Shown one piece after another: positions 1 to 64,000 of a stretch of DNA of 64,000 nucleotides. Position 1 is the stretch's first letter. Each line of letters begins with the position of its first letter. Origin of the DNA: Acidimicrobiaceae bacterium (GTDB lineage Bacteria > Actinomycetota > Acidimicrobiia > Acidimicrobiales > Aldehydirespiratoraceae); contig JAPPLH010000003.1 in the NCBI GenBank assembly GCA_028819505.1, forward strand, positions 1 through 64,000, written 5' to 3'. The notes under the pieces are model-generated. The model saw only the letters and a program-made list of their open reading frames with translations, searched no databases and was not told where the DNA came from. The position numbers and the translations under genes were made by a program.

Positions 1-108
1 CCCATCCTCGCCGAACCGCTCACCACCGAAGAACTCCTCCAAACCGAACGGCAGCCCATCCTCGCCGAACCGCTCACCACCGAAGAACTCCTCCAAACCG
101 AACGGCAG
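1..108. repeat. 54-bp tandem repeat, two identical copies, running off the edge
   Basis: Bases 1-54 and 55-108 are identical. The unit is 18 codons of the minus-strand gene, so the repeat keeps frame. The true copy number is unknown because the array is cut by the window edge. Confidence 0.9.
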
Positions 109-1203
109 CTCGCCCTCGCGGGGCCTGCCGTCGGTGAACGGCCAACCGTCCGCCAAGGGCCCACCGTCGCGATACCGCGGCATCGGTCCGGGACCGAACG
201 GCCGCTGACGACCCGGGAAGGGCCACTGCTCGCCTCCCATGCCGAAGAGGGGGAACGCGTCCCTGGGGAGTTTCCTGAACCGGAAGTGGCCGCCCTCGCC
301 AGGCTCGAACTCCGGCCATCCGGCGCCCGGCGACCTGCAGGCCAGGATCGTGACCGCGTTCTCGCCGCTGCCGAAACGATGGATCGTCGAGCACTCTTCG
401 TCCGCCGGCTTGCTCGGCTCGCTGCCCGCGGAGCTCTCCCGGCGGTCGCCGTCCCGGTGATCGCCCTTGTCCCGGTCCGTCCGCTTGCCCGAGTCGCGGC
501 CGAAGCGCTCGCCGCGGTCGCGGTCGAAGCGCCAACGTTGATCCCGGTCCGCTCGGCGCTCCCTGCCGGGCTGGTCGCGCCGGGACCGATCAGGGGCGAC
601 AGACTCCCCGCGGTACCCCTCGTCGTACCCTTCGTGGTATCCCTCTTGCCTCTCGTCGTACCCTTCGTGGTATCCCTTTTGCCCCTCGTCGTACCCTTCG
701 TGGTATCCCTTTTGCCTCTCGTCGTACCACCTTTCGTGCCCTTCGTCGTAAAGAGGGGCGTAGTACGGAACCCCAGCGTCGTAGCCGCGGTCGTCATCGC
801 CGGCGATGGCGGTGATGGCCCACACCGCGCCCACGACGACGGCCGCACCAGCCAGCACCGTCCCCACCACCAGCGCCGCCACCTTGGCACGCCCCGCCGC
901 GGACTTGGTCTCGGACGCGACTGGGCTCTCGGAGTGCAGGTCTGCCGCAGTGTCCCCGGGCGGAGAGTCCTCGGCGCCCTCGACGTCCCCGGCGCCATGA
1001 GAAACCTCGACGTCCTGAGAGTCCTCGGCGTCCTCGACGCCCACCGCGCCATGATCCTCGTCCTGAGAATCCTCGACGCCCTCGACGCCGTGAGAATCCT
1101 CGACGCCCACCGCGCCATGATCCTCGTCCTGAGAATCCTCGACATCCTCGCCATGAGAATCCTCAGCGTCGGCGACTGGGTTGTCTTCTTCAGCCATGGA
1201 CAT
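1..1203 (-). CDS. Repeat-rich single-pass membrane protein (3' end outside window)
   Basis: I do not recognise a family. Reading from an ATG at 1203 the frame stays open to the window edge, so the C-terminus is missing. The order is: a very acidic N-terminus rich in Glu/Asp repeats (about 110 residues); one hydrophobic segment (AALVVGTVLAGAAVVVGAVW), probably a membrane anchor; a Tyr/Gly/Glu repeat of 11 residues (YDEGQKGYHEG type); an Arg/Asp-rich stretch; and a Phe/Gly/Glu-rich tail with identical 18-residue repeats (LPFGLEEFFGGERFGEDG) at the edge. Start alternatives are the ATG codons at 1203 and 1197. Low-complexity composition makes a structural or surface role more likely than an enzyme, but this is inference. 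Confidence 0.6.
   Translation of the reverse strand, partial: MSMAEEDNPVADAEDSHGEDVEDSQDEDHGAVGVEDSHGVEGVEDSQDEDHGAVGVEDAEDSQDVEVSHGAGDVEGAEDSPPGDTAADLHSESPVASETKSAAGRAKVAALVVGTVLAGAAVVVGAVWAITAIAGDDDRGYDAGVPYYAPLYDEGHERWYDERQKGYHEGYDEGQKGYHEGYDERQEGYHEGYDEGYRGESVAPDRSRRDQPGRERRADRDQRWRFDRDRGERFGRDSGKRTDRDKGDHRDGDRRESSAGSEPSKPADEECSTIHRFGSGENAVTILACRSPGAGWPEFEPGEGGHFRFRKLPRDAFPLFGMGGEQWPFPGRQRPFGPGPMPRYRDGGPLADGWPFTDGRPREGELPFGLEEFFGGERFGEDGLPFGLEEFFGGERFGEDG
619..744. repeat. 33-bp coding tandem repeat
   Basis: The motif CTCGTCGTACCC recurs at 619, 652, 685 and (shortened) 718, a strict 33-bp period. It encodes 11-residue units such as YDEGQKGYHEG in the minus-strand membrane protein. Confidence 0.85.
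1031..1143. repeat. 47-bp direct repeat, 66 bp apart
   Basis: Bases 1031-1077 and 1097-1143 are identical over 47 bp; the 66-bp offset is 22 codons. They encode the acidic VEDSQDEDHGAVGVED-type N-terminal repeats of the same minus-strand gene. Confidence 0.85.
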
Positions 1204-1265
1204 GAATGTAGGGCTCGACGTTGAGAGTCCGGTTAGAAGCGACGCGGGCTCGCGGCCCGGATCGC

Positions 1266-2153
1266 TCAGACGAGCGTCCTGAGGGTGTCGCTCATACGGT
1301 GGGCCGACTCGCGCAGATCGTCCCTGTCGGCGTCCTCGCTCTCCACCAGGTCGAGCAACTCACCCACCGAGTTCCGCAGGTCTCGCCAGTTGGGCGCCGA
1401 GAAGCCGAACGGCGTCCGCACTCCGGCGATCCGGCGAGCGTTCGTCGCCACGCCCCGCACCCCGTCGAGGTCGCCGGGATCCTTCCGCAGCCGGTCGCAC
1501 GCCACGAAGAGGGCGCTGAGGAGCGCATTGACCTCCAGGCCGTCGAGTTCCTCGAACTGAGCTTCCTCCTCGCGGGCCAGCAGATCGTCGATCACCAACT
1601 CGACGCGGTCCTCGTCGGCTTCGCGGACCAGCAGGTCGCAGACTTCGCCCGCCTCGGTCTCCTGGCCGGCGTCGCCCTCGGTGGCGTCGCCCTCGGTGGC
1701 GTCGCCCTCGGTGTCCAGGATGTGAGGCACCCGGGCCTGCGCCAGTCGCTCCAGCAATTCCGCCCGCAGCGCCTCCGACCATTCCGCGAGCTCGAAGGCC
1801 GTCAAGGAGTCCTCGGGCCCGATCGGTCGGCTGGTGGCCTCCTTCGCCCTCTCGGTCTCCTCGACCTCGTCCACGAGGCTGTCGACCTTCTCCTCCAGCG
1901 ACTCGTGGACCATCAACGTCGTGCCCTGCCACGAATGGACGACTTGGTCGACTGTGAGCAGTTGCTGAAGCATCACCCGGCTCTCGAGCGACCATTCGTG
2001 AAGCTCGTATGCCAGCCACTCGCCGGCTTCGCCGTCGCCGGGATCCCCGTCCGAATCCTGGTCGGAACCCCGGTCGGCCGGATCGCTCGGGAACGGCTCG
2101 GGCCCGGTGTCGGACGAGCCTCGGCGGAACCTGTCTCGGAACGCGGCGGGCAT
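1266..2153 (-). CDS. Acidic hypothetical protein
   Basis: I do not recognise a family. The protein is about 295 residues, acidic, largely alpha-helical in appearance, with no signal peptide or membrane segment. A 15-bp in-frame repeat gives TEGDA three times in the middle. I chose the ATG at 2153 (MPAAFRDRF) because GGGGTGG lies about 12 nt upstream; an ATG-like start 25 codons earlier is possible but would enter the promoter region shared with glpX. It is divergent from glpX. Codon composition supports this strand over the overlapping plus-strand frames. Confidence 0.6.
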   Translation of the reverse strand: MPAAFRDRFRRGSSDTGPEPFPSDPADRGSDQDSDGDPGDGEAGEWLAYELHEWSLESRVMLQQLLTVDQVVHSWQGTTLMVHESLEEKVDSLVDEVEETERAKEATSRPIGPEDSLTAFELAEWSEALRAELLERLAQARVPHILDTEGDATEGDATEGDAGQETEAGEVCDLLVREADEDRVELVIDDLLAREEEAQFEELDGLEVNALLSALFVACDRLRKDPGDLDGVRGVATNARRIAGVRTPFGFSAPNWRDLRNSVGELLDLVESEDADRDDLRESAHRMSDTLRTLV

Positions 2154-2202
2154 GTCGCAATCTTGCCACCCCGGCCGCCCATTGCGGCAACGGGCTGCGC
2201 TG

Positions 2203-2269
2203 CTGCACCGCTCAGATCCTGCCTGCACCGCTCAAGTGCTGCTCACCGATGCCCGGCTTCGGGTAGGTT
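2203..2269 (+). promoter_or_regulatory. glpX promoter with paired 12-bp direct repeats
   Basis: CTGCACCGCTCA occurs at 2203-2214 and again at 2223-2234, 20 bp apart (about two helical turns). A -10-like box TAGGTT lies at 2264-2269, six bases before the glpX ATG, which suggests a leaderless transcript. The paired repeats would place a regulator on one DNA face upstream of the promoter; the regulator is unknown. Confidence 0.45.
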
Positions 2270-2275
2270 CGCGGC

Positions 2276-3256
2276 ATGGTCGTATCGACGCATCCCAAAC
2301 CCGATCGCAACATCGCGCTGGAGATGGTGCGAATCACCGAGGGCGCGGCCATAGCCGCATCCCGCTGGATGGGACGGGGCGACAAGGACGGCGCCGACGC
2401 GGCCGCGGTGGACGCCATGCGCAGAGTGCTGAGCGACATCTCGATGGACGGCATCGTCGTGATCGGGGAGGGCGAGAAGGACGAGGCGCCCATGCTCTAC
2501 AACGGCGAGCGGGTCGGCAACGGCCAGCTGCCCCAGACCGATGTGGCCGTCGACCCGATAGATGGTACGACTCTGACCTCGCTGGGGCGGGCCAACGCAC
2601 TGTCGGTGATCGCGGTGGCCGACCGGGGGACCATGTTCGATCCGGGCCCCTGCGTCTATATGGAGAAGATCGCCACCGGCCCCGAAGCCGCCGACCTTAT
2701 CGACATCACCAAGTCGCCGACGGACAACCTGAAGGCCGTGGCCGAGGCCAAGAACGAGTTCGTGCGCGACCTGACCGCAGTGATCCTGGACCGCGACCGC
2801 CACGACGACCTGATCGCCGAGGTCCGCGAGGCCGGCGCCCGCATCAGGCTGATCCCCGACGGCGACGTGGCCGGCGCCATCTCCACCGCCTGGCCCCACA
2901 CCGGCGCCGACATCCTGTTCGGCATCGGCGGCACTCCCGAGGGCGTGATCACCGCGGCCGCCATCAAGTGCATGGGCGGCGCGCTTCAGGGTCGCCTGTG
3001 GCCCCGCAACGAGTACGAGCGCAAGGCCCTGACCGAGTTGGGCTACGACGTGGAGCGGGTGCTGACCCAGGACGACCTCGTCAACACCGACAACTGCTTC
3101 TTCGCCGCCACCGGGGTGACCGACGGCGACCTGCTCCAAGGCGTCCAGTTCGACGCCAGCTTCTGCCACACCCAGTCGCTGGTGATGCGCAGCCGCTCCG
3201 GCACCGTGCGCCTCATCGAGGGCCGGCACCGCCACCGCAAAGCCCGCGACATCTAG
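2276..3256 (+). CDS. glpX: Fructose-1,6-bisphosphatase class II
   Basis: Hydrolyses fructose 1,6-bisphosphate to fructose 6-phosphate in gluconeogenesis, in the cytoplasm. The 326-residue length matches actinobacterial GlpX. The metal/phosphate signature DPIDGTTL lies near residue 90, preceded by the acidic segment [11 protein letters not shown]; the later segments [14 protein letters not shown] and MGG...GRLWPRN are typical of the family. The ATG at 2276 sits six bases after a TAGGTT box and lacks a Shine-Dalgarno, fitting leaderless translation. It converges on the ATP synthase operon, separated by a hairpin overlapping both 3' ends. Confidence 0.95.
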
Positions 3257-3283
3257 CCGCCAGCGGACGGCGCTCTAGGCGGC
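3256..3283. terminator. Hairpin between convergent glpX and atpC
   Basis: GCCGCC (3256-3261) pairs with GGCGGC (3278-3283), and inside it AGCG (3262-3265) pairs with CGCT (3271-3274). The element overlaps the last base of glpX and the atpC stop codon. There is no T-tract, so it is a GC-rich bidirectional terminator candidate rather than a classical one. Confidence 0.45.
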
Positions 3284-3673
3284 CGCGACCCTCAAACGCA
3301 GTTCGGCCCGCTCCAGCGCGGCGGCTGCTTCAACGTCCTCGGCGTCAGTTGCAAGAGCCTCCGCGGCCCGTTGCCGGGCTGCCTCGGCCCGGCCCGTGTC
3401 GATCTCGCCGGCGGGCTCGGAGACGTCGGAGAGGATGGTCACCTTGTTGTGGCTGACCTCCACGAAGCCCCGGTGTACGGCGAATGTGTCGCGTTCGCCG
3501 CCGGGCCGCAGGACGTCCACCGACCAGGGGGCCAGCACGCCCAAGAACGGCACGTGCCCGGCACAGAAGGCGATGTCGCCCTCCTCCACCGTGCGCACGA
3601 TCACCATCTCGGCCGAGCCCGAGTAGGTCACCTCCTCGGGCGACACCAGCTCGACGTCGAGCTCTACAGCCAT
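3275..3673 (-). CDS. atpC: F1Fo ATP synthase epsilon subunit
   Basis: The 132-residue protein has the N-terminal beta-sandwich of epsilon (segments VSPEEVTYSG, AGHVPFLGVLAP, AVHRGFVEVSHNKVTIL) and a short Ala/Glu-rich helical C-terminus. Epsilon connects gamma to the c-ring and restrains ATP hydrolysis. It is the last gene of the atp operon, 66 nt after atpD. Confidence 0.95.
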   Translation of the reverse strand: MAVELDVELVSPEEVTYSGSAEMVIVRTVEEGDIAFCAGHVPFLGVLAPWSVDVLRPGGERDTFAVHRGFVEVSHNKVTILSDVSEPAGEIDTGRAEAARQRAAEALATDAEDVEAAAALERAELRLRVAAA

Positions 3674-3739
3674 GCCCGGCCCTCACGCAAGTCAGGCCCC
3701 ACCCCGGCAGGGCTCAGTCCCGGCGCACCCGCCGCCATG

Positions 3740-5236
<1,497 letters not shown>

Positions 5237-6217
5237 TCATGCGGGATGTGCGCCGGCGGTCGCCGTCACGGAAGCGTCCGTGCCGGCCAGCATCGACGCC
5301 GGCGCGATATCGGCATCGGTCGCGTCGCCGCCGCCCAGCGCCTCCGCCCCGCCGACGATCTCCATGATCTCGGTGGTGATGGCGTCCTGGCGGGCCTGGT
5401 TCATGGCCCGCGACAGCTTGGTGATGAGCTCCTCGGCGTTGTCGGTGGCCGCCTTCATGGCCCGCTGGCGGCTGGCGTGCTCCGACGCGGCCGCGTCGAG
5501 CAGCGCACCGTAGAGCCGGGCCTCGGTGTAGCGGGGCAGCAGCGCCTCCAGCACCGCCTCGGGGGACGGCTCGAACTCGAAGCTCCCCTCCCGGCCGGTG
5601 CCCGAGCCCTCCCTGGCCATCATCTCGGTGTCGACCAGCGGCAGGAAGCGCCGCACCACCACCCGCTGGGTGCCCATCGACACGAACTCCGTGTAGATCA
5701 GCTCCACCTGATCGACCGCCTCGGAGAGGAACGACTCGCTGACCGTCTCGGCGATGCGGCGGGCGTCGTCATAGGACGGGTTGTCGCTGAACCCCGACAC
5801 GGCGTTGTCGATGCGGTAGTTGCGGAAGCGGAAGTAGCTGGCCGACTTGCGGCCCACGCAGCACAGCGAATAGCCCTTGCCCTCCGACACGTGGGCCATC
5901 ACCTGGCGCTCGGCGGTGCGGATCACCGAGGTGTTGTAGGCCCCGGCCAGGCCGCGGTCGCCGGTGATGATGATGAACCCGACGTTCCGTACTTCGGGCG
6001 CCTGGCGCAGCAGCGGGTGATCGACCTCGGCCCCGCCCGCGGCCAGATCCTCGATCACGCTGGTGATCAGCCTCGCGTAGGGACGGGCCGCGTTGGCCCG
6101 TTGCATGGCCTTCACCACCCGGGTGGCCGCGATCAGCTCCATGGCGCGGGTGATCTTCTTGGTGGACTGGATGCTGCCGATGCGCCGGCGCAGCTCGCGT
6201 TCTCTGCCTCCAGGCAC
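5237..6217 (-). CDS. atpG: F1Fo ATP synthase gamma subunit
   Basis: Central rotor shaft. The N-terminus RRRIGSIQSTKKITRAMELI and C-terminal RQDAITTEIMEIVGGAEAL are the two diagnostic coiled-coil ends. At 326 residues it is slightly long for the family (usually about 290-310); the extra length is an internal Gly/Glu-rich insertion and an Ala/Thr tail. The start MPGGRERELRR matches family N-termini. Confidence 0.95.
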   Translation of the reverse strand: MPGGRERELRRRIGSIQSTKKITRAMELIAATRVVKAMQRANAARPYARLITSVIEDLAAGGAEVDHPLLRQAPEVRNVGFIIITGDRGLAGAYNTSVIRTAERQVMAHVSEGKGYSLCCVGRKSASYFRFRNYRIDNAVSGFSDNPSYDDARRIAETVSESFLSEAVDQVELIYTEFVSMGTQRVVVRRFLPLVDTEMMAREGSGTGREGSFEFEPSPEAVLEALLPRYTEARLYGALLDAAASEHASRQRAMKAATDNAEELITKLSRAMNQARQDAITTEIMEIVGGAEALGGGDATDADIAPASMLAGTDASVTATAGAHPA

Positions 6218-6261
6218 GGTGCCGCCTCAGTCCCTGTTCCCCTGTTGCCCTGCCTGCGCCT

Positions 6262-7896
6262 CTAGCCCTCGTCCCGGCTCAGGTCCTCTTCGGGCAGGGT
6301 GGTCTCGGCGTCGACCATGGTGGCCTGCTCCGCGCCCTGCTCGACCGCGTCGGGCTCTGCCCCCGCGGCTGCTTCCGAGGCCTCGAACTGGTCGGCGAAG
6401 GCCTTCACCCGGGCGTCGAAGTCGTCGGTGTCGGAGATGGCCCCGCTGTCGCGTATCTCGGCCAGCGTGGCGGCCTCGCGGCTGCGGAACCAGTCGAGCA
6501 GCTCGCTCTCGAAGCGCCGCACATCACCGATGGGCACGCCGTCGAGGTAGCCGTGGGTGCCGGCGTAGATCGACACCACCTGCTCCTCGACCGGCAGCGG
6601 GCTGTTCACGCCCTGCTTGAGCAGATCGGTGAGGCGGTAGCCGCGCTCGAGCTGGGCTTTCGACACCGCGTCGAGGTCGGAGCCGAAGGCCGCGAAGGCC
6701 TCGAGCTCGCGGAACTGCTGCAGGTCGCCCTTGAGGGTGCCCACCGCGGTCTTCATGGCCTTCACCTGGGCCGCGCCGCCGACCCGGCTGACCGAGATGC
6801 CGACATCCACCGCGGGGCGGATACCCGACTTGAACAGGTCGTCCTGCAAGAAGATCTGGCCGTCGGTGATGGAGATCACGTTGGTGGGGATGTAGGCCGA
6901 GACGTCGCCGGCCTTGGTCTCGATGATCGGCAGCGCGGTGAGCGATCCTGCGCCCCGGTCGTCGCTGAGCTTGGCGGCCCGCTCCAGCAGGCGGCTGTGC
7001 AGGTAGAACACGTCGCCGGGATAGGCCTCGCGCCCCGGCGGCCTGCGCAGGAGCAGCGACACCTGCCGGTAGGCCTCGGCCTGCTTGGAGAGGTCGTCGT
7101 AGATGACCAGGGCGTGCTCGCCGTGCTCCATCCAGTGCTGGCCCATGGCGCACCCGGCATAGGGGGCCAGGTACTTGTAGGGGGCGGGATCCGACGCCGG
7201 CGCCACCACGACCACGGTGTACTCCATGGCGCCGAGCTCGTCGAGGGTGGCCACCGCCTGGGCCACGGTGGAAGCCTTCTGGCCGATGGCCACGTAGATG
7301 CACTTCAGGTCGAGGCCGCGCTGGTTGAGGATGGTGTCGAGCGCGATGGTGGTCTTGCCCGTCTTGCGGTCGCCGATGATCAGCTCGCGCTGGCCCCGGC
7401 CGATGGGGATGAGGGAGTCGATGGACTTGATGCCGGTCTGCATCGGCTCGTGCACCGGCTTGCGGCCGGTGATGCCCGGCGCCTGGATCTCCATGCGCCG
7501 CGGGATGGGGTTGGACAGCGGACCCTTGCCGTCGACCGGCTCGCCCAGCGGGTTGACCACCCGTCCGAGCAGGCCGTCGCCCACCGGGATCGACAGGATG
7601 TCGCCGGTGGCCTGGACGGGCTGGCCCTCCTCGATGCCCTCCACGTCGCCGAGGACCACCGCGCCGATCGAGGTCTCGTCGAGGTTCAGCGCGAGGCCGA
7701 CGGCGCCGTTGGCGAAGCGCAGCATCTCGTTGACGGCCGCGTCCGGCAGCCCGGAGACCCGGGCGATGCCGTCGCCGACCTCCAGCACGCGGCCCACCGT
7801 GGACTGCTCCAGCGCGGGGGTGAATCCCTCGAGGCTCTGGCGGATGGCGGCCGCGATGTCCGCGGTGTTGATCGTCAGTTGTGCCGTGTCGCTCAT
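6262..7896 (-). CDS. atpA: F1Fo ATP synthase alpha subunit
   Basis: Non-catalytic nucleotide-binding subunit of F1. The P-loop [14 protein letters not shown] and the signature [14 protein letters not shown] are present. It is 544 residues, with an acidic C-terminal extension of about 40 residues beyond the usual end. The start [18 protein letters not shown] gives the expected N-terminus. The 65-nt gap to atpH contains a copy of the dispersed repeat described elsewhere in this list. Confidence 0.97.
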
Positions 7897-7914
7897 GTCT
7901 GGTCGCTCGTTTCC

Positions 7915-7954
7915 TTCCCGCTCTTGTTCGCTGCGCTCACGGGCCGCTCGGGCC
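7915..7954 (-). repeat. Dispersed intergenic repeat, copy A (short)
   Basis: Plus-strand core CCCGCTCTTGTTCGCTG followed by CGCTCACGGGCCGCTCGGG, lying between atpH and atpA. It matches the first 40 bp of the longer copies at 21731, 48421, 49496, 50419 and 57233. Orientation relative to the flanking genes is the same as in the copies C-F. Its right end abuts the atpH stop region. Confidence 0.75.
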
Positions 7955-7961
7955 CTTGACT

Positions 7962-8504
7962 TCAGCCGAGGCCGCTTCGCATCTGCTGCAGGCGGCTGCG
8001 CACGCTGCCGTCGATCACGTCGTCGCCGATCTCGGTGACCACCCCGCCGACCACGCTGGGATCGACTATGGCCTGTATCTCCACATCGAGTCCCGAGGAG
8101 GCCATGATGGCCTCGGTCAGCCGGGCTCGCTGCTCGCCGGTGAGCTCCACTGCGCTGCGCACCCGGGCCACCCGCCGGTTGCGGCCGGCCGCGGCCCGGT
8201 CGATGGCGGCGTCGATGATCTCGACGAGTTCACCGCCGCGGCCCGCACCGACCACCAGCGACACCAGCGCCGCTGTCGCGGGGAGAGCCTTGCCTCCGAG
8301 CAGGTCCTCGGTGATCTGAAGCCGGCGCTCCACGTCGATGACTGAGTCGGCGAGGGTGGACTGCAACTCGTCGCTGGAGCGCAGCGCATCGGCGAAACGG
8401 GCCAACTCGGACTCGACCTCCGCCTGGGCGCCCTCGGCGCGGGCCACCGCCAGCACGGCGTCGGCGTAGCCGCCGATGCGGTCCGAGGCGGGCTGGTCAG
8501 CCAT
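7962..8504 (-). CDS. atpH: F1Fo ATP synthase delta subunit
   Basis: Peripheral stalk subunit that joins F1 to the b subunit. The 180-residue all-helical protein ends in the conserved C-terminal segment [26 protein letters not shown]. It is a stand-alone delta, unlike the b-delta fusion of mycobacteria. The preceding gap of 130 nt carries a long hairpin. Confidence 0.93.
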
Positions 8505-8535
8505 CGCTCAGGTCCCTCTCGGGCCCACCGCGGCC

Positions 8536-8582
8536 AACTTCAAGCAGTTGACCACCACAAAGGTGGTCAACCCATTGAAGTT
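8536..8582. other. Nested 47-nt hairpin between atpF and atpH
   Basis: AACTTCAA (8536-8543) pairs with TTGAAGTT (8575-8582), and GTTGACCACC (8547-8556) with GGTGGTCAAC (8562-8571). The internal loops are GCA and CCA, the apical loop ACAAA. All 18 pairs are Watson-Crick. There is no T-tract, so an mRNA processing, stability or attenuation role within the atp mRNA is more likely than simple termination. Confidence 0.8.
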
Positions 8583-8634
8583 CGAGCGGCGCGGCTCCCG
8601 GAGAGCCGGCGCCGGCCAGTGGCGGTGCATCGGC

Positions 8635-9369
8635 TCAGGTCCCATTCCCGTTGCTGCCTGCGCCAGCCACCTCGTCGATGTAGCCGTCGATCAGGGAGCG
8701 ATGGACGTCAGCGTCGAGGCTGGCGCCCACCACCCGCTCGGCTGCGCCCACCGCGATGGCGGCCACCTCGGTGCGCAGGTCGTCGATGGCCTGGCGGCGG
8801 CTCGACTCGATGTCGGCCGCGGCCCGGGCCCGCTGCTCGGCGATGTCGGTCTCGGCGCGGGCCTGCAGGTCCTGGCGGAGCAGGTCGGCCTGGCCCCGTG
8901 CCTCGTCGATGATGGAGGCCGCGGCCGTCTTGGCCTCGGCCAGCTGGGCCTCGTACTCCGACTTGGTGCGCATGGCGTCGGCCTTGGCGGTGTCGGCCGC
9001 GTCGAGGTCGGCCCGGATCTTCTCGGAGCGGGCGTCCATGGCCCGCTTGACCGCGGGGAAGCCCTTCCACCGCATGAACGCGAACAGGATCACGAAGGCC
9101 AAGCCGCCCCAGATGATCTCGTCGAGCTCGGGCAGGATCGGGCTCGGCGCCTCGACGCAGCCCTCCAGGTCCGCCTCGAAAGTCTTGAAGGCCTTCTCGT
9201 CCGCTTCGACGGCGCCGAGGCTGCCGTACTCCTCCTCGGCGTGGTGCACCTGCTCGAGGACACAGCCGCCGATCGTCTCGCCCGCGGCCCATGCCGGCCC
9301 GGCCGCGGCGAGCAGAACCGCGCTCGCGACGCCCAGGGAGGCGATGAGCCTCAGGGTTGTTCTTGCCAT
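8635..9369 (-). CDS. atpF: F1Fo ATP synthase b subunit with exported N-terminal extension
   Basis: The C-terminal two thirds are a normal b subunit: one membrane helix (about residues 84-100), then a long charged coiled coil that forms the peripheral stalk. The oddity is about 80 residues before that helix: a signal-peptide-like start (hydrophobic residues 7-22, AWA near 26-28) followed by an acidic segment with Cys36 and Cys71. Usual b subunits begin almost directly with the membrane helix. The gene lies 18 nt after atpE. Confidence 0.93.
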   Translation of the reverse strand: MARTTLRLIASLGVASAVLLAAAGPAWAAGETIGGCVLEQVHHAEEEYGSLGAVEADEKAFKTFEADLEGCVEAPSPILPELDEIIWGGLAFVILFAFMRWKGFPAVKRAMDARSEKIRADLDAADTAKADAMRTKSEYEAQLAEAKTAAASIIDEARGQADLLRQDLQARAETDIAEQRARAAADIESSRRQAIDDLRTEVAAIAVGAAERVVGASLDADVHRSLIDGYIDEVAGAGSNGNGT

Positions 9370-9387
9370 GATCGCGTGTCCCCGCTT

Positions 9388-9693
<306 letters not shown>

Positions 9694-10461
9694 TTAGTGC
9701 TCGGGGTGCATCGAGCCGCCGATGTACACCGCGGTGAGGATGGTGAAGATGAACGCCTGGAGCACCGAGACCAGGATCTCGAAGGCGGTCATCGCGATCA
9801 GCATCAGGAAGGGCAGCGCGGCCGGGACGTAGAAGAAGTCCCAGAGGGTGGCCGTCAGGATGGCGAAGGTGACCAGCAGCAGGTGCCCGGCCACCATGTT
9901 GGCCCAGAGCCGGATGGCCAGCGAGAAGGGCCGCACCACGAAGGTGGACACCAACTCGATGGGCGTCACGATGAGGTAGAGAACCTTGGGCACGCCCGGC
10001 GGGAACAGCGAGTTCTTCAGGTAACCGAACACGCCCTGGCTCTTGACGCCGACCACGTTGTAGATCACCCACACCAGCAGGGCCAGGGCGATGGGGATGG
10101 CCATCCGGCTGTTGGCCGGGAACTGTATGAACGGGATCACCTCGGTGATGTTCGAGAACAGGATGAAGAAGAACATCGAGGTCAGGAACGGCATGAACTT
10201 CTTGCCGTCGGGACCGATGGTCTGCATCACCACCGAGTTCTCGATGAAGCTCACCCCCGACTCGGCCACGTGCTGCACGCCGGCCGGCACCAGGGACTCG
10301 CGGGTCCGCCCGGCCAGCCCGAACAGCACCATGGTGGCCGCGGTGGCGGCCAGGTAGATGAGGACGGTCTTGTTGACGGCCAGCGGCGTGCCGTCGAGCC
10401 AGATGGTGGGCCAGTCGAAGAGGTGGCTGACCGGCGGGAACTCGAGGGCGAGGATGCTCAT
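9694..10461 (-). CDS. atpB: F1Fo ATP synthase a subunit
   Basis: Membrane stator forming the proton half-channels. The essential Arg segment SLAIRLWANMVAGHLLL is present in helix 4. I start at ATG 10461 (MSILALEFPPV), which overlaps the preceding stop as ATGA, giving 255 residues; the longer upstream frame is non-coding for this family. Confidence 0.95.
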   Translation of the reverse strand: MSILALEFPPVSHLFDWPTIWLDGTPLAVNKTVLIYLAATAATMVLFGLAGRTRESLVPAGVQHVAESGVSFIENSVVMQTIGPDGKKFMPFLTSMFFFILFSNITEVIPFIQFPANSRMAIPIALALLVWVIYNVVGVKSQGVFGYLKNSLFPPGVPKVLYLIVTPIELVSTFVVRPFSLAIRLWANMVAGHLLLVTFAILTATLWDFFYVPAALPFLMLIAMTAFEILVSVLQAFIFTILTAVYIGGSMHPEH

Positions 10462-10955
10462 GCCGACACTCCGACTCGGTGCTCCGACGAGGACCGGGAG
10501 GGCTTGAGTCCGGGGAAGGCCAGCGAGGCCGAGACGCGGCGGGCCTCGACGATCAGCAGGCCCAGGTGGGTGACGAGCAGGGCCGCCGCGAAGGGCAGCA
10601 GCTCGAACCAGTCGTGGTGGCGGACGGGCAGCACAGCGGCGGTGACGATACCGAGGCGGACGACGTAACCGCCCATGGCCGCCGCCATCATCGCCGAGGG
10701 ACCCATCCGGGCGCCCCAACCGATGGCGGCCGCGCCCAGCGCGAAGTTGGCCAGCACCAGCGCCAGGGCCAGCCCGACCGAGAGCGCCCCGGTCCATCCC
10801 CAGCCCAGCGCGCCCCCCGCGAGCATCGGAACCCCGAACATCGCCGAGCGGCGGATCATGTCGCGGGCGACCTCGCGTTCAGGAGCGGCAGAAGCCTCCG
10901 ATGCGGCGAACCCGCCCGCCTCCGCGACCGCGGCCGGGCCTCCGGTCGTGCTCAT
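10458..10955 (-). CDS. AtpI-like membrane protein of the ATP synthase operon
   Basis: About 165 residues with four hydrophobic segments, directly upstream of atpB and overlapping it (ATGA). This is the position and topology of ATP synthase protein I (PF03899-type), thought to assist c-ring assembly or Mg2+ supply. Sequence conservation in this family is weak, so the call relies on context and topology. The ATG at 10955 overlaps the preceding gene's stop (ATGA). Confidence 0.7.
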   Translation of the reverse strand: MSTTGGPAAVAEAGGFAASEASAAPEREVARDMIRRSAMFGVPMLAGGALGWGWTGALSVGLALALVLANFALGAAAIGWGARMGPSAMMAAAMGGYVVRLGIVTAAVLPVRHHDWFELLPFAAALLVTHLGLLIVEARRVSASLAFPGLKPSRSSSEHRVGVSA

Positions 10956-11251
10956 GACTGGCCGGGGGCCGCAGGGTCGGGCCCGGCGTAGGTTGTCCTG
11001 CGGCTCTCGAGGGCCTCGTCCATGCTGGCTCCGTAGTGGCGGGCGAAACTCCATACCTGGTAGCCGAAGACCACCAGCGCCAGCAGCAGGGTCACCAGCG
11101 GGAACGTCCCGAGCCGCCCGTCGACGAGCCAGCCGCCGAACCCGAAGATGGCGGGGGTGGCGATCATCTCGAACGCCTTGGCCAGCGCGTCGCCCCCGCT
11201 GGAGCGGATCTCGGCCGCGCCCGCGCGGGAGTTCGCCTCGGTGTGTTCCAT
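10952..11251 (-). CDS. AtpZ/AtpI-type membrane protein
   Basis: A 99-residue protein with two membrane segments and the AtpZ-like pattern FGFGGWLVDGRLGTFPL...GYQVW (PF09527-type). AtpZ works with AtpI in ATP synthase assembly. It is the first gene of the atp operon, 29 nt after the L31 stop, so read-through from rpmE2 is possible. The start at 11251 (MEHTEANSRAG) removes an upstream low-complexity frame. Confidence 0.72.
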   Translation of the reverse strand: MEHTEANSRAGAAEIRSSGGDALAKAFEMIATPAIFGFGGWLVDGRLGTFPLVTLLLALVVFGYQVWSFARHYGASMDEALESRRTTYAGPDPAAPGQS

Positions 11252-11280
11252 CGCCGACGGTGCCCGCGGACCCTGCGTGT

Positions 11281-11538
11281 CTACTCGCGGCCCTTGCGAC
11301 GGCCGTAGCGACGCTCGAATCGCTCGACCCGGCCCGCGGTGTCGACGATCTGCATCGTCCCGGTGAAGAACGGGTGGCTGGCGCTGGAGATCTCCACCTT
11401 CGCCAGCGGGTAGGTGTTGCCGTCGGACCACTCGATGGTGTCTTCGGTGGCGATGGTCGAACGGGTGAGGAACGAGGTGCCGGCCGACTGGTCGGAGAAG
11501 ACGACCAGCCGGTACTCGGGGTGAATGTCGGTCTTCAT
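11281..11538 (-). CDS. rpmE2: 50S ribosomal protein L31 type B
   Basis: 85 residues beginning [20 protein letters not shown] and containing SHPFFTG, the type B (zinc-independent) L31 pattern without CxxC pairs. L31 bridges the ribosomal subunits. It lies in the conserved rho-rpmE position, here followed directly by the atp operon instead of prfA. Confidence 0.93.
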
Positions 11539-11620
11539 CGGGGCACAGTCTGTAAGTCGGGCGGGCCGGTCACAACCCCGGCGGCGACGAACTTTCTCCC
11601 GTTTCCGCGTGGAGCCGCGA

Positions 11621-13150
11621 TCAGCGCAGCAACTCGGCGTTGGATGCGGTGCCGCGCAGTTTGGAGAGGGCCGTCTCCAAGGACTTCACGACGGCCCCCG
11701 GATCGTCCGCCGCGCCGCCGGTGAAGCTGCGCCGCAGGTCTTGGAGAGCCTGAATCTCGTCTGCGTCGATGAATCGGCCCTCGTCGCGCGACACGGAGGC
11801 GCTCACGTCGATGGCCGGGAACAGGCCGAGTTGCGCAGCCCACCGGTCGAGCCGGATCTCGGTGTTGGCCGTGCCCACGAACTCGTCGCTCAGGACGCCG
11901 GGCAGCGGGCTCGAGCCGTCGGAGACGATCGAGGCGATCATGGTGAGGGCGCCGCCCTCGGAGACGTTGCGGCCCGCTCCGAAGAGCTTCTTGGGCATGT
12001 GAACGGCGCCGCTCTCGACGTTGCCGCTGTAGGCCCGTCCCGCGTTCGACAGCGCGGCGTTGTAGGCCTGGGCGAGGGAGGTGAGGCTGTCGAGCACGAC
12101 CGCCACGCTGCGTCCGGACTCGACGAGCCGCTTGACCCGCTCGATGGTCATCTCGGCCGTCTGCACGTGCTCCTCAGGTGTCTGGTCGAACGACGTGGCG
12201 GCCACGTCGCCGTTGCGGACGCACCGCCGCACCTCGGTGATGTCCTCGGGCCGCTGGTCGAGGAACAGGCCCATCACGAACATGTCCGGCTCGTTCGCCT
12301 CCACCGCGGTGATCAGGGAGGCGAGCAACTCGGAGGCGCCGGACCGCCGGGGCCCGCTCACCAGGACTCGCTGGCCGACGCCGATTGGCGCGACCAGATC
12401 GATGAGCCGGGCCGCGAGAGCGTCGGGATCCTCGGGCTGCTCCAGCGTCAGGCGCCGCACCGCGTGGATCGGGGTGAGGCTCTCGAACTGCCGGCGATCC
12501 GACAATTCCGCGGGGCCGTCGTTGATCGACTCCAGTGTCAGCAGGGCGGGGTTCTTCTCGGCCCGGTTGGCCGGCCGGGACGTGCCCGTGAGGTGGTCGC
12601 CGCGTCGCAGGCCGTACTGGCGGATCGTCTTGACCGGCACGTAGGCGTCGTTGCGGTTCGGCAGACAGCCCTCGACCCGGAGGAACCCGTAGCCCTCGTC
12701 ACGCAGGTCCAAGCGGCCCTCGATCGCGACGGGGGCGCCGTCCCAGCCGTCGTCACGGTCGCGGTCGCGGTCGCGGTTGCGGCGACGCCGGCGACGGTTG
12801 CCCGTATCCGCATCGTCCTCGCCGCGGTCAGGGGAGCGGCCGTCCTCACGGCTGGTCGCCTGTCCCTCGCCCTTCTGAAGTCCGTCGCGCCCGGCGGGAC
12901 CGGCGTTGCCGGCGGACCGCGGCCCTTGGTCGGCGTCGCCGGATCCGCCCGGCGCGGCGTCACCGGGCCGGCTCTCGCTCGCCGGCTGGGAGATCCTGGC
13001 GCCGTCGGCGGTCAGGTCGATGATCAGCTGGATGATCTCGTCCTTGCGGGCCCGGCTGGAGGGCTTGGCCCCCAGCGCGGCGGCGATCTGGTTGAGTTCG
13101 CCGCGGTCTTTGCGTTGCAGCGTTGAGCGCCGCATCTCGGTCGCTTCCAC
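11621..13150 (-). CDS. rho: Rho transcription terminator with degenerate ATPase site
   Basis: 509 residues: Rho N-terminal helical domain (about 8-50), Arg/Asp-rich linker (about 100-135), cold-shock-like RNA-binding domain (about 140-210; GYGFLR, NDAYV), and RecA-like motor. The fold is clear ([49 protein letters not shown]). However, the Walker A motif reads GPRRSGAS instead of PPKAGKT, so the essential Lys is Ala272, and the catalytic Glu of the DERPEE motif is Gln299 (DQRPED). The Walker B Asp354 and arginine-finger-like Arg436/Arg455 remain. Start may be GTG 13150 or the ATG five codons later. It sits at the usual actinobacterial locus after thrC. Whether another Rho exists is not visible here. 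Confidence 0.9.
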
Positions 13151-13443
13151 GGATGAATCCCCCGGTTGTCGGACTCAGGCATCCCGGCTCGGCGAGACGA
13201 CGCATCACGAGCCGGCGCCAACCGTCACGCCCATGGCGCGAGGCGACTCCATCACTCTACGGGCCGAACCCCCGCTGCTGCAACCCCTGCGCCCCGACGC
13301 AACTCGTGGCCACATCGTCGGCGTGCGCGGCCAGGCCACCTCAACCCGGCTCGTACAGGAAAGAGAGGTTCCCCGTACAGGAAAAGGAACCCTTCGTGTA
13401 CGAGTCGCGTACAGAGTGATCCAATCACAGTGAACACACGGTG
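13151..13443 (-). promoter_or_regulatory. thrC-rho intergenic region with GTACAGGA repeats
   Basis: This 293-bp stretch holds no gene. On the plus strand CGTACAGGAAA occurs at about 13353 and 13376, followed by GTGTACGAG and CGTACAGAG, so a GTAC-centred motif recurs four times in about 70 bp. GGTTCC and GGAACC flank one copy as a weak stem. A TTGACA-like hexamer (minus strand, 13447-13442) overlaps the thrC stop and could be a -35 box for rho. The likely role is a rho leader or promoter with regulator sites. Confidence 0.4.
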
Positions 13444-14841
13444 TCAAGCGCGTCGAGCCGAGCGGACGAAATCCTTGATGGCGGTGACGTCGTCGGGCAG
13501 CGAGGTGCAGCGCTCGGGGAGGTCGGCCACGGCGGCCAGAGCCGGCGGCATCTCGGGGGCGCTTCCCGTGGCCTGCACTACTGCCTCACCGAACTTTGCC
13601 GGATGGGCCGTGGCCAGCGACACCATCAGCTCGCCCCGCCTGCGGCAGCGTTCCGCCACTCCTACCCCGACCGCGGTGTGGGGGTCGATGAGCATGCCGC
13701 ACTCGGCGTGGACGCGGCCCATCACCTCCAGGGTCTCGGCGTCGTCGAGACGGTCGCCGGAGAACCCGGCCCCCAGCGCTTCGTGCTGCTCGGAGTTCAG
13801 GGTGGCCCGGCCCTCGGCGCGGAACCGGGCGAGCAGGGCGGCGGTGGCCGCTCCGTCGCCGTCGAAGAGCTCGAACAGGAGGCGCTCGAGATTGGACGAG
13901 ATCTGGATGTCCATGCTGGGCGAGAGGGTGGGCACCACCTCGTGGGCGGCCAACTCGCCGGTGTGGATGAGGCGGCTGAGGATGTCGTTGGTGTTGGATG
14001 CGATCAGGAGGCGCCCGACCGGCAGCCCCATGCGGCGGGCGTAGTGGCCGGCCAGCACATTGCCGAAGTTGCCGGTGGGAACGCAGAACGTGACCGGCCG
14101 ATCTCCGGCCAGTCGCCGGGCCGCCCACACGTAGTAGACGATCTGGGCCGCCACCCGGGCCCAGTTGATCGAATTGACCGCGGCCAGCCGCATGTCGCGA
14201 CGGAAGGCCTCGTCCGCGAACATGGCCTTCACCAGGTCCTGGCAGTCGTCGAAGGTGCCGTCCACCGCTACTGCGTGGACGTTGGCCGCGTCCAGCGTGG
14301 TCATCTGGCGCCGCTGGATCTCGCTGGTGCGCCCTGCGGGGTGCAGCACCACGATGTCGAGGCGGTCGCGGCCGGCCGCCGCCTCCATGGCCGCGGAGCC
14401 GGTGTCGCCCGAGGTGGCCGCGACGATCATGGCCCGCTCGCCGCGGCGGCCCAGTTCGTGGTCGAACAACCGGGCCACCACCTGCAAGGCGATGTCCTTG
14501 AAGGCGAAGGTCGGCCCGTGGAACAGCTCGAGCAGCCAGTGGTCCTCGTCGAGTTCCACCAGCGGGCAGACGTCGCGATGGTCGAACGTGGCGTAGGCGT
14601 CGGCAACCAGTGACGCCAGTTCGTCGCCGCCCAGGGCATCGCCCACATACGGGGCCATGAGGCGGGCGGCCAACTCGGCATAGCCGAGAGTGCCCGCGCC
14701 GGCGGACGCGTCCTCCGGCAGCTCAGGCACCCGCTCGGGGACGTAGAGGCCCCCGTCCGCCGCGAGGCCGGCGAGCAGCACGTCGTCGAACGCGAGCCGG
14801 TCCCGGCGCCCCGGCGCCGACCGGGTGCTCACATACCGCAT
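13444..14841 (-). CDS. thrC: Threonine synthase
   Basis: PLP enzyme converting O-phosphohomoserine to threonine. The Lys in FHGPTFAFKDIALQ (residue about 115) binds PLP; the phosphate loop is AATSGDTGSAA. This is the long class II (E. coli type) threonine synthase of about 465 residues. I use ATG 14841 (MRYVSTRS), the family N-terminus, rather than the upstream 22-residue extension. It follows hom in the pathway and on the strand, 84 nt apart; thrB is not in the window. Confidence 0.95.
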   Translation of the reverse strand: MRYVSTRSAPGRRDRLAFDDVLLAGLAADGGLYVPERVPELPEDASAGAGTLGYAELAARLMAPYVGDALGGDELASLVADAYATFDHRDVCPLVELDEDHWLLELFHGPTFAFKDIALQVVARLFDHELGRRGERAMIVAATSGDTGSAAMEAAAGRDRLDIVVLHPAGRTSEIQRRQMTTLDAANVHAVAVDGTFDDCQDLVKAMFADEAFRRDMRLAAVNSINWARVAAQIVYYVWAARRLAGDRPVTFCVPTGNFGNVLAGHYARRMGLPVGRLLIASNTNDILSRLIHTGELAAHEVVPTLSPSMDIQISSNLERLLFELFDGDGAATAALLARFRAEGRATLNSEQHEALGAGFSGDRLDDAETLEVMGRVHAECGMLIDPHTAVGVGVAERCRRRGELMVSLATAHPAKFGEAVVQATGSAPEMPPALAAVADLPERCTSLPDDVTAIKDFVRSARRA

Positions 14842-14925
14842 GCCGTCCGCGCCGCCTGCCGCTGACGGCCCGCGCCGCTCATGCGACGCCTGCCGCACGT
14901 GCCGCACGTCACTGTTGCGGGTTCG

Positions 14926-16236
14926 TCACAGGCGGGGGCCGTCGTCGCCGACGACCCGGATGACGTTGCCCAACTCGTGGACCGCCTCCAGGCCGCGGAG
15001 GTCGCGCAGCGTGGCCTGCAGGTCGCGCTCGCGGCACTCGTGGGTGATGAACACGAGGCGGGCGTCGTCGCCCAGGCCGTGCTGCTCCATGGACCGGATG
15101 GACACTCCGTGGCGTCCGAACACGTCGGCCACCGAGGCCAGAACGCCCGGGCGGTCGGCGACCTCCAGGCCGATGTAGTACTCGGACCGCAGGTCGTCGA
15201 TCGAGCGGACCCGGGCGCGGACGAGCCGCCCGATGCGGCCCGGACCGCCCGAGGCGAGGTTGACGGCCGCGTCGACGAGGTCGCCCAGAACGGCGCCGGC
15301 GGTGGGGCGGCCGCCGGCGCCCCGGCCGTAGAACATGAGCTCGCCGACCGCGTCGCCCTGTATGAAGACCGCGTTGAAGCTGTCGCGCACGCCGGCCAGC
15401 GGGTGCTGCACCGGCACCATGGCCGGATGGACCCGCACGGCCACCTCCGGCGGCTCGCCGTTGCCCCGCCCGGTGCGCTCGGCCACGGCGACCGCCTTGA
15501 CGGCGTAGCCCAGGCGGCGGGCCATCTCGATGTCGTGGCCGGTGATCCGGGAGATGCCCTCGTGGTAGACGTCGCCGGCTACCACCACCGCGCCGAAGGC
15601 GACCGTGGCGATGATGGCCGCCTTGGCCCCGGCGTCGAACCCCTCGACGTCGGCGGTGGGATCGCGCTCGGCATAGCCCAGGCTCTGGGCTTCGCTCAGC
15701 GCCTCGGCGTAACCGGCGCCACGCTCGGACATCTGGGTGAGGATGTAGTTGGTGGTGCCGTTGACGATGCCCATGATCCTCCGGACCGGCTCAGCCGCCA
15801 GCGACTCCCGCAGCGGACGGATGAGGGGGATTGCTCCGGCCACGGCCGCCTCGAAGAGCAGGTCGACGCCGGCGTCGTCGGCCGCCGCGAACAGTTCGGC
15901 GCCGTGGTTGGCCAGCAGCTCCTTGTTGCCCGTCACCACCGGCTTGCCGTTCGCGATGGCGTCGTTCAGCAGGCTGCGGGCCGGCTCGATGCCGCCGATG
16001 ACCTCCACCACGAGGTCGATCTCGGGATCGGAGACGATCGCGGCCGCGTCGGCGCAGAACACCGACGGATCGATGCTCAGACCGCGGTCCTCGGCGGTGG
16101 AGCGCACCGCGATTCTGGTGATCTCCAGCTCGATTCCGGTGCGGGTCGCCACCGCGTCGCGCTGCTCGTCGAGCAGCGTCACCAGGGCGGCGCCGACGTT
16201 GCCGCAGCCGAGGAGTCCTACACGGAGGCGGTTCAC
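14926..16236 (-). CDS. hom: Homoserine dehydrogenase with ACT domain
   Basis: Reduces aspartate semialdehyde to homoserine. An N-terminal Rossmann motif (GLLGCGNVGAALV), the catalytic region (GIVNGTTNYILTQM, YAERDPTADVEGFDAG), and a C-terminal ACT domain (residues about 345-436, YYIGLEVADRPGVLASVADV) for threonine feedback are all present. The GTG at 16236 lies six bases after a TAGCTT box; the six bases are GGAGGG, so leaderless or very short-leader initiation is possible. Confidence 0.95.
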   Translation of the reverse strand: MNRLRVGLLGCGNVGAALVTLLDEQRDAVATRTGIELEITRIAVRSTAEDRGLSIDPSVFCADAAAIVSDPEIDLVVEVIGGIEPARSLLNDAIANGKPVVTGNKELLANHGAELFAAADDAGVDLLFEAAVAGAIPLIRPLRESLAAEPVRRIMGIVNGTTNYILTQMSERGAGYAEALSEAQSLGYAERDPTADVEGFDAGAKAAIIATVAFGAVVVAGDVYHEGISRITGHDIEMARRLGYAVKAVAVAERTGRGNGEPPEVAVRVHPAMVPVQHPLAGVRDSFNAVFIQGDAVGELMFYGRGAGGRPTAGAVLGDLVDAAVNLASGGPGRIGRLVRARVRSIDDLRSEYYIGLEVADRPGVLASVADVFGRHGVSIRSMEQHGLGDDARLVFITHECRERDLQATLRDLRGLEAVHELGNVIRVVGDDGPRL

Positions 16237-16242
16237 CCCTCC

Positions 16243-16248
16243 AAGCTA
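16243..16248 (-). promoter_or_regulatory. -10 box of hom (leaderless-type)
   Basis: TAGCTT on the minus strand, six bases upstream of the hom GTG. The same spacing recurs before glpX, argS, vapB, lacI, mrp and the ccm leader. Confidence 0.45.
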
Positions 16249-16425
16249 CCGGCCCGTCGCCCCGGCCTCGGTCTGCCGGCCCCGACTCTCCCTGTCGCCG
16301 CCCCGTCGCACTGCCGCGATCGACGCGAGCCAGCGCCGGCCAGAAAGCAGTGCAAACAACATGCTCTTCATCATCTTGCATGGATAGGGTCTTGGCAACC
16401 TCTGCAACATCTATATTGGCCGATC

Positions 16426-17223
16426 ATGACGAACGACGCACGACGGTTCGCGAAGCGCTGCTCCTCATCGGAGGCCGCGGCGCGGGAAGCTCGGCATCTC
16501 CGGACGCTCCGCGGCCCCGGGATCGTGCCGCTGCAGAGCGCAGGCACCGCTGGACTGTCGCTGGAGAGGGCGGCCTGCTCGCTGGCCGACGTGCTGGATG
16601 AGCGGGGCCCTCTGCAGGAAGGCGACGTCAGGGCGGTCGGAGCCGCGGCCGCCGCCGCGCTGGCCCGGATGCACGAGGCCGGCCTCGTACACGGCGATGT
16701 CAAGCCGGCCAACCTGCTGCTGAGCCACGGCCGCGAGCTGTGGCTGGCGGACCTTGACGCGGCCTGCGCCGCGGACGGCGAACCGCTCGAGCGGTTCAGC
16801 CCGGGGAGGCTGCCGCCGGGCGCTCCCGCCCGGTTCGCCACCGACATGGCGGCGCTGGCGCTGGCGCTCGTCGAGCTGTCCACCGGGATCCTGCTGGACC
16901 CAGGGGCGTCCTGGCGTGCGGCTGACCTGCGCCGCCTCGGATGCTCGCCGGCGCTGAGCGCGGAGTTGTCCTTCATGCTGGGCGGTGACGGCTCAGCGCC
17001 GGACGCCCGCAGCGCGGCCGAGATGCTGGCGCGGCCGGGCACCGACTCGCTGCCCGCGCCGGCCGCGGAGGCCCGGCGCGCCGATTCCACGCCGACAGTC
17101 GAGTTCATGGTGGCCCGGCCGCGGCCGGGCCCGGCGGCCCGGCCCGCACCGGCGAGGAGCGCGCCTCCGTCGAGATGGTGGCAGCGACTGGCCGCGTCGT
17201 GGCGACCCGGCGACGCTCCATGA
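16426..17223 (+). CDS. Small protein kinase-like protein without glycine-rich loop
   Basis: 265 residues. The catalytic loop HGDVKPANLLL (about residue 90) is that of Ser/Thr protein kinases; the DFG position reads DLD (ELWLADLDAAC). The N-lobe is cut short: the protein starts just before a beta3-like segment (RFAKRC) and has no glycine-rich loop; no upstream ATG/GTG/TTG in frame would add one. The C-terminus is Pro/Arg-rich and ends RWWQRLAASWRPGDAP. TATATT lies at 16412-16417, eight bases before the ATG. It is inserted opposite to the lysA-hom genes. It could be an atypical kinase or a pseudokinase. Confidence 0.7.
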   Translation: MTNDARRFAKRCSSSEAAAREARHLRTLRGPGIVPLQSAGTAGLSLERAACSLADVLDERGPLQEGDVRAVGAAAAAALARMHEAGLVHGDVKPANLLLSHGRELWLADLDAACAADGEPLERFSPGRLPPGAPARFATDMAALALALVELSTGILLDPGASWRAADLRRLGCSPALSAELSFMLGGDGSAPDARSAAEMLARPGTDSLPAPAAEARRADSTPTVEFMVARPRPGPAARPAPARSAPPSRWWQRLAASWRPGDAP

Positions 17224-17320
17224 CAGATCGCTGCCGCCCACCCACACGAAGCAGCGGGCCACCGGCCGCGCCGCGGCGGCCCGGCGACACGGCCCGGCGC
17301 GCCGTCGGCCGGAGGCCGGT

Positions 17321-18691
17321 TCAGGCGTCCGGCAGTTCGCAGGCCAGCAGGTCGTCGTAGGTCTCGCGGCGGACCACCAGGCGGGCTTCGCCGGCGGCGG
17401 CGAACACCACCGCGGGCCGCAGGACCTTGTTGTAGTTGGAGCCCATGGAGTGGCCGTAGGCGCCGGTGACGGGCGTGGCCAGGACGTCCCCCACCGCGAT
17501 GCCGGAGGGCACCATGGCGTCGCGTGCCAGCGTGTCCCCCGATTCGCAGTGCTTGCCCACCACGGTCACCACCCGGTCCCTGGGAGCGTCGACGGATCCG
17601 GGCAGGAACGCCTCGTAGCCGCTCCCGTACAGAACCGGCCGCGGGTTGTCGCTCATCCCGCCGTCCACCGCCACGTAGGTCCGGACGCCTTCGATGGTCT
17701 TGACCGTGCCCACCGTGTAGAGGGTGACCGCGGCAGCCGCGGCGATGGCGCGGCCCGGCTCGGCGGTCACCCGGGCCGTCACCCCCGCCGACCGGCACGC
17801 CTCGCTCACCGCCTCGCCCCACTCGGCGATCGTCGGGGCCGACTCGCCGGCCACGTACGGCACGCCGAGACCGCCGCCGATGGATATCTCGTCCACCTCG
17901 AAGGGCGCGGCGGACTCCGCGATGACTGCGACCGCCTTGGCGAAGGAGGACGCGTCGAACACCTGGCTGCCGATGTGGGAGTGGACTCCGACCACCTCGA
18001 CGGCGGCCGAGGCCCGGGCCCGCTCCATCGCAGCCGCGGCCGCGCCCGTCGACACGGTGAATCCGAACTTGGAGTCGTCGGCCCCGGTCACCAGGTAGGC
18101 GTGGGTGTGCGCCTCGACGCCGGGAGTGAACCGCAGCAGCACCCTGGGACGCGCTCCGGTCTCGGCATGGAGGGCGTCCAGGCGGTCGAGTTCGTCGAAG
18201 CTGTCCACCACGATGCGCCCGACGCCGGCCGCGACGGCCTGGTGCAGCTCGCCGACCGACTTGTTGTTGCCGTGCAGCACGAGGCGGCCCGCGGGCACGC
18301 CCGCGGCCAGCGCCACGTGCAACTCGCCCCCGGTGGCCACATCGAGGCCCATCCCCTCCGAATGCACGAGGCGAGCCATGGCGACGCACAGGAACGCCTT
18401 TGCTGCGTAGGCCACGTCCGGCCCGAACGCGGCCACCGCCTCGCGGCAGCGGCCGCGCAGATGCTCCTCGTCGTAGACGAACAGAGGCGTCCCGTGGGTG
18501 TCGGCCAACTCGAGCACGTCGCATCCCCCGATACTGAGCCGACCCTGTGACACGTCGTGGTTGTCGGGCAGCAGGCGGCGCGGCAGCGGCGACGCAGGGC
18601 CGGGTGAAGGCGAGACCCCGGAGGGTGAAGGCGACGCCGGGCCGGGTGAAGGCGAGACCCCGGCAGATGAAGAGGCCCGCGAGCCGGCCAT
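17321..18691 (-). CDS. lysA: Diaminopimelate decarboxylase
   Basis: PLP enzyme for the last step of lysine synthesis. PLP Lys in YAAKAFLCVAMARL, Gly-rich phosphate loop GGGLGVPY, and active-site GKHCESGDTLARD are present. The ATG at 18691 is four bases after the argS stop. The first 40 residues are an unusual Ser/Pro/Gly-rich leader made of a 36-bp direct repeat (GVSPSPGPASP twice), absent from normal LysA proteins. The true start could lie after it, but no ATG follows closely. Confidence 0.93.
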   Translation of the reverse strand: MAGSRASSSAGVSPSPGPASPSPSGVSPSPGPASPLPRRLLPDNHDVSQGRLSIGGCDVLELADTHGTPLFVYDEEHLRGRCREAVAAFGPDVAYAAKAFLCVAMARLVHSEGMGLDVATGGELHVALAAGVPAGRLVLHGNNKSVGELHQAVAAGVGRIVVDSFDELDRLDALHAETGARPRVLLRFTPGVEAHTHAYLVTGADDSKFGFTVSTGAAAAAMERARASAAVEVVGVHSHIGSQVFDASSFAKAVAVIAESAAPFEVDEISIGGGLGVPYVAGESAPTIAEWGEAVSEACRSAGVTARVTAEPGRAIAAAAAVTLYTVGTVKTIEGVRTYVAVDGGMSDNPRPVLYGSGYEAFLPGSVDAPRDRVVTVVGKHCESGDTLARDAMVPSGIAVGDVLATPVTGAYGHSMGSNYNKVLRPAVVFAAAGEARLVVRRETYDDLLACELPDA

Positions 18692-18695
18692 CGCG

Positions 18696-20306
18696 CTACA
18701 GCCTCTCCGGAGCCGACACCCCGAGGATGGCGAGCGCGACGGCCAGGCCGATCCGGGTCGCCTCCACCAGCCACAGGCGGGCCTGGCGGACGTCCTCGCC
18801 CACATCGTCGCGCAGGATCGGGCAGTCGTGCCAGAACCGGTGGAAGGCGGAGGCCAGCTCACGAGCCCAGGTGGTCACTTGATGCGGGGCCCGGGCCCGC
18901 ATCGCGGCCGCGACCGTGTCGGGCAGCCCGGCCAGGGCCCGCAGCACGTCCAGCTCGCGCTCGTGCACGAGCACCGCCAGGTCCACTCCGTCCAGCGAGG
19001 CCCGCCGCACGCCGCGGGCTTCGGCCTGCCGGCCCAGCGAGTGGATCCGGGCGTGCGCGTACTGCAGGTAGTAGACGGGGTTCTCGGCCGACTGGGCCGA
19101 CACCACGTCGATGTCGATGGTCTGGGTGGTGTCGATGGACTGCAGCAGGTACACGAGCCGGGTCACGTCGGGACCGACCTCGTCGAGCAGCTCCGAGACG
19201 ATCACCATGTCGCCCGCCCGCTTCGACAGCCGGACCGCGACCCCGCCCCGCCGCAGGGTGACGTTCTGGCCGATCAGCGTCTCGTAGCCTTCGGGCGGGT
19301 GGCCCAGCGCACCCAGCGCGGCCCGCATCCGGGGGACGTAGCCGTGGTGGTCGGCGCCGAGGATGTCGATGACCAGGTCGCCCCGGGAGAACTTCTCGTG
19401 GTGGTAGGCGATGTCGGGAAGGAAGTAGGTGGGCTCGCCGTCGCTCTTGACCAGCACCCGGTCGGCGCTGTCGCCGAACTCGCCGGTGCGGAGCCACACC
19501 GCGCCGTCCTGGGTGTAGACCATGGCCCGGCTGCGCAGATCGTCGAGGACACGGTCCATCGCGCCCCGGGCGACCAGCGCGGACTCGCTGGTGTAGCGGT
19601 CGAAGGTCACGTTCATGGCGGCCAGAGTGTCGGCCTGGTCCCTGCGGGCCCGCTCCAGCCCCCACTGGCGGGGATCGGCGCCGTCGGGCATCTCGGCCGC
19701 CCAGTCGGCCACGTACTCGCCGTGATAGCCGTCCTCGGGAGGCTCGGCGCCCCGGCTGCGAGCGTCCAGCGAGGCCGCGAACAGATCGATCTGGCGACCC
19801 CGGTCGTTCACGTAGAACTCGCGGGTCACCCGGTAGCCGCAGCGTTCCAGCAGCCGGCACAGCGAGTCGCCGTAGGCGGCCCACCGTCCGTGGCCGGCGT
19901 GCAGCGGGCCGGTCGGGTTGGCCGACACGAACTCCACGCTCACCGAGCGCCCCGAGCCCGTGTCGCTGCGGGCGTAGCCGTCGGCACCTGCGGCGATCAC
20001 CTCGGCCAGCACCTCGTGCAGCCAGCTCGGGGCCAGGCGGAAGTTCACGAAGCCGGGGCCGGCGGCCTCCACTGCCAGCACGTGGGGCGGCGGCTCGGCA
20101 CTCAAGTGAGCGACGATCTGCTCGGCCAGCTGGCGGGGCGGTCGCCTCGCCGTCTTGGCTGCGGCCAGCGCCACATTCGACGACCACTCGCCGTGGGAGC
20201 GGTCCCGGGGCCGCTCGATGGCGATCTCGACTGGCGCGGGTACGACGCCGACCCCCTCCAGAGCCGCCTGCAGCCCGTCCCTCAAGCCGTCGCGCACATC
20301 CGGCAT
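18696..20306 (-). CDS. argS: Arginyl-tRNA synthetase
   Basis: Charges tRNA-Arg. The class I HIGH motif reads HAGH in NPTGPLHAGHGRWAAYGD; the KMSK region reads RLSKRAGDMV. The N-terminal additional domain and C-terminal DALR anticodon-binding helices are present; 536 residues is normal. The ATG at 20306 is six bases after TAGGAT. It is transcribed away from the tRNA-Arg(CCG) gene about 100 bp upstream. Confidence 0.96.
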   Translation of the reverse strand: MPDVRDGLRDGLQAALEGVGVVPAPVEIAIERPRDRSHGEWSSNVALAAAKTARRPPRQLAEQIVAHLSAEPPPHVLAVEAAGPGFVNFRLAPSWLHEVLAEVIAAGADGYARSDTGSGRSVSVEFVSANPTGPLHAGHGRWAAYGDSLCRLLERCGYRVTREFYVNDRGRQIDLFAASLDARSRGAEPPEDGYHGEYVADWAAEMPDGADPRQWGLERARRDQADTLAAMNVTFDRYTSESALVARGAMDRVLDDLRSRAMVYTQDGAVWLRTGEFGDSADRVLVKSDGEPTYFLPDIAYHHEKFSRGDLVIDILGADHHGYVPRMRAALGALGHPPEGYETLIGQNVTLRRGGVAVRLSKRAGDMVIVSELLDEVGPDVTRLVYLLQSIDTTQTIDIDVVSAQSAENPVYYLQYAHARIHSLGRQAEARGVRRASLDGVDLAVLVHERELDVLRALAGLPDTVAAAMRARAPHQVTTWARELASAFHRFWHDCPILRDDVGEDVRQARLWLVEATRIGLAVALAILGVSAPERL

Positions 20307-20312
20307 CGGCCG

Positions 20313-20318
20313 ATCCTA
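20313..20318 (-). promoter_or_regulatory. -10 box of argS (leaderless-type)
   Basis: TAGGAT on the minus strand followed by six bases and the argS ATG. No convincing -35 box is seen. Confidence 0.45.
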
Positions 20319-20412
20319 CCGGGCACCCCTTGTCCGGCCGGTGAGTGAGGCCCGTGCCCGCCACCCCCTATCCCGCCGGGTGAGCCGAGCGCCGGTAGCA
20401 TGGCCCGGCCCA

Positions 20413-20484
20413 GCCCCCGTAGCTCAGGGGATAGAGCAACGGCCTCCGGAGCCGTGTGCGCAGGTTCGAATCCTGCCGGGGGCG
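20413..20484 (+). tRNA. tRNA-Arg (anticodon CCG)
   Basis: Acceptor GCCCCCG pairs with CGGGGGC; D-arm GCTCAGGGGATAGAGC; anticodon stem ACGGC/GCCGT with loop CTCCGGA (anticodon CCG, reads CGG); T-arm CAGGTTCGAATCCTG. The discriminator base is G20484. CCA is not encoded. The ATG of the next gene begins at 20486, one base after the tRNA. Confidence 0.95.
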
Positions 20485-20485
20485 C

Positions 20486-21664
20486 ATGACAGTCACCGAC
20501 GCGGCGCCTGCGCCGGCCAAGAAGCCCCGCTGGACCTACCAGTGGAAGGAGCTCCACGACGAGGTCATCACCTCGGGCCTGTGCACCGGCTGCGCCGGGT
20601 GCGTGATCGCCTGCCCCCACCACGTGATCGGCTACACCCACGAGCCCGGCGCCTACAAGCCGTTCCACCTCGAGGAGGAGCTCGGCGCCGACGACTGCGT
20701 CCACGGGGTCAAGGGCTGCACGTCATGCACCCGGGCCTGCCCCCGATTCCGCATGTGGGAGCCGGAGGCCGACATGCACCTGTTCGGCCGGGAGCGGCAC
20801 CCCGACGAGATGTCGGGCGTCTACTCCGACATCCTGCTGACCCGGGCCTCAGACGACTTCGTCTACGAGGTGGGCCAGGACGGCGGGCTGGTGTCGGCCA
20901 TCCTGATCTGGTGCATGGAGAACGACATCATCGACGGCGCCCTCACCAGCGGGGTTGAGTCGCTGCCGAACGGCGAGCCGGGGTGGAAGGCCTTCCCGAT
21001 GGTGGCCACCAACCGTGAGGAGGTGCTGCGGGGCGCGGGCAGCCGGTACACCTACTCGGCCAACCCCATCGCCTTCGAGGAGGCCCGTGATAAGGGGCTG
21101 GACCGCCTGGCGCTGGTGGGCATGAGCTGCCAGACGTCGGTGGGGCCGGTGATGTGGCACCGCAAGGTGGGCAAGGTGAGCAAGCCGATCAAGCTCAACA
21201 TCGGCCTGCTGTGCTCCAAGTCGTTCGACGACTCGCTGTTCGACGAGCTCTTCGAGGTGAAGTACGGCCTGCCCTCCGAGCAGATCTCGAAGATGAACAT
21301 CAAGGGCGTCTTCCAGATCTGGACCAAGGACGGCCGCTACCACGAGATCAACCTCAAGGAGTGCCACGCCTGGACCCGGGAGGGCTGCAACCTGTGCCCG
21401 GACTTCGCAGCGGAGCACGCCGACATCTCCACCGGAGGCATCGGCGACCTGACCGACTGGACCCTCACCATCGTGCGCACCGAGTTGGGCCGGGCCGTGA
21501 TCGACGCCATGGTGCGCGACGGCGCGATCGAGACCCGCCCCGGCGACGACGATCCCGGCGCCATCGCATTGATGCACCGCCTGTCGGCCAAGAGCCGGGA
21601 GCGCTGGCCCCAATGGGCCGACGGCGCGGCCCGCCTGGGGCTGCCCGAACGCAAGCCGGCCTGA
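20486..21664 (+). CDS. FrhB-family iron-sulfur flavoprotein (coenzyme F420 hydrogenase/dehydrogenase beta subunit type)
   Basis: 392 residues. An N-terminal ferredoxin-like module has two clusters: CTGCAGCVIACP and CTSCTRACP. It is followed by the FrhB/FdhB N- and C-terminal domains (SDILLTRA, QDGGLVSAILIW, GMSCQTSVGPVM, GLLCSKSFDD, LKECHAWTREGCNLCPDFAAEHADISTGGIG). These proteins carry FAD and 4Fe-4S and move electrons between F420 and other carriers; the partner here is unknown. The start is only one base after the tRNA-Arg, so ribosome binding would have to use the G-rich tRNA acceptor strand or a processed, nearly leaderless mRNA. Confidence 0.88.
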   Translation: MTVTDAAPAPAKKPRWTYQWKELHDEVITSGLCTGCAGCVIACPHHVIGYTHEPGAYKPFHLEEELGADDCVHGVKGCTSCTRACPRFRMWEPEADMHLFGRERHPDEMSGVYSDILLTRASDDFVYEVGQDGGLVSAILIWCMENDIIDGALTSGVESLPNGEPGWKAFPMVATNREEVLRGAGSRYTYSANPIAFEEARDKGLDRLALVGMSCQTSVGPVMWHRKVGKVSKPIKLNIGLLCSKSFDDSLFDELFEVKYGLPSEQISKMNIKGVFQIWTKDGRYHEINLKECHAWTREGCNLCPDFAAEHADISTGGIGDLTDWTLTIVRTELGRAVIDAMVRDGAIETRPGDDDPGAIALMHRLSAKSRERWPQWADGAARLGLPERKPA

Positions 21665-21665
21665 C

Positions 21666-21730
21666 TGACACCGCCTGACCCGAGGAGCAGTCGCCAACCG
21701 GTGAGAGTCCGTAGCGTGGCAGCGGTGTCA
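21666..21730 (+). other. Possible structured RNA element downstream of the FrhB gene
   Basis: TGACACCGC (21666-21674) pairs perfectly with GCGGTGTCA (21722-21730), enclosing 47 nt that contain CCGGTGAGAGTCC. That inner motif resembles the central part of cobalamin riboswitches, but I cannot trace the full riboswitch core, so the identity is open. It could also be the terminator of the FrhB transcript or part of the selenoprotein mRNA leader. Confidence 0.4.
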
Positions 21731-21822
21731 TTCCCGCTCTTGTTCGCTTCGCTCACGGGCCGCTCGGGCCACGGCCTCGCTCGCGCCGGTAGGCTCGCCG
21801 CGGCCTGTTCGCTCGGCCTCTA
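21731..21822 (+). repeat. Dispersed intergenic repeat, copy B
   Basis: Starts TTCCCGCTCTTGTTCGCTT, continues CGCTCACGGGCCGCTCGGGC and ends CTCGGCCTCTA. It lies between the FrhB gene and the DsbA-like gene. It is the only copy whose orientation is reversed relative to the flanking genes. Confidence 0.8.
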
Positions 21823-21833
21823 GGGAGCCCGTC

Positions 21834-22448
21834 ATGGACATCGAGTTCTGGATCGACCCGCTTTGACCGTGGTGCTGGGTGACGGCCCGTTGGGTCGTCG
21901 ACGAGGTGCAGCCGGCCAAGGACCTGAACATCACCTGGCAGCCGATCAGCCTGTTCTTCAAGAACGATCCCGATCCTGAGGGCGACTACTACAAGCACTC
22001 GTACTTCAGCCTGCGGCTGATGAGGGTGCTGGAGTCGGTGCGGGAGGCTGACGGCGACGACGCGGTGGGGCCCCTGTACTGGGAGTACGGCCGGCGCCTG
22101 CACCACGACGGGGTGCGGGAGTTCGCGGTGGCCGACGCGCTGGAGGCGGTCGGCTACGACACCTCCCACGCGGCTGCCTTCGACGACGACTCCTGGGATG
22201 CTGAGATCCGAAAGCGCATGGACGAGGGTCTGGCGTTGTGCGGCGACCAGGTGGGCACCCCGATGATCGCCCTCAAGGACCGCAACGGCCTCAAGCAGGG
22301 CTACTTCGGCCCGGTCATCACCCGGGTGCCGCCCCCCGAGGACTCCCTGGCCATGTGGGACGCCCTGGTGGCCATGATGAACGTGGCCGGCTTCTGGGAG
22401 CTCAAGCGCACCCGCACCGAACGCCCCGAGTTCGGCCAACGTCCATAA
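21834..22448 (+). CDS. Candidate selenoprotein: DsbA-family mycothiol-linked oxidoreductase with UPWC active site
   Basis: Read from ATG 21834 (Shine-Dalgarno AGGGAG upstream), the frame gives MDIEFWIDPL, then TGA at 21864-21866, then PWCWVTARWVVDEV and stays open to 22448 (204 residues including Sec11). The family (DsbA-like, M. tuberculosis Rv2466c type, mycothiol-dependent) has FWFDPLCPWCW at this place, so the TGA replaces exactly the first, nucleophilic Cys. The family C-terminal signature ELKRTRTERPEF and the loop VGTPMI are present, so the remainder is intact. A strong hairpin starts 14 nt after the TGA. If TGA were a true stop, translation would have to restart downstream and lose the active site. 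Alternatives are a recent Cys-to-stop mutation or a base-calling error. Confidence 0.8.
21864..21899 (+). promoter_or_regulatory. Candidate bacterial SECIS element with Sec codon
   Basis: After TGA (21864-21866) come 14 nt, then GACGGCCC (21881-21888), loop GTT, and GGGTCGTC (21892-21899). The eight pairs include one G-U. The loop begins 22 nt after the TGA and its first base is G; both fit the general bacterial SECIS model (short apical loop with an early G, loop about 16-37 nt from the UGA). Confidence 0.65.
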
Positions 22449-22471
22449 GGCGCGCACGCCGGGAGAACCTG

Positions 22472-22497
22472 GGCGACCTCCACCGGTAGAGGTCGCC
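22472..22497. terminator. Bidirectional hairpin terminator
   Basis: GGCGACCTC (22472-22480) pairs perfectly with GAGGTCGCC (22489-22497) around an 8-base loop. It lies between the 3' ends of the DsbA-like gene and the vapC remnant, six bases before the latter's stop. No T-tract. Confidence 0.7.
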
Positions 22498-22502
22498 GAC
22501 CA

Positions 22503-22894
22503 TCAAACTCGGATCACTCCCAGCTGAGCCACAACGGGAAAGCCCGCGTCCTGGGTGACGACCGGCACGTCTAGCGCCATAGCGGTGGCCGCGATCCAGG
22601 AGTCGTTAACCGGCATCTTCAATCCCTCGTCGCGAAGGACGATGCGAAGTCGAGCCCATGCCGAGGCGACCCGGTCGTCGATTGGCACGGGCTGAAGCGA
22701 CAGAGCGGCTTCGAGGGTCGAGAGCCGGCGGTCGCGGGTCGGTGTGTCCTCCGCGGCTAGCACGCCAGCACGCAGTTCCCCGACAGTGACCACCGAGACG
22801 GCCAGTTCGGCGGGAAGCACTCCTCAAGGATTGGCCGCCCGGACTCCCGCGCGATGAAGACGGACGTGTCCGCAAGTCCCCTGCCTAACGCCAC
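22503..22894 (-). pseudogene. vapC: VapC toxin (PIN domain), frameshifted
   Basis: A PIN-domain RNase toxin partner of the overlapping vapB. From GTG 22894 the frame gives MALGRGLADTSVFIARES then GRPILEE, the correct VapC N-terminus, but then loses frame near 22820. The rest (LPAELAVSVVTVGELRAGVL ... MPVNDSWIAATA ... VVTQD) continues in another frame to 22503. The break corresponds to one missing base. A GTG near 22820 could start only a truncated protein without the first catalytic Asp, so the toxin is probably dead. Confidence 0.8.
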
Positions 22895-23139
22895 GGCAGA
22901 TCGTCGGTGGTCTCGTCGTTCAGCGAAGCGAGATCAGTGGCAAGCGCGGCGTCGGCCTGGCGGGCCAAGACATCACGAACAAACCGCCCTCGAGTCATCC
23001 ACCGCGGCCGCTCGGCTACCGGAGCCAGTTCGGCGACCGGCCGCCCGTTCACGGTGACGGTGATGCGCTCCCCTTCCGCCACGCGGTCCAGCAAGGCCCG
23101 CGTCTGATTGCGCAATTCGCGGGAGGCCACTTCGCTCAT
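22885..23139 (-). CDS. vapB: VapB/Phd-type antitoxin
   Basis: 84 residues: Phd/YefM fold (SEVASRELRNQTRALLDRV, ITVTVNGRPVAELAPV) and an acidic C-terminal toxin-binding tail (SLNDETTDDLPWR). It would neutralise VapC and repress its own operon. The antitoxin is intact while the toxin gene that overlaps its 3' end is frameshifted. A TACAAT box lies six bases before the ATG. Confidence 0.88.
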   Translation of the reverse strand: MSEVASRELRNQTRALLDRVAEGERITVTVNGRPVAELAPVAERPRWMTRGRFVRDVLARQADAALATDLASLNDETTDDLPWR

Positions 23140-23145
23140 GCGACG

Positions 23146-23163
23146 ATTGTAGCAAGAGTGCTA
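23146..23163 (-). promoter_or_regulatory. vapB promoter overlapped by an inverted repeat
   Basis: Minus-strand TACAAT (23151-23146) lies six bases before the vapB ATG. TAGCA-AGAG-TGCTA (23150-23163) is a palindrome overlapping the upstream end of that box, a fitting VapB operator. Confidence 0.55.
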
Positions 23164-23230
23164 TGCCTGTTCTCACAGCACCAGCATGCAGACCGCATCG
23201 CTCTAGCTCGTCTGCCATGGCGATAGGACG

Positions 23231-23262
23231 ATGCTTTTGATTGTCATGATAATCTAAAGCAT
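23231..23262 (+). promoter_or_regulatory. AT-rich inverted repeat abutting the ATPase start codon
   Basis: ATGCTTTTGATT (23231-23242) and AATCTAAAGCAT (23251-23262) are inverted repeats with 11 of 12 matches and an 8-base centre. TAATCT (23250-23255) inside it can serve as a -10 box seven bases before ATG 23263. The AT content stands out from the surroundings. It looks like an operator for autoregulation or an element boundary. Confidence 0.6.
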
Positions 23263-24420
23263 ATGTTTCAACGGTTGCTGACGTTGCCGGAGCCCGGGAC
23301 GGAGACCTTCTTCCTGTGGGGGCCGCGCCAGGCGGGCAAGAGCACCCTACTCAAGCACCAGTACCCCGACAGCGTGTGGGTCGATCTGCTCAAGGCGGAC
23401 GAGTTCCGCCGCTACGCGACCCGCCCGGAGCAGTTGCGCGAGGAACTGGAGGCGGCGGGCCCGGACCCGTCGCGCCAGGTGGTCATCGACGAGATCCAGA
23501 AGGTTCCCGCCTTGCTCGACGAGGTGCACTGGCTGATCGAGAACCGCGGGCTGCGCTTCGCTCTGTGCGGATCGAGTGCTCGCAAAGTGCGGCGCCGCGG
23601 CGCAGCGAACCTGCTCGGCGGACGAGCCCTGCGCTATGAACTGCGCGGCCTGACCGCCGGAGAGCTCGGGGAGTCCTTCGACCTCGACCGGATGCTCAAC
23701 CACGGCTACCTGCCCTCGATCTACGAGTCCAGCAGACACCGGCGCCGGCTCGACGCCTACATCGCCGACTACCTGCGTCAGGAGGTGGCCGCCGAGGGAC
23801 TGGTACGGAACCTGCCCGCATTCTCGGACTTCCTCGACGCTGCGGCTCTGAGCGACGGCAGCCCTGTCAACTATTCGAACGTCGCCCGCGAGTGCGGCGT
23901 TTCGGGACCCACCGCCAAGGCGTACTTCGGCATCCTCGAGGACACGCTGCTGGCTCGCTGGCTGCCCCGCTGGCGGCGGCGGGCGAAGCGCCGCCTGGCT
24001 GGCGCGCCGAAGCTCTACTTCGAGGATGTGGGCCTCGTGAACCGCCTGGCGCGGCGGGGTGAACTGCACGCCGGCTCCGACGACTACGGCAAGGCCTTCG
24101 AGAACTGGGTGTTCCACGAACTCTCCGCGTTCATCGCCTACCACGAACTCGACGAGCAGCTGACCTACTGGCGGCTCCCCAGCGGCATAGAGGTCGACTT
24201 CGTTGTGGGCGACATGCGGCTCGCGATCGAGGCGAAGGCATCCGCCAGAATCACCAACAGCCACCTCAAGGGCCTCCGCACCCTCGCCGAGGAGCATCCC
24301 AGCATCAGTCGCCGGGTCGTGGTCAGCCTCGAAACCCAGCCGCGGCGGATCGACGACGGAATCGACATCATCGGCGCGACCGACTTCGCCCAACGCCTCT
24401 GGCACGGCGAACTCCTGTAG
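23263..24420 (+). CDS. AAA+ ATPase with DUF4143 C-terminal domain
   Basis: 385 residues. The P-loop GPRQAGKSTLL (about 20-30), Walker B VVIDEIQKVP, and sensor FALCGSSARKV form the AAA module; a winged-helix-like segment (NVARECGVSGPTAKAYFGIL) and the C-terminal DUF4143 domain with a PD-(D/E)XK-like core (SGIEVDFVVGDMRLAIEAKA) follow. Members are common in bacteria and archaea next to toxin-antitoxin and mobile genes; function is not established. Preceded by a strong AT-rich inverted repeat and no Shine-Dalgarno. Confidence 0.88.
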   Translation: MFQRLLTLPEPGTETFFLWGPRQAGKSTLLKHQYPDSVWVDLLKADEFRRYATRPEQLREELEAAGPDPSRQVVIDEIQKVPALLDEVHWLIENRGLRFALCGSSARKVRRRGAANLLGGRALRYELRGLTAGELGESFDLDRMLNHGYLPSIYESSRHRRRLDAYIADYLRQEVAAEGLVRNLPAFSDFLDAAALSDGSPVNYSNVARECGVSGPTAKAYFGILEDTLLARWLPRWRRRAKRRLAGAPKLYFEDVGLVNRLARRGELHAGSDDYGKAFENWVFHELSAFIAYHELDEQLTYWRLPSGIEVDFVVGDMRLAIEAKASARITNSHLKGLRTLAEEHPSISRRVVVSLETQPRRIDDGIDIIGATDFAQRLWHGELL

Positions 24421-24727
24421 CGAGGCTGTCCCCGAGCCACCTGTCCCGTCAGGCTCCGGTCAGGGGCCCAGAGAGGTGACGGGGACGACATGGATACCGT
24501 CGGTGGCCACGTTCCGAGCGACCGAGCGAGCCAGGCTGAGCATGTGCTCGGGGTCGTGGCGCACCCCGTTCGCGGCCCCGACATCCACGCTGATCGACTC
24601 GTGGAGGTGGTCGCTCGCCCCCCGATCACCAGTCGGCGACCCACTCAATATAACATTCTAGGGGATTTTGATATGACATTTTGGTGGAGTCTTGTCCTGC
24701 ATTCTGGGTGAGGGCCAGCGGGAACCG
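24421..24727. other. Gene-poor stretch with AT-rich spot
   Basis: Between the DUF4143 ATPase and the vapC fragment. It holds only a weak minus-strand frame (24460-24648) and an AT-rich spot with the direct repeat ATATAACATT (24648-24657) / ATATGACATT (24671-24680). The motif TTTTGAT just before the second copy also occurs in the inverted repeat upstream of the ATPase, so the ATPase gene is flanked by similar AT-rich sequence. Confidence 0.5.
24460..24648 (-). CDS. Doubtful small ORF
   Basis: 62 codons (MSGSPTGDRGASDHLHESIS ...). I recognise nothing in it. Composition is compatible with coding (HMLSLARSVARNVATDGIHV), and it could be a remnant of a larger gene. Reported only because it is the sole frame in this gap. 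Confidence 0.2.
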   Translation of the reverse strand: MSGSPTGDRGASDHLHESISVDVGAANGVRHDPEHMLSLARSVARNVATDGIHVVPVTSLGP

Positions 24728-24961
24728 TCAAACCCGGAGTACCTGCACGTCTCGAGCGTGACCCGCCAAGGCTCTCAGGTCTCTGGGGTCGCCTGTGAGC
24801 ACCGTCCCGCCAGGCTCGGCCGCGGCCACGACTATCGCGTCCGCCGCCGATCCCCGACCGGCTCTGGCGCGCAAGGCAGCGGCGCGACGTACAAGCCCCT
24901 CCGTCAGTTCGACGACCGTGCACGTCTTGAGGAACCAGTCGACGGCCGCGTCGGTACACAC
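24728..24961 (-). pseudogene. VapC-type PIN-domain fragment (C-terminal half)
   Basis: 77 residues with the C-terminal PIN pattern (FLKTCTVVELTEGLVRRAAA, SAADAIVVAAAEPGGTVLTG, DPRDLRALAGHARDVQVLRV). The N-terminal half with the first Asp and Glu is missing, and the upstream frame runs directly into the stop codon of the next gene at 25013. No antitoxin is adjacent. A deletion remnant. Confidence 0.75.
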
Positions 24962-25012
24962 ATCCTTGGACGGTGGCCGAGGCCGCGCGCATCCTGGATG
25001 TTCCGGTGCGGT

Positions 25013-26362
25013 CTACGGGCCGCAGAAGTGGGACCAGACTGCTTCGGACCGGGTTGGGCCGATTCCGTTGACGCGTTGCAGGTCCGCTCGGCTCGTGAAG
25101 GGTTGTGCGGCCACCAGTCGGGCGGCGAGCGTCTCGCCGATGCCGGACACTGCGTCGTATTCGGCTGCGCTCCGGCCGGCGATCACACACTGCTGAAGCG
25201 GCACGACCGTGGTTGTGGGGGCGGCGGGGGTCGTTGGGGCTTGGGACGACGCCGACAGGTCGGGCACCTGATCGCCGCAACCGGTCAGTGTCGTGCTGAG
25301 AGCGTCCGCCTCGGATTGGTCGACGGACAGGCCCCAATCCGCCTTGACGGCCACCGTGGTGCGGGCCAGGAAGCAACGGCCCGAGGCGGTGACCCTGTAG
25401 CCCCCGCCGCAGGCCGACGACGAGGCGATGTCGGCGTCGGACCACTCGAAGAGGTCGTCGCCGCCCTTGGACTGGTTCACACAGGCCCGGGACGCCACAT
25501 GGTTGGCCGGATCCTGGCTGAACTGCTGCTTGCGGCTGTTGGGCCAGTCCCAGCCGCCCGACTCGTGGGCCTCGTGCAGGGCCACCACATGGTCGACGTT
25601 GCAGGTGTCGATGGGGGTCCCGCTGTAGGGATCGGGCGCGCCGACCGCCCCGCGGCACAGGTTGCTGTTGTGCGGCCCCCACTCATCACGGTCGTACCCG
25701 GGGTCGTATTCGGGCGCAACCGGCAACGACACCGCAGGAACCGTGACCTCCGGCACCGTGACCTCAGGAACCGTCACCTCAGGCACCGTCACCTCAGGCA
25801 CCGTGACCTCAGGCACGGACACCTCAGGCACCGACACCTCAGGCACCGACACCTCAGGCACCGACACCTCAGGCACCGACACCTCAGGCACGGACACCTC
25901 GGGAACCGATGTTCCAGGCGCGGCAGCCTCGGCAGGCGGCGCCCCGGACGTTGCGTCTTCCTGAGCCCCGACCTCGAACTCGGGCGATGAGGCGGCTTCG
26001 TCGGCGTTCGAAGCCGGATCGGAGACCGACTCCGCAGCAGGAATCGCTTCGACCTCCTGCGAGGACTCGGGCTCCGGGCTCTCGAGGGCCTGCGCGACGA
26101 CCGTGGCGGCGAGGACTCCGTAGATCACGAACGCCCACCATCTGCGGTAGAGGGGCCGCTTGGACCGACCCCGGCGCGGCCTCGCCGACGAATCCGAGCT
26201 TGAGGCAGCCGCGACGTAGGGGTCTAGGCCCGGCTCACCGGCGTGGCTGTAGATGTGGTCGGTCCACTCACCGCCGCCGCGCTGCCACCTCAGCTTGTGG
26301 CGACCGGTCGGGTCGGGCTGCCACGACCCATCGACAGGCTGGCGCCGCTCGCCGTCCGTCAC
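25013..26362 (-). CDS. Membrane-anchored HNH-like protein with DUF2510, VPEV repeats and helix-hairpin-helix
   Basis: From GTG 26362: a DUF2510-like segment (SWQPDPTGRHKLRWQRGGGE ...WTDHI), one membrane helix (AFVIYGVLAATVVAQAL), an acidic linker, 13 pentapeptide repeats (SVPEV/TVPEV), then an HNH/DUF1524-like nuclease region (CNVDHVVALHEAHESGGW ... ANHVASRACVNQSKGGDDLF) and a C-terminal ComEA-like helix-hairpin-helix (DAVSGIGETLAARLV, RVNGIGPTRSEAVW). The nuclease would lie outside the membrane. A role in DNA uptake or extracellular DNA degradation is inference. A start at 26452 is also possible. Confidence 0.8.
   Translation of the reverse strand: MTDGERRQPVDGSWQPDPTGRHKLRWQRGGGEWTDHIYSHAGEPGLDPYVAAASSSDSSARPRRGRSKRPLYRRWWAFVIYGVLAATVVAQALESPEPESSQEVEAIPAAESVSDPASNADEAASSPEFEVGAQEDATSGAPPAEAAAPGTSVPEVSVPEVSVPEVSVPEVSVPEVSVPEVSVPEVTVPEVTVPEVTVPEVTVPEVTVPAVSLPVAPEYDPGYDRDEWGPHNSNLCRGAVGAPDPYSGTPIDTCNVDHVVALHEAHESGGWDWPNSRKQQFSQDPANHVASRACVNQSKGGDDLFEWSDADIASSSACGGGYRVTASGRCFLARTTVAVKADWGLSVDQSEADALSTTLTGCGDQVPDLSASSQAPTTPAAPTTTVVPLQQCVIAGRSAAEYDAVSGIGETLAARLVAAQPFTSRADLQRVNGIGPTRSEAVWSHFCGP
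25715..25909. repeat. 15-bp coding tandem repeat, 13 units
   Basis: Thirteen in-frame 15-bp units encode SVPEV (seven), TVPEV (five) and TVPAV (one) in the minus-strand HNH-like protein, a rigid Pro-rich spacer between the membrane and the nuclease domain. Confidence 0.92.
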
Positions 26363-26489
26363 GAAGCAGCACCCCGTGCGGCGCTGAGACCCGATTGCAG
26401 AGCCGCCGCCCGACTCCGAGCGGACTCCCCACGGAGGTGGCGCTCGCGCCACCGGGCGCCCCTCGACGTTGCCGGCTTCATGTGACCGG

Positions 26490-26918
26490 TCAGACCTCCG
26501 ATGCCGTCCAGGGATTCATCAGATCGACCTCCATCTCTTCGAAGTCTCGAATGTTGCGGGTGGCCACCGACATGGAGCGCGAGCGTGCGATGGCGGCAAT
26601 CTGCGCGTCGGACTGGCAGACGGGCCGACCGATGGCGCGTCTCGCGGCGGCGATCGCCGCGTAGGCATTCGCGGCCGCGCTGTCAAACGGCAGCACGCGG
26701 CCGCCGAAGTCTTCGAGCAGCATCGCGTCCAGCGCCGCGCTGACAACGTCCCGGCGGTGGCCCGCCGGCATGACGAGAACGCCGTAGCGAAGCTCCGCCT
26801 CCGCTACCGCAGTGAGGAACAGGCTCGCGCCGTCGCGGCTGGCCACCCACTCCTCGACCGATGGTGCCGGCGTCGGTCGCATCAGCTCCGACACCACGTT
26901 GGTGTCGAGGACGATCAA
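26490..26918 (-). CDS. FitB/VapC-type PIN-domain toxin
   Basis: 142 residues, intact PIN domain: Asp5 in VLDTNVVSELMRP, Glu in AEAELRYGV, Asp in CQSDAQIAAIA, and Asp in TRNIRDFEEMEVDLMNPW. The FitB-type C-terminus and the RHH antitoxin upstream identify a FitAB-like pair. Acts as a Mg2+-dependent RNase when free. 9 nt separate it from the antitoxin gene. Confidence 0.88.
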   Translation of the reverse strand: MIVLDTNVVSELMRPTPAPSVEEWVASRDGASLFLTAVAEAELRYGVLVMPAGHRRDVVSAALDAMLLEDFGGRVLPFDSAAANAYAAIAAARRAIGRPVCQSDAQIAAIARSRSMSVATRNIRDFEEMEVDLMNPWTASEV

Positions 26919-26927
26919 GCCATCCGC

Positions 26928-27170
26928 CTAGTCGAATCGGGTCGGCTCACCAGCCTGCTCACGCTCGGGCAGTTCCAATTCAATGCCGCCGAGCGGCGCG
27001 AACCGGCCGCGGATGGCCGCCACGAGGTCCACCGGGCCGGGATCGCGCTCAACCGCCTCTCGGAGAATGGCCCGAGCCTCCTCCTCCATCGACCGGCCAT
27101 GCCCGGCCGCTCGCACCCGCAGACGGGCCTTCACCTCGTCGTCCAGGTTGCGTACCGTGATGCTGGCCAC
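26928..27170 (-). CDS. FitA-type ribbon-helix-helix antitoxin
   Basis: 80 residues: MASITVRNLDDEVKARLRVR and AAGHGRSMEEEARAIL form the Arc-like RHH domain with the typical FitA linker; the C-terminus binds the toxin. It starts with GTG 27170 behind GGAGGG. A strong inverted repeat 41 nt upstream is a candidate operator. Confidence 0.9.
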   Translation of the reverse strand: MASITVRNLDDEVKARLRVRAAGHGRSMEEEARAILREAVERDPGPVDLVAAIRGRFAPLGGIELELPEREQAGEPTRFD

Positions 27171-27210
27171 GACCGGCCCTCCAGACTGCGCTCCCTCCCC
27201 GCGACACTAT

Positions 27211-27241
27211 CGGATGGTGATTGCGATGCAATCGCCATCCG
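27211..27241. terminator. 14-bp inverted repeat between the SerA-like gene and FitAB
   Basis: CGGATGGTGATTGC (27211-27224) pairs with GCAATCGCCATCCG (27228-27241), loop GAT; 13 Watson-Crick pairs plus one G-U. It can terminate the serA-like transcript and/or serve as the FitAB operator upstream of fitA. Confidence 0.7.
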
Positions 27242-27267
27242 TGGGCGACCGCTCCTGAAGGCCACCA

Positions 27268-28245
27268 CTATCGCCACCCGGGACTCGGTGCCAATGGCCT
27301 GACGGCTTCCACCGGTTCGCCTCGGAGGGCGGCGAGGACCTTGGCGACCACTTGGACAGAGACGTCGCGCTGGGCTGCGCCGGTGCTGGCACCCAGGTGG
27401 GGGGTGTGAACGACGCGGGGATGGCCGATGAGAGGATGATCCGGCGGCGGAGGCTCCTGGTCGTAGACGTCGAGGCCGAGTCCACCCAGGCGGCCGTCGT
27501 CGAGAGCGGCCCGGGCCGCCGCAGAGTCGATGAGGCTCCCCCGGGCCGCGTTCACCACGATCGCGCCCGGCTTGACGGCCGCCAGCGCGGCCCCGTCGAG
27601 CAGCGCGGAGCCGTCCTCCTGCGCGACCGCGTGGAGGCTCACGAAGTCGGACGCGGCCAGCAGTTCCGGCAGCTCCACCATCCTGGCGCCGTGCTCCCGG
27701 GCCACCTCGGCCGGGATGTACGGATCTGTCGTCAGCACGGCCATCTCGAAGGCCAGTGCCCGGCGGCCCACAGCCCGCCCGATCCGGCCGAAGCCGACCA
27801 GGCCGAGCGTGGCGCCGGCCAACTGCACGCCCACGTACTGCTTGCGGTCCCATTTGCCGGCCGCCAGCGAGTTGTGGGCCTCGGTCACCCGGCGGGCCGC
27901 AGCCAGCATCAGCGCGAAAGCGTGCTCGGCCGCGGCCAGCATGTTGGCCTCCGGGGTGTTGACCACCGCGATGCCGCGGGCGGCCGCCGCCTCCAGGTCG
28001 ATGTTGTCCACGCCCACTCCGGCGCGGCCGATCACCCTCAGGCCCGGCCCAGCGCTGATCATCTCGGCGTCCACCCGGCTGCCGCTCCGAACGATCAGCG
28101 CGGCCGCGCCCCGCACCGACTCCAGCAGCTCCGCCCGGCTCTGGCCCTCCGCGAACACAGCCTCCACATCGGGATCGGAGCGCAGACGGTCCGCGCCGGC
28201 CGCGCCCAGCGGCTCGGCCACCAGCACCCGGCATCGATCAGGCAT
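27268..28245 (-). CDS. D-2-hydroxyacid dehydrogenase, SerA-like short form
   Basis: 325 residues. NAD-binding GFGRIGRAVG, the substrate-binding segment VRSGSRVDAEMI, catalytic Arg in VNAARGSLID, Glu and His in VVHTPHLGAST. It ends right after the catalytic domain, so it lacks the ASB and ACT domains of long actinobacterial SerA. Closest function is phosphoglycerate dehydrogenase (serine synthesis), but another hydroxyacid substrate cannot be excluded. Confidence 0.85.
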   Translation of the reverse strand: MPDRCRVLVAEPLGAAGADRLRSDPDVEAVFAEGQSRAELLESVRGAAALIVRSGSRVDAEMISAGPGLRVIGRAGVGVDNIDLEAAAARGIAVVNTPEANMLAAAEHAFALMLAAARRVTEAHNSLAAGKWDRKQYVGVQLAGATLGLVGFGRIGRAVGRRALAFEMAVLTTDPYIPAEVAREHGARMVELPELLAASDFVSLHAVAQEDGSALLDGAALAAVKPGAIVVNAARGSLIDSAAARAALDDGRLGGLGLDVYDQEPPPPDHPLIGHPRVVHTPHLGASTGAAQRDVSVQVVAKVLAALRGEPVEAVRPLAPSPGWR

Positions 28246-28378
28246 CGGTCATCCCTCCGTCACCGGTGACAGCCGAGCCCAACCCGACCGCAATCCCGGC
28301 TCTGTCGCTCACGCATCGGTCATCGCCCTCAGCCGTCCTCCGTACCGCGCATCGTCCGATACTCATTTGCTTGTCGAG

Positions 28379-28391
28379 CGCGGGACCCCCG
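28379..28391 (-). terminator. Short GC stem downstream of the amidohydrolase gene
   Basis: GCGGG-ACC-CCCGC in the 168-bp gap between the amidohydrolase stop and the SerA-like start. Small and without T-tract, so a weak candidate. Confidence 0.3.
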
Positions 28392-28413
28392 CAGTCTCGC
28401 GGCAGTGGCTCCG

Positions 28414-29637
28414 TCAGTCGTGGATACCGAAACGGTGCAGCCCGTAGGCGGTGATGGCGTTGCCCCGCAGCACCTTGTAGCACTCCTCCGCGTCCATGCC
28501 GACGGCCGCGAACATCGAGTGGGCCACCTTGCGGGAGTGCGGGAACGTGCCGTCGGAGTGGGGGTAGTCGGTCTCGAACAGGATCTGGTCGATGCCCACG
28601 TCGTTGCGCTGCTTGAGCCCCACCAGGTCGTCGAAGATGCAGCCGAAGACCCGGCCCCGCACGGTCTCGCTGGGCAGCGGTCCGTCGCCGCCCACGCCGC
28701 CCCGGCCGTCGGAGAACACCGAGTCCATGCGCTCCACCTGGAACGGCATCCAGCCCACCTGGCTCTCCGCGTAGGTGATCTTGATGTCGGAGAAGCGCTG
28801 CAGCGTGCCCGAGAACACCCAGTCGACCATCGAGCCCTCGGCGTTCTGGGCGTACAGCGACATCGACGTGGCCAGAGGGGCGTCGGCCGAGGTGGACGGC
28901 ATCGACGACGACGAGCCGATGTGCATCGACACGGTGGTGTCGGACTCCTCGCAGGCCTGCCATACCGGGTCCCACTCTCCGGTGTACATCGAGGGCAGGC
29001 CCAGCTTGGACGGGTTCTCGGAGAAGGCCACCGCGAAGCAGCCTTTGGCCGCGCAGCGCCGCACCTCGGCTGCGGCCATGTCGCGGTCCCACAGCGGCAG
29101 CAGAGCCAGCGGGATCAGCCGGCCCCGCCCCGCGCCCCCGCCCCAGTCGTCGATGATCCAGTCGTTGTAGATGCGCAGGCACTCGGCCGCGAGCGCCTTG
29201 TCGTCCCGCTCCAGGAAGCCTTGGCCGCAGAACCGGGGGAAGATGTTGGGGAAGTTGACGGCCGCCTCCACATGGTTGAGGTCCATGTCGGCCAGCCGGG
29301 CGGTCTGCTCGTGGGTGCCGGGACGCAGGTCCTCGTAGCGGGCGGCCACGTTGCGCTGCTCGGAGCGGGGCATGCCCGCGGGGCCGTGCAGCAGGCCGGT
29401 GGGGGTGACGCTGTCCTCGAACAGCCACACGTCGCACCAGTGGCCGTCGGGGTCGTCGCGCGCGAAGCCGTAGTGGCCGCCGGTGAAGTGCAGCCGGATC
29501 TTCTCCTGCACCACCCGCGGCCCGCGGGCCCGCATCGACGGCGGCAGCTGCTGCTGCCACAGGTCCTTCGGCTCCATGACGTGGTCGTCGACGGAGATGA
29601 TGAGCGGCAGCTCCTCGATGGCGGGAGTGGGCGTCAC
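28414..29637 (-). CDS. Amidohydrolase 2 family metal-dependent hydrolase
   Basis: 407 residues of the PF04909 type. N-terminal metal motif ISVDDHVMEPKDLW, middle His in VSMHIGSSSS, C-terminal Asp in LFETDYPHSDGTFPHS. Relatives are hydrolases or decarboxylases of aromatic and other ring compounds; substrate unknown. GTG start. A GCGGG/CCCGC stem lies just downstream (28379-28391). Confidence 0.85.
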   Translation of the reverse strand: MTPTPAIEELPLIISVDDHVMEPKDLWQQQLPPSMRARGPRVVQEKIRLHFTGGHYGFARDDPDGHWCDVWLFEDSVTPTGLLHGPAGMPRSEQRNVAARYEDLRPGTHEQTARLADMDLNHVEAAVNFPNIFPRFCGQGFLERDDKALAAECLRIYNDWIIDDWGGGAGRGRLIPLALLPLWDRDMAAAEVRRCAAKGCFAVAFSENPSKLGLPSMYTGEWDPVWQACEESDTTVSMHIGSSSSMPSTSADAPLATSMSLYAQNAEGSMVDWVFSGTLQRFSDIKITYAESQVGWMPFQVERMDSVFSDGRGGVGGDGPLPSETVRGRVFGCIFDDLVGLKQRNDVGIDQILFETDYPHSDGTFPHSRKVAHSMFAAVGMDAEECYKVLRGNAITAYGLHRFGIHD

Positions 29638-29677
29638 TGCCTGGGCCTCCGGCTTGGCGACCTACCCGCTCCGCTGG

Positions 29678-30079
29678 CTAGGCGTCGACCCTGCGGGCGC
29701 ATGACCTGAAGATGTCTTCCGCTGTGTCGTCCCACAGGTCCTCGGGCTCGTCGTCCAGGTCGCTCGGGTTGGGGGTGGAGCGCAGGGCACTGTCGAGCGA
29801 ACGGAAATCCTCCAGCGTCAGTCCCTGGCGCAGCCCGTCGAAGGAGCATCCGCACAGCACTCTGGCCTCGGCTTCGGTGAGGTTCTCGGTGTTGGCCTCC
29901 ATGCACGAGACCATGAAGTTCTGCTCCACCGCCGACTCGGCCCCGAACTCCCCGTCCACGAAGCGTTCGTCCTGCTCGGCCTCGTCCCACGTCTCCGGGT
30001 CGGCGCTGTTGCCGCAGCCCGCCACCACCAGCACGACGGCCGCGGCGAGAACCCAGACAGGACGGAGGCGTGCGCGCAT
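29678..30079 (-). CDS. Small lipoprotein, unknown function
   Basis: From ATG 30079 (MRARLRPVWV): signal peptide with lipobox VVAGC, then about 110 acidic residues with four further Cys (SCMEANTENLTEAEARVLCG ...C, RSCARR). Cys pairs suggest disulfides outside the membrane. The longer frame from 30112 would overlap the uracil-DNA glycosylase gene and lacks support. I do not recognise the family. Confidence 0.75.
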   Translation of the reverse strand: MRARLRPVWVLAAAVVLVVAGCGNSADPETWDEAEQDERFVDGEFGAESAVEQNFMVSCMEANTENLTEAEARVLCGCSFDGLRQGLTLEDFRSLDSALRSTPNPSDLDDEPEDLWDDTAEDIFRSCARRVDA

Positions 30080-30104
30080 AGCGGGTCCGAGGCTACCGGT
30101 GAGG

Positions 30105-30785
30105 TCAGGCACTCAGTTCCCGCGCTCTGGCGAACACGGCGTCGAGCATGGGTTCGGTGAGGCGCCCGGTGAAGGTGTTCTGCTGGCTGGGGTGGTAGCT
30201 GCACAACAGGGTGCGGCCGTCCCGAAGCGGCGCCTCGGCGCCGTGGCCGAAGCGGGGCCGCGGACCCGATCCGAGCTCGCGCCACACCACCTGGTGGGCG
30301 AAGCCGCCCAGCACGACCACCACCTTCAGCCAGCCGAGCGCGGCCAGCTCGCGCCTCATGAACGGCATGCAGGCGTCGCGCTCGGCGGGGGTGGGCTTGT
30401 TGCCGGGCGGCGCGCACCTCACCGGCGCGGTGATCCACGCCCCGGTGAGGACCAGACCGTCGTCGCGGCAGGTGGACTGGGCCTGGCTGGCGTAGCCGGC
30501 GCGGTGCAGGGCCCGGTACAGCCAGTCCCCGGAGCGGTCGCCGGTGAACATCCGACCGGTGCGGTTGGCCCCGTGGGCCGCTGGCGCCAGGCCGACCACC
30601 AGCAAGCGGGCGTCGGGATCGCCGAACCCGGGCACGCCGCGGGCCCAGTACTCGTCGTCGCGGTAGGCGGCCCGCTTGGTGCGCCCGACCTGCTCGCGCC
30701 ACTCCACCAGCCGGGGACACACCCGGCAGGCGGCCACCTCGGCGGCGACCTCGTCGAGGACACGGCACCGGCCGGGGGACTCCAC
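30105..30785 (-). CDS. Uracil-DNA glycosylase family 5 (UDGb)
   Basis: 226 residues with the UDGb signature [19 protein letters not shown], iron-sulfur cysteines (CRVCP near the N-terminus, later CRDDG and RCAPPG) and the C-terminal motif [14 protein letters not shown]. It removes uracil and other deaminated bases from DNA. GTG start, two bases after the AlbA-type gene, so it may be co-transcribed with the putative defence pair. Confidence 0.92.
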
Positions 30786-30787
30786 GG

Positions 30788-32008
30788 CTACTTCCAGAGG
30801 CGAACCGTGAGGCGGTAGTCGTCCTCGATGAACTCCGGTTCGGTACCGTTGTGAGCCGCCATGCTCGGTATGACCTTGTTGCGGATCCCCATGCCGCGGG
30901 CGTCCACGTAGCCGTAGTCGCGCAGGACATTCGCCAGCGTCTGGTTCCGGGAATAGCGAACACCTGAACGCATCCCGGCAACGGTAACCGTGTTGGGCAA
31001 CCTCCCCGGACTCTGGATTTCAAGCCGATCAGAGAAGATGCTCAACATCACATCGGTGCCTTCAATGCTGTAGTCGCGGTGCACGAGCGAGTTGACTACG
31101 ACCTCGCGAACTGCCTCCGCTGGGTAGTCGCGGCGATCGACTCGCCGCCCGCCCTCTAGGTGAGCGGAGACGCTGGTGTACCGATGCACGAAGTCCACGG
31201 CTCTGTCCACCACGCCCGTCTCCGATATTGAGCCATCCGAGGCGCCCAGAGGGACCAGCGAACCCTTGATGTCTTCGTCGGCGCGTGCCGCATAGTCCTG
31301 CTCCGAGCCCTCGTAACACACGGCGCGGATACCTGACTGAGGGAGGAACCTGCCGACGTTTGAACCGAACAGGAGCATCCCGTCGATGGTCGCCGCAGTA
31401 CCTCCGGTCGCCGCGGTGGCAAACTCCAGGTTGCGGAGCAGCTGCTCCCATTCAACTGAGCCCGGGTCTGGGCAGTCGGCATCCCCCCGGATGCGGCCGA
31501 AGTAGTCTCGGAGGCGGCGATGATCCAAGTCGACGAGCCTGGCCCCGGTCACAGGCTTGAGGCCGTAGCGAAGTCCCCCGGCCTGCTGATACAGCCGCTG
31601 CTCCTCCTCGCGGCTCGCGTCCCTGGTGGTCGTGCCGGCACGCACCTTCGTCACCCAGGCGGAGCCTTGCCTGACCTTGTAGGGCTTGTCGGGGGCATTC
31701 ATCGGCAGGGCGATCACGCCTATCCGCGATCCCGGGGCCCATTCGATCTCCTGCCAGACGGGAATGGCCGCCGGCTGCAGATTGTCCTTGGCCGCCTGCA
31801 TGACCCACCGCTCGGCCTCGCTGGGGTCGCGGGTGAGACCCGGCACCGTGCCATCGTCATCGATCCCCAGCAAGACATACCCGCCCTCCAGATTCAACAG
31901 AGCCGCCATCTCCGCGGCTAGCTTCGATGGCTGCACGCTGTCGCGCTTGAACTCGACATGCGAGTTCTCACCACCTGCGATGATCTCAAGAAGATCCGTG
32001 CGGTTCAT
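30788..32008 (-). CDS. AlbA_2/Schlafen-type putative DNA/RNA-binding protein with C-terminal ATPase-like domain
   Basis: 406 residues. The N-terminal AlbA_2 domain has SHVEFKRD and [15 protein letters not shown]; the middle has [19 protein letters not shown] and the C-terminus the HATPase_c_4-like [10 protein letters not shown]. Such proteins act as regulators, nucleases or helicase-like effectors and are common in defence islands. It lies 41 nt after the TrlF-like gene on the same strand, so both are probably one operon. Codon use is less GC-biased than in neighbouring housekeeping genes. Confidence 0.85.
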
Positions 32009-32049
32009 CGTGAGACCCGATACGTCAACGCGTGCGACACGAGCAGACC

Positions 32050-34749
32050 TTAGAAGCCGTACTTGCGACGCCGGGTCTCAAATGCAGTCCTGCCACCCTC
32101 CAAGACCTCCTCAACCAGCGCCCGCACGGACGGCGAGTCGATCGAGCCCATGTGCTCGGGTGAGATGAATGCCCTTCCACCAGAGGCCTCGCCTGAAGCA
32201 CGCAGTCCGAGTATCAGTTCGGCATCCCCCAAGACTGGGATATTGGCGTTGTGGGTCGAGAATACGAACTGCCGACGACGCTTCCCTTCACGAATCCGAG
32301 GCACGACACCCTCGGTGATGAACCGGTTGTCCAGGTCGTCCTCCGGCTGATCGATCACGAGGGGGGCAGCTGACTCCAGCAGCAGCAGCAAGAGCACAGC
32401 CGTCGCCTTCTGTCCCTTGGACAGTTGGCGGAGCGCGTGCCAATCCGGCTGCTCGCCCAATGGGGCGGTGTTCAACTTGAGATCCGTTGTCGAGGGCAAC
32501 TCCAGTTCCTCAATCTGCATCAAGGTGCTCGCGGAGGCCCCTGCCAAGCGCTCGGCCTGCTTGGGCGGCAGACCGTATTGCTCCTTCACAGTGTCGCTAC
32601 CGCTCCGGCACGCTTCGACGAACGCCGGTAGCGACATGTCCTCGACTTGCCCCAAGATCGCGACGGTCTCTGAGAGACGGCCTCCAATCTCCTGCGTGAG
32701 AAGAGCAACGAAGGGCTCGCGATTGCCGGCGTTGCAGACCTCGACATGTACTCGATCCCTCAGCTCCGTGCTGACCTTGCGTGCAGCCCGACTGAGGTCC
32801 CGGAACTCCTCGGCCTTGACGTCCTCCCATTCGGCCAAGAGTTGGCGACGACGGTCCATGTGCTCGTCGACGACGCGCTCCAGCAGGGCACGCCTCTGGG
32901 ACAGAGGCTGCAGGTTCTCGATGTCACGTCGCAGTCGAATGAACTCCTCTCCGTCGACGGCGGATTTCTGGAGTTCGCGCAGGATTGATTGGTAAGCGGC
33001 GTCTATCCGGCGCTTTCGTTCCGACCAGCGGGCGCGTATCTCCTCGATTCCCTCGTCGGCTCGCTCCAAGGCTGTCTGCAACCGTCGTGTCACCTTCCCG
33101 AGATCGCGACTCAACTGCTCCAAGACCTCTCCGGCACCATTGAGAGTGCCGGCGCCCGGCAAGCCTTCGAGGGCATCCTCGGACACGAACGTCGTGTCGA
33201 TCGGTAGCTCCCGGCGGATCGTCTCCGATGCTTCGCGGAACACCTGCACACGTTCGGGCACAGATGCGAGGATCCGCTCCTCGCGGACGAGCAGGCTCTG
33301 ATCACGAAGACGGTCTTCAAGGCCCGCCTCTTGGAAGCGCTCAAGAGTCTGCTCGAGTCTGGGCAGATCCGCCAAACGCTCATCTATGTCGTCCATTTCG
33401 GAGGCGGTCTGCACGATGGCCAGACGGGTCTTCTTCAGTTCGCGTAGGACCTCCGCCTTGCGTTGGCGCAGAGACTCGTCCGAGCTTACGAAGCGATGCA
33501 ACAGTGACGTGAGCTTCTCCTCGCTGCTTGTCAACTCCGATATCTCGTGCTGGCCGTAGACCTCGATTCCCGGCAGAATGTCGCGTGGCAGGAGCTCAAG
33601 CACTCTTCCCTCATGGTCGCGTACGACCGGCGGGTTGGGGACCGTGCGTTCAATCCTGTATTCGACTTCGGCTGGCCGAAGGCAACGCACATGAAGCGAC
33701 AGTTTCGTTCCCGGCCGAATCACCTGCCGAACGATCTCTTGATGGGTCCTGAGCGCCTCGGCTCCCTTCGGCTCCAGGCTGAGCACATACCGGAGGCTCT
33801 CCACCACGGTCGACTTTCCGGTGCCGCGGCCGCCAATCATTACATTCAGGTTTTCGTTGAAGTGTACAGCAGCACCGTCCAGGAATCCTCCGCCCTCCCA
33901 CGCGAGGGCCACCAATTCTGCGTGTTCCTCGGGATCAGGTTCACTGTTGAGACGAAGTCTCGAGTCCGGGTCAAGGAATGCTTGTCGGAGGCCGTCGACA
34001 GTGACCTCGTCCGTCATCTTGATCCAGCAGGTAGCTGAAGCGTCGTCTAAGTCCTCGGGCTTGGTCACATCCTTGGCGTTTAGTGCCGCCACAGCCTGCC
34101 TACGGCTTGCGGGGAAGCTGCGCCTGTAGTCGGGGTTTTGATCCTCCAGGATCCGGCGAACATCTTCCGGCAGTTGCGCGATTGAGCCGGGAATCTGGAC
34201 CGCAAGCAGGTCCTGGCACTGCCATGCCCTTATGCGAGCCTGGCCGCTCAGCACCTTGAACAGCCCCTTCTTGCCGGTCGAGTGAGCAGCTACCGCGATG
34301 CCACCCTGCTCTCGGACCTTGCCTAGGACCGTCACGAAGTCGTATGAGCATTGAGTGGACGAAGGCTCAGTGTCTCGTACTCCGAATTCGCCAAGGAACC
34401 TCTCCAGCTGCTGGTCTTCCATATCCGGCGAGTAGACGCACAGGACATGTATCCCCTCGGTCGATTCCAGCTCGAATCCAGGGAGGATAGTGACGTCGGT
34501 GCCTTGAGCAGCGCTCCTGAAGCGTGAGACATCGCGCACGCTGTTGTGATCAGTGATTGCCAAGACTGCGACTCCAACTTCCCGGGCCTTGGTGACCATT
34601 GCACGCGTGTAGCGCGCTGCGCCCCCATCCTGTTCAGCTCCCTGGAACGTACCGGGGTAATGGGCCGGGTTCACTTGCAGCGCGCAGCGCATGAATCGCG
34701 CACCGCACCCGAGGCTCAAGGCATCGACGATCACGTCGTTGGTGCTCAC
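32050..34749 (-). CDS. TrlF-like protein: PHP domain fused to SMC-like ATPase
   Basis: 899 residues from GTG 34749 (GGAGAAGGG upstream). The N-terminal PHP-like domain has AITDHNSV, GFELES and VAAHSTGKKG, but its first motif reads CALQVNPAH where the family has an Asp and HxH. The ATPase part has Walker A MIGGRGTGKSTVV, a long coiled coil (about residues 420-720), ABC-type signature LSKGQKATAVLLLLL and Walker B PLVIDQPEDDLDN, then FSTHNANIPVLGDAE. This matches TrlF family AAA-like ATPases, found in genomic islands and suspected in phage defence. Confidence 0.83.
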   Translation of the reverse strand: MSTNDVIVDALSLGCGARFMRCALQVNPAHYPGTFQGAEQDGGAARYTRAMVTKAREVGVAVLAITDHNSVRDVSRFRSAAQGTDVTILPGFELESTEGIHVLCVYSPDMEDQQLERFLGEFGVRDTEPSSTQCSYDFVTVLGKVREQGGIAVAAHSTGKKGLFKVLSGQARIRAWQCQDLLAVQIPGSIAQLPEDVRRILEDQNPDYRRSFPASRRQAVAALNAKDVTKPEDLDDASATCWIKMTDEVTVDGLRQAFLDPDSRLRLNSEPDPEEHAELVALAWEGGGFLDGAAVHFNENLNVMIGGRGTGKSTVVESLRYVLSLEPKGAEALRTHQEIVRQVIRPGTKLSLHVRCLRPAEVEYRIERTVPNPPVVRDHEGRVLELLPRDILPGIEVYGQHEISELTSSEEKLTSLLHRFVSSDESLRQRKAEVLRELKKTRLAIVQTASEMDDIDERLADLPRLEQTLERFQEAGLEDRLRDQSLLVREERILASVPERVQVFREASETIRRELPIDTTFVSEDALEGLPGAGTLNGAGEVLEQLSRDLGKVTRRLQTALERADEGIEEIRARWSERKRRIDAAYQSILRELQKSAVDGEEFIRLRRDIENLQPLSQRRALLERVVDEHMDRRRQLLAEWEDVKAEEFRDLSRAARKVSTELRDRVHVEVCNAGNREPFVALLTQEIGGRLSETVAILGQVEDMSLPAFVEACRSGSDTVKEQYGLPPKQAERLAGASASTLMQIEELELPSTTDLKLNTAPLGEQPDWHALRQLSKGQKATAVLLLLLLESAAPLVIDQPEDDLDNRFITEGVVPRIREGKRRRQFVFSTHNANIPVLGDAELILGLRASGEASGGRAFISPEHMGSIDSPSVRALVEEVLEGGRTAFETRRRKYGF

Positions 34750-35012
34750 GGTCCCTTCTCCGTAGTGGTCGGACAGTAGTCGGACCACCAGATTGTAGCC
34801 GTAGGCCCCGAGGCGGCAGCCCCGGCTGAGCCAGCGGGCAGAGGTCGTCGTCTGATGCGTCGCCAAGATGCCCCGACAGCAGGTCAGGGCACCACCCAGT
34901 CGGAGCCTTGGGCTTGCGTCGGATTCGTCCCGAGACAGTCCCCCGGCTTCTACCCCGGCACCACCCCAGTTCACAGGAGTTGACGGACGATCAGGCTACG
35001 TTGGCAGGCGTC

Positions 35013-35693
35013 ATGGCCACGAGTTCTGCCCGCGCTTCGGCCAAGCCCGCCTCCGGGGCCGGCACGGAGGCCGCGGCCGTCGTGCTGTTCGTGCGCCACG
35101 GGCAGACTCCGACCACCGGGTCGGTGCTGCCGGGCCGGGCGCCGGGCCTCCATCTGTCGCCGGAGGGTGTGGAGCAGGCGCGGCGGGCGGCCGAGCGGCT
35201 GGCCGGGCTGGGCCGGATCAGGGCGGTCTACGCCTCGCCCATGGAGCGCACCGTCGAGACGGCCGGACCCATCGCCCGGGCCTGCGAGCTGCGGGTGCGG
35301 CGCAGCCCCGGACTCGTCGAGTGCGACTTCGGCCGGTGGACGGGCCGCAAGTTGGAGAACCTGCGCCGTCGCAAGGAGTGGACCGCCGTGCAGCGCCACC
35401 CGAGCGGGTTCCGCTTCCCCGGCGGGGAATCGTTCGCCGAGATGCAGGCCCGGGCCCTCGACGCGGTGGCCGCCATCTGCGCCCGCCACGCCGGCGAGAC
35501 CGTGGTGGCCGTGTCCCACGCCGACGTGATCAAGGCGGTGGCCGCGTCGGCGGCCGGCACGCCGCTGGACCTGTTCCAGCGGATCGTGATCTCGCCGTGC
35601 TCGGTCACCGCCGTCGCCTACCATCCTTCCGGCCCGATCCTGCTGACCGTGAACAACACCGGCGACGACCTGGCGTCGCTGCGGCCGTCGTGA
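35013..35693 (+). CDS. Histidine phosphatase, MSMEG_4193 type
   Basis: 226 residues. Phosphohistidine motif FVRHGQTPTTG, GLVECDFGRWTG, and second His in VVAVSHADVIKAVA. Actinobacterial genomes carry this phosphatase directly before DUF3090 and SCO1664-type genes, often with mshC. The same order is kept here (19 nt gap to DUF3090). Substrate unknown. Confidence 0.88.
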   Translation: MATSSARASAKPASGAGTEAAAVVLFVRHGQTPTTGSVLPGRAPGLHLSPEGVEQARRAAERLAGLGRIRAVYASPMERTVETAGPIARACELRVRRSPGLVECDFGRWTGRKLENLRRRKEWTAVQRHPSGFRFPGGESFAEMQARALDAVAAICARHAGETVVAVSHADVIKAVAASAAGTPLDLFQRIVISPCSVTAVAYHPSGPILLTVNNTGDDLASLRPS

Positions 35694-35712
35694 GCACGGG
35701 GCGCATGCAGCC

Positions 35713-36210
35713 GTGAGCGAGTCGTTCCACTTCGAGGCGGTCGACATGCTCACCGTGGGCACGCTCGGGCCCAAGGGCGGGCGGGTCTTCTACCTGCAGT
35801 GCCTGGCCGGGGGCGAGCTGGTGTCGCTCAAGTTCGAGAAGCGCCAGGCGGCCGCCCTGGCCGAGTACCTGGAACGGGTGCTGGGCGAGCTGGGCGAGCT
35901 GCCCGACGCCGCGGAGGCAGACCCGCCCGACGACCTCGACATGCGCGAACCGGTGGTGGAGGCATGGACGATCGGCGCCCTGGGGATCGCCTACGACCAG
36001 GAGGAGGGTCGGGTGATCCTCGTCGCCGAGGAGTTGGTCGAGGACCCCGACGCCACCGGAGCGTCGGCTCGGTTCACTCTGACCCGCCCGCAGGTCCGGG
36101 CGCTGGTGACCCGGGCCCGGGCCGTGGTCGCCGCCGGCAGGCCGCCGTGCCCGTTCTGCCTGCGGCCCCTGGAACCGTCCAACAGAGACTGGTGCCCGTG
36201 CCACAACTAA
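35713..36210 (+). CDS. DUF3090 family protein
   Basis: 165 residues: SFHFEAVDMLTVGTLGPKG, FYLQCLAGGELVSLKFEKRQ, WTIGALGIAYDQEEGRVIL, and a C-terminal zinc-ribbon-like end CPFCLRPLEPS...WCPCHN. Conserved actinobacterial family of unknown function in the phosphatase/SCO1664 cluster. The downstream gene starts inside its 3' end. Confidence 0.9.
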   Translation: MSESFHFEAVDMLTVGTLGPKGGRVFYLQCLAGGELVSLKFEKRQAAALAEYLERVLGELGELPDAAEADPPDDLDMREPVVEAWTIGALGIAYDQEEGRVILVAEELVEDPDATGASARFTLTRPQVRALVTRARAVVAAGRPPCPFCLRPLEPSNRDWCPCHN

Positions 36211-36965
36211 GCGCGAGTGAGAGCGCTGGCCACCAGTCCCCCATCCGGGACAGGCCCCCCATCCAGACCGACCGTGCCCTGGCCCTGCTGTCCGGCGGCG
36301 AGGTGGAGCTGCGGGGAAGGATGCCCCACAGCTCCAACGCGACCTTCCTGGTGGACGTGACCATCGAGGGGCTCGACGCCCAGGCCGTCTACAAGCCGGT
36401 GCGGGGCGAGCGGCCGCTGTGGGACTTCCCCTCCGGCCTGGCCCACCGCGAGGCCGGCGCGTTCTGGGTGGACGCCGCGCTCGGGTGGGACGTGGTCCCC
36501 CCCACTGTGGTGCGCGACGACCTGCCCTTCGACGAGGGGTCGCTCCAGCTGTTCATGCCCGCCCATTTCGAGGAGCACTACTTCACGCTGGTGGAACAGG
36601 AGCGGCTCCGGCCCGAACTGGAGCGCGTCTGCGCGCTCGACATCGTGATCAACAACACCGACCGCAAGTCGGGCCACTGCCTGCTCGGAACCGACGGCAC
36701 CGTCTGGGCCATCGACAACGGGCTGTCGTTCCACTCCCAGTTCAAGCTGCGCACCGTGATCTGGGACTTCGCCGGCGAGCCGCTGCCCGACGAAGTGGGC
36801 CGGGACCTGCGCTCACTGCTGGACGCCGGCCTTCCCGAGCCCCTGGCCGCGGCGCTCACGGCCCAGGAGCAGGACGCCACCCTGGCCCGAACCGAGACTC
36901 TGGTAGCCGCGGGACGGTTCCCGTCCGACGGCCACGGCCACCGCTGGCCCTGGCCGCTGGTCTAG
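36192..36965 (+). CDS. SCO1664 family protein (PI3/4-kinase-like fold)
   Basis: About 257 residues. A kinase-like fold: VYKPVRGERPLWDFPSGLAH (nucleotide-binding Lys), ALDIVINNTDRKSGHCLL (catalytic loop with Asp and Asn), and AIDNGLSFH (metal-binding Asp). Substrate unknown. GTG 36192 or 36198 starts inside the DUF3090 gene, so translation is coupled. mshC, the frequent fourth member, does not follow here. Confidence 0.87.
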   Translation: MPVPQLSASESAGHQSPIRDRPPIQTDRALALLSGGEVELRGRMPHSSNATFLVDVTIEGLDAQAVYKPVRGERPLWDFPSGLAHREAGAFWVDAALGWDVVPPTVVRDDLPFDEGSLQLFMPAHFEEHYFTLVEQERLRPELERVCALDIVINNTDRKSGHCLLGTDGTVWAIDNGLSFHSQFKLRTVIWDFAGEPLPDEVGRDLRSLLDAGLPEPLAAALTAQEQDATLARTETLVAAGRFPSDGHGHRWPWPLV

Positions 36966-36993
36966 TCCGCGAGCGAAGAGTCCCGCCTCGCGG

Positions 36994-38043
36994 TCAGTTC
37001 CGCAGGCGTGAGGCGCTGACCTCGCGCATGCGGGCCAGCACGTCCACGCCGAGCTGGTGCCAGACGTGCAGCAGGTCCACCAGCACCCAGTTCTCCCGGA
37101 TCAGCAGCCGGTCCTCGCCGCCGGCAGGGCCCGGGGACCGCTCAACCCGCCAGAAGTCGAGGCTGCGCATGTCGATCCGCCGGCCGGCGGGAGCGATGCC
37201 GAGCCACCCGTCGCCGGTGACGGTCATGTGCATGCCCGGCCACGCGGTCACCGCCACGTAGTCGCCGTCGGCGAAGTAGCTGTGCTCGCCGTGGTAGCCC
37301 CCGCCGCGGTCGGGCATGGATGCAAGGAACGGGATCTGGTGCCAGCGGCGGAAACCGTCGACACCCCGGGCGGTGCCGATGCCGGCCGGCCCGTACCAGC
37401 TGAACTTCGGGTGCCACCAGTGCTCGAGGTTCATCGCCGCGACGGGCTCGGCCGGGTGCTTGACCATGTCGCCGAGCATCCCGACGACATGGCGCAGGCT
37501 CGCCTCCGATCGGGCGGGATCGCGGGGTCCCGGCACGAGGCCGTCGCCGGGCGCGGGACCGGGAACGTGCCACTCGCGGCCCAGCGACGGACCCATGGGC
37601 CACGTCCCCGACTGGATCATCAGCTCGGGCAGGTCCCAGAGAGCCTGCATCTCGACCACCCGGCCACCGGCCACCCGGTAGTACTCGTGGAACCTCATGG
37701 CGGCCTGCTGACCCGACGGCGGGATGCCGCAGAACGGCCCGACCCAGGTCCCCGTGTAGTGCCCGCAGCACCCCACCCAGGCGTTGCCGCCGGGGTCGGG
37801 GCCGGCCATGACGATCGTGTCGCGCCGCTCCAGGTCGGGCATGGCTTGCTGCAATGGGGCCAGCGCCTCGCCCAGCAGGCCGGCGGGCCCGTCGAGATCC
37901 TCGAATGGATGGGCCAGGTGGACCTCGGCGTCCGGCGCGAACACTGTGTCCAGCGCCGCGCCGACCCGGTCGCCGTCGTAGTCGTAGAGGGCGGCGCGCA
38001 GCGGACTGAGCAGCGCCTTGTTGGCGTCGTGGGCGTCGCTCAC
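36994..38043 (-). CDS. Double SnoaL/NTF2-like protein (paralogue 1)
   Basis: 349 residues in two SnoaL-like halves (about 1-170 and 190-349). The first half has FAPDAEVHLAHPFEDLDG and MRFHEYYRVAGGRVVEMQAL; the second HWWHPKFSWYGPAGIGTARG and RENWVLVDLLHVWHQLG. SnoaL proteins are cyclases, isomerases or hydrolases acting in a cone-shaped pocket; substrate unknown. It is the last gene of the LacI/ABC operon, 16 nt after the MetE-like gene. Confidence 0.82.
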   Translation of the reverse strand: MSDAHDANKALLSPLRAALYDYDGDRVGAALDTVFAPDAEVHLAHPFEDLDGPAGLLGEALAPLQQAMPDLERRDTIVMAGPDPGGNAWVGCCGHYTGTWVGPFCGIPPSGQQAAMRFHEYYRVAGGRVVEMQALWDLPELMIQSGTWPMGPSLGREWHVPGPAPGDGLVPGPRDPARSEASLRHVVGMLGDMVKHPAEPVAAMNLEHWWHPKFSWYGPAGIGTARGVDGFRRWHQIPFLASMPDRGGGYHGEHSYFADGDYVAVTAWPGMHMTVTGDGWLGIAPAGRRIDMRSLDFWRVERSPGPAGGEDRLLIRENWVLVDLLHVWHQLGVDVLARMREVSASRLRN

Positions 38044-38059
38044 GGCCCGCAGTCCGAGG

Positions 38060-39207
38060 TCACCAGAGCCGGCGGCTGGCCAGTTCGGCTCCCTCGGCGA
38101 GGGCGGACAGCTTGGCGTAGGCGATCTCCGGGTCGATGCCCGCGTAGCCGGCGAAGGTGGAGAACCCGCAGTCGGTTCCGGCGATCACCCGCTCGCGCCC
38201 GACGATGGCCGCGAACCGCTCGATCCTCTGCGCGATCAACTCGGGATGCTCCACGAAGTGGGTGGTGGTGTCGATCACGCCCGGCGCCAGCACCAGGTCG
38301 TCGTCGAGGTCCGCCTCCGCGAAGACCGTCCACTCGTGGGCATGGCGGGGGTTGGCCGTCTCGAACAGCAGCGTCCGGGGCTTGGCGGCCAGCGCGATGG
38401 GCAGCACCTGCTCCATGGGCGCGTCGTGGGTGTGGGGTCCCTCGTAGTTTCCCCAGCACACGTGCAGGCGGATCCGGTCGGCGTCGATGTTCCGCACCGA
38501 CCAGTTGAGGGCCTCCACTGCCATTCGGGCGGCCCGTTCGAAGGCCTCGTCGGGCTGGCCCTTGAACATCATGTGCCGGCCCAGCCCGAGGTCCGGTGAG
38601 TCGAGCTGAAGCAGGAATCCCGCCGCAACGATGGCCTCGTACTCCGGACGCATCGCCTCGGCCAGGGCGTAGAGGTACTCCTCGTGGTCGCCGTAGTAGT
38701 CGTCAGGCTGGAACAGTGCGATCACACCCGGAGAGGCCGCGTTCATGAACCCGCCCTCGGGCCGGTGACGATCGAGCGCGGCGGCGAAGTTGGCGATGTC
38801 GCGCCGGCAGGGCTCGCTGTCGGTGGGCGCCACGGGACCCGCGCAGCGGGGCCGCGTGTAGGTGGGGGTGCCGCCGCTGGCGGCTTGGCGCTGGAGGAAC
38901 GACGGGTACTCCTCGAGGTCGGCGGGCGCCCGTCTGGGGCTGTCGCCGGCGAAGCCGCTGATCCGGTACTTGATGTAGGTGGCGTAGCTGAGCTTGCTCA
39001 TCTCGCCGTCGCTCACCAGGTCCACACCCGAGGCGACCTGGCGGGCGACCACCTCGTCCACCGCGGCGGCCACCGTCGCGTGGTGCTCGTCGATGTCGAC
39101 CTCGTCCTCGTTCTCGATCGCGAACACACCCGCGGTCACCGCCGCCGAGCGCGGCAGGCTGCCGACGTGGGTGGTGAGTATCCGTCCCGCACCCTCCGTC
39201 GGAGCGC

Positions 39208-39211
<4 letters not shown>
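38060..39211 (-). CDS. MetE-like (cobalamin-independent) methyltransferase
   Basis: 383 residues, the size of the C-terminal catalytic barrel of MetE alone. Starts RILTTHVGSLPRS; zinc ligands are in place: HxC in RLHVCWGNYEGPHTH, Glu in LLFETANPRH, Cys in AGTDCGFSTF. Stand-alone MetE-like proteins use varied methyl donors and thiol acceptors. The ATG at 39211 overlaps the transporter ATPase stop (ATGA), so methyl transfer is tied to import of the operon's substrate. Confidence 0.87.
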
Positions 39212-40385
<1,174 letters not shown>

Positions 40386-40386
<1 letters not shown>

Positions 40387-41438
40387 CAGAACTCCTTTTT
40401 CCCGAGCAGGTGACGCATGCGATCCAGAGGCTCCAGTCCCTGCTGGGACAGCCAGTGGAGCAGATCGATGAACACCCAGTTGTCAGCGAGCTTGTCGCCT
40501 TCGCGGCGGTACACATCCACGACCCGCATCTCTGCGGGACCGCTGGCCGGCAGCCCGAGGAAGCCGCCGCGGGGCCGGTGGGACACGTTGGCCCAGCCGA
40601 ACCACGCCGCGTAGCGGCCCTCGGCCAGCCGGGCCACATGGCCGTGGAACTCCTTGTCGGTCAGGCCGAAACGGAACGGGAGCGAGTGTTGCTGCCGGTA
40701 GCGCCCGATCGTGTAGCTGGCGCCGATGCCGTCGGGGCCGACCCAGAGCATGTCCTCGTGCCAGCAGCGGGCCAGCACCTCGTGGGGCAGCCGGTCGTCA
40801 CCCGACTCGCGGGCGATGCGGTTGGCCTCGCTGAGGTCCTCGGCCATGCGCCGGGCCACGGCCAGGGTGGCCTTGCCCTCGGCCGGGTCCTGCTCGTCGT
40901 AGATCAGGCCGTCGCCGGTGCGGGGACCGACGTAGAAGCCGGGCTGGCCGGTGGAGGGCGGCAGCGGGAACTGACCGGCCTGGCGCATGACGCTCAGCAG
41001 GTCGCAGAACATGGCCGTCTCGGCGATGCGGCCGTCGGCGACCCGGCTGAACTCGGCGTAGCGCAGCAGCGCCACCCGCCGGGTCGGGGGCATGTCGAGC
41101 CATGGCCCGTCGAAGAGTCCCATCAGGCAGCCCATGGAGCACACCCAGGTCGTGGCCCCGTCGTCGGCGTCGTTGTCACCGGCGAAGAACACGTCGCAGC
41201 GGCGCTGCAGCGGGGCCATGGCTCGCACCAGCGGCTGCCAGAAGACCTCGGCCACAGCATGGGCGCCCCGCTGCTCGTAGAAGGGGTGCATGCCGCGCCA
41301 GAGGTAGTCCTCGGACACGCCGGCCCCCAGCGCCTCGGCGATGCCGCCGGCCGTGGCGTCCCTTGCCCGGCACGCCGCGCCCAGCGTCTCGTGGTAGTCC
41401 AGCACCACCCTCTTGGCTTCCTGAAGGTGCGCGGCCAC
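40386..41438 (-). CDS. Double SnoaL/NTF2-like protein (paralogue 2)
   Basis: 350 residues in two NTF2-like halves, similar in layout to the gene at 36994 (FSRVADGRIAETAMFCDLLS; CWHEDMLWVGPDGIGASYTI; DNWVFIDLLHWLSQQGLEPL). It is embedded between the permease and ATPase genes of the ABC transporter, 6 nt after the permease, so it very likely acts on the transported compound. Confidence 0.82.
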
Positions 41439-41444
41439 GGCTGC

Positions 41445-42530
41445 TCAGCCCTTGACTGCGCCGGCGCCGAGACCCCGGACGAGGTGCTTCTGGAACAGGA
41501 TGATCACGATCACGATGGGAAGGGTGATCGACACCGACGCAGCCGCCGCCTCGGTGATCGTGCGCGAGCTCTCCCCGCCGGTCAGCGACACGATCGCCAC
41601 CGGCAGCGTCCACTCCGTGGGGGCCAGCACCCTCACGAACAGGTACTCGTTGTAGGCCAGCAGCATCGTGAACAAGCCCGTCGCGATGATGGCGGGCCAC
41701 ATGATGGGGATGATCACCTTGCGGAAGGCCTGCAGCCGGGTGGCGCCGTCCATCATGGCGGCCTCCTCCATCTCCTTGGGCACCTCGATGAAGAAACTGC
41801 GCAGCATCCAGATGGTGAACGGCTGGTTCACGGCCACGAGGGCGAGCACGATGGCCAGCCGCGTGTCCAGGACTTGAAGGGTGTCGATTCCGGGGAAGTC
41901 GATCAGAGGGAAATTCCAGGAGCCGACGCCGGTGCTGGTGAGCCACTCGTCGATCTCCTTGGCGCCGAAGAAGTACGGGAGCACGAACGCCGTCCGGGGC
42001 AGCGCCCGGAATCCCAGTGCGACGATCAGGATGACCGCGCCGGAGATGCCGGTGTAGCGGGCGAGGCCGTATCCGGCCAGCAGCCCGATGGACAGCGAGA
42101 TGAGCATGGTCAGAAGCGTGACGACGACGCTGTTGACCAGGAAGTCGTACTCGTCGTTGGCCTCCCAGAACCGGGGGAAGCGCCACAGCGCCACGCAGAT
42201 CACCGCGGTGGCTCCCAGGAACCACGGCCAGCCGTGGCGGGCACGGCGCCCGATCAGGCCCAGCGCAGCGGCGACGGCGGCGACCACCAGTAAGAACGCC
42301 AGCACGCCCCACATGTTCACGTCGTCGGAGTCGAGCCAGAAGTTGCGGTAGGCGTTGGCCGTGGTCTCGTACCCCCACAGCACGGGGGTCTTCGAGGCGA
42401 CGTCGCGGGTGAACTTGATCGACGTCTGGGCGGTCCACACGAACGGTGTGACGCTCCACACCACCAGCAGGATCATTACGGCGTGGAGCGCGATCCGTGA
42501 TGGCCGGATGGAGGGCCGCGAGAGCTTCAC
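41445..42530 (-). CDS. Carbohydrate-type ABC permease (MalG family)
   Basis: 361 residues, six or more membrane helices. The EAA loop EVPKEMEEAAMMDGATRLQA is typical of CUT1 transporters. An additional hydrophobic segment lies near residues 70-110 before the permease core (VLAFLLVVAAVAAALGLIGR). It forms the membrane channel with the permease encoded 3 nt upstream. Confidence 0.92.
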   Translation of the reverse strand: MKLSRPSIRPSRIALHAVMILLVVWSVTPFVWTAQTSIKFTRDVASKTPVLWGYETTANAYRNFWLDSDDVNMWGVLAFLLVVAAVAAALGLIGRRARHGWPWFLGATAVICVALWRFPRFWEANDEYDFLVNSVVVTLLTMLISLSIGLLAGYGLARYTGISGAVILIVALGFRALPRTAFVLPYFFGAKEIDEWLTSTGVGSWNFPLIDFPGIDTLQVLDTRLAIVLALVAVNQPFTIWMLRSFFIEVPKEMEEAAMMDGATRLQAFRKVIIPIMWPAIIATGLFTMLLAYNEYLFVRVLAPTEWTLPVAIVSLTGGESSRTITEAAAASVSITLPIVIVIILFQKHLVRGLGAGAVKG

Positions 42531-42533
42531 GGG

Positions 42534-43400
42534 TCAGGTCCTCTCCGCGATCTGGTCGCGGTAGCTGCGCCACAGGAACGGTATGAGCACGACGAAGATG
42601 CCGATGACGGTGAGGACCGCTATGGCGTTGCCCTTGCCCAGCCGGCCGATGTCGAAGGCGGTGGCGATCCGGACGTTGTAGACCGCCAGGGTGTGGGCCT
42701 CGGTGAACCGGTTGCCGGTCCACACGAACACGCTGTCGTAGACGCGGTAGGCGTCCATGACCGAGATCAGGCCCACGAACACCACCAGCAGCCGCAGGTG
42801 CGGCAGGGTGACGTGCCAGAGGTTGCGCCAGAAGCCGGCCCCGTCGAGGGCCGCTGCCTCGACCCGCTCCTCGGGAAGCGTCTGCAGCCCCGCGAAGAAG
42901 GTGATCATGGCGAAGGGCATGACGTACCAGATGTACTGGACCACGATCAACACCTTGACGTTTGAGGCGCTGACCGCGAAGGCGTCGTCGGTGAACACCT
43001 CCCACAGCCAGGAGACCAGTCCGCCCCGCTCGAACAGGTCCTCGTAGATGAGCGTCCCCACCACGGGGGTGACGATGAACGGGAGCAGCAGCGCGGCCAT
43101 GTAGACGGCACGCCCTCGCCCGATCCGGTCGAGCAGCAGCGCCACGGCGAGGCCGAAGATCATCGACGCCGGCACGGTCACCACGACGAACACCAGCGTG
43201 AACTGCACCGCGGCCCAGAACTCCGGGTCCGACAGCACGTCGCGGTAGTTGTCCCAGCCCACCCATTCGGGGTTGTTGAGGTCTCGGAGGAGCAGCTTCT
43301 GGAAGCCCAGCCAGACCGTGGTGATCAGCGGGAAAACCATCAGGGCCAGCATGACGATCACGCTCGGGATGGTGAACCACCAGAACGTTCGTCGATTCAC
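42534..43400 (-). CDS. Carbohydrate-type ABC permease (MalF/UgpA family)
   Basis: 288 residues, six membrane helices, EAA loop TLPEERVEAAALDGAGFWRN. Forms the channel with the MalG-type permease. The binding-protein gene precedes it, with a very stable hairpin in the 92-nt gap. Confidence 0.92.
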   Translation of the reverse strand: MNRRTFWWFTIPSVIVMLALMVFPLITTVWLGFQKLLLRDLNNPEWVGWDNYRDVLSDPEFWAAVQFTLVFVVVTVPASMIFGLAVALLLDRIGRGRAVYMAALLLPFIVTPVVGTLIYEDLFERGGLVSWLWEVFTDDAFAVSASNVKVLIVVQYIWYVMPFAMITFFAGLQTLPEERVEAAALDGAGFWRNLWHVTLPHLRLLVVFVGLISVMDAYRVYDSVFVWTGNRFTEAHTLAVYNVRIATAFDIGRLGKGNAIAVLTVIGIFVVLIPFLWRSYRDQIAERT

Positions 43401-43439
43401 GGCCGTGTCCTCCCGTTTGGGAACCCTACGCGTTGGAGG

Positions 43440-43483
43440 GACTGGGGGTAGGCGGGGTCGGAACCCGTCGCCTACCCCCAGTC
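43440..43483 (-). other. 15-bp perfect hairpin between binding-protein and permease genes
   Basis: GACTGGGGGTAGGCG (43440-43454) pairs perfectly with CGCCTACCCCCAGTC (43469-43483); inside, GGGT and ACCC can add four pairs. It lies just after the binding-protein stop. Such hairpins protect upstream mRNA or partly terminate transcription, giving more binding protein than permease. Confidence 0.85.
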
Positions 43484-43492
43484 ATCCAAGCG

Positions 43493-44989
43493 CTAGAGCA
43501 GTCCCTGCTCGGACGCCTCGGCCAGGTAGGCGGCCTCGGCGGCGGCCAGGGCGTCGGCGACCGGCGTGCCGTCGAGGATCGTCACGAGCGCCTCGCCGAG
43601 CTTGGCCCGGGCCAGGCCGGCGGCCGGATGGGTGAGGTCGGCTCCGCGACCCCGCACCAGGCTCGCCTCGGCCGCTGCCGCGTCGCGCGGGCCGTTCGGA
43701 TGGGACACGCCCGTGCGGGTCACCAGGCCGAACTCGGCCGCAGCCTCCTGGCTCTCGAGGTCGGTGGCGGCCAGCATCACCAGGAAGATGTGCTCGACCA
43801 TGTCCTCTGGGGTGCCGACCGGGATCATCCAGCCGTCGATGTAGGCCGGTGCGGCCACGGTGTCGCCAACGGTGCCGAGCGCGGGCGCGAACTGGATCTC
43901 GCCCACCACGGTCGAGGCCTCGGGGTCGTCCATGGCCCCGGCCCGGGACGCCCAGGTGTGGCCCAGGATCGCCTCTCCAGTCTGGAAGGCGGCCTGCACG
44001 TCATCGGTGCTGTACGACCCGGCCGCGTCGGGCGCGCAGGTCTGCCACATGTCGCGCAGCAGCGTCGCGGCCTGGACTCCCTCAGGGCTGTTGAAGTTCG
44101 GCTGCCCGCTGACGGGATCGATCGGGGTGACTCCCAGGGATCCGAGCACGCTGTCGAACTCGATCTGCCATGCCCATCCGGCGGAGAGCATGTACAGGAA
44201 TCCGATGTCGTAGCCGCTCGCGATGATCTGCTGGCACGTGTCGAACGCTTCCGCGAACGTTGTCGGCACCGACATGCCCAGTTCCGCCATCGCAGGCTCG
44301 TTGTAGAAGACGTGCATGGTGTTGGAGATCATGGGGATCGAGTAGATGTTGCCGTCGATGGAGGCCATGTCCCAGAACGCAGCATCGATCTGGTCGAGGT
44401 TGAACTCGTCCCGGTACTTGTCGATCAGGTCGTTGAGGGGCAGCGCGAAGCCCTGGTTGGCCAGCTCGCCGATGAACGCGTTCGAGCCTTGGTAGACCTC
44501 GAAGGTCGGGGCGCCCGTGGAGGCGTCCAGCGTCATGGCGTTGCGGGCCTCGACCGAGTCGAGGAACTGGTAGTTGAACGAGTAGTTCCCCTCCTCGCAG
44601 TCCGCCACTTCCTCGGCGTACTGCGACACGATCGGGAACTCCCAGCCCATCAGGTCGATCTCGATGCTCTCACTGGGGTTCGGGATCGGGCACTCGTCGG
44701 AGATGAGCTCCATGGCCATCTCCTCTTCGGCCATCTCCTCCTCGGGTTCGGCCATCTCCTCGGTGGCCATCTCCTCTTCGGCCATCTCCTCTTCGGGTTC
44801 GGCCATCTCCTCCTCGGTGGCCATCTCGGCCTCGTCGGCGGAGGCCTCCGTCGCCGCAGCCGTGGACGTGTCGGCTTCGGCCGCCGGGGCCGGCGTTCCG
44901 TCGTCGTCATCCCCGCACGCGGCGGCGATGAGGGTCAGAGCACAGAAGGCGGCGAGGATTCGCCACCAACGGCGCGATGTTGCTTTCAT
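43493..44989 (-). CDS. ABC transporter substrate-binding lipoprotein
   Basis: 498 residues from ATG 44989 (AGGGAAGAGAC upstream). Lipoprotein signal peptide with lipobox LIAAAC; then an unusually long acidic Glu/Met linker (EEEMAEPEEEMAEEEMATEE type repeats, about residues 55-95); then a type 1 extracellular sugar-binding fold (FEVYQGSNAFIGELANQG, GNIYSIPMISNTMHVFYNEP). The ligand is unknown. Confidence 0.92.
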   Translation of the reverse strand: MKATSRRWWRILAAFCALTLIAAACGDDDDGTPAPAAEADTSTAAATEASADEAEMATEEEMAEPEEEMAEEEMATEEMAEPEEEMAEEEMAMELISDECPIPNPSESIEIDLMGWEFPIVSQYAEEVADCEEGNYSFNYQFLDSVEARNAMTLDASTGAPTFEVYQGSNAFIGELANQGFALPLNDLIDKYRDEFNLDQIDAAFWDMASIDGNIYSIPMISNTMHVFYNEPAMAELGMSVPTTFAEAFDTCQQIIASGYDIGFLYMLSAGWAWQIEFDSVLGSLGVTPIDPVSGQPNFNSPEGVQAATLLRDMWQTCAPDAAGSYSTDDVQAAFQTGEAILGHTWASRAGAMDDPEASTVVGEIQFAPALGTVGDTVAAPAYIDGWMIPVGTPEDMVEHIFLVMLAATDLESQEAAAEFGLVTRTGVSHPNGPRDAAAAEASLVRGRGADLTHPAAGLARAKLGEALVTILDGTPVADALAAAEAAYLAEASEQGLL

Positions 44990-45025
44990 GTCTCTTCCCT
45001 CCTGATGGGATTGTTGTCGGGACAC

Positions 45026-45051
45026 TCTCGGCGCGCTTCGGGCGCGGGAGA
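45026..45051 (-). promoter_or_regulatory. Hairpin in the leader before the binding-protein gene
   Basis: TCTC-GG-CGCGC (45026-45036) pairs with GCGCG-G-GAGA (45042-45051) around a TTCGG loop. It lies in the 80-nt gap between the bicupin gene and the binding-protein gene and could be an mRNA processing or stability signal. Confidence 0.6.
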
Positions 45052-45069
45052 TCTTGAGGGGCCGGGCGC

Positions 45070-46218
45070 TCATGGTGCGGTGCCCGCTATCAGCGACGCA
45101 GGGGCCAGGTAGCCGGACGCGTCGCGACTCCAGCCGTTGTCTGCGGCCGACTGAGCGAGCGCCTCGTCCCAGAGGATCCGGGGACGCTGCTGGGAGTTGC
45201 ACACGATCAGCGCGTACGCCTCCGACTCGCCGACGTTCGCGAAGTCTCTCCACGCGCCGGGAGGCACCGAGACCACGGAGCCCTCCTCGGGGCGCTCTGC
45301 CAGCCGGTCCGCGCCGCGGTTGACGGAGACCTCCCACCGCCCCGCTGTCAGGATCGCGGCCTGGGGCGCGGTCAGCCGGTGCAGGCCGAAGCTTGCGCCC
45401 GGAGCGGCCCGCAGCCACTCGACGCTGAACCCGTGGGGATCGGTGATCGGCGGCCGGTGGTGGCGGTCCTCGGTCAGGCCGTGGCCGATGACGGGCGCCA
45501 GCTCGACCGGCGGCGATGCGCCATTGAGGGAGACGCTCGACAGCAGGGCATGCCGCGACCAGGCGAGGTCGGCGAGCGTCACGGCCCGTGCGGCCAGATC
45601 GGTGTCGCTGTAGCTGTCCAGAGAGGACAGATGCGACGGCCCCAGCGGTTCGACGCAATTCTCGGGAGCCCGGCCGTCGGCGGCCTCGATGACGGTGCCG
45701 TCGGGCCCGAGGAACAGACCGGTCTCGGCGGCGGCCCTCAGCACACTGGGCGCCCAGACGATCCCGCCTGTCTCGTCGCCGCCGAGCACCGCGTACAGCC
45801 AGCCGTCGTCCGGGCCGATGTTCTCGAATCCCCGGAACACCCAGGTCGGAACGGAGAACACCGTCCCCGCCGAGATGTCGAGGGTCTGCTGGCCGTGCTC
45901 ACCGATCCGCATGCGCCAGGCGCCTCGAGTGCAGATGAACACCTCGGCCGTGAAGTGCATGTGCTGGTTGTTGACGACTCCGTGGCCCATTGAGGCCGCG
46001 CCGACATGGAAGCCGTGCGCCTCGGGGAGATTCACCACCTGGTCGGGGTTCTGCGACACGCCCGGCCCGATGAGCGAGTAGCTCGCCTTGCCGGATGAGC
46101 GGGGCAGGCGCACATCCACGAAGGCCGACCGGTCCGCGACGAACTCTTCGGGCCGGATGACCCGGCGCGCGAACTCCGAGGGATCGATCTGCGACGCAAG
46201 ATCAGCAGCGGCGGTCAT
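45070..46218 (-). CDS. Bicupin protein
   Basis: 382 residues with two cupin barrels. First: NQHMHFTAEVFICTRGAWRM and GTVFSVPTWVFRGFENIG (about 90-150); second: FGLHRLTAPQAAILTAGRWE and SVVSVPPGAWRDFANVGESE (about 285-345). The first barrel keeps His residues for a metal; the second is poorer. It could be a dioxygenase, isomerase or sensor for the operon's compound. Its ATG overlaps the lacI stop (ATGA). Confidence 0.83.
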   Translation of the reverse strand: MTAAADLASQIDPSEFARRVIRPEEFVADRSAFVDVRLPRSSGKASYSLIGPGVSQNPDQVVNLPEAHGFHVGAASMGHGVVNNQHMHFTAEVFICTRGAWRMRIGEHGQQTLDISAGTVFSVPTWVFRGFENIGPDDGWLYAVLGGDETGGIVWAPSVLRAAAETGLFLGPDGTVIEAADGRAPENCVEPLGPSHLSSLDSYSDTDLAARAVTLADLAWSRHALLSSVSLNGASPPVELAPVIGHGLTEDRHHRPPITDPHGFSVEWLRAAPGASFGLHRLTAPQAAILTAGRWEVSVNRGADRLAERPEEGSVVSVPPGAWRDFANVGESEAYALIVCNSQQRPRILWDEALAQSAADNGWSRDASGYLAPASLIAGTAP

Positions 46219-47297
46219 CGGCCTGCACTCGGCTCGGTGCCGCAGCTGCGCCTGGAGTACGACCCTGGCCTGGCCCGGCCGGCGTCTCCCCTGCGGGTGG
46301 TGAGGCCGCGGCGCAGCGTGCCGGCCACCACCACCGACGGCGGCGGTGCGTCGGAAGCGTCGGAGCCGTCGCCTGACGCGAGTTTCACGGCGTGCTCGGC
46401 GAGCTGGTCGGCCGGCTGAACCAGTGTGGTCAGGTCGTAGCCCGCCCAGCTCGCCTGGGGCAGCCCGTCGAAGCCGGTCACGAGCACGTCGGCCGGCGCG
46501 GTCAGCCCGCGGCGGCGGAGGCCGTCCAGCATCCCGAAGGCCACCTCGTCGCTGCCGACCATGATCGCGTCGGGAAGCCTGTCGAGGTTCGCCGCCGTGT
46601 CGGCGGCCCGGTAGCCGGCCTCGTAGGTGAAGGCGCCCGCTTCCATGTAGTTGCAGGTCGCGCCGGTGGAGGCGAGCGTGCGGGCCGCGCCTCTGAAGCG
46701 GGCCCGATCGGTGGAGGCCGCCGCCACCCCTCCCAGGTAGAGGACTCGGGTGCATCCGAGGCCGGCGAGGTGGCGGGCCAGCTCCGAGGCGCCGGCCTCG
46801 TTGTCGACAGTCACCGAGGGGACGATCCCGGCCGCGTCGGGATGGTTGAAGGCCACCAGCGACAGTCCGGTCTGTCGCATCCGGGCCAGTTGGGCCTCGG
46901 CGATGTTGGCGGAGGCCAGGATCAGCCCGTCGAGGCGGTACTGCATGACCGCTTCGAGGGTCTCGTTCACCTCGGCGTGGTCGAGGAAGCTGAACAGCAG
47001 CAGTTGCCGGCCACGGGCGGTGAGCCGGCGAGAGAAGTAGGTCACCACGTTCTGCCAGTACTCGCCCACCGCGGGAACGACGGCACCGACGATGCTGGTG
47101 CGCTGGGACTTGAGGCTGCGCGCGATGGCGTTGGGCACATAGCCGAGCCGGTCCGCGGCGGCTTCGATCTTGAGGCGCGTGTCGGGTGCCACCACCCCAG
47201 GGGTTGTGAAGCACCTGGCGACGGTGGCCTGCGAGACGCCTGCGGCCGCGGCGACGTCCACTGATGTGACTGGGCGCTTGCGGTCCGGTCGGACCAT
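46215..47297 (-). CDS. LacI-family transcriptional regulator
   Basis: 360 residues: HTH SVDVAAAAGVSQATVARCF, hinge GYVPNAIARSLKSQRTSIVG, and a periplasmic-binding-like ligand domain. First gene of the bicupin/ABC/SnoaL operon, so it most likely represses it until the imported compound or a derivative binds. A palindrome with central ACGT lies in the spacer of its own promoter. No leader: TAGGAT, six bases, ATG. Confidence 0.92.
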   Translation of the reverse strand: MVRPDRKRPVTSVDVAAAAGVSQATVARCFTTPGVVAPDTRLKIEAAADRLGYVPNAIARSLKSQRTSIVGAVVPAVGEYWQNVVTYFSRRLTARGRQLLLFSFLDHAEVNETLEAVMQYRLDGLILASANIAEAQLARMRQTGLSLVAFNHPDAAGIVPSVTVDNEAGASELARHLAGLGCTRVLYLGGVAAASTDRARFRGAARTLASTGATCNYMEAGAFTYEAGYRAADTAANLDRLPDAIMVGSDEVAFGMLDGLRRRGLTAPADVLVTGFDGLPQASWAGYDLTTLVQPADQLAEHAVKLASGDGSDASDAPPPSVVVAGTLRRGLTTRRGDAGRARPGSYSRRSCGTEPSAGR

Positions 47298-47303
47298 CCG
47301 ACG

Positions 47304-47332
47304 ATCCTATGTATACGTATTCATCGTTGCAA
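47304..47332 (-). promoter_or_regulatory. lacI-operon promoter with LacI-type operator in the spacer
   Basis: On the minus strand: TTGCAA (47332-47327), 17-base spacer, TAGGAT (47309-47304), six bases, ATG. The palindrome ATGTATACGTATTCAT (47309-47324, one mismatch per arm) fills the spacer. Its central CG and 14-16 bp size are those of LacI-family operators. Confidence 0.75.
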
Positions 47333-47384
47333 CCACAGGCCGCGCGAGACTTGCCCTCTCGGCGAGGCGGCCGGCGTCCGAAGG

Positions 47385-48353
47385 TCAGCCGGTGTGCAGC
47401 AGGATCTGCCTCCACACGGCTGTCTCGTCGATCAGCACCCACTCGCGGCGCAGCCCGCGAGGGCCGATCTCGGCGTGGCTGATTCCCATGACGTGGACGT
47501 CGGCGCCGCTGGGCCGGCCGAAAGCCCCCCAGCCGTCGTGGGCGCCGGTCAGCGACCAGCGCAGCGCGGCCCGGGGACCCAGGCCGTCGTCGTCGCGTCC
47601 GATGCGGTGGTGGATCTCGAAGCGGGCCTGGGGCAGGGAGCTGCGCAGCCTGAGCCAGAACCGGTCGGCCGCAGCCCGTCCGTGGCCGGTGCGGCCGCCC
47701 GGCAGCTCAAGTTGAACGGCCCTGTCGTAGTGCTCGGCGACCACGTCCAGGCCACCGTCCATCACTCGCTCCAACATGTCCGCATAGCGGTCGCCCGCCG
47801 GATGGTCGTTGCCCGCGCCGGTGTAGGCGGGTGCGGCATCCAATGACGGGTGGAAGGGACGGCGGCACGCCCCGGGTCCGCCCTCCGCATCGATCTGCTC
47901 CGCGGCGTATCGCTTGGGGTCCAGGCCGAGCTGGCGCACGATCGCTCCCTGGTCCCGTACCAGCCACTCGTCGTAGATCTGGTTCTGGCGGGCTGCGCAG
48001 TCGGCGATGATGCGGTAGCGCAGCTGCGTGCCGGTCGGGGGCCCGTAGGCGCCGTCGCCGCTGTGGGTGGCCAGCGACATGATCCGGTGCGACGACAGGA
48101 AGCCGGCCTCGTCGTCGCCGCTCCAGATCACGTCCTCGCCCAGGAGCTGGCGGTCGCCGAAGGTGGCCAGGGTCGCAAGGGTCGCGGCGATCACGCCCCG
48201 GTTTCCCCTGACTGTCCCCTCCGGCGACCGAACGACGACGTCGGGCGCGTAGAGCTCCTCGATGGCGTCGACCTCGCGGCCCTCCCAGATCCGGTAGGTG
48301 ATGCCGAGGATGTAGTCAGGCAGGTCCAGGTAGCGGGGGTCGAAGCCCTTCAC
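47385..48353 (-). CDS. Double SnoaL/NTF2-like protein (paralogue 3)
   Basis: 322 residues in two SnoaL-like halves (IWEGREVDAIEELYAPDVVV ... EWVLIDETAVWRQILLHTG). It is related in layout to the proteins at 36994 and 40386, and lies upstream of lacI on the same strand, outside the promoter-defined operon. GTG start 48353. Confidence 0.78.
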   Translation of the reverse strand: MKGFDPRYLDLPDYILGITYRIWEGREVDAIEELYAPDVVVRSPEGTVRGNRGVIAATLATLATFGDRQLLGEDVIWSGDDEAGFLSSHRIMSLATHSGDGAYGPPTGTQLRYRIIADCAARQNQIYDEWLVRDQGAIVRQLGLDPKRYAAEQIDAEGGPGACRRPFHPSLDAAPAYTGAGNDHPAGDRYADMLERVMDGGLDVVAEHYDRAVQLELPGGRTGHGRAAADRFWLRLRSSLPQARFEIHHRIGRDDDGLGPRAALRWSLTGAHDGWGAFGRPSGADVHVMGISHAEIGPRGLRREWVLIDETAVWRQILLHTG

Positions 48354-48420
48354 ACCCGCCCGCCGCCGGCTTCAGGGCGTCCGTGAGGAAGTTTGAACCG
48401 GTCACGTCGCAATGCTGTCA

Positions 48421-48509
48421 TCCCGCTCTTGTTCGCTGCGCTCACGGGCCGCTCGGGCCGCGGCCTCTCCCGTATGGACCGCACACTCCCGCCAATTTGC
48501 TCGGCCTCT
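48421..48509 (-). repeat. Dispersed intergenic repeat, copy C
   Basis: Plus-strand TCCCGCTCTTGTTCGCTG ... CGGGCCGCTCGGGCCGCGGC ... GCTCGGCCTCT, ending at the etfA stop codon. It occupies the space between etfA and the double-SnoaL gene. Confidence 0.8.
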
Positions 48510-49480
48510 CAGCGGCCTTCGAGCGCCTCGGTGAGCTTGGGCAGCACCTTGTGAACGTCGCCGACGATGCCGAGGTCGGCCACCGCGAAGATGGGGGCCT
48601 CGGAGTCCTTGTTGATGGCGATGATGTTCTTGGAGCCCTTCATGCCCACCAGGTGCTGGGTGGCGCCCGAGATGCCGCAGGCGATGTACACCGTGGGCTT
48701 GACCACCTTGCCGGTCTGGCCGACCTGGTAGCTGTAGGGCACCCAGCCCGCGTCCACGATGGCCCGGCTGGCCCCCGGCGCGGCGCCCAGCTGCTTGGCC
48801 AGGCCCTCGATCATCGAGTACGCCTCCGCAGCGCCCAGTCCCCGCCCGCCGGAGACCACGATGGCGGCCTCGTCGAGCTTGGGGCCCTCGGACTCCTCGG
48901 TGAAGCGGTCCCGGACCACCGCCCCGCCGGTGGTGCCGAGGTCGGGAACGGGAAGGTCCACGACCTCCGCCGGCGAACCGCCAACCGCCGCGGGCTCGAA
49001 GGACTTCGGACGGACCAGCCAGATGTCGGGCCCGCCGCCGGTGAACCGGGAGGTCACGTTGAGGGTGCCGCCGAACACAGGCTCGACGCCCACCAGGCGG
49101 TCCCCGTCGAGGCGCAGGTCGACCACGTTCGACAGCACGCCGACGTCCAGCTTCACCGACAGCCGGGCGGCCACATCGCGGCCGTCGTAGGTGGTGCCGA
49201 GCAGGAAGGCGTCGGGCGCGGCCACACTGCCGTCCGAGATGGCGGCGGCCACCGCCGAGGCGACCGACACGCCCTTCATGCGCCCGTCGAGGTCGCCGGT
49301 GGCGTACACCGCGGTGACCCCATGGTCGCCGAGTTCGGCCGCGCAGGCCGCGCCGTCTCCCCCGCAGAACACCTCGACGGTGCCGGCAACCTCACGGGCC
49401 TTGGCCAGCATCTCGAGCGTGATCGTGGCCACGCCGTCGTTGCCGGCCTCACAGAACACCCAGATCTTGTCAAGTGCCAT
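48509..49480 (-). CDS. etfA: Electron transfer flavoprotein alpha subunit
   Basis: 323 residues. FAD-binding C-terminal motif [20 protein letters not shown] and [20 protein letters not shown] are diagnostic. With EtfB it passes electrons from acyl-CoA and other dehydrogenases to the quinone pool. ATG 49480 behind AGGAGG; a dispersed repeat separates it from etfB. Confidence 0.95.
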
Positions 49481-49495
49481 GGCCGAGCCTCCTAT

Positions 49496-49586
49496 TTCCC
49501 GCTCTTGTTCGCTGCGCCCGCGGGCCGCTCGGGCCACAGCCTCGCTCCGTTCTTGGTGAAGGTTCTCATGCTGCTGCCCGGCCTCT
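49496..49586 (-). repeat. Dispersed intergenic repeat, copy D
   Basis: Plus-strand TTCCCGCTCTTGTTCGCTG ... CGGGCCGCTCGGGCCACAGC ... CCCGGCCTCTAG. It fills the etfB-etfA gap exactly: one end overlaps the etfB stop, the other ends 16 bases before the etfA start. Confidence 0.82.
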
Positions 49587-50364
49587 AGATGACCTTGAGT
49601 TCGTCGAGGAAGGCGACGATGCGCTCGTGCGCGTCGCCCTCGTCCACCACGACCTCGCCGGCGGCCCGCTCGGGCGCCTCGGCGACGTCGGTGATCTCCT
49701 GGCCCGCACCAGCCCAGCCGACCCGCTCGGCGGCGATGCCGAGATCGGCGATCTTCAGCTGGTCGACCGGCTTGTTCTTGGCCTGCATGATCCCCCGGAA
49801 CGACGGGTACCGGGGCTCGACCACTCCGGCCGTCACCGACACCACCGCGGGCAGCGGGCACTCGACAAGGTCGGCGCCGGACTCGGTCTGGCGGCGCACG
49901 GTGGCCGTGGAGCCCTCGACCGCGATCTCCTTGGCGAACGTCACCGAGGGCAGGCCGAGCAGTTCGGCCACCTGGGCAGGCACCACGCCGGTGTAGCCGT
50001 CGCTGGACTCGGTGGCGGCCAGCACCAGGTCGGGCTCGGTCCGCTCGATGGCCGCGGCGAGCACGCGGGACGTGCCCAGAGCGTCGGAGCCGGCCAGCGC
50101 CTCGTCACTGACGAGTGTGGCCGAGTCGGCCCCCATGGCCAGGGCGGTGCGCAGGCCGCTCACCTCGTCGTTGGGCACCATCGAGACCAGGTGCACAGAA
50201 CCCTCGCCGGCGGCGTCCACCAGCTGCAGGGCCATCTCCACCCCGTAGGAGTCGGACTCGTCGAGGATGAGCTTCACATCGCGCCGCAGCGTCCTGGTCT
50301 CTGGGTCCAGCGCGCCGGGATCGGCGGGATCGGGAATCTGCTTCACGCAGACGACAACCTTCAT
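49585..50364 (-). CDS. etfB: Electron transfer flavoprotein beta subunit
   Basis: 259 residues: MKVVVCVKQIPDP, LDESDSYGVEMALQLVDAAG, AATESSDGYTGVVPAQVAEL. Partner of EtfA, binds AMP. ATG 50364 chosen by family N-terminus; the frame upstream of it is repeat copy E. Confidence 0.95.
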   Translation of the reverse strand: MKVVVCVKQIPDPADPGALDPETRTLRRDVKLILDESDSYGVEMALQLVDAAGEGSVHLVSMVPNDEVSGLRTALAMGADSATLVSDEALAGSDALGTSRVLAAAIERTEPDLVLAATESSDGYTGVVPAQVAELLGLPSVTFAKEIAVEGSTATVRRQTESGADLVECPLPAVVSVTAGVVEPRYPSFRGIMQAKNKPVDQLKIADLGIAAERVGWAGAGQEITDVAEAPERAAGEVVVDEGDAHERIVAFLDELKVI

Positions 50365-50418
50365 GGGCGCCAAGTGTGCCAGCGCACAGCCAGAAACGAA
50401 CCCCGCCCACCGAAGTTG

Positions 50419-50508
50419 TTTCCCGCTCATGTTCGGGCCGCTCGGGCCACGGCCTCGCTCAACATCCGCCAAGTTCTTCATTCGACGCGGCCTATCCGCT
50501 CGGCCTCT
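50419..50508 (-). repeat. Dispersed intergenic repeat, copy E
   Basis: Plus-strand TTTCCCGCTCATGTTCG (11 bases of the usual core missing), then GGGCCGCTCGGGCCACGGCC ... CGCTCGGCCTCT. It lies between etfB and the divergent lipid kinase gene. Confidence 0.75.
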
Positions 50509-50580
50509 GGATCACCGCCTCTTGCTCGCATGCCCCGCCCTGTTCAGCGCGCCTGGCCCGCGAGCGGACAGACTGGGCGG

Positions 50581-51492
50581 ATGCGGGTGCTGCTGCTGGT
50601 GAACTCGGCCGCTTCGTCGGTGACCGGACGGCGCCGGGTGGTGATCCAGAAGGCGCTGTCGGCCGACCATGAGGTGACCCTGTCCGAGACCGTCCGGCGC
50701 GGCCACGCCACGCGGCTGGCCCGCTCGGCCGCCTCCGACGGCATCGACGTGGTGGTGGTCCTGGGCGGGGACGGCACGCTCAACGAGGCCGCCAACGGCC
50801 TGGCCGGCACCGGCACCGCCCTGGCGGCGCTGCCGGGAGGAAGCACCAACGTGTTCGCCCGCATCATCGGCCTGCCCGACGACCCCATCGAGGCCGCCGG
50901 CCAGCTCCTCGACGCCCTCGACCGGGGCGCCGTCGCCAGGATCGGGCTCGGGGTCGTCGACGGGCGGTACTTCCTGTTCCACTGCGGCATCGGGTTCGAC
51001 GCGGCCGTGGTGGAGCTGGTCGAGAGCCGCGGCCCGCTGAAGCGCTGGGCCGGGCACCCGCTGTTCGTCTACGCGGCGGCGACCACCTGGCTGCAGCGGC
51101 CCAACCGGCGACGTCCTCCCATGCGGGTGCTCGATGCCGACGGTGAAGCGCTGGCCGAGGGCCTGTTGACAATCGTGCTCAACCTCAACCCCTACACCTA
51201 CCTGGGGAGCCGCAGCTTCGACCTCGTGCCGGGCCTCGGCCTCGACGAGCCCCTGGCAACCGTGACCCTTCCCAGCCTGTCGCTGCACCGGATGCTGCCG
51301 GTGGCTCTGAGGGCTCTGCGCTCAGGCGACGTGCGAGGCCTGCCCGGAGCGACAGTCCACGAGGGCCTGAGGGACCTGACCGTGAACGCGGAGCCGCCCG
51401 TCGCGTACCAGGCCGACGGCGACCACCTCGGCGCGGCGCCCCGCCTGAGGATCCGCTGGGCCCCCGAAGCCCTGCGCCTGGTCCTGCCCTGA
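50581..51492 (+). CDS. Diacylglycerol kinase-like lipid kinase
   Basis: 303 residues of the DAGK catalytic family: N-terminal VLLLVNSAAS, nucleotide loop VVVLGGDGTLNEAANGL and PGGSTNVFARIIGLP. Phosphorylates diacylglycerol, sphingoid or related lipids at the membrane. Neighbouring GDPD also acts on lipids. ATG 50581; CAGACT lies six bases upstream as a possible -10. Confidence 0.9.
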   Translation: MRVLLLVNSAASSVTGRRRVVIQKALSADHEVTLSETVRRGHATRLARSAASDGIDVVVVLGGDGTLNEAANGLAGTGTALAALPGGSTNVFARIIGLPDDPIEAAGQLLDALDRGAVARIGLGVVDGRYFLFHCGIGFDAAVVELVESRGPLKRWAGHPLFVYAAATTWLQRPNRRRPPMRVLDADGEALAEGLLTIVLNLNPYTYLGSRSFDLVPGLGLDEPLATVTLPSLSLHRMLPVALRALRSGDVRGLPGATVHEGLRDLTVNAEPPVAYQADGDHLGAAPRLRIRWAPEALRLVLP

Positions 51493-51523
51493 GCGGCTTG
51501 CTTCCTCCCGCGGAGCCTCGGGC

Positions 51524-52207
51524 TCAGGCTGCGTCGACTAGGGCCCGGGCCACGTCGGGGACGTCGGTGATCAGGCCGTCCACTCCCATCGCCAGCAACT
51601 CCGACATGCGCTCCGGGACGTTGATGGTCCACACGTTGACGGCCAGCCCGGCGCCGTGGGCCCGGCGCACGAACGCAGCGTCGCACATGGCGTCGAAGGC
51701 GTGTACAGCCACCATGCTGTGGGCGCTGGCCCGGGCCACGGCCTGCACGGGCGCCACGATCCCGCAGATCAGCGCGGTCCGGATGGCCGGATCGACAGCC
51801 CGCACCGCAACCGCCGCGTCGACGTTGAACGACGACACCACGGCCCGCTCCGGGCCGAGATAGGCCGCGATGAGGCCGGCCACGGCGTCGGCCACGAGGT
51901 TCTCGCTGTCGTAGTCGGGGTCGTCGGGCAGGTTCTTGATCTCGAGATGCACTCCCATGCCCTCGCATGCCTCCAGGGCCTCGGCCAGGCTCGGCACGTA
52001 GTCGGGCAGTTCGTCGGCGTGGAGGTGGCCGATCCGCCGGCCGTCGGCCAGGTGAGCGTCGTGGTGGACCACGGCCACGCCGTCAGTGGTGCGGCGCACG
52101 TCGAGCTCGACCCAGTCGGCGCCGAATTCTCGGGCCAGCCGGAAGGCTTCCACCGTGTTCTCGGGCGCGGCCTCGCTGGCACCCCGATGCGCGATCACCG
52201 CTGCCAC
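51524..52207 (-). CDS. Glycerophosphodiester phosphodiesterase (GDPD)
   Basis: 227 residues, TIM barrel with the GDPD signature AHRGASEAAPENTVEAF, WVELDVRRTTDGVAVVHHD, and VHLEIKNLP. Cleaves glycerophosphodiesters to glycerol 3-phosphate and an alcohol. No signal peptide, so cytoplasmic. GTG start. Convergent with the lipid kinase gene. Confidence 0.93.
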   Translation of the reverse strand: MAAVIAHRGASEAAPENTVEAFRLAREFGADWVELDVRRTTDGVAVVHHDAHLADGRRIGHLHADELPDYVPSLAEALEACEGMGVHLEIKNLPDDPDYDSENLVADAVAGLIAAYLGPERAVVSSFNVDAAVAVRAVDPAIRTALICGIVAPVQAVARASAHSMVAVHAFDAMCDAAFVRRAHGAGLAVNVWTINVPERMSELLAMGVDGLITDVPDVARALVDAA

Positions 52208-52229
52208 CCCGGCAGTCTCGCACAGACTT

Positions 52230-52465
52230 CCTGCCGGCAGGAATCGTGCGGCCGGACGAGCGCGGCGACGTCCGCGCCGAGACCGGCCGGATCGCGCGGA
52301 CTGCCTGCCGGCAGGAACCGTCCGGCGCGCCCGCGCGTGCGGCCGACCTGCGCCGAACCCGGTCGGTGCCCTGGATAACCGTCCGGCGCGCCCGCGCGTG
52401 CGGCTGGCTAGACGCCGTCGGCATCGGCGCCCAGCGGGATCGACCGGCGCGCCCGCGCGTGCGGC
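52230..52465. repeat. Intergenic repeat cluster: two palindromes and three 61-bp-spaced repeats
   Basis: CCTGCCGGCAGG (perfect palindrome) at 52230-52241 and 52304-52315; a 22-bp identical sequence beginning CCGGCGCGCCCGCGCGTG at 52322, 52383 and 52444. The 61-bp period and partial similarity of the intervening bases indicate a degenerate tandem array. It fills the divergent space between the GDPD and the beta-lactamase-like genes (52208-52515), which holds no gene. Confidence 0.85.
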
Positions 52466-52515
52466 TGGCTACCGTGGCCCGACTGCCCAGGTACCCGGCC
52501 CCCCGTAGATTGAGC

Positions 52516-53616
52516 ATGCCCGGCACAGGACCACGTTCCGAAACGAGGCGGACACCGGCGCTACGGGCGGCGGGCCGTGCCCTCACGGCCATCGGGCTGA
52601 CCTGCACCGCCGCGCTCTGCGTCGTCGGCGCGCCCGCTGCGCTCGGCAGCCGTCCCGCGTCGGGAGTCGAGAACGAAGTGGCCGTTTCCGGCGACATCCC
52701 GCGTGGTCGCCAACTGTCCTTCGGTCGATGCGGCCGCATGTTCAACAGGCCGTTCATCGAGGAGACGATGGCCGCCCATCCCGGCGCCCGGTTCACCGCA
52801 GCCGTCCACGACCACCGCACGGGCTGCAGGCATTACCTCAATTTCAGCCTCGAGATCACCACCGCGAGCGTCATCAAGGCCCAAGTCCTGGCGGGCGTGC
52901 TGCTGGCCGCCCAGGATGCGGGCCGCCGGCTGAGCGAGTCCGAGGCGGCCGACGTCGAGTTGATGATGCGCTACAGCCACAACCGCCCGCCCACCTCCAG
53001 GTTGTACCTGCAACTCGGCAGCGCGGCCGGCATGGAGGCGCTGGACGAGCGCTTCGGGATCGTCGGCACGAGCCACACCGCGTGGTACGGACGGACGCTG
53101 TCCACGGCCGGCGACCGGACACGGCTCGTGGAGCAGCTCCTCATCGGCGGAGGGCCCCTCAGCACCGAGTCGGTGCAGGCGGCATGGGAGTGGATGTCCG
53201 GCGTGAGCGCGGCGCAGAGTTGGGGGGTCACCGCCGGCCTACCCGCCGGATACGAGGCTGCGCTCAAGAACGGCTTCTTCCCGATGTCGGGCGCCGGGTG
53301 GCGGCTGGGCACCACCGGGGCGGTGCGCGACCCGACCGGCGGCGCCTACGCCATGACAGTGATGACGGACAACAACCCGAGCGAGTCGGCCGGCATCGCG
53401 CTCGTGGAGAGGATCGCCCGCCGCATCAACGCCGCGCTCACCGCCGGCACGCCTGCGCAGCGCGCCGTGGACCAGGTGGAGTGCGTCGAACCGCCCAGGG
53501 GATCGTCGTGGTCCTCGGCGGCCGAGATGCTCGGCGGAGTCGACGCCGTCGAGCTGAGGCGCCTCAACGGCGGCGAGCCCAGACCGCTGACCGGTCAGCG
53601 AGTCTGCTGGACATAG
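52516..53616 (+). CDS. Secreted beta-lactamase class A-like serine hydrolase
   Basis: 366 residues. Signal-peptide-like hydrophobic stretch (ALTAIGLTCTAALCVVGAPA), then a penicillin-binding/beta-lactamase fold: SxxK as TTASVIKAQVLAGVLL, SxN as YSHNRPPT, and KNG as ALKNGFFPMS where KTG is usual. The general Glu of the omega loop is not evident, so a peptidase or inactive role is as likely as a true beta-lactamase. TAGATT lies four bases before the ATG. Confidence 0.83.
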   Translation: MPGTGPRSETRRTPALRAAGRALTAIGLTCTAALCVVGAPAALGSRPASGVENEVAVSGDIPRGRQLSFGRCGRMFNRPFIEETMAAHPGARFTAAVHDHRTGCRHYLNFSLEITTASVIKAQVLAGVLLAAQDAGRRLSESEAADVELMMRYSHNRPPTSRLYLQLGSAAGMEALDERFGIVGTSHTAWYGRTLSTAGDRTRLVEQLLIGGGPLSTESVQAAWEWMSGVSAAQSWGVTAGLPAGYEAALKNGFFPMSGAGWRLGTTGAVRDPTGGAYAMTVMTDNNPSESAGIALVERIARRINAALTAGTPAQRAVDQVECVEPPRGSSWSSAAEMLGGVDAVELRRLNGGEPRPLTGQRVCWT

Positions 53617-53671
53617 CCGCGACCGCGTAACTTTGTGGAAGCTCAGATGAACTAGCGCAGGGAGGCCCGCA

Positions 53672-55309
53672 ATGACGTTGTCAGCCGCCGAAGGGCCGAC
53701 TTCGGTGCCGCTGCTGTCCGAGACGATCCCGCAGAACCTGGCCCGAACGGTCGCCGAGCACGGCGGGCGCGATGCGTTGGTGTCGGTGGAGCAGGGTCTG
53801 CGCTACACCTACACCGAATTCGCCGGCGAGGTCGACCGGGTGGCCCGCGGGCTCATGGGGATCGGGGTGGCCAAGGGCGACCGCGTCGGGATCTGGAGCC
53901 CGAACTACGCCGAGTGGGTGCTGGTGCAGTACGCCACGGCTCGCATCGGCGCGATCCTGGTGACCGTCAACCCGGCCTACCGGTCCTCGGAACTCGAGTA
54001 CGTGCTGAACCAGTCCCAGGCCTCGGTGCTGGTGGCGGTGGAGTCGTTCCTGACCAGCGACTACCGCTCGATGATCGCCGAGGTGTGGGACCGGGTGCCG
54101 GCCGGGCGGGTCATATACCTGCACACCCCGGATTGGGACACGCTGCTGGAGGCGGCCGAGACGGTGCCCGCGGACCGGCTCGAAGAGCGCAGCGCGCGAC
54201 TCGAGCCCGACGACGCCATCAACATCCAGTACACCAGCGGCACCACCGGCTTCCCCAAGGGCGCCACGCTTAGCCATCGCAACATCCTGAACAACGGGCT
54301 GTTCATCGGCGAGGCCTGCAAGTACACCGCCGAGGACCGGGTGTGCATCCCGGTGCCGTTCTACCACTGCTTCGGCATGGTGCTCGGCAACCTGGCCTGC
54401 ACCACCCACGGCGCCGCCATGGTGATCCCCGCCGCCGGATTCAACGCCAAGGCCACCCTGGAGGCCGTCGCCGCCGAGCGCTGCACGAGCCTGTACGGGG
54501 TGCCGACGATGTTCATCGCCGAGCTCGGCGAGCCCGACCTGGCCGGCTACGACCTGTCGTCGCTGCGAACCGGGATCATGGCCGGATCGCCGTGCCCCAT
54601 CGAGGTCATGCGCCAGGTGGTGGACCAGATGAACATGAGCGAGGTCACCATCGCCTACGGCATGACCGAGACCTCGCCGGTGTCCACCCAGACGTCCGCC
54701 GACGACCCCCTCGAGAAGCGGGTGACCACGGTGGGGCGGGTCCATCCCCACGTCGAGATCCGCATCGTCGACCCCGCCACCGGCGAGATCGTGCCCCGCG
54801 GCACCAGCGGCGAGTTCCAGACCCGGGGCTACTCGGTGATGCTGGGCTACTGGAACGAGCCCGAGCGCACCGCGGAGGCCATCGACGCCGACGGATGGAT
54901 GCACACCGGCGATCTCGCGGTCATGGACGACGAGGGCTACGTGAACATCGTCGGAAGAATCAAGGACATGATCATCCGCGGCGGCGAGAACGTGTACCCC
55001 CGCGAGGTCGAGGAGTTCCTCTACACCCACCCCGACATCGTCGACGTGCAGGTCATCGGCGTGCCCGACGTCCGCTACGGCGAGGAGATCATGGCCTGGG
55101 TCCAGCTGCGCGACGGCGCCGGCACCACTGCCGACGACATCGAGGACTTCTGCCGCGGCACCATCGCCCACTACAAGGTGCCCCGCTACATCAAGCTCAC
55201 CGACACCTTCCCCATGACCATCACCGGCAAGATCCAGAAGTTCAAGATGCGCGAGCAGTCGATCGAGGAGCTCCGCCTCGACTCGGCCGCCCAAGTCCGG
55301 AGCGCCTAG
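53672..55309 (+). CDS. Fatty acid-CoA ligase (AMP-binding)
   Basis: 545 residues. P-loop-like AMP motif [38 protein letters not shown], hinge [18 protein letters not shown] and C-terminal catalytic Lys in [10 protein letters not shown]. Activates fatty acids with ATP and CoA. AGGGAGG precedes the ATG. EtfBA a few kb away may serve the same beta-oxidation pathway. Confidence 0.92.
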
Positions 55310-55321
55310 CGCACGCCACTG

Positions 55322-56920
55322 CTAGCCGACCGGTGAGGGGACCGATCGGCGGGGGACGGTCACCTCGATCACGGTGCCGCGGGGCGTCTCGGCCGATGCG
55401 GCCTTGATGGTGATCGAGCCGCCGAGGTCGTGGACCACGAAGGTGCGCACGATGGTGAGGCCGAGCCCGGCGTCGCGGTCCAGGGAGAAGCCCTCGCCCA
55501 CACCGGGCCCGTCGTCGGCGATGCGCATGGTCAACGTGCTGGCGGTGCGGGCCAGGCGCACCTCGACAAGCTCCCCCGCGCCCGCGGGGGGTGCGGCGTG
55601 CTGGAAGGCGTTCTGCACCAGCTCCACCAGCACCACCGCCAGCGGCATCGCCGTCTCGCCGTCGATCTCGCCGACGGCCCCCTCGACCTGGATCTTGAGG
55701 GGCCGTTCCACCGGGGCGAGCCCGTCCTCCACCAGGCGCACAAGCGGGCCCACGATCTCATCGAAGTCGAGCTCGGAGGCGGTGTCGAGAGCGAGATGCT
55801 CATGAACCATGGCGATCGACGAGACCCGCCGCACCGAGGACTCGACGGCTGCCTTCGCCTCCGCGCTGCCCAGGCGGCGAGCCTGGAGCTGCAGCAGCGA
55901 GCTCACCGTCTGCAGGTTGTTCTTGACCCGGTGGTGGATCTCGCGGATGGTCGCATCCTTGGACAGGAGCAGGCGGTCGTGGTGGCGCAGCTCGGACACG
56001 TCCCGGAGCATCGCCACCGCCCCGGTGATCCGGTCCTCGGCCACCATGGGGTAGGCCCGCAGCACGACCACGATCATCGATCCGGCGGTGAACTCGGCCA
56101 CCGTGGAACGCCGGCGCCAGAACGAGCGGCGGATCACCGTGTCGTCCAGTCCCAGATCGCCGAGACGGCTGCCCGGCACCGGGCGCGTCACGCCCAGGCG
56201 GTGCAGGGCGCTGCGGGCGTTGGGCGAGGCGTAGCTGATCCGGCCCTCCCGGTCCAGCAACAGCACCCCGTCGCCGACACGGGGCTCGCGGAACTCGCCG
56301 ACCCGCTCCATGCGCTCGTAGGGGAACGCGCCCTCGGCGATCATCCGCGCGAAACGGCTGTACAGACCGCGGTAGACGGTCTCCAGCGGATTCTCGTGGC
56401 GGATGGGCGCCGGCGCCGCCTCGCGCGAGAGCACCGCCACCGGCGCGTCGTCGCAACGGACGGGCACATAGTCCACGACCCGGCGGTGGTCGCGCCGCGG
56501 CAGGCTGTCCGCCTCCTCCACTACCGTGTCGTCGCCCACGACGGACAGCGGACCGGCCTCCGCCACCTCCGCCTCGCCCGCCTCGCCGGTGTCCATCGCG
56601 GCCCGCAGCCAGGCCAGGGCGGACCCGTGAACGATGGTGCCCACCGGGTCGACCTCATGAACGGTGGGCCCGGTGTTGGCCCGGGCGTGGGCCAGCACCA
56701 CGAAGTCACCGCCGGCGCTGACGGCCTCGTCGGCGGCCAGATCCGGGGCGCCCGCCATCGCCGCCGGATCGAATCCGGCGACGCAGGGGGCGTACAGCAG
56801 CAGATCCCCGAAGGAGAGGTCGGCCAGCGGCGCCCACGAGCCCACCAGCCGGTGCAGATGATCGATGGAGCGCTCGTCGAGCGCGGTGCCGGCCCGGGCC
56901 AACTCCGCGAGACCGACCAC
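55322..56920 (-). CDS. pdtaS: Sensor histidine kinase, PdtaS type
   Basis: 532 residues, no membrane segment. N-terminal GAF-like domain (about 15-165), PAS domain (about 205-310; GRISYASPNARSAL), HisKA_2 EIHHRVKNNLQTVSSLLQLQ (His pair 329-330) and HATPase (DDGPGVGEGFS, GLGLTIVRTFV). This is the cytosolic PdtaS of actinobacteria, which signals to an ANTAR RNA-binding regulator; that partner is not in the window. GTG start behind GGAGAG, 24 nt after DUF3107. Confidence 0.9.
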   Translation of the reverse strand: MVGLAELARAGTALDERSIDHLHRLVGSWAPLADLSFGDLLLYAPCVAGFDPAAMAGAPDLAADEAVSAGGDFVVLAHARANTGPTVHEVDPVGTIVHGSALAWLRAAMDTGEAGEAEVAEAGPLSVVGDDTVVEEADSLPRRDHRRVVDYVPVRCDDAPVAVLSREAAPAPIRHENPLETVYRGLYSRFARMIAEGAFPYERMERVGEFREPRVGDGVLLLDREGRISYASPNARSALHRLGVTRPVPGSRLGDLGLDDTVIRRSFWRRRSTVAEFTAGSMIVVVLRAYPMVAEDRITGAVAMLRDVSELRHHDRLLLSKDATIREIHHRVKNNLQTVSSLLQLQARRLGSAEAKAAVESSVRRVSSIAMVHEHLALDTASELDFDEIVGPLVRLVEDGLAPVERPLKIQVEGAVGEIDGETAMPLAVVLVELVQNAFQHAAPPAGAGELVEVRLARTASTLTMRIADDGPGVGEGFSLDRDAGLGLTIVRTFVVHDLGGSITIKAASAETPRGTVIEVTVPRRSVPSPVG

Positions 56921-56944
56921 CGCTGCGGCTCTCCGCCGGGCCTC

Positions 56945-57172
56945 TCAGCCGAAGCCGATGGGGTGGGAGCCGGGCGGGCCCATCTCAACATGGGTGATGC
57001 GCGACGCGGCCACCGCAATCTCCCGGCCCTTGTCGTCGGTCAGCCACAGCACCGGGGCCTTGCCCTTCAGAGCTGCCTCGACGGACGCCTTGATGTCCTC
57101 GCGGTCGGCGTCGTCGGGAAGGTTCACGGTGATGGACTGGGGGTTGTCGGCGATGCCGATGCGAAGCTCCAC
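56945..57172 (-). CDS. DUF3107 family small protein
   Basis: 75 residues (MELRIGIADNPQSITVNLPD ... WLTDDKGREIAVAASRITHV), the short actinobacterial DUF3107 family. Function unknown. GTG start with AAGGAG eight bases upstream. It precedes pdtaS on the same strand. Confidence 0.9.
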   Translation of the reverse strand: MELRIGIADNPQSITVNLPDDADREDIKASVEAALKGKAPVLWLTDDKGREIAVAASRITHVEMGPPGSHPIGFG

Positions 57173-57232
57173 TCAGTTCTCCTTCAGAAGCGTCCACGAA
57201 CAGGTTAAGTCTGTGGCGTCGAAGCCGTGACA

Positions 57233-57321
57233 CTCCCGCTCTTGTTCGCTTCGCTCACGGGCCGCTCGGGCCACGGCCTCGCCCGTACGGGGTGTATCGC
57301 TCGCCTATTCGCTCGGCCTCT
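57233..57321 (-). repeat. Dispersed intergenic repeat, copy F
   Basis: Plus-strand CTCCCGCTCTTGTTCGCTT ... CGGGCCGCTCGGGCCACGGC ... TTCGCTCGGCCTCT, ending at the mrp stop. It fills the mrp-DUF3107 gap. Confidence 0.82.
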
Positions 57322-58460
57322 CAGACGATCTTCAACTCGGGATGGGTTCGTTTGGTGGGTCCGTGGGCTTCGATCCACGACGCCATCGCCGCGAAGACCG
57401 ACGACGCTTCAGAACCGGGATCCACCGCCATTATGGGCCGACCGTGATCGCTGCCCTCGCGCAGCGGGATGGTCATGGGTACCTGGCCTATGAGATCCAC
57501 GTCGAGAATGCGGGCCAGTTCCGCTCCGCCGCCCGAGCCGAAGAGCTGGTAGCGCTTGCCGTCGTCGCCGGTGAACCACGACATGTTCTCGATCACGCCC
57601 CGCACGGCGATGTTCACCTTGGAGAACATGAACGCCGAGCGCTGGGCCACCTTCTGGGCCGCGGGGTTGGGCGTGGTCACCACGTAGGCCTCGGCCCGTG
57701 GCAGGAACTGCGCCAGCGACAGCGAGATGTCGCCGGTGCCGGGCGGGAGGTCTACCAGCAGGAAGTCGGGATCGTCCCAGAACACGTCGGTGAGGAACTG
57801 CTCGAGAGCCTTGTGCAGCATCGGGCCCCGCCAGATCACCGGCTGGTCCTCCTGGGCGAAGAAGCCCATCGAGATGCAGCGCACGCCGTGCACCTCCGGC
57901 GGGACGATCATGTCGTCGATCACCACCGGGGCCCGGTCCACGCCCAGCATCCTCGGGATCGAGAAGCCCCACACGTCGGCGTCCACGACCGCCGTCGAGC
58001 GGCCCAGCGCCGCCAGGGCGATGGCCAGGTTGGCGGTGACCGACGACTTGCCCACGCCGCCCTTGCCCGAGGCGATCAGCAGCGTGCGGGTCGCGTTGCC
58101 GGGCTCCGCGAACGGGATGGCCCGGCCCTCGGCGTGGCCGTGGGCAGGGGCGGATCCGGCGGTGGCGGCCGGGTTGCCGTGCAGCTTGGTGCGCAACTCG
58201 GCCCGCTCGGCGTCGCTCATCACGGTGAAGTCCAGGGTGACCGCGGCCACGCCGTCGAGATCGAGCAGCGCGTCGGTCACCCGGCGCTGGATCTCGCCGC
58301 GCAGCGGGCAGCCCGCCACCGTGAGCGCGATCCGCACGCCGGCGTGGCCGCCGTCGATGGTGGCGCCCCGGTACATGCCGAGGTCGACGATGCTGCGGTG
58401 CAGTTCGGGGTCCTCCACCGGTCGGAGGGCCTCGATCACCTCCGCTTCCGTGACGGCCAC
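57321..58460 (-). CDS. mrp: Mrp/ApbC iron-sulfur cluster carrier ATPase
   Basis: 379 residues: N-terminal MIP18/DUF59 domain (1-80, Cys51 in AGCPLRGEI), then a ParA-like ATPase with deviant P-loop SGKGGVGKSSVT, DADVWGFSIPRMLG and LVDLPPGTGDISLSL. The CPxC pair that usually binds the cluster is absent: the region reads NMSWFTGDDGKRYQLFGSGG. GTG start, six bases after TAGTCT. Confidence 0.93.
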   Translation of the reverse strand: MAVTEAEVIEALRPVEDPELHRSIVDLGMYRGATIDGGHAGVRIALTVAGCPLRGEIQRRVTDALLDLDGVAAVTLDFTVMSDAERAELRTKLHGNPAATAGSAPAHGHAEGRAIPFAEPGNATRTLLIASGKGGVGKSSVTANLAIALAALGRSTAVVDADVWGFSIPRMLGVDRAPVVIDDMIVPPEVHGVRCISMGFFAQEDQPVIWRGPMLHKALEQFLTDVFWDDPDFLLVDLPPGTGDISLSLAQFLPRAEAYVVTTPNPAAQKVAQRSAFMFSKVNIAVRGVIENMSWFTGDDGKRYQLFGSGGGAELARILDVDLIGQVPMTIPLREGSDHGRPIMAVDPGSEASSVFAAMASWIEAHGPTKRTHPELKIV

Positions 58461-58466
58461 ACGCCT

Positions 58467-58472
58467 AGACTA
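58467..58472 (-). promoter_or_regulatory. -10 box of mrp (leaderless-type)
   Basis: TAGTCT on the minus strand, six bases before the mrp GTG, matching the spacing seen at other leaderless genes here. Confidence 0.45.
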
Positions 58473-58558
58473 ACGGCGTGTCGAGGAGGGGCCTCAGCGC
58501 AGCGGCGGGAGGCGGCGGGGGCGGACGCGTCGCCGTGGACGCCTAGAGCGTCGGGCCG

Positions 58559-59032
58559 ATGCTGCATCTCGTGCGCCATGCCGACGCGGGCAACCGGATG
58601 GCCTGGGTCGGCAACGACTTCGAGCGACCGCTGGACGACCACGGGCGGATGCAGGCCGAGGCCATCGGCGCGGCCCTGGCCTCCCGGCCGGTGCGTCGCA
58701 TCCTGTCGAGCCCGTACGTGCGCTGCGTGGACACCGTCGTGCCGCTGGGACGCACCCTGCGCCTGCCCGTCGAGACATGCGACGAGCTCGCCGAGGGGTC
58801 CTACGTCGCCGGCGCGTTCGAGTTGCTGGGCTCGCTGGCCGGCGCCGAGGGCGACTCGGTGCTGTGCAGCCACGGCGACGTGATCCCCGGCCTGCTCTGG
58901 GTGCTGGACCAGTACGTGCTCGACATCGCAGAGCTCGGACGCTGCAAGAAGGGGTCCATCTGGGAGTTGGACGTGAGCGACGGCCGGATCGTCGGCGCCA
59001 CCTACCGGCGCCCCCGAACCTTCGGCGCCTGA
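58559..59032 (+). CDS. SixA-like histidine phosphatase
   Basis: 157 residues: MLHLVRHADAGNR with the phosphohistidine RHA motif, ILSSPYVRCVDTV, and second His in VLCSHGDVIPGLLW. Short SixA/PhoE-like phosphatases remove phosphate from proteins or small molecules. Divergent from mrp. Confidence 0.88.
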   Translation: MLHLVRHADAGNRMAWVGNDFERPLDDHGRMQAEAIGAALASRPVRRILSSPYVRCVDTVVPLGRTLRLPVETCDELAEGSYVAGAFELLGSLAGAEGDSVLCSHGDVIPGLLWVLDQYVLDIAELGRCKKGSIWELDVSDGRIVGATYRRPRTFGA

Positions 59033-59033
59033 T

Positions 59034-59060
59034 CCCCGCACTTGTTCGCTGCGACCCGCC
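59034..59060 (-). repeat. Dispersed intergenic repeat, fragment G
   Basis: TCCCCGCACTTGTTCGCTGC matches the start of the dispersed repeat but the rest has decayed. It lies directly after the SixA-like gene. Confidence 0.5.
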
Positions 59061-59141
59061 CGTCCCGAATTCAAGCCAACCCGGCGCCGTCGGTCGAGGC
59101 TTGATTGCCGGAATTCTCCCGAGGCCGGGATCTGGCGCAGT

Positions 59142-60530
59142 CTACTGCCCGATGATCTCGGCTTCGGGATAGAACGCGGCCGTTGCGAACCAGAACGTGT
59201 CGAGGTGCTCGACGGGCGCCAGCGCAGCGGCGCCCTGCGCCGCCGGTCGGCCGAGAATGTCGTAGGTCGCACCGGTGGTCGCGTCCACGAAACCGCCGCC
59301 GGTGCTCGCCGACAGATCCAACGGCCGCCCCTCGACCGAGCGGACGAACACCCCGGTGGCCCCGACGTCGCGGCCCTCGGCGATGTTGCGGCTGTCGAGC
59401 GCGCTGGCCGTGCCCGGCTCGAACAGGGCCACCAGCTCACGGCCGGCGAAGGAGAACGGCACGACACGGCGCTCAGCCAGGACGTCCAGCGGGATCACCG
59501 CGCCCTCGCCGTCGGCGCGGAGCGCCAGCACACGCGCCAGAGGTTCGAGGCGCTCGTCGAAGGGGCCGCTGAACAGGAAGGGCCGTCCGCTGGAATCGTA
59601 GAACTCGTACGGGTTCTGCCCGTACGACCGGGAGTGGCCGGTGTCGAGGCTCAGCACGTGGCCCTGCGGGTATGTCGACAGGAAGCTACGGAACGACACC
59701 GTCTGCACCGGGATCAGATCCAGTTCGATGCCCGTCAGGTGGCCGGCGACCGCGGTCCCGGTGTAGTGCGACCACAGGCTCTCGGTCTGGCGGTCGTACA
59801 TCACCAGCGACGAGTTGAACAGCTCGCCCGACGTTCCGAAGTCCAGGATGCGATCCCCCACCCGCCGGTCGTAGGCCACCGCGGAGTTGCACAGCGGGCA
59901 GTACGACACCGTCACCGGAACCCCGCCGACAGTGCCGTTCACGAGTTCGTGCCAGGTCATGATGCGAAGCGGGTAGGCCCGGGCGTCGCCGTTGATCTCC
60001 AGCGCGAGCACCGGCTCCACCTCCGCCAGCCAGTCCACCTCGCCGGCCGGCTCGAAGGCGGGGTCCTCCAGGGGCGGGATCCCGTCGGGCGGCGGCCCCC
60101 CGGAACGAATCTCCGAGAGGTCGATGAGCGGCTCGGGATGGTCGGGGTGGCCGCGGTCGCGCAGCGCGCTGGGCACATCCTCGCGGGGCGTCGAGCGGAT
60201 CGACCCGCCAGGTTCGGCGGTCGCGGCGGAGGCATCCGCAGGCACCTCGTCGGGGAGGGGGGTCGAGTCGCCCTCTCCGGGGCTCTGCTCCTCCGGCTGC
60301 CGGGCGTCGCCGTCCCCGCCGCCGTCCGAGCCGCCGTCCGTGCCGGCCCCCGCGTCCTCCACGGACGGCTCGCCCGCCGACTGGGGGCCGGACAGCGATT
60401 CGCCCTGCTCGACGGCGGCGCCTCGATCGTCGGAGGAGCCGGCGCCGCAGCCGAGGACGGCCGCCAGCGCAGCGCCTGCCAGCAACGCTGCCAGAACCCG
60501 ACCGAGACGCGCGAAGATCGTGCAAGCCAT
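59142..60530 (-). CDS. DUF3179 lipoprotein
   Basis: 462 residues from ATG 60530. Lipoprotein signal with lipobox AAVLGC; an acidic low-complexity linker (about 30-130); then the DUF3179 domain (GDARAYPLRIMTWHELVNGT, VSYCPLCNSAVAYDRRVGDR, FGTSGELFNSSLVMYDRQTE, SLWSHYTGTAVAG, LSLDTGHSRSYGQNPYEFYD). Cys pair CPLC and conserved His suggest a metal or redox site outside the membrane; function unknown. TAGCGT lies eight bases upstream. Confidence 0.9.
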   Translation of the reverse strand: MACTIFARLGRVLAALLAGAALAAVLGCGAGSSDDRGAAVEQGESLSGPQSAGEPSVEDAGAGTDGGSDGGGDGDARQPEEQSPGEGDSTPLPDEVPADASAATAEPGGSIRSTPREDVPSALRDRGHPDHPEPLIDLSEIRSGGPPPDGIPPLEDPAFEPAGEVDWLAEVEPVLALEINGDARAYPLRIMTWHELVNGTVGGVPVTVSYCPLCNSAVAYDRRVGDRILDFGTSGELFNSSLVMYDRQTESLWSHYTGTAVAGHLTGIELDLIPVQTVSFRSFLSTYPQGHVLSLDTGHSRSYGQNPYEFYDSSGRPFLFSGPFDERLEPLARVLALRADGEGAVIPLDVLAERRVVPFSFAGRELVALFEPGTASALDSRNIAEGRDVGATGVFVRSVEGRPLDLSASTGGGFVDATTGATYDILGRPAAQGAAALAPVEHLDTFWFATAAFYPEAEIIGQ

Positions 60531-60846
60531 GGGGGAGCACGCTACCGAGCCACAGCCGTCCTCCTCGAGGGACATGCACATCGACGAGGCGGCCATCCCG
60601 GGAAGCCGCACCCGGCAGGTCCGTGAGGAGCCTTCCTCCGAGGAGGCGGCCTCACATGGTTGCTGCGTCACACCGGCAGCGGCGAAGCCCCTTCCCCCGG
60701 CGGGCTGCGTCTCGCTGTGTGTGCTCCGGGCCCGGACCTCTGCGACGCCCCCGGCGGGCTGCGTCTCGGCTCGGCCTCCTGCGGGCCGCTTACGCTTGGA
60801 GGATGGCTCAGGCCCCCGTCGGCATCCCGGAGCGATCGGCAACCCG
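60531..60846. other. Divergent region between DUF3179 and ccm genes, with 21-bp direct repeats
   Basis: A 21-bp sequence beginning CCCCCGGCGGGCTGCG is identical at 60694-60714 and 60748-60768, 54 bp apart. Apart from the leader ORF at 60803 I see no gene. The repeats sit upstream of the ccm promoter and could be regulator sites. Confidence 0.6.
60791..60796 (+). promoter_or_regulatory. -10 box of the ccm operon (leaderless-type)
   Basis: TACGCT, then TGGAGG, then the ATG of the leader ORF at 60803: the same -10 to start spacing of six bases as at other leaderless genes in the window. Confidence 0.5.
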
Positions 60847-60850
60847 GTGA
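60803..60850 (+). CDS. Leader peptide ORF of the ccm operon
   Basis: 15 codons, MAQAPVGIPERSATR, then TGA. The stop overlaps the ccmA GTG as GTGA, the same coupling used at the ccmC-ccmD junction. The ATG is six bases after a -10-like box. It could ensure entry of ribosomes to ccmA by reinitiation, or act in attenuation. The peptide has no recognisable domain and no run of one amino acid. Confidence 0.55.
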   Translation: MAQAPVGIPERSATR

Positions 60851-61494
60851 CCGTGGTGAGCCTGCGCGGCGCCGTCGTGCTGCTCGGGGGCTTCCCGGCG
60901 CTGGCCGGGGCCGACCTGGGCGTCGACCGCGGCGAGGTGGTTCTGGTGAGCGGTCCCAACGGTGCGGGCAAGTCGACCCTGCTGCACCTGTGCGCCGGGC
61001 TGCTGCGTCCGGCAGCGGGGCAGGCGGAGGTGCTGGGCTGCGATCTCGACGCCGACCGGGCCCGAGTGCGCCGCCGGGTCGGTCTGCTGGGCCACGACAC
61101 TTCTCTCTACGGGGATCTGAGTGCGGCCGAGAATCTGCGCGTCTGGGCCCGCGCCTGCCGGGTGGGCGCCGCCGACGTCGGTGGCGCGCTCGACCGCCTC
61201 GGCCTGCCCGCCCGGCTGAGAGACGTGCCCGCCGCCCGGCTGTCGGCGGGCCAGCGCCGCCGGGTGGCGCTGGCCGCGATCGTGGTGCGCCGTCCCGAGC
61301 TGTGGCTGCTGGACGAGCCCCACGCCGGGCTCGACGTCGAGGGCCGGGAGATCCTGGACGACATCGTGACGGCCGCGGCCGCGGCGGGGGCCACCGTCGT
61401 GCTGGCCTCCCATGAGGCGGGGCCGGCCGCCGGCCTCGCCACCCGCACGCTGGCGATGGCGGGCGGGACGCTGACCCCGGGGCCGACGACATGA
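60847..61494 (+). CDS. ccmA: Heme exporter ATPase CcmA-like
   Basis: 215 residues: Walker A GPNGAGKSTLLHLCAG, Q-loop region RVGLLGHDTSLYGDLSAAEN, signature LSAGQRRRVALA, Walker B LWLLDEPHAGLD, switch His in ASHEAG. Energises CcmB for cytochrome c maturation. GTG 60847 is chosen because it gives the family N-terminus and overlaps the leader stop. Confidence 0.9.
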   Translation: MTVVSLRGAVVLLGGFPALAGADLGVDRGEVVLVSGPNGAGKSTLLHLCAGLLRPAAGQAEVLGCDLDADRARVRRRVGLLGHDTSLYGDLSAAENLRVWARACRVGAADVGGALDRLGLPARLRDVPAARLSAGQRRRVALAAIVVRRPELWLLDEPHAGLDVEGREILDDIVTAAAAAGATVVLASHEAGPAAGLATRTLAMAGGTLTPGPTT

Positions 61495-62186
61495 GCGCCT
61501 GGCGTGCTATGAGGACGTTCGCAGGCGACGCCGGCTTGGTGGCGGCCAAGGACCTGCGCATCGAGTGGCGGGCACGAACGACGCTGGGCCAGGTCCTGCC
61601 GTTCGCGCTGCTCGTGCTGGTGCTGTTCGGCTTCGCCCTCGACGCCAACCGGCCCGCCCTGCGGCTGGCCACGCCGGGACTGCTGTGGATGACGGTGCTG
61701 TTCGTCACCGTTGTGGCGGCGCAGCGGTCGGTGGCGCTGGAGTCGGCCGACGGCGCCCGCCGGGTGCTGCTGCTGAGCGGGATGGCTCCGGCGGCCGCCT
61801 TCGCCGGCAAGGCCGCCGCCGTGGCGGTGCAGCTGCTGGCGGTGGAGGCGCTGGTGGTGCCGGGCGCGGTGCTGCTGTACGGAGCGGCGATCGAATCGGT
61901 TCCGCTGGTGGCCGCGGCCTGCGTCGCCGCCACCGTGGGGCTGTCAGCCGCCGGTAGCCTGCTCGGTGCTGTGGTAGCAGGAGTGCGAGCCCATCAGACG
62001 GTCCTGCCGATCCTGCTGCTCCCGGTGTCGGCGCCGGTGCTGATCGCGGCCACCCGGGCATTCGCCGACGGTCTCGGCACCGTCGCGGTCGGCGGGTGGT
62101 CCTGGGTCGGGCTGCTGGCCGGCTTCGCGGCGGTGAACGTGGCGGTGGGCGCGGTCGCCTACGGCCCCCTGCTGGAGGACGCATGA
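61491..62186 (+). CDS. ccmB: Heme exporter membrane protein CcmB
   Basis: 231 residues, six hydrophobic segments; KDLRIEWRARTTLGQVLPFA at the N-terminus is typical. Works with CcmA and CcmC in loading heme onto CcmE. ATG overlaps the ccmA stop (ATGA). Confidence 0.9.
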   Translation: MSAWRAMRTFAGDAGLVAAKDLRIEWRARTTLGQVLPFALLVLVLFGFALDANRPALRLATPGLLWMTVLFVTVVAAQRSVALESADGARRVLLLSGMAPAAAFAGKAAAVAVQLLAVEALVVPGAVLLYGAAIESVPLVAAACVAATVGLSAAGSLLGAVVAGVRAHQTVLPILLLPVSAPVLIAATRAFADGLGTVAVGGWSWVGLLAGFAAVNVAVGAVAYGPLLEDA

Positions 62187-62962
62187 CGCCCCCGGCGCAG
62201 ACGGTAGAGCCGTCCGGCTCGCCGGTCGTCTCGTACCTGGACAGCCCGGCGCGCGCCGGCTCGCGCTTCACCCGGTGGCTCGGCTCAGCCACTCTCGCCG
62301 GCATCGCCGCAGTGGCCGCGCTGGGCCTGTTGACCGTGCCCGCCGACGACGTCCAAGGCGACGCGGTGCGCATCATCTTCGTGCATGTTCCCTCGGCCCT
62401 GGGGGCCTACACCGCCTTCGGGCTGACCGCGGCCGGCTCGGTGATGTGGCTGTGGCGCCGGTCGGCGTGGTGGGACACCACCGCCCACGCCGGCGCCGAG
62501 GTCGGGGTCCTGCTGTGCGGTCTCACGCTGGTCACCGGCATGCTCTGGGGCCGGCCCACCTGGGGCGCCTACTGGGAGTGGGGCGACGTGCGCCTCGTCA
62601 CCACCCTCATCCTGTTCCTGGTGATGGTCGGGTACCTGTCGGTCCGGGCCCTGGGCGGGGATCCGGCCGCGGTGGCCACCCGGGCCGCCGTGGTCGGGCT
62701 GGTCGGCGGGGTCAACATCCCGATCGTGAACCGGTCGGTGAACTGGTGGGCCAACCGCACTCTGCACCAGCAGTCGTCGCTGACCGAGGGCAAGCTGGAG
62801 GATCTCACGCTGTTCACCCTGTTCCTGGCGCTGGTGGTGGCCGCGCTGGCCATCTGGTGGATGATGGTGCACCGCTTCCGCATCGGCTGGCTCGAACGGC
62901 AGTTGCAGGCTCGCGATCTGGAGACCGCGCTGGCTGCCCGGCGGGCCGAGGCCGGCCGGTGA
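62183..62962 (+). CDS. ccmC: Cytochrome c maturation protein CcmC
   Basis: 259 residues, six membrane helices. Heme-handling Trp-rich motif WGRPTWGAYWEWGDVRLVTT and conserved His in IIFVHVPSA. Presents heme to CcmE. ATG overlaps the ccmB stop. Confidence 0.93.
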   Translation: MTPPAQTVEPSGSPVVSYLDSPARAGSRFTRWLGSATLAGIAAVAALGLLTVPADDVQGDAVRIIFVHVPSALGAYTAFGLTAAGSVMWLWRRSAWWDTTAHAGAEVGVLLCGLTLVTGMLWGRPTWGAYWEWGDVRLVTTLILFLVMVGYLSVRALGGDPAAVATRAAVVGLVGGVNIPIVNRSVNWWANRTLHQQSSLTEGKLEDLTLFTLFLALVVAALAIWWMMVHRFRIGWLERQLQARDLETALAARRAEAGR

Positions 62963-63096
62963 GCCAGGCCGCCTACGTGCTCGGCGCCTGGGGCGTGACG
63001 CTGGCCGCCGGCGCCGTCTACGCGGCCAGCCTGGTGGTGCGGGGCCGGCGGCTGGTGCGCCGAGCCCGGGCCGTCTCCGACGAGAACGAGGATTAG
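62959..63096 (+). CDS. ccmD: CcmD-like small membrane protein
   Basis: 45 residues (SQAAYVLGAWGVTLAAGAVY ...): one membrane helix followed by a basic segment RGRRLVRRAR, the usual CcmD layout. The GTG overlaps the ccmC stop (GTGA). Assigned by size, topology and position. Confidence 0.75.
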   Translation: MSQAAYVLGAWGVTLAAGAVYAASLVVRGRRLVRRARAVSDENED

Positions 63097-63102
63097 CAGA
63101 CC

Positions 63103-63681
63103 ATGGACGGCGCCGCGGCACTGCCGGAGTCCACCGGCACCAGGAGCACGGACGTCGAGGGGGAGGAGCTCTCGCCGCTGGTTCCCCGGCCGGCCGTGCG
63201 CTCGGCCCGGGCCCGGCGCTGCACAGCCGCTCTGGTGATCGTGGCCGTGGCCGCAGGGGTGGCGCTGCTCGTCTCGAACCTGCTCGGCGACTCGGCCCTG
63301 TTCTTCTACAACGCCGACGAGGCGGTGGAGCGGCGCGACGACCTGGCCTCGCAGCGCTTCCGCCTTCAGGGGACCCCCCTGTTCGAGCCGGCGGACGCCT
63401 TCTTCGAAGACCGTCCGGTGCTGGCCTTCACCGTCGGGTTCAACGGGGCCGAGGTCGACGTGGTCCACACCGGCGACCCGCCAGAGCTGTTCCAGCCCGG
63501 CGTGCCCGTCGTGCTGGAGGGGGCCTGGCAGCAGGGTCCCGGCCCGGGGCCGGCGATCGCCTCCGACGGCTGGCACTTCGCGTCGGACCGGATGCTGGTG
63601 AAGCACGACAACGACTACCGCGGCCGCGACGGCTACGACGAGCGCATCACCGACGCCGAGGAGGGCGCCTCGCAGCCGTGA
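63103..63681 (+). CDS. ccmE: Heme chaperone CcmE
   Basis: 192 residues: one N-terminal membrane anchor (ALVIVAVAAGVALLVSNLL), an OB-fold domain, and the heme-binding motif HDNDY in MLVKHDNDYRG (HxxxY type). The N-terminal cytoplasmic part is longer than usual. Binds heme covalently and passes it to CcmF. Confidence 0.92.
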   Translation: MDGAAALPESTGTRSTDVEGEELSPLVPRPAVRSARARRCTAALVIVAVAAGVALLVSNLLGDSALFFYNADEAVERRDDLASQRFRLQGTPLFEPADAFFEDRPVLAFTVGFNGAEVDVVHTGDPPELFQPGVPVVLEGAWQQGPGPGPAIASDGWHFASDRMLVKHDNDYRGRDGYDERITDAEEGASQP

Positions 63682-63694
63682 GCCGACAGCAGCC

Positions 63695-64000
63695 ATGAGC
63701 AACGTGGCCGTCGGCTCGGCGGCCGTCTCCGCGGGGCTGGGCGCGGCCCTGCTGGGCCTGGTGGCGACCGGCGCGGGAATCGCCGGGCGGCTGCGGCACT
63801 GGATGCGCTACGCCCGCCAACTGACGTTCATGATGGCGGGCGCGGTGGTAGTCGCCGTGATCGTCATGGAGCGGGCACTGATCACCCGGGACTTCACGGT
63901 GAAGTTCGTGGCCGAGCACGGCTCGTCGGCCACACCGCCGTTGTTCAACGTGGCCACCCTGTGGTCGGCACTGGAGGGGTCGATACTGCTGTGGGCCCTG
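63695..64000 (+). CDS. ccmF: Cytochrome c heme lyase subunit CcmF (3' end outside window)
   Basis: First 102 codons. Membrane segments and the motif LWSALEGSILLWAL mark CcmF/CycK. ATG 63695, 13 nt after the ccmE stop. Confidence 0.88.
   Translation, partial: MSNVAVGSAAVSAGLGAALLGLVATGAGIAGRLRHWMRYARQLTFMMAGAVVVAVIVMERALITRDFTVKFVAEHGSSATPPLFNVATLWSALEGSILLWAL

Follow-up and report, generated by a model that had tools for sequence, protein, structure and literature searches.

The locus described here raises the question of whether an in-frame TGA codon, standing where mycothiol-linked reductases have their attacking cysteine, ends translation or encodes selenocysteine (Sec). It lies in an Acidimicrobiaceae bacterium (GenBank assembly GCA_028819505.1, contig JAPPLH010000003.1), the first 64,000 nucleotides of this contig being the stretch that was analysed and that is called the window below. 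We consider that the gene most probably codes for a selenoprotein with Sec inserted at UGA codon 11, and assign this reading a probability of about 0.93.

Gene layout and active site

The reading frame, which begins with ATG at 21834 and ends with TAA at 22446-22448, contains a single in-frame TGA (Table 1). The codon is embedded in the motif FWIDPL-U-PWCW. A profile search with the read-through protein gave a match to the Rv2466c-like family PF22234 with an E value of 2.9e-36 (125.8 bits against a curated cut-off of 27), which spans residues 10-192 of the protein and the complete profile (1-180 of 180). The Rv2466c-type structures 4zil and 5xur were matched by phmmer over nearly the full length (E 1e-33 to 1e-36), with residues 11 and 14 falling on chain positions 19 and 22, respectively. 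The catalytic pair of Rv2466c (Mrx2), a mycothiol-dependent reductase/nitroreductase of Mycobacterium tuberculosis, consists of Cys19 and Cys22, and Cys19 carries out the initial nucleophilic attack (PMC11841060). The U11-P-W-C14 motif occupies the same columns as C19-P-W-C22, the predicted Sec replacing Cys19. The preliminary description had placed a Shine-Dalgarno sequence and an ATG in front of a TGA at codon 11, in the position of the catalytic cysteine; all of this was exact, and the cysteine is Cys19 of Rv2466c. The window protein shares with Rv2466c the full-length homology, the CPWC position and the C-terminal ELKRTRTExP sequence, and differs from it by the TGA-encoded Sec and by a SECIS within the coding sequence.

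Table 1 Features of the locus in the window
Feature	Position	Strand	Remark
FrhB/FdhB-type Fe-S flavoprotein gene (PF04432, PF04422)	20456..21664	+	Probable operon partner
Shine-Dalgarno sequence AGGGAG	21822..21827	+	6 nt 5' of the ATG at 21834
Predicted Sec-containing Rv2466c/Mrx2-like gene (PF22234)	21834..22448	+	204 aa, U11; catalytic motif U11-P-W-C14
In-frame TGA (predicted Sec) codon, codon 11	21864..21866	+	In the column of Rv2466c Cys19
Bacterial SECIS hairpin inside the reading frame	21881..21899	+	Stem 21881-21888 with 21892-21899, loop GUU 21889-21891

The match of the window protein to PF01323 was only partial (residues 3-43, 27.1 bits against a cut-off of 25.6), with UxxC present, and none of the NCBIfam models matched the protein. 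A standard ORF caller reports a protein of 189 aa starting from GTG codon 16 (21879), in which the active site is lost. Since NCBIfam provides no match and the ORF caller trims the active site, the gene is probably misannotated throughout its order.

The hairpin downstream of the TGA codon

The hairpin GACGGCCC-GUU-GGGUCGUC forms 8 bp closed by a 3-nt loop. Its stem starts after 14 nt and its loop, with G as the first base, after 22 nt 3' of the TGA, as had been claimed. Folded as a single sequence it was not exceptional (z -1.55; 15 of 200 shuffles of this GC-rich DNA folded equally well), and a lone hairpin in GC-rich DNA is little proof. The comparative data exceed chance. All 8 pairs were present in 47 of the 53 distinct TGA sequences and 7 pairs in the other 6, the loop being GUU or GGU. 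Among 26 representatives, 97.6% of the pair cells were standard, and both the covariation score and the number of cells changed on both sides were higher than in all 500 shuffles; a shift in the register of the hairpin alignment abolished the covariation signal. At the alignment pair 21-33, in which the third base of the Thr17 codon faces that of the Val21 codon, each being a silent position, the combinations G-C, U-A, C-G and A-U were all seen. The third-base identity of the fourfold codons 16, 17, 18, 21 and 22, which lie in the hairpin, was 0.75-0.94, compared with at most 0.67 in the other 58 fourfold columns of the gene, so that these five are the most conserved of all 63. The frozen silent sites together with the silent covariation show that the constraint acts on the RNA and not on the protein. 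As evidence, the hairpin of the preliminary description was thus weak when taken alone but gained weight from its conservation with compensatory silent changes. Its location just 3' of the UGA, the early G in the loop and the structure conserved between species are those of a bacterial SECIS; a scan of the region with Rfam matched no family to the hairpin and gave chance matches only.

Cys orthologues retain the hairpin to different degrees. The orthologue of G181 (L074, G181:C1:127249-127872), a single-contig genome with selA, has TGC followed by a hairpin in which all 8 bp are formed and the loop is GUU; this would be either a fossil SECIS or the mark of a recent Sec-to-Cys change. The remaining Cys members have 1-6 of the 8 pairs. 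Fossil SECIS elements were found in Cys forms of FdhA and of a HesB-like protein (Zhang et al. 2006; PMC1794560); G181 likewise keeps its hairpin after a Cys codon, although in a different protein family.

Distribution of the TGA codon among relatives

In a comparison sample of 198 related genomes, an orthologue with TGA as the only internal stop and with an identity of at least about 53% was found in 66. The TGA was at codon 11 in every extracted TGA orthologue and the frame was otherwise intact (53-100% identity). All other orthologues had TGC or TGT at this codon, i.e. always Cys, and no decay was seen elsewhere in the gene, by which the preliminary description would have recognized an ordinary nonsense mutation. 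The selA gene was present in all 66 TGA genomes, whereas none of the 63 selA-negative genomes of the sample had a TGA copy (Fisher p 1e-14, relatedness between the genomes being uncorrected). In G019, which belongs to the same family as the window genome and has a Cys orthologue, selA was undetectable. The Cys orthologues of G067, G120, G135 and G181 occur in genomes that retain selA, and Sec is therefore not indispensable.

In the orthologue tree the TGA rows formed one well-supported clade (99), with six Cys rows as scattered leaves inside it. This fits a single gain of Sec followed by several returns to Cys, the number of which is not fixed since support for many inner branches is weak. Outside the same order, no high-scoring TGA orthologue turned up among 396 sampled genomes of the phylum; there were also matches with lower scores and an internal TGA, and the one that was read had Cys at this codon and the TGA at its C-terminal end. 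The Sec form thus appears to be limited to one order, where it is carried by a group of Actinobacteria that live in the sea or in association with sponges.

Selenocysteine machinery of the genome

The window's own genome is a metagenome assembly (94% complete, 167 contigs), and its gene set is found again throughout the genus. The search for sel genes, suggested in the preliminary description, found selA and selB adjacent to each other (G000:C123), a tRNA-Sec with the anticodon TCA, i.e. UCA in RNA (C102), and selD (L018, G000:C28:2075-2989), which itself has an in-frame TGA (HGAG-U-ACK). SelA, SelB, SelD and tRNA-Sec are thus all encoded in one genome. A strong hairpin lies directly 3' of the TGA in selD.

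The gene, the conserved TGA, the SECIS and this machinery are read directly from the DNA, and from them we infer the actual insertion of Sec. Those checks suggested in the preliminary description that were carried out all spoke for its reading. UGA codon 11 would be decoded by SelB and tRNA-Sec(UCA), directed by the SECIS, which is part of the coding sequence and lies within about 35 nt 3' of the UGA.

Alternative readings of the TGA codon

TGA is a stop in the standard code and truly terminates other genes of this genome, e.g. the upstream neighbour. A nonsense mutation, leaving a dead gene or just a 10-residue peptide, was already disfavoured in the preliminary description. Constraint is visible at both the protein and the RNA level, and the recurrence of the same TGA in otherwise intact orthologues, in 66 of 198 genomes and down to about 53% identity, refutes the pseudogene, to which we give hardly any probability. 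An error of assembly or sequencing, the true codon being TGC or TGT, might be suspected in a single metagenome assembly, but it is refuted by the same TGA in independent assemblies from different projects and in single-contig genomes such as G022 and G056; its probability is practically nil.

A start at GTG codon 16, with the upstream part untranslated, agrees with the frame given by the ORF caller and would produce the 189-residue protein without the active site. We regard this as very unlikely: codons 4-10 (EFW[IV]DP[LIA]) and P12-W13-C14 are kept as protein across the orthologues while their third bases vary, and the Cys orthologues are open throughout from the upstream start. The incorporation of a different amino acid at UGA, through suppression or a variant code, is also extremely improbable. 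Some bacteria do read UGA as Trp, but ordinary genes end with TGA here, the alternative in the orthologues is always Cys, the TGA form is restricted to selA-positive genomes and a SECIS-type hairpin is conserved.

Possible function and mycothiol link

The predicted selenoprotein would, by homology, be a cytosolic thioredoxin-fold reductase. Sec11 would replace the attacking Cys19 of Rv2466c/Mrx2 and Cys14, corresponding to Cys22 in Rv2466c, would act as the resolving residue. Mycothiol would then reduce the U11-C14 selenenylsulfide or a mixed one formed with mycothiol itself. Disulfides or oxidised/electrophilic (nitro-type) compounds may serve as substrates. The protein is most likely a thiol-disulfide or nitro reductase that depends on Sec and is linked to mycothiol.

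Two MshC-like ligases are encoded in the genome (418 and 388 bits against MshC, compared with 347 against CysRS), which favour MshC over CysRS by 40-70 bits; the curated cut-off for MshC is 485. Synthesis of mycothiol by the host is therefore likely though short of proven, the matches being under the cut-off (418 vs 485). The two ligase genes (L141 and L142) lie on G000:C17 and C152, one of them adjoining a CysRS gene, which is an unusual duplication.

The gene for the FrhB/FdhB-type flavoprotein probably has its true start at the ATG near 20486. In 27 of the 28 same-family loci with sufficient sequence, such a gene immediately precedes the predicted selenoprotein gene and has the same orientation, the distance being almost always 10-191 nt. 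That the flavoprotein supplies electrons to the selenoprotein or takes them from it is speculative. This neighbourhood, the MshC matches below the curated cut-off and the identity of <40% to mycobacterial Rv2466c-type proteins would suit a selenoprotein that is independent of mycothiol, i.e. a DsbA/FrnE-type oxidoreductase or an F420-linked reductase working with the FrhB-like protein. We consider such a function unlikely, though less so than the other readings of the TGA codon, since it is the mycothiol-dependent family PF22234 that the protein matches over its whole length, the genome encodes MshC-like ligases and the more distant TGA orthologues have no FrhB neighbour nearby. Altogether, a mycothiol-linked role of the window enzyme seems moderately likely.

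Relation to known selenoproteins

DsbA-like selenoproteins with the UxxC motif (PF01323/COG2761) have been known from marine metagenomes since the Sargasso Sea survey of 2005 (PMC1088965) and were also found in the GOS survey of 2008 (PMC2398784). The inventory of 2026, the latest one published, comprises 119 prokaryotic selenoprotein families, with 'DsbA-like, PF01323, UxxC' as the nearest entry and no Rv2466c-like or mycothiol-linked member (PMC13188914). The window protein shares with the DsbA-like selenoprotein form 1 the thioredoxin-fold DsbA superfamily and Sec as the first residue of UxxC, whereas the Rv2466c-like branch has a Pfam family of its own; the branch is set apart from the published sequences by family label, and labels given at the superfamily level may hide some of its sequences. 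In a literature search with most subscription journals outside its coverage, no paper joined Rv2466c with selenocysteine, and a search for the UPWC motif returned unrelated papers only. The novelty of Sec in the mycothiol-linked branch, which the preliminary description had put forward with caution, is thus supported for the family, which is absent from the inventory, but not for the superfamily, in which UxxC forms were already known. The protein apparently represents a new branch within a known kind, the DsbA-superfamily selenoproteins.

We consider it probable that this is an undescribed Sec form of the mycothiol-dependent Mrx2 which links selenium to mycothiol redox chemistry, was gained once in one actinobacterial order, reverted repeatedly to Cys and perhaps has an F420-type flavoprotein as its partner. 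If so, the mycothiol-linked Mrx2 branch would have its first recognized Sec enzyme. A comparison of the natural Sec and Cys orthologues could then show how selenium affects mycothiol-dependent reduction, and the Cys forms scattered through the clade, of which one still has its complete hairpin behind TGC, would provide natural Sec-to-Cys reversions with a known state of the SECIS. Relatives of the Rv2466c family without the second cysteine, having CPWS, CPFA or CPWA instead (L110, L111, L123 and L125-L127), are common in the phylum.
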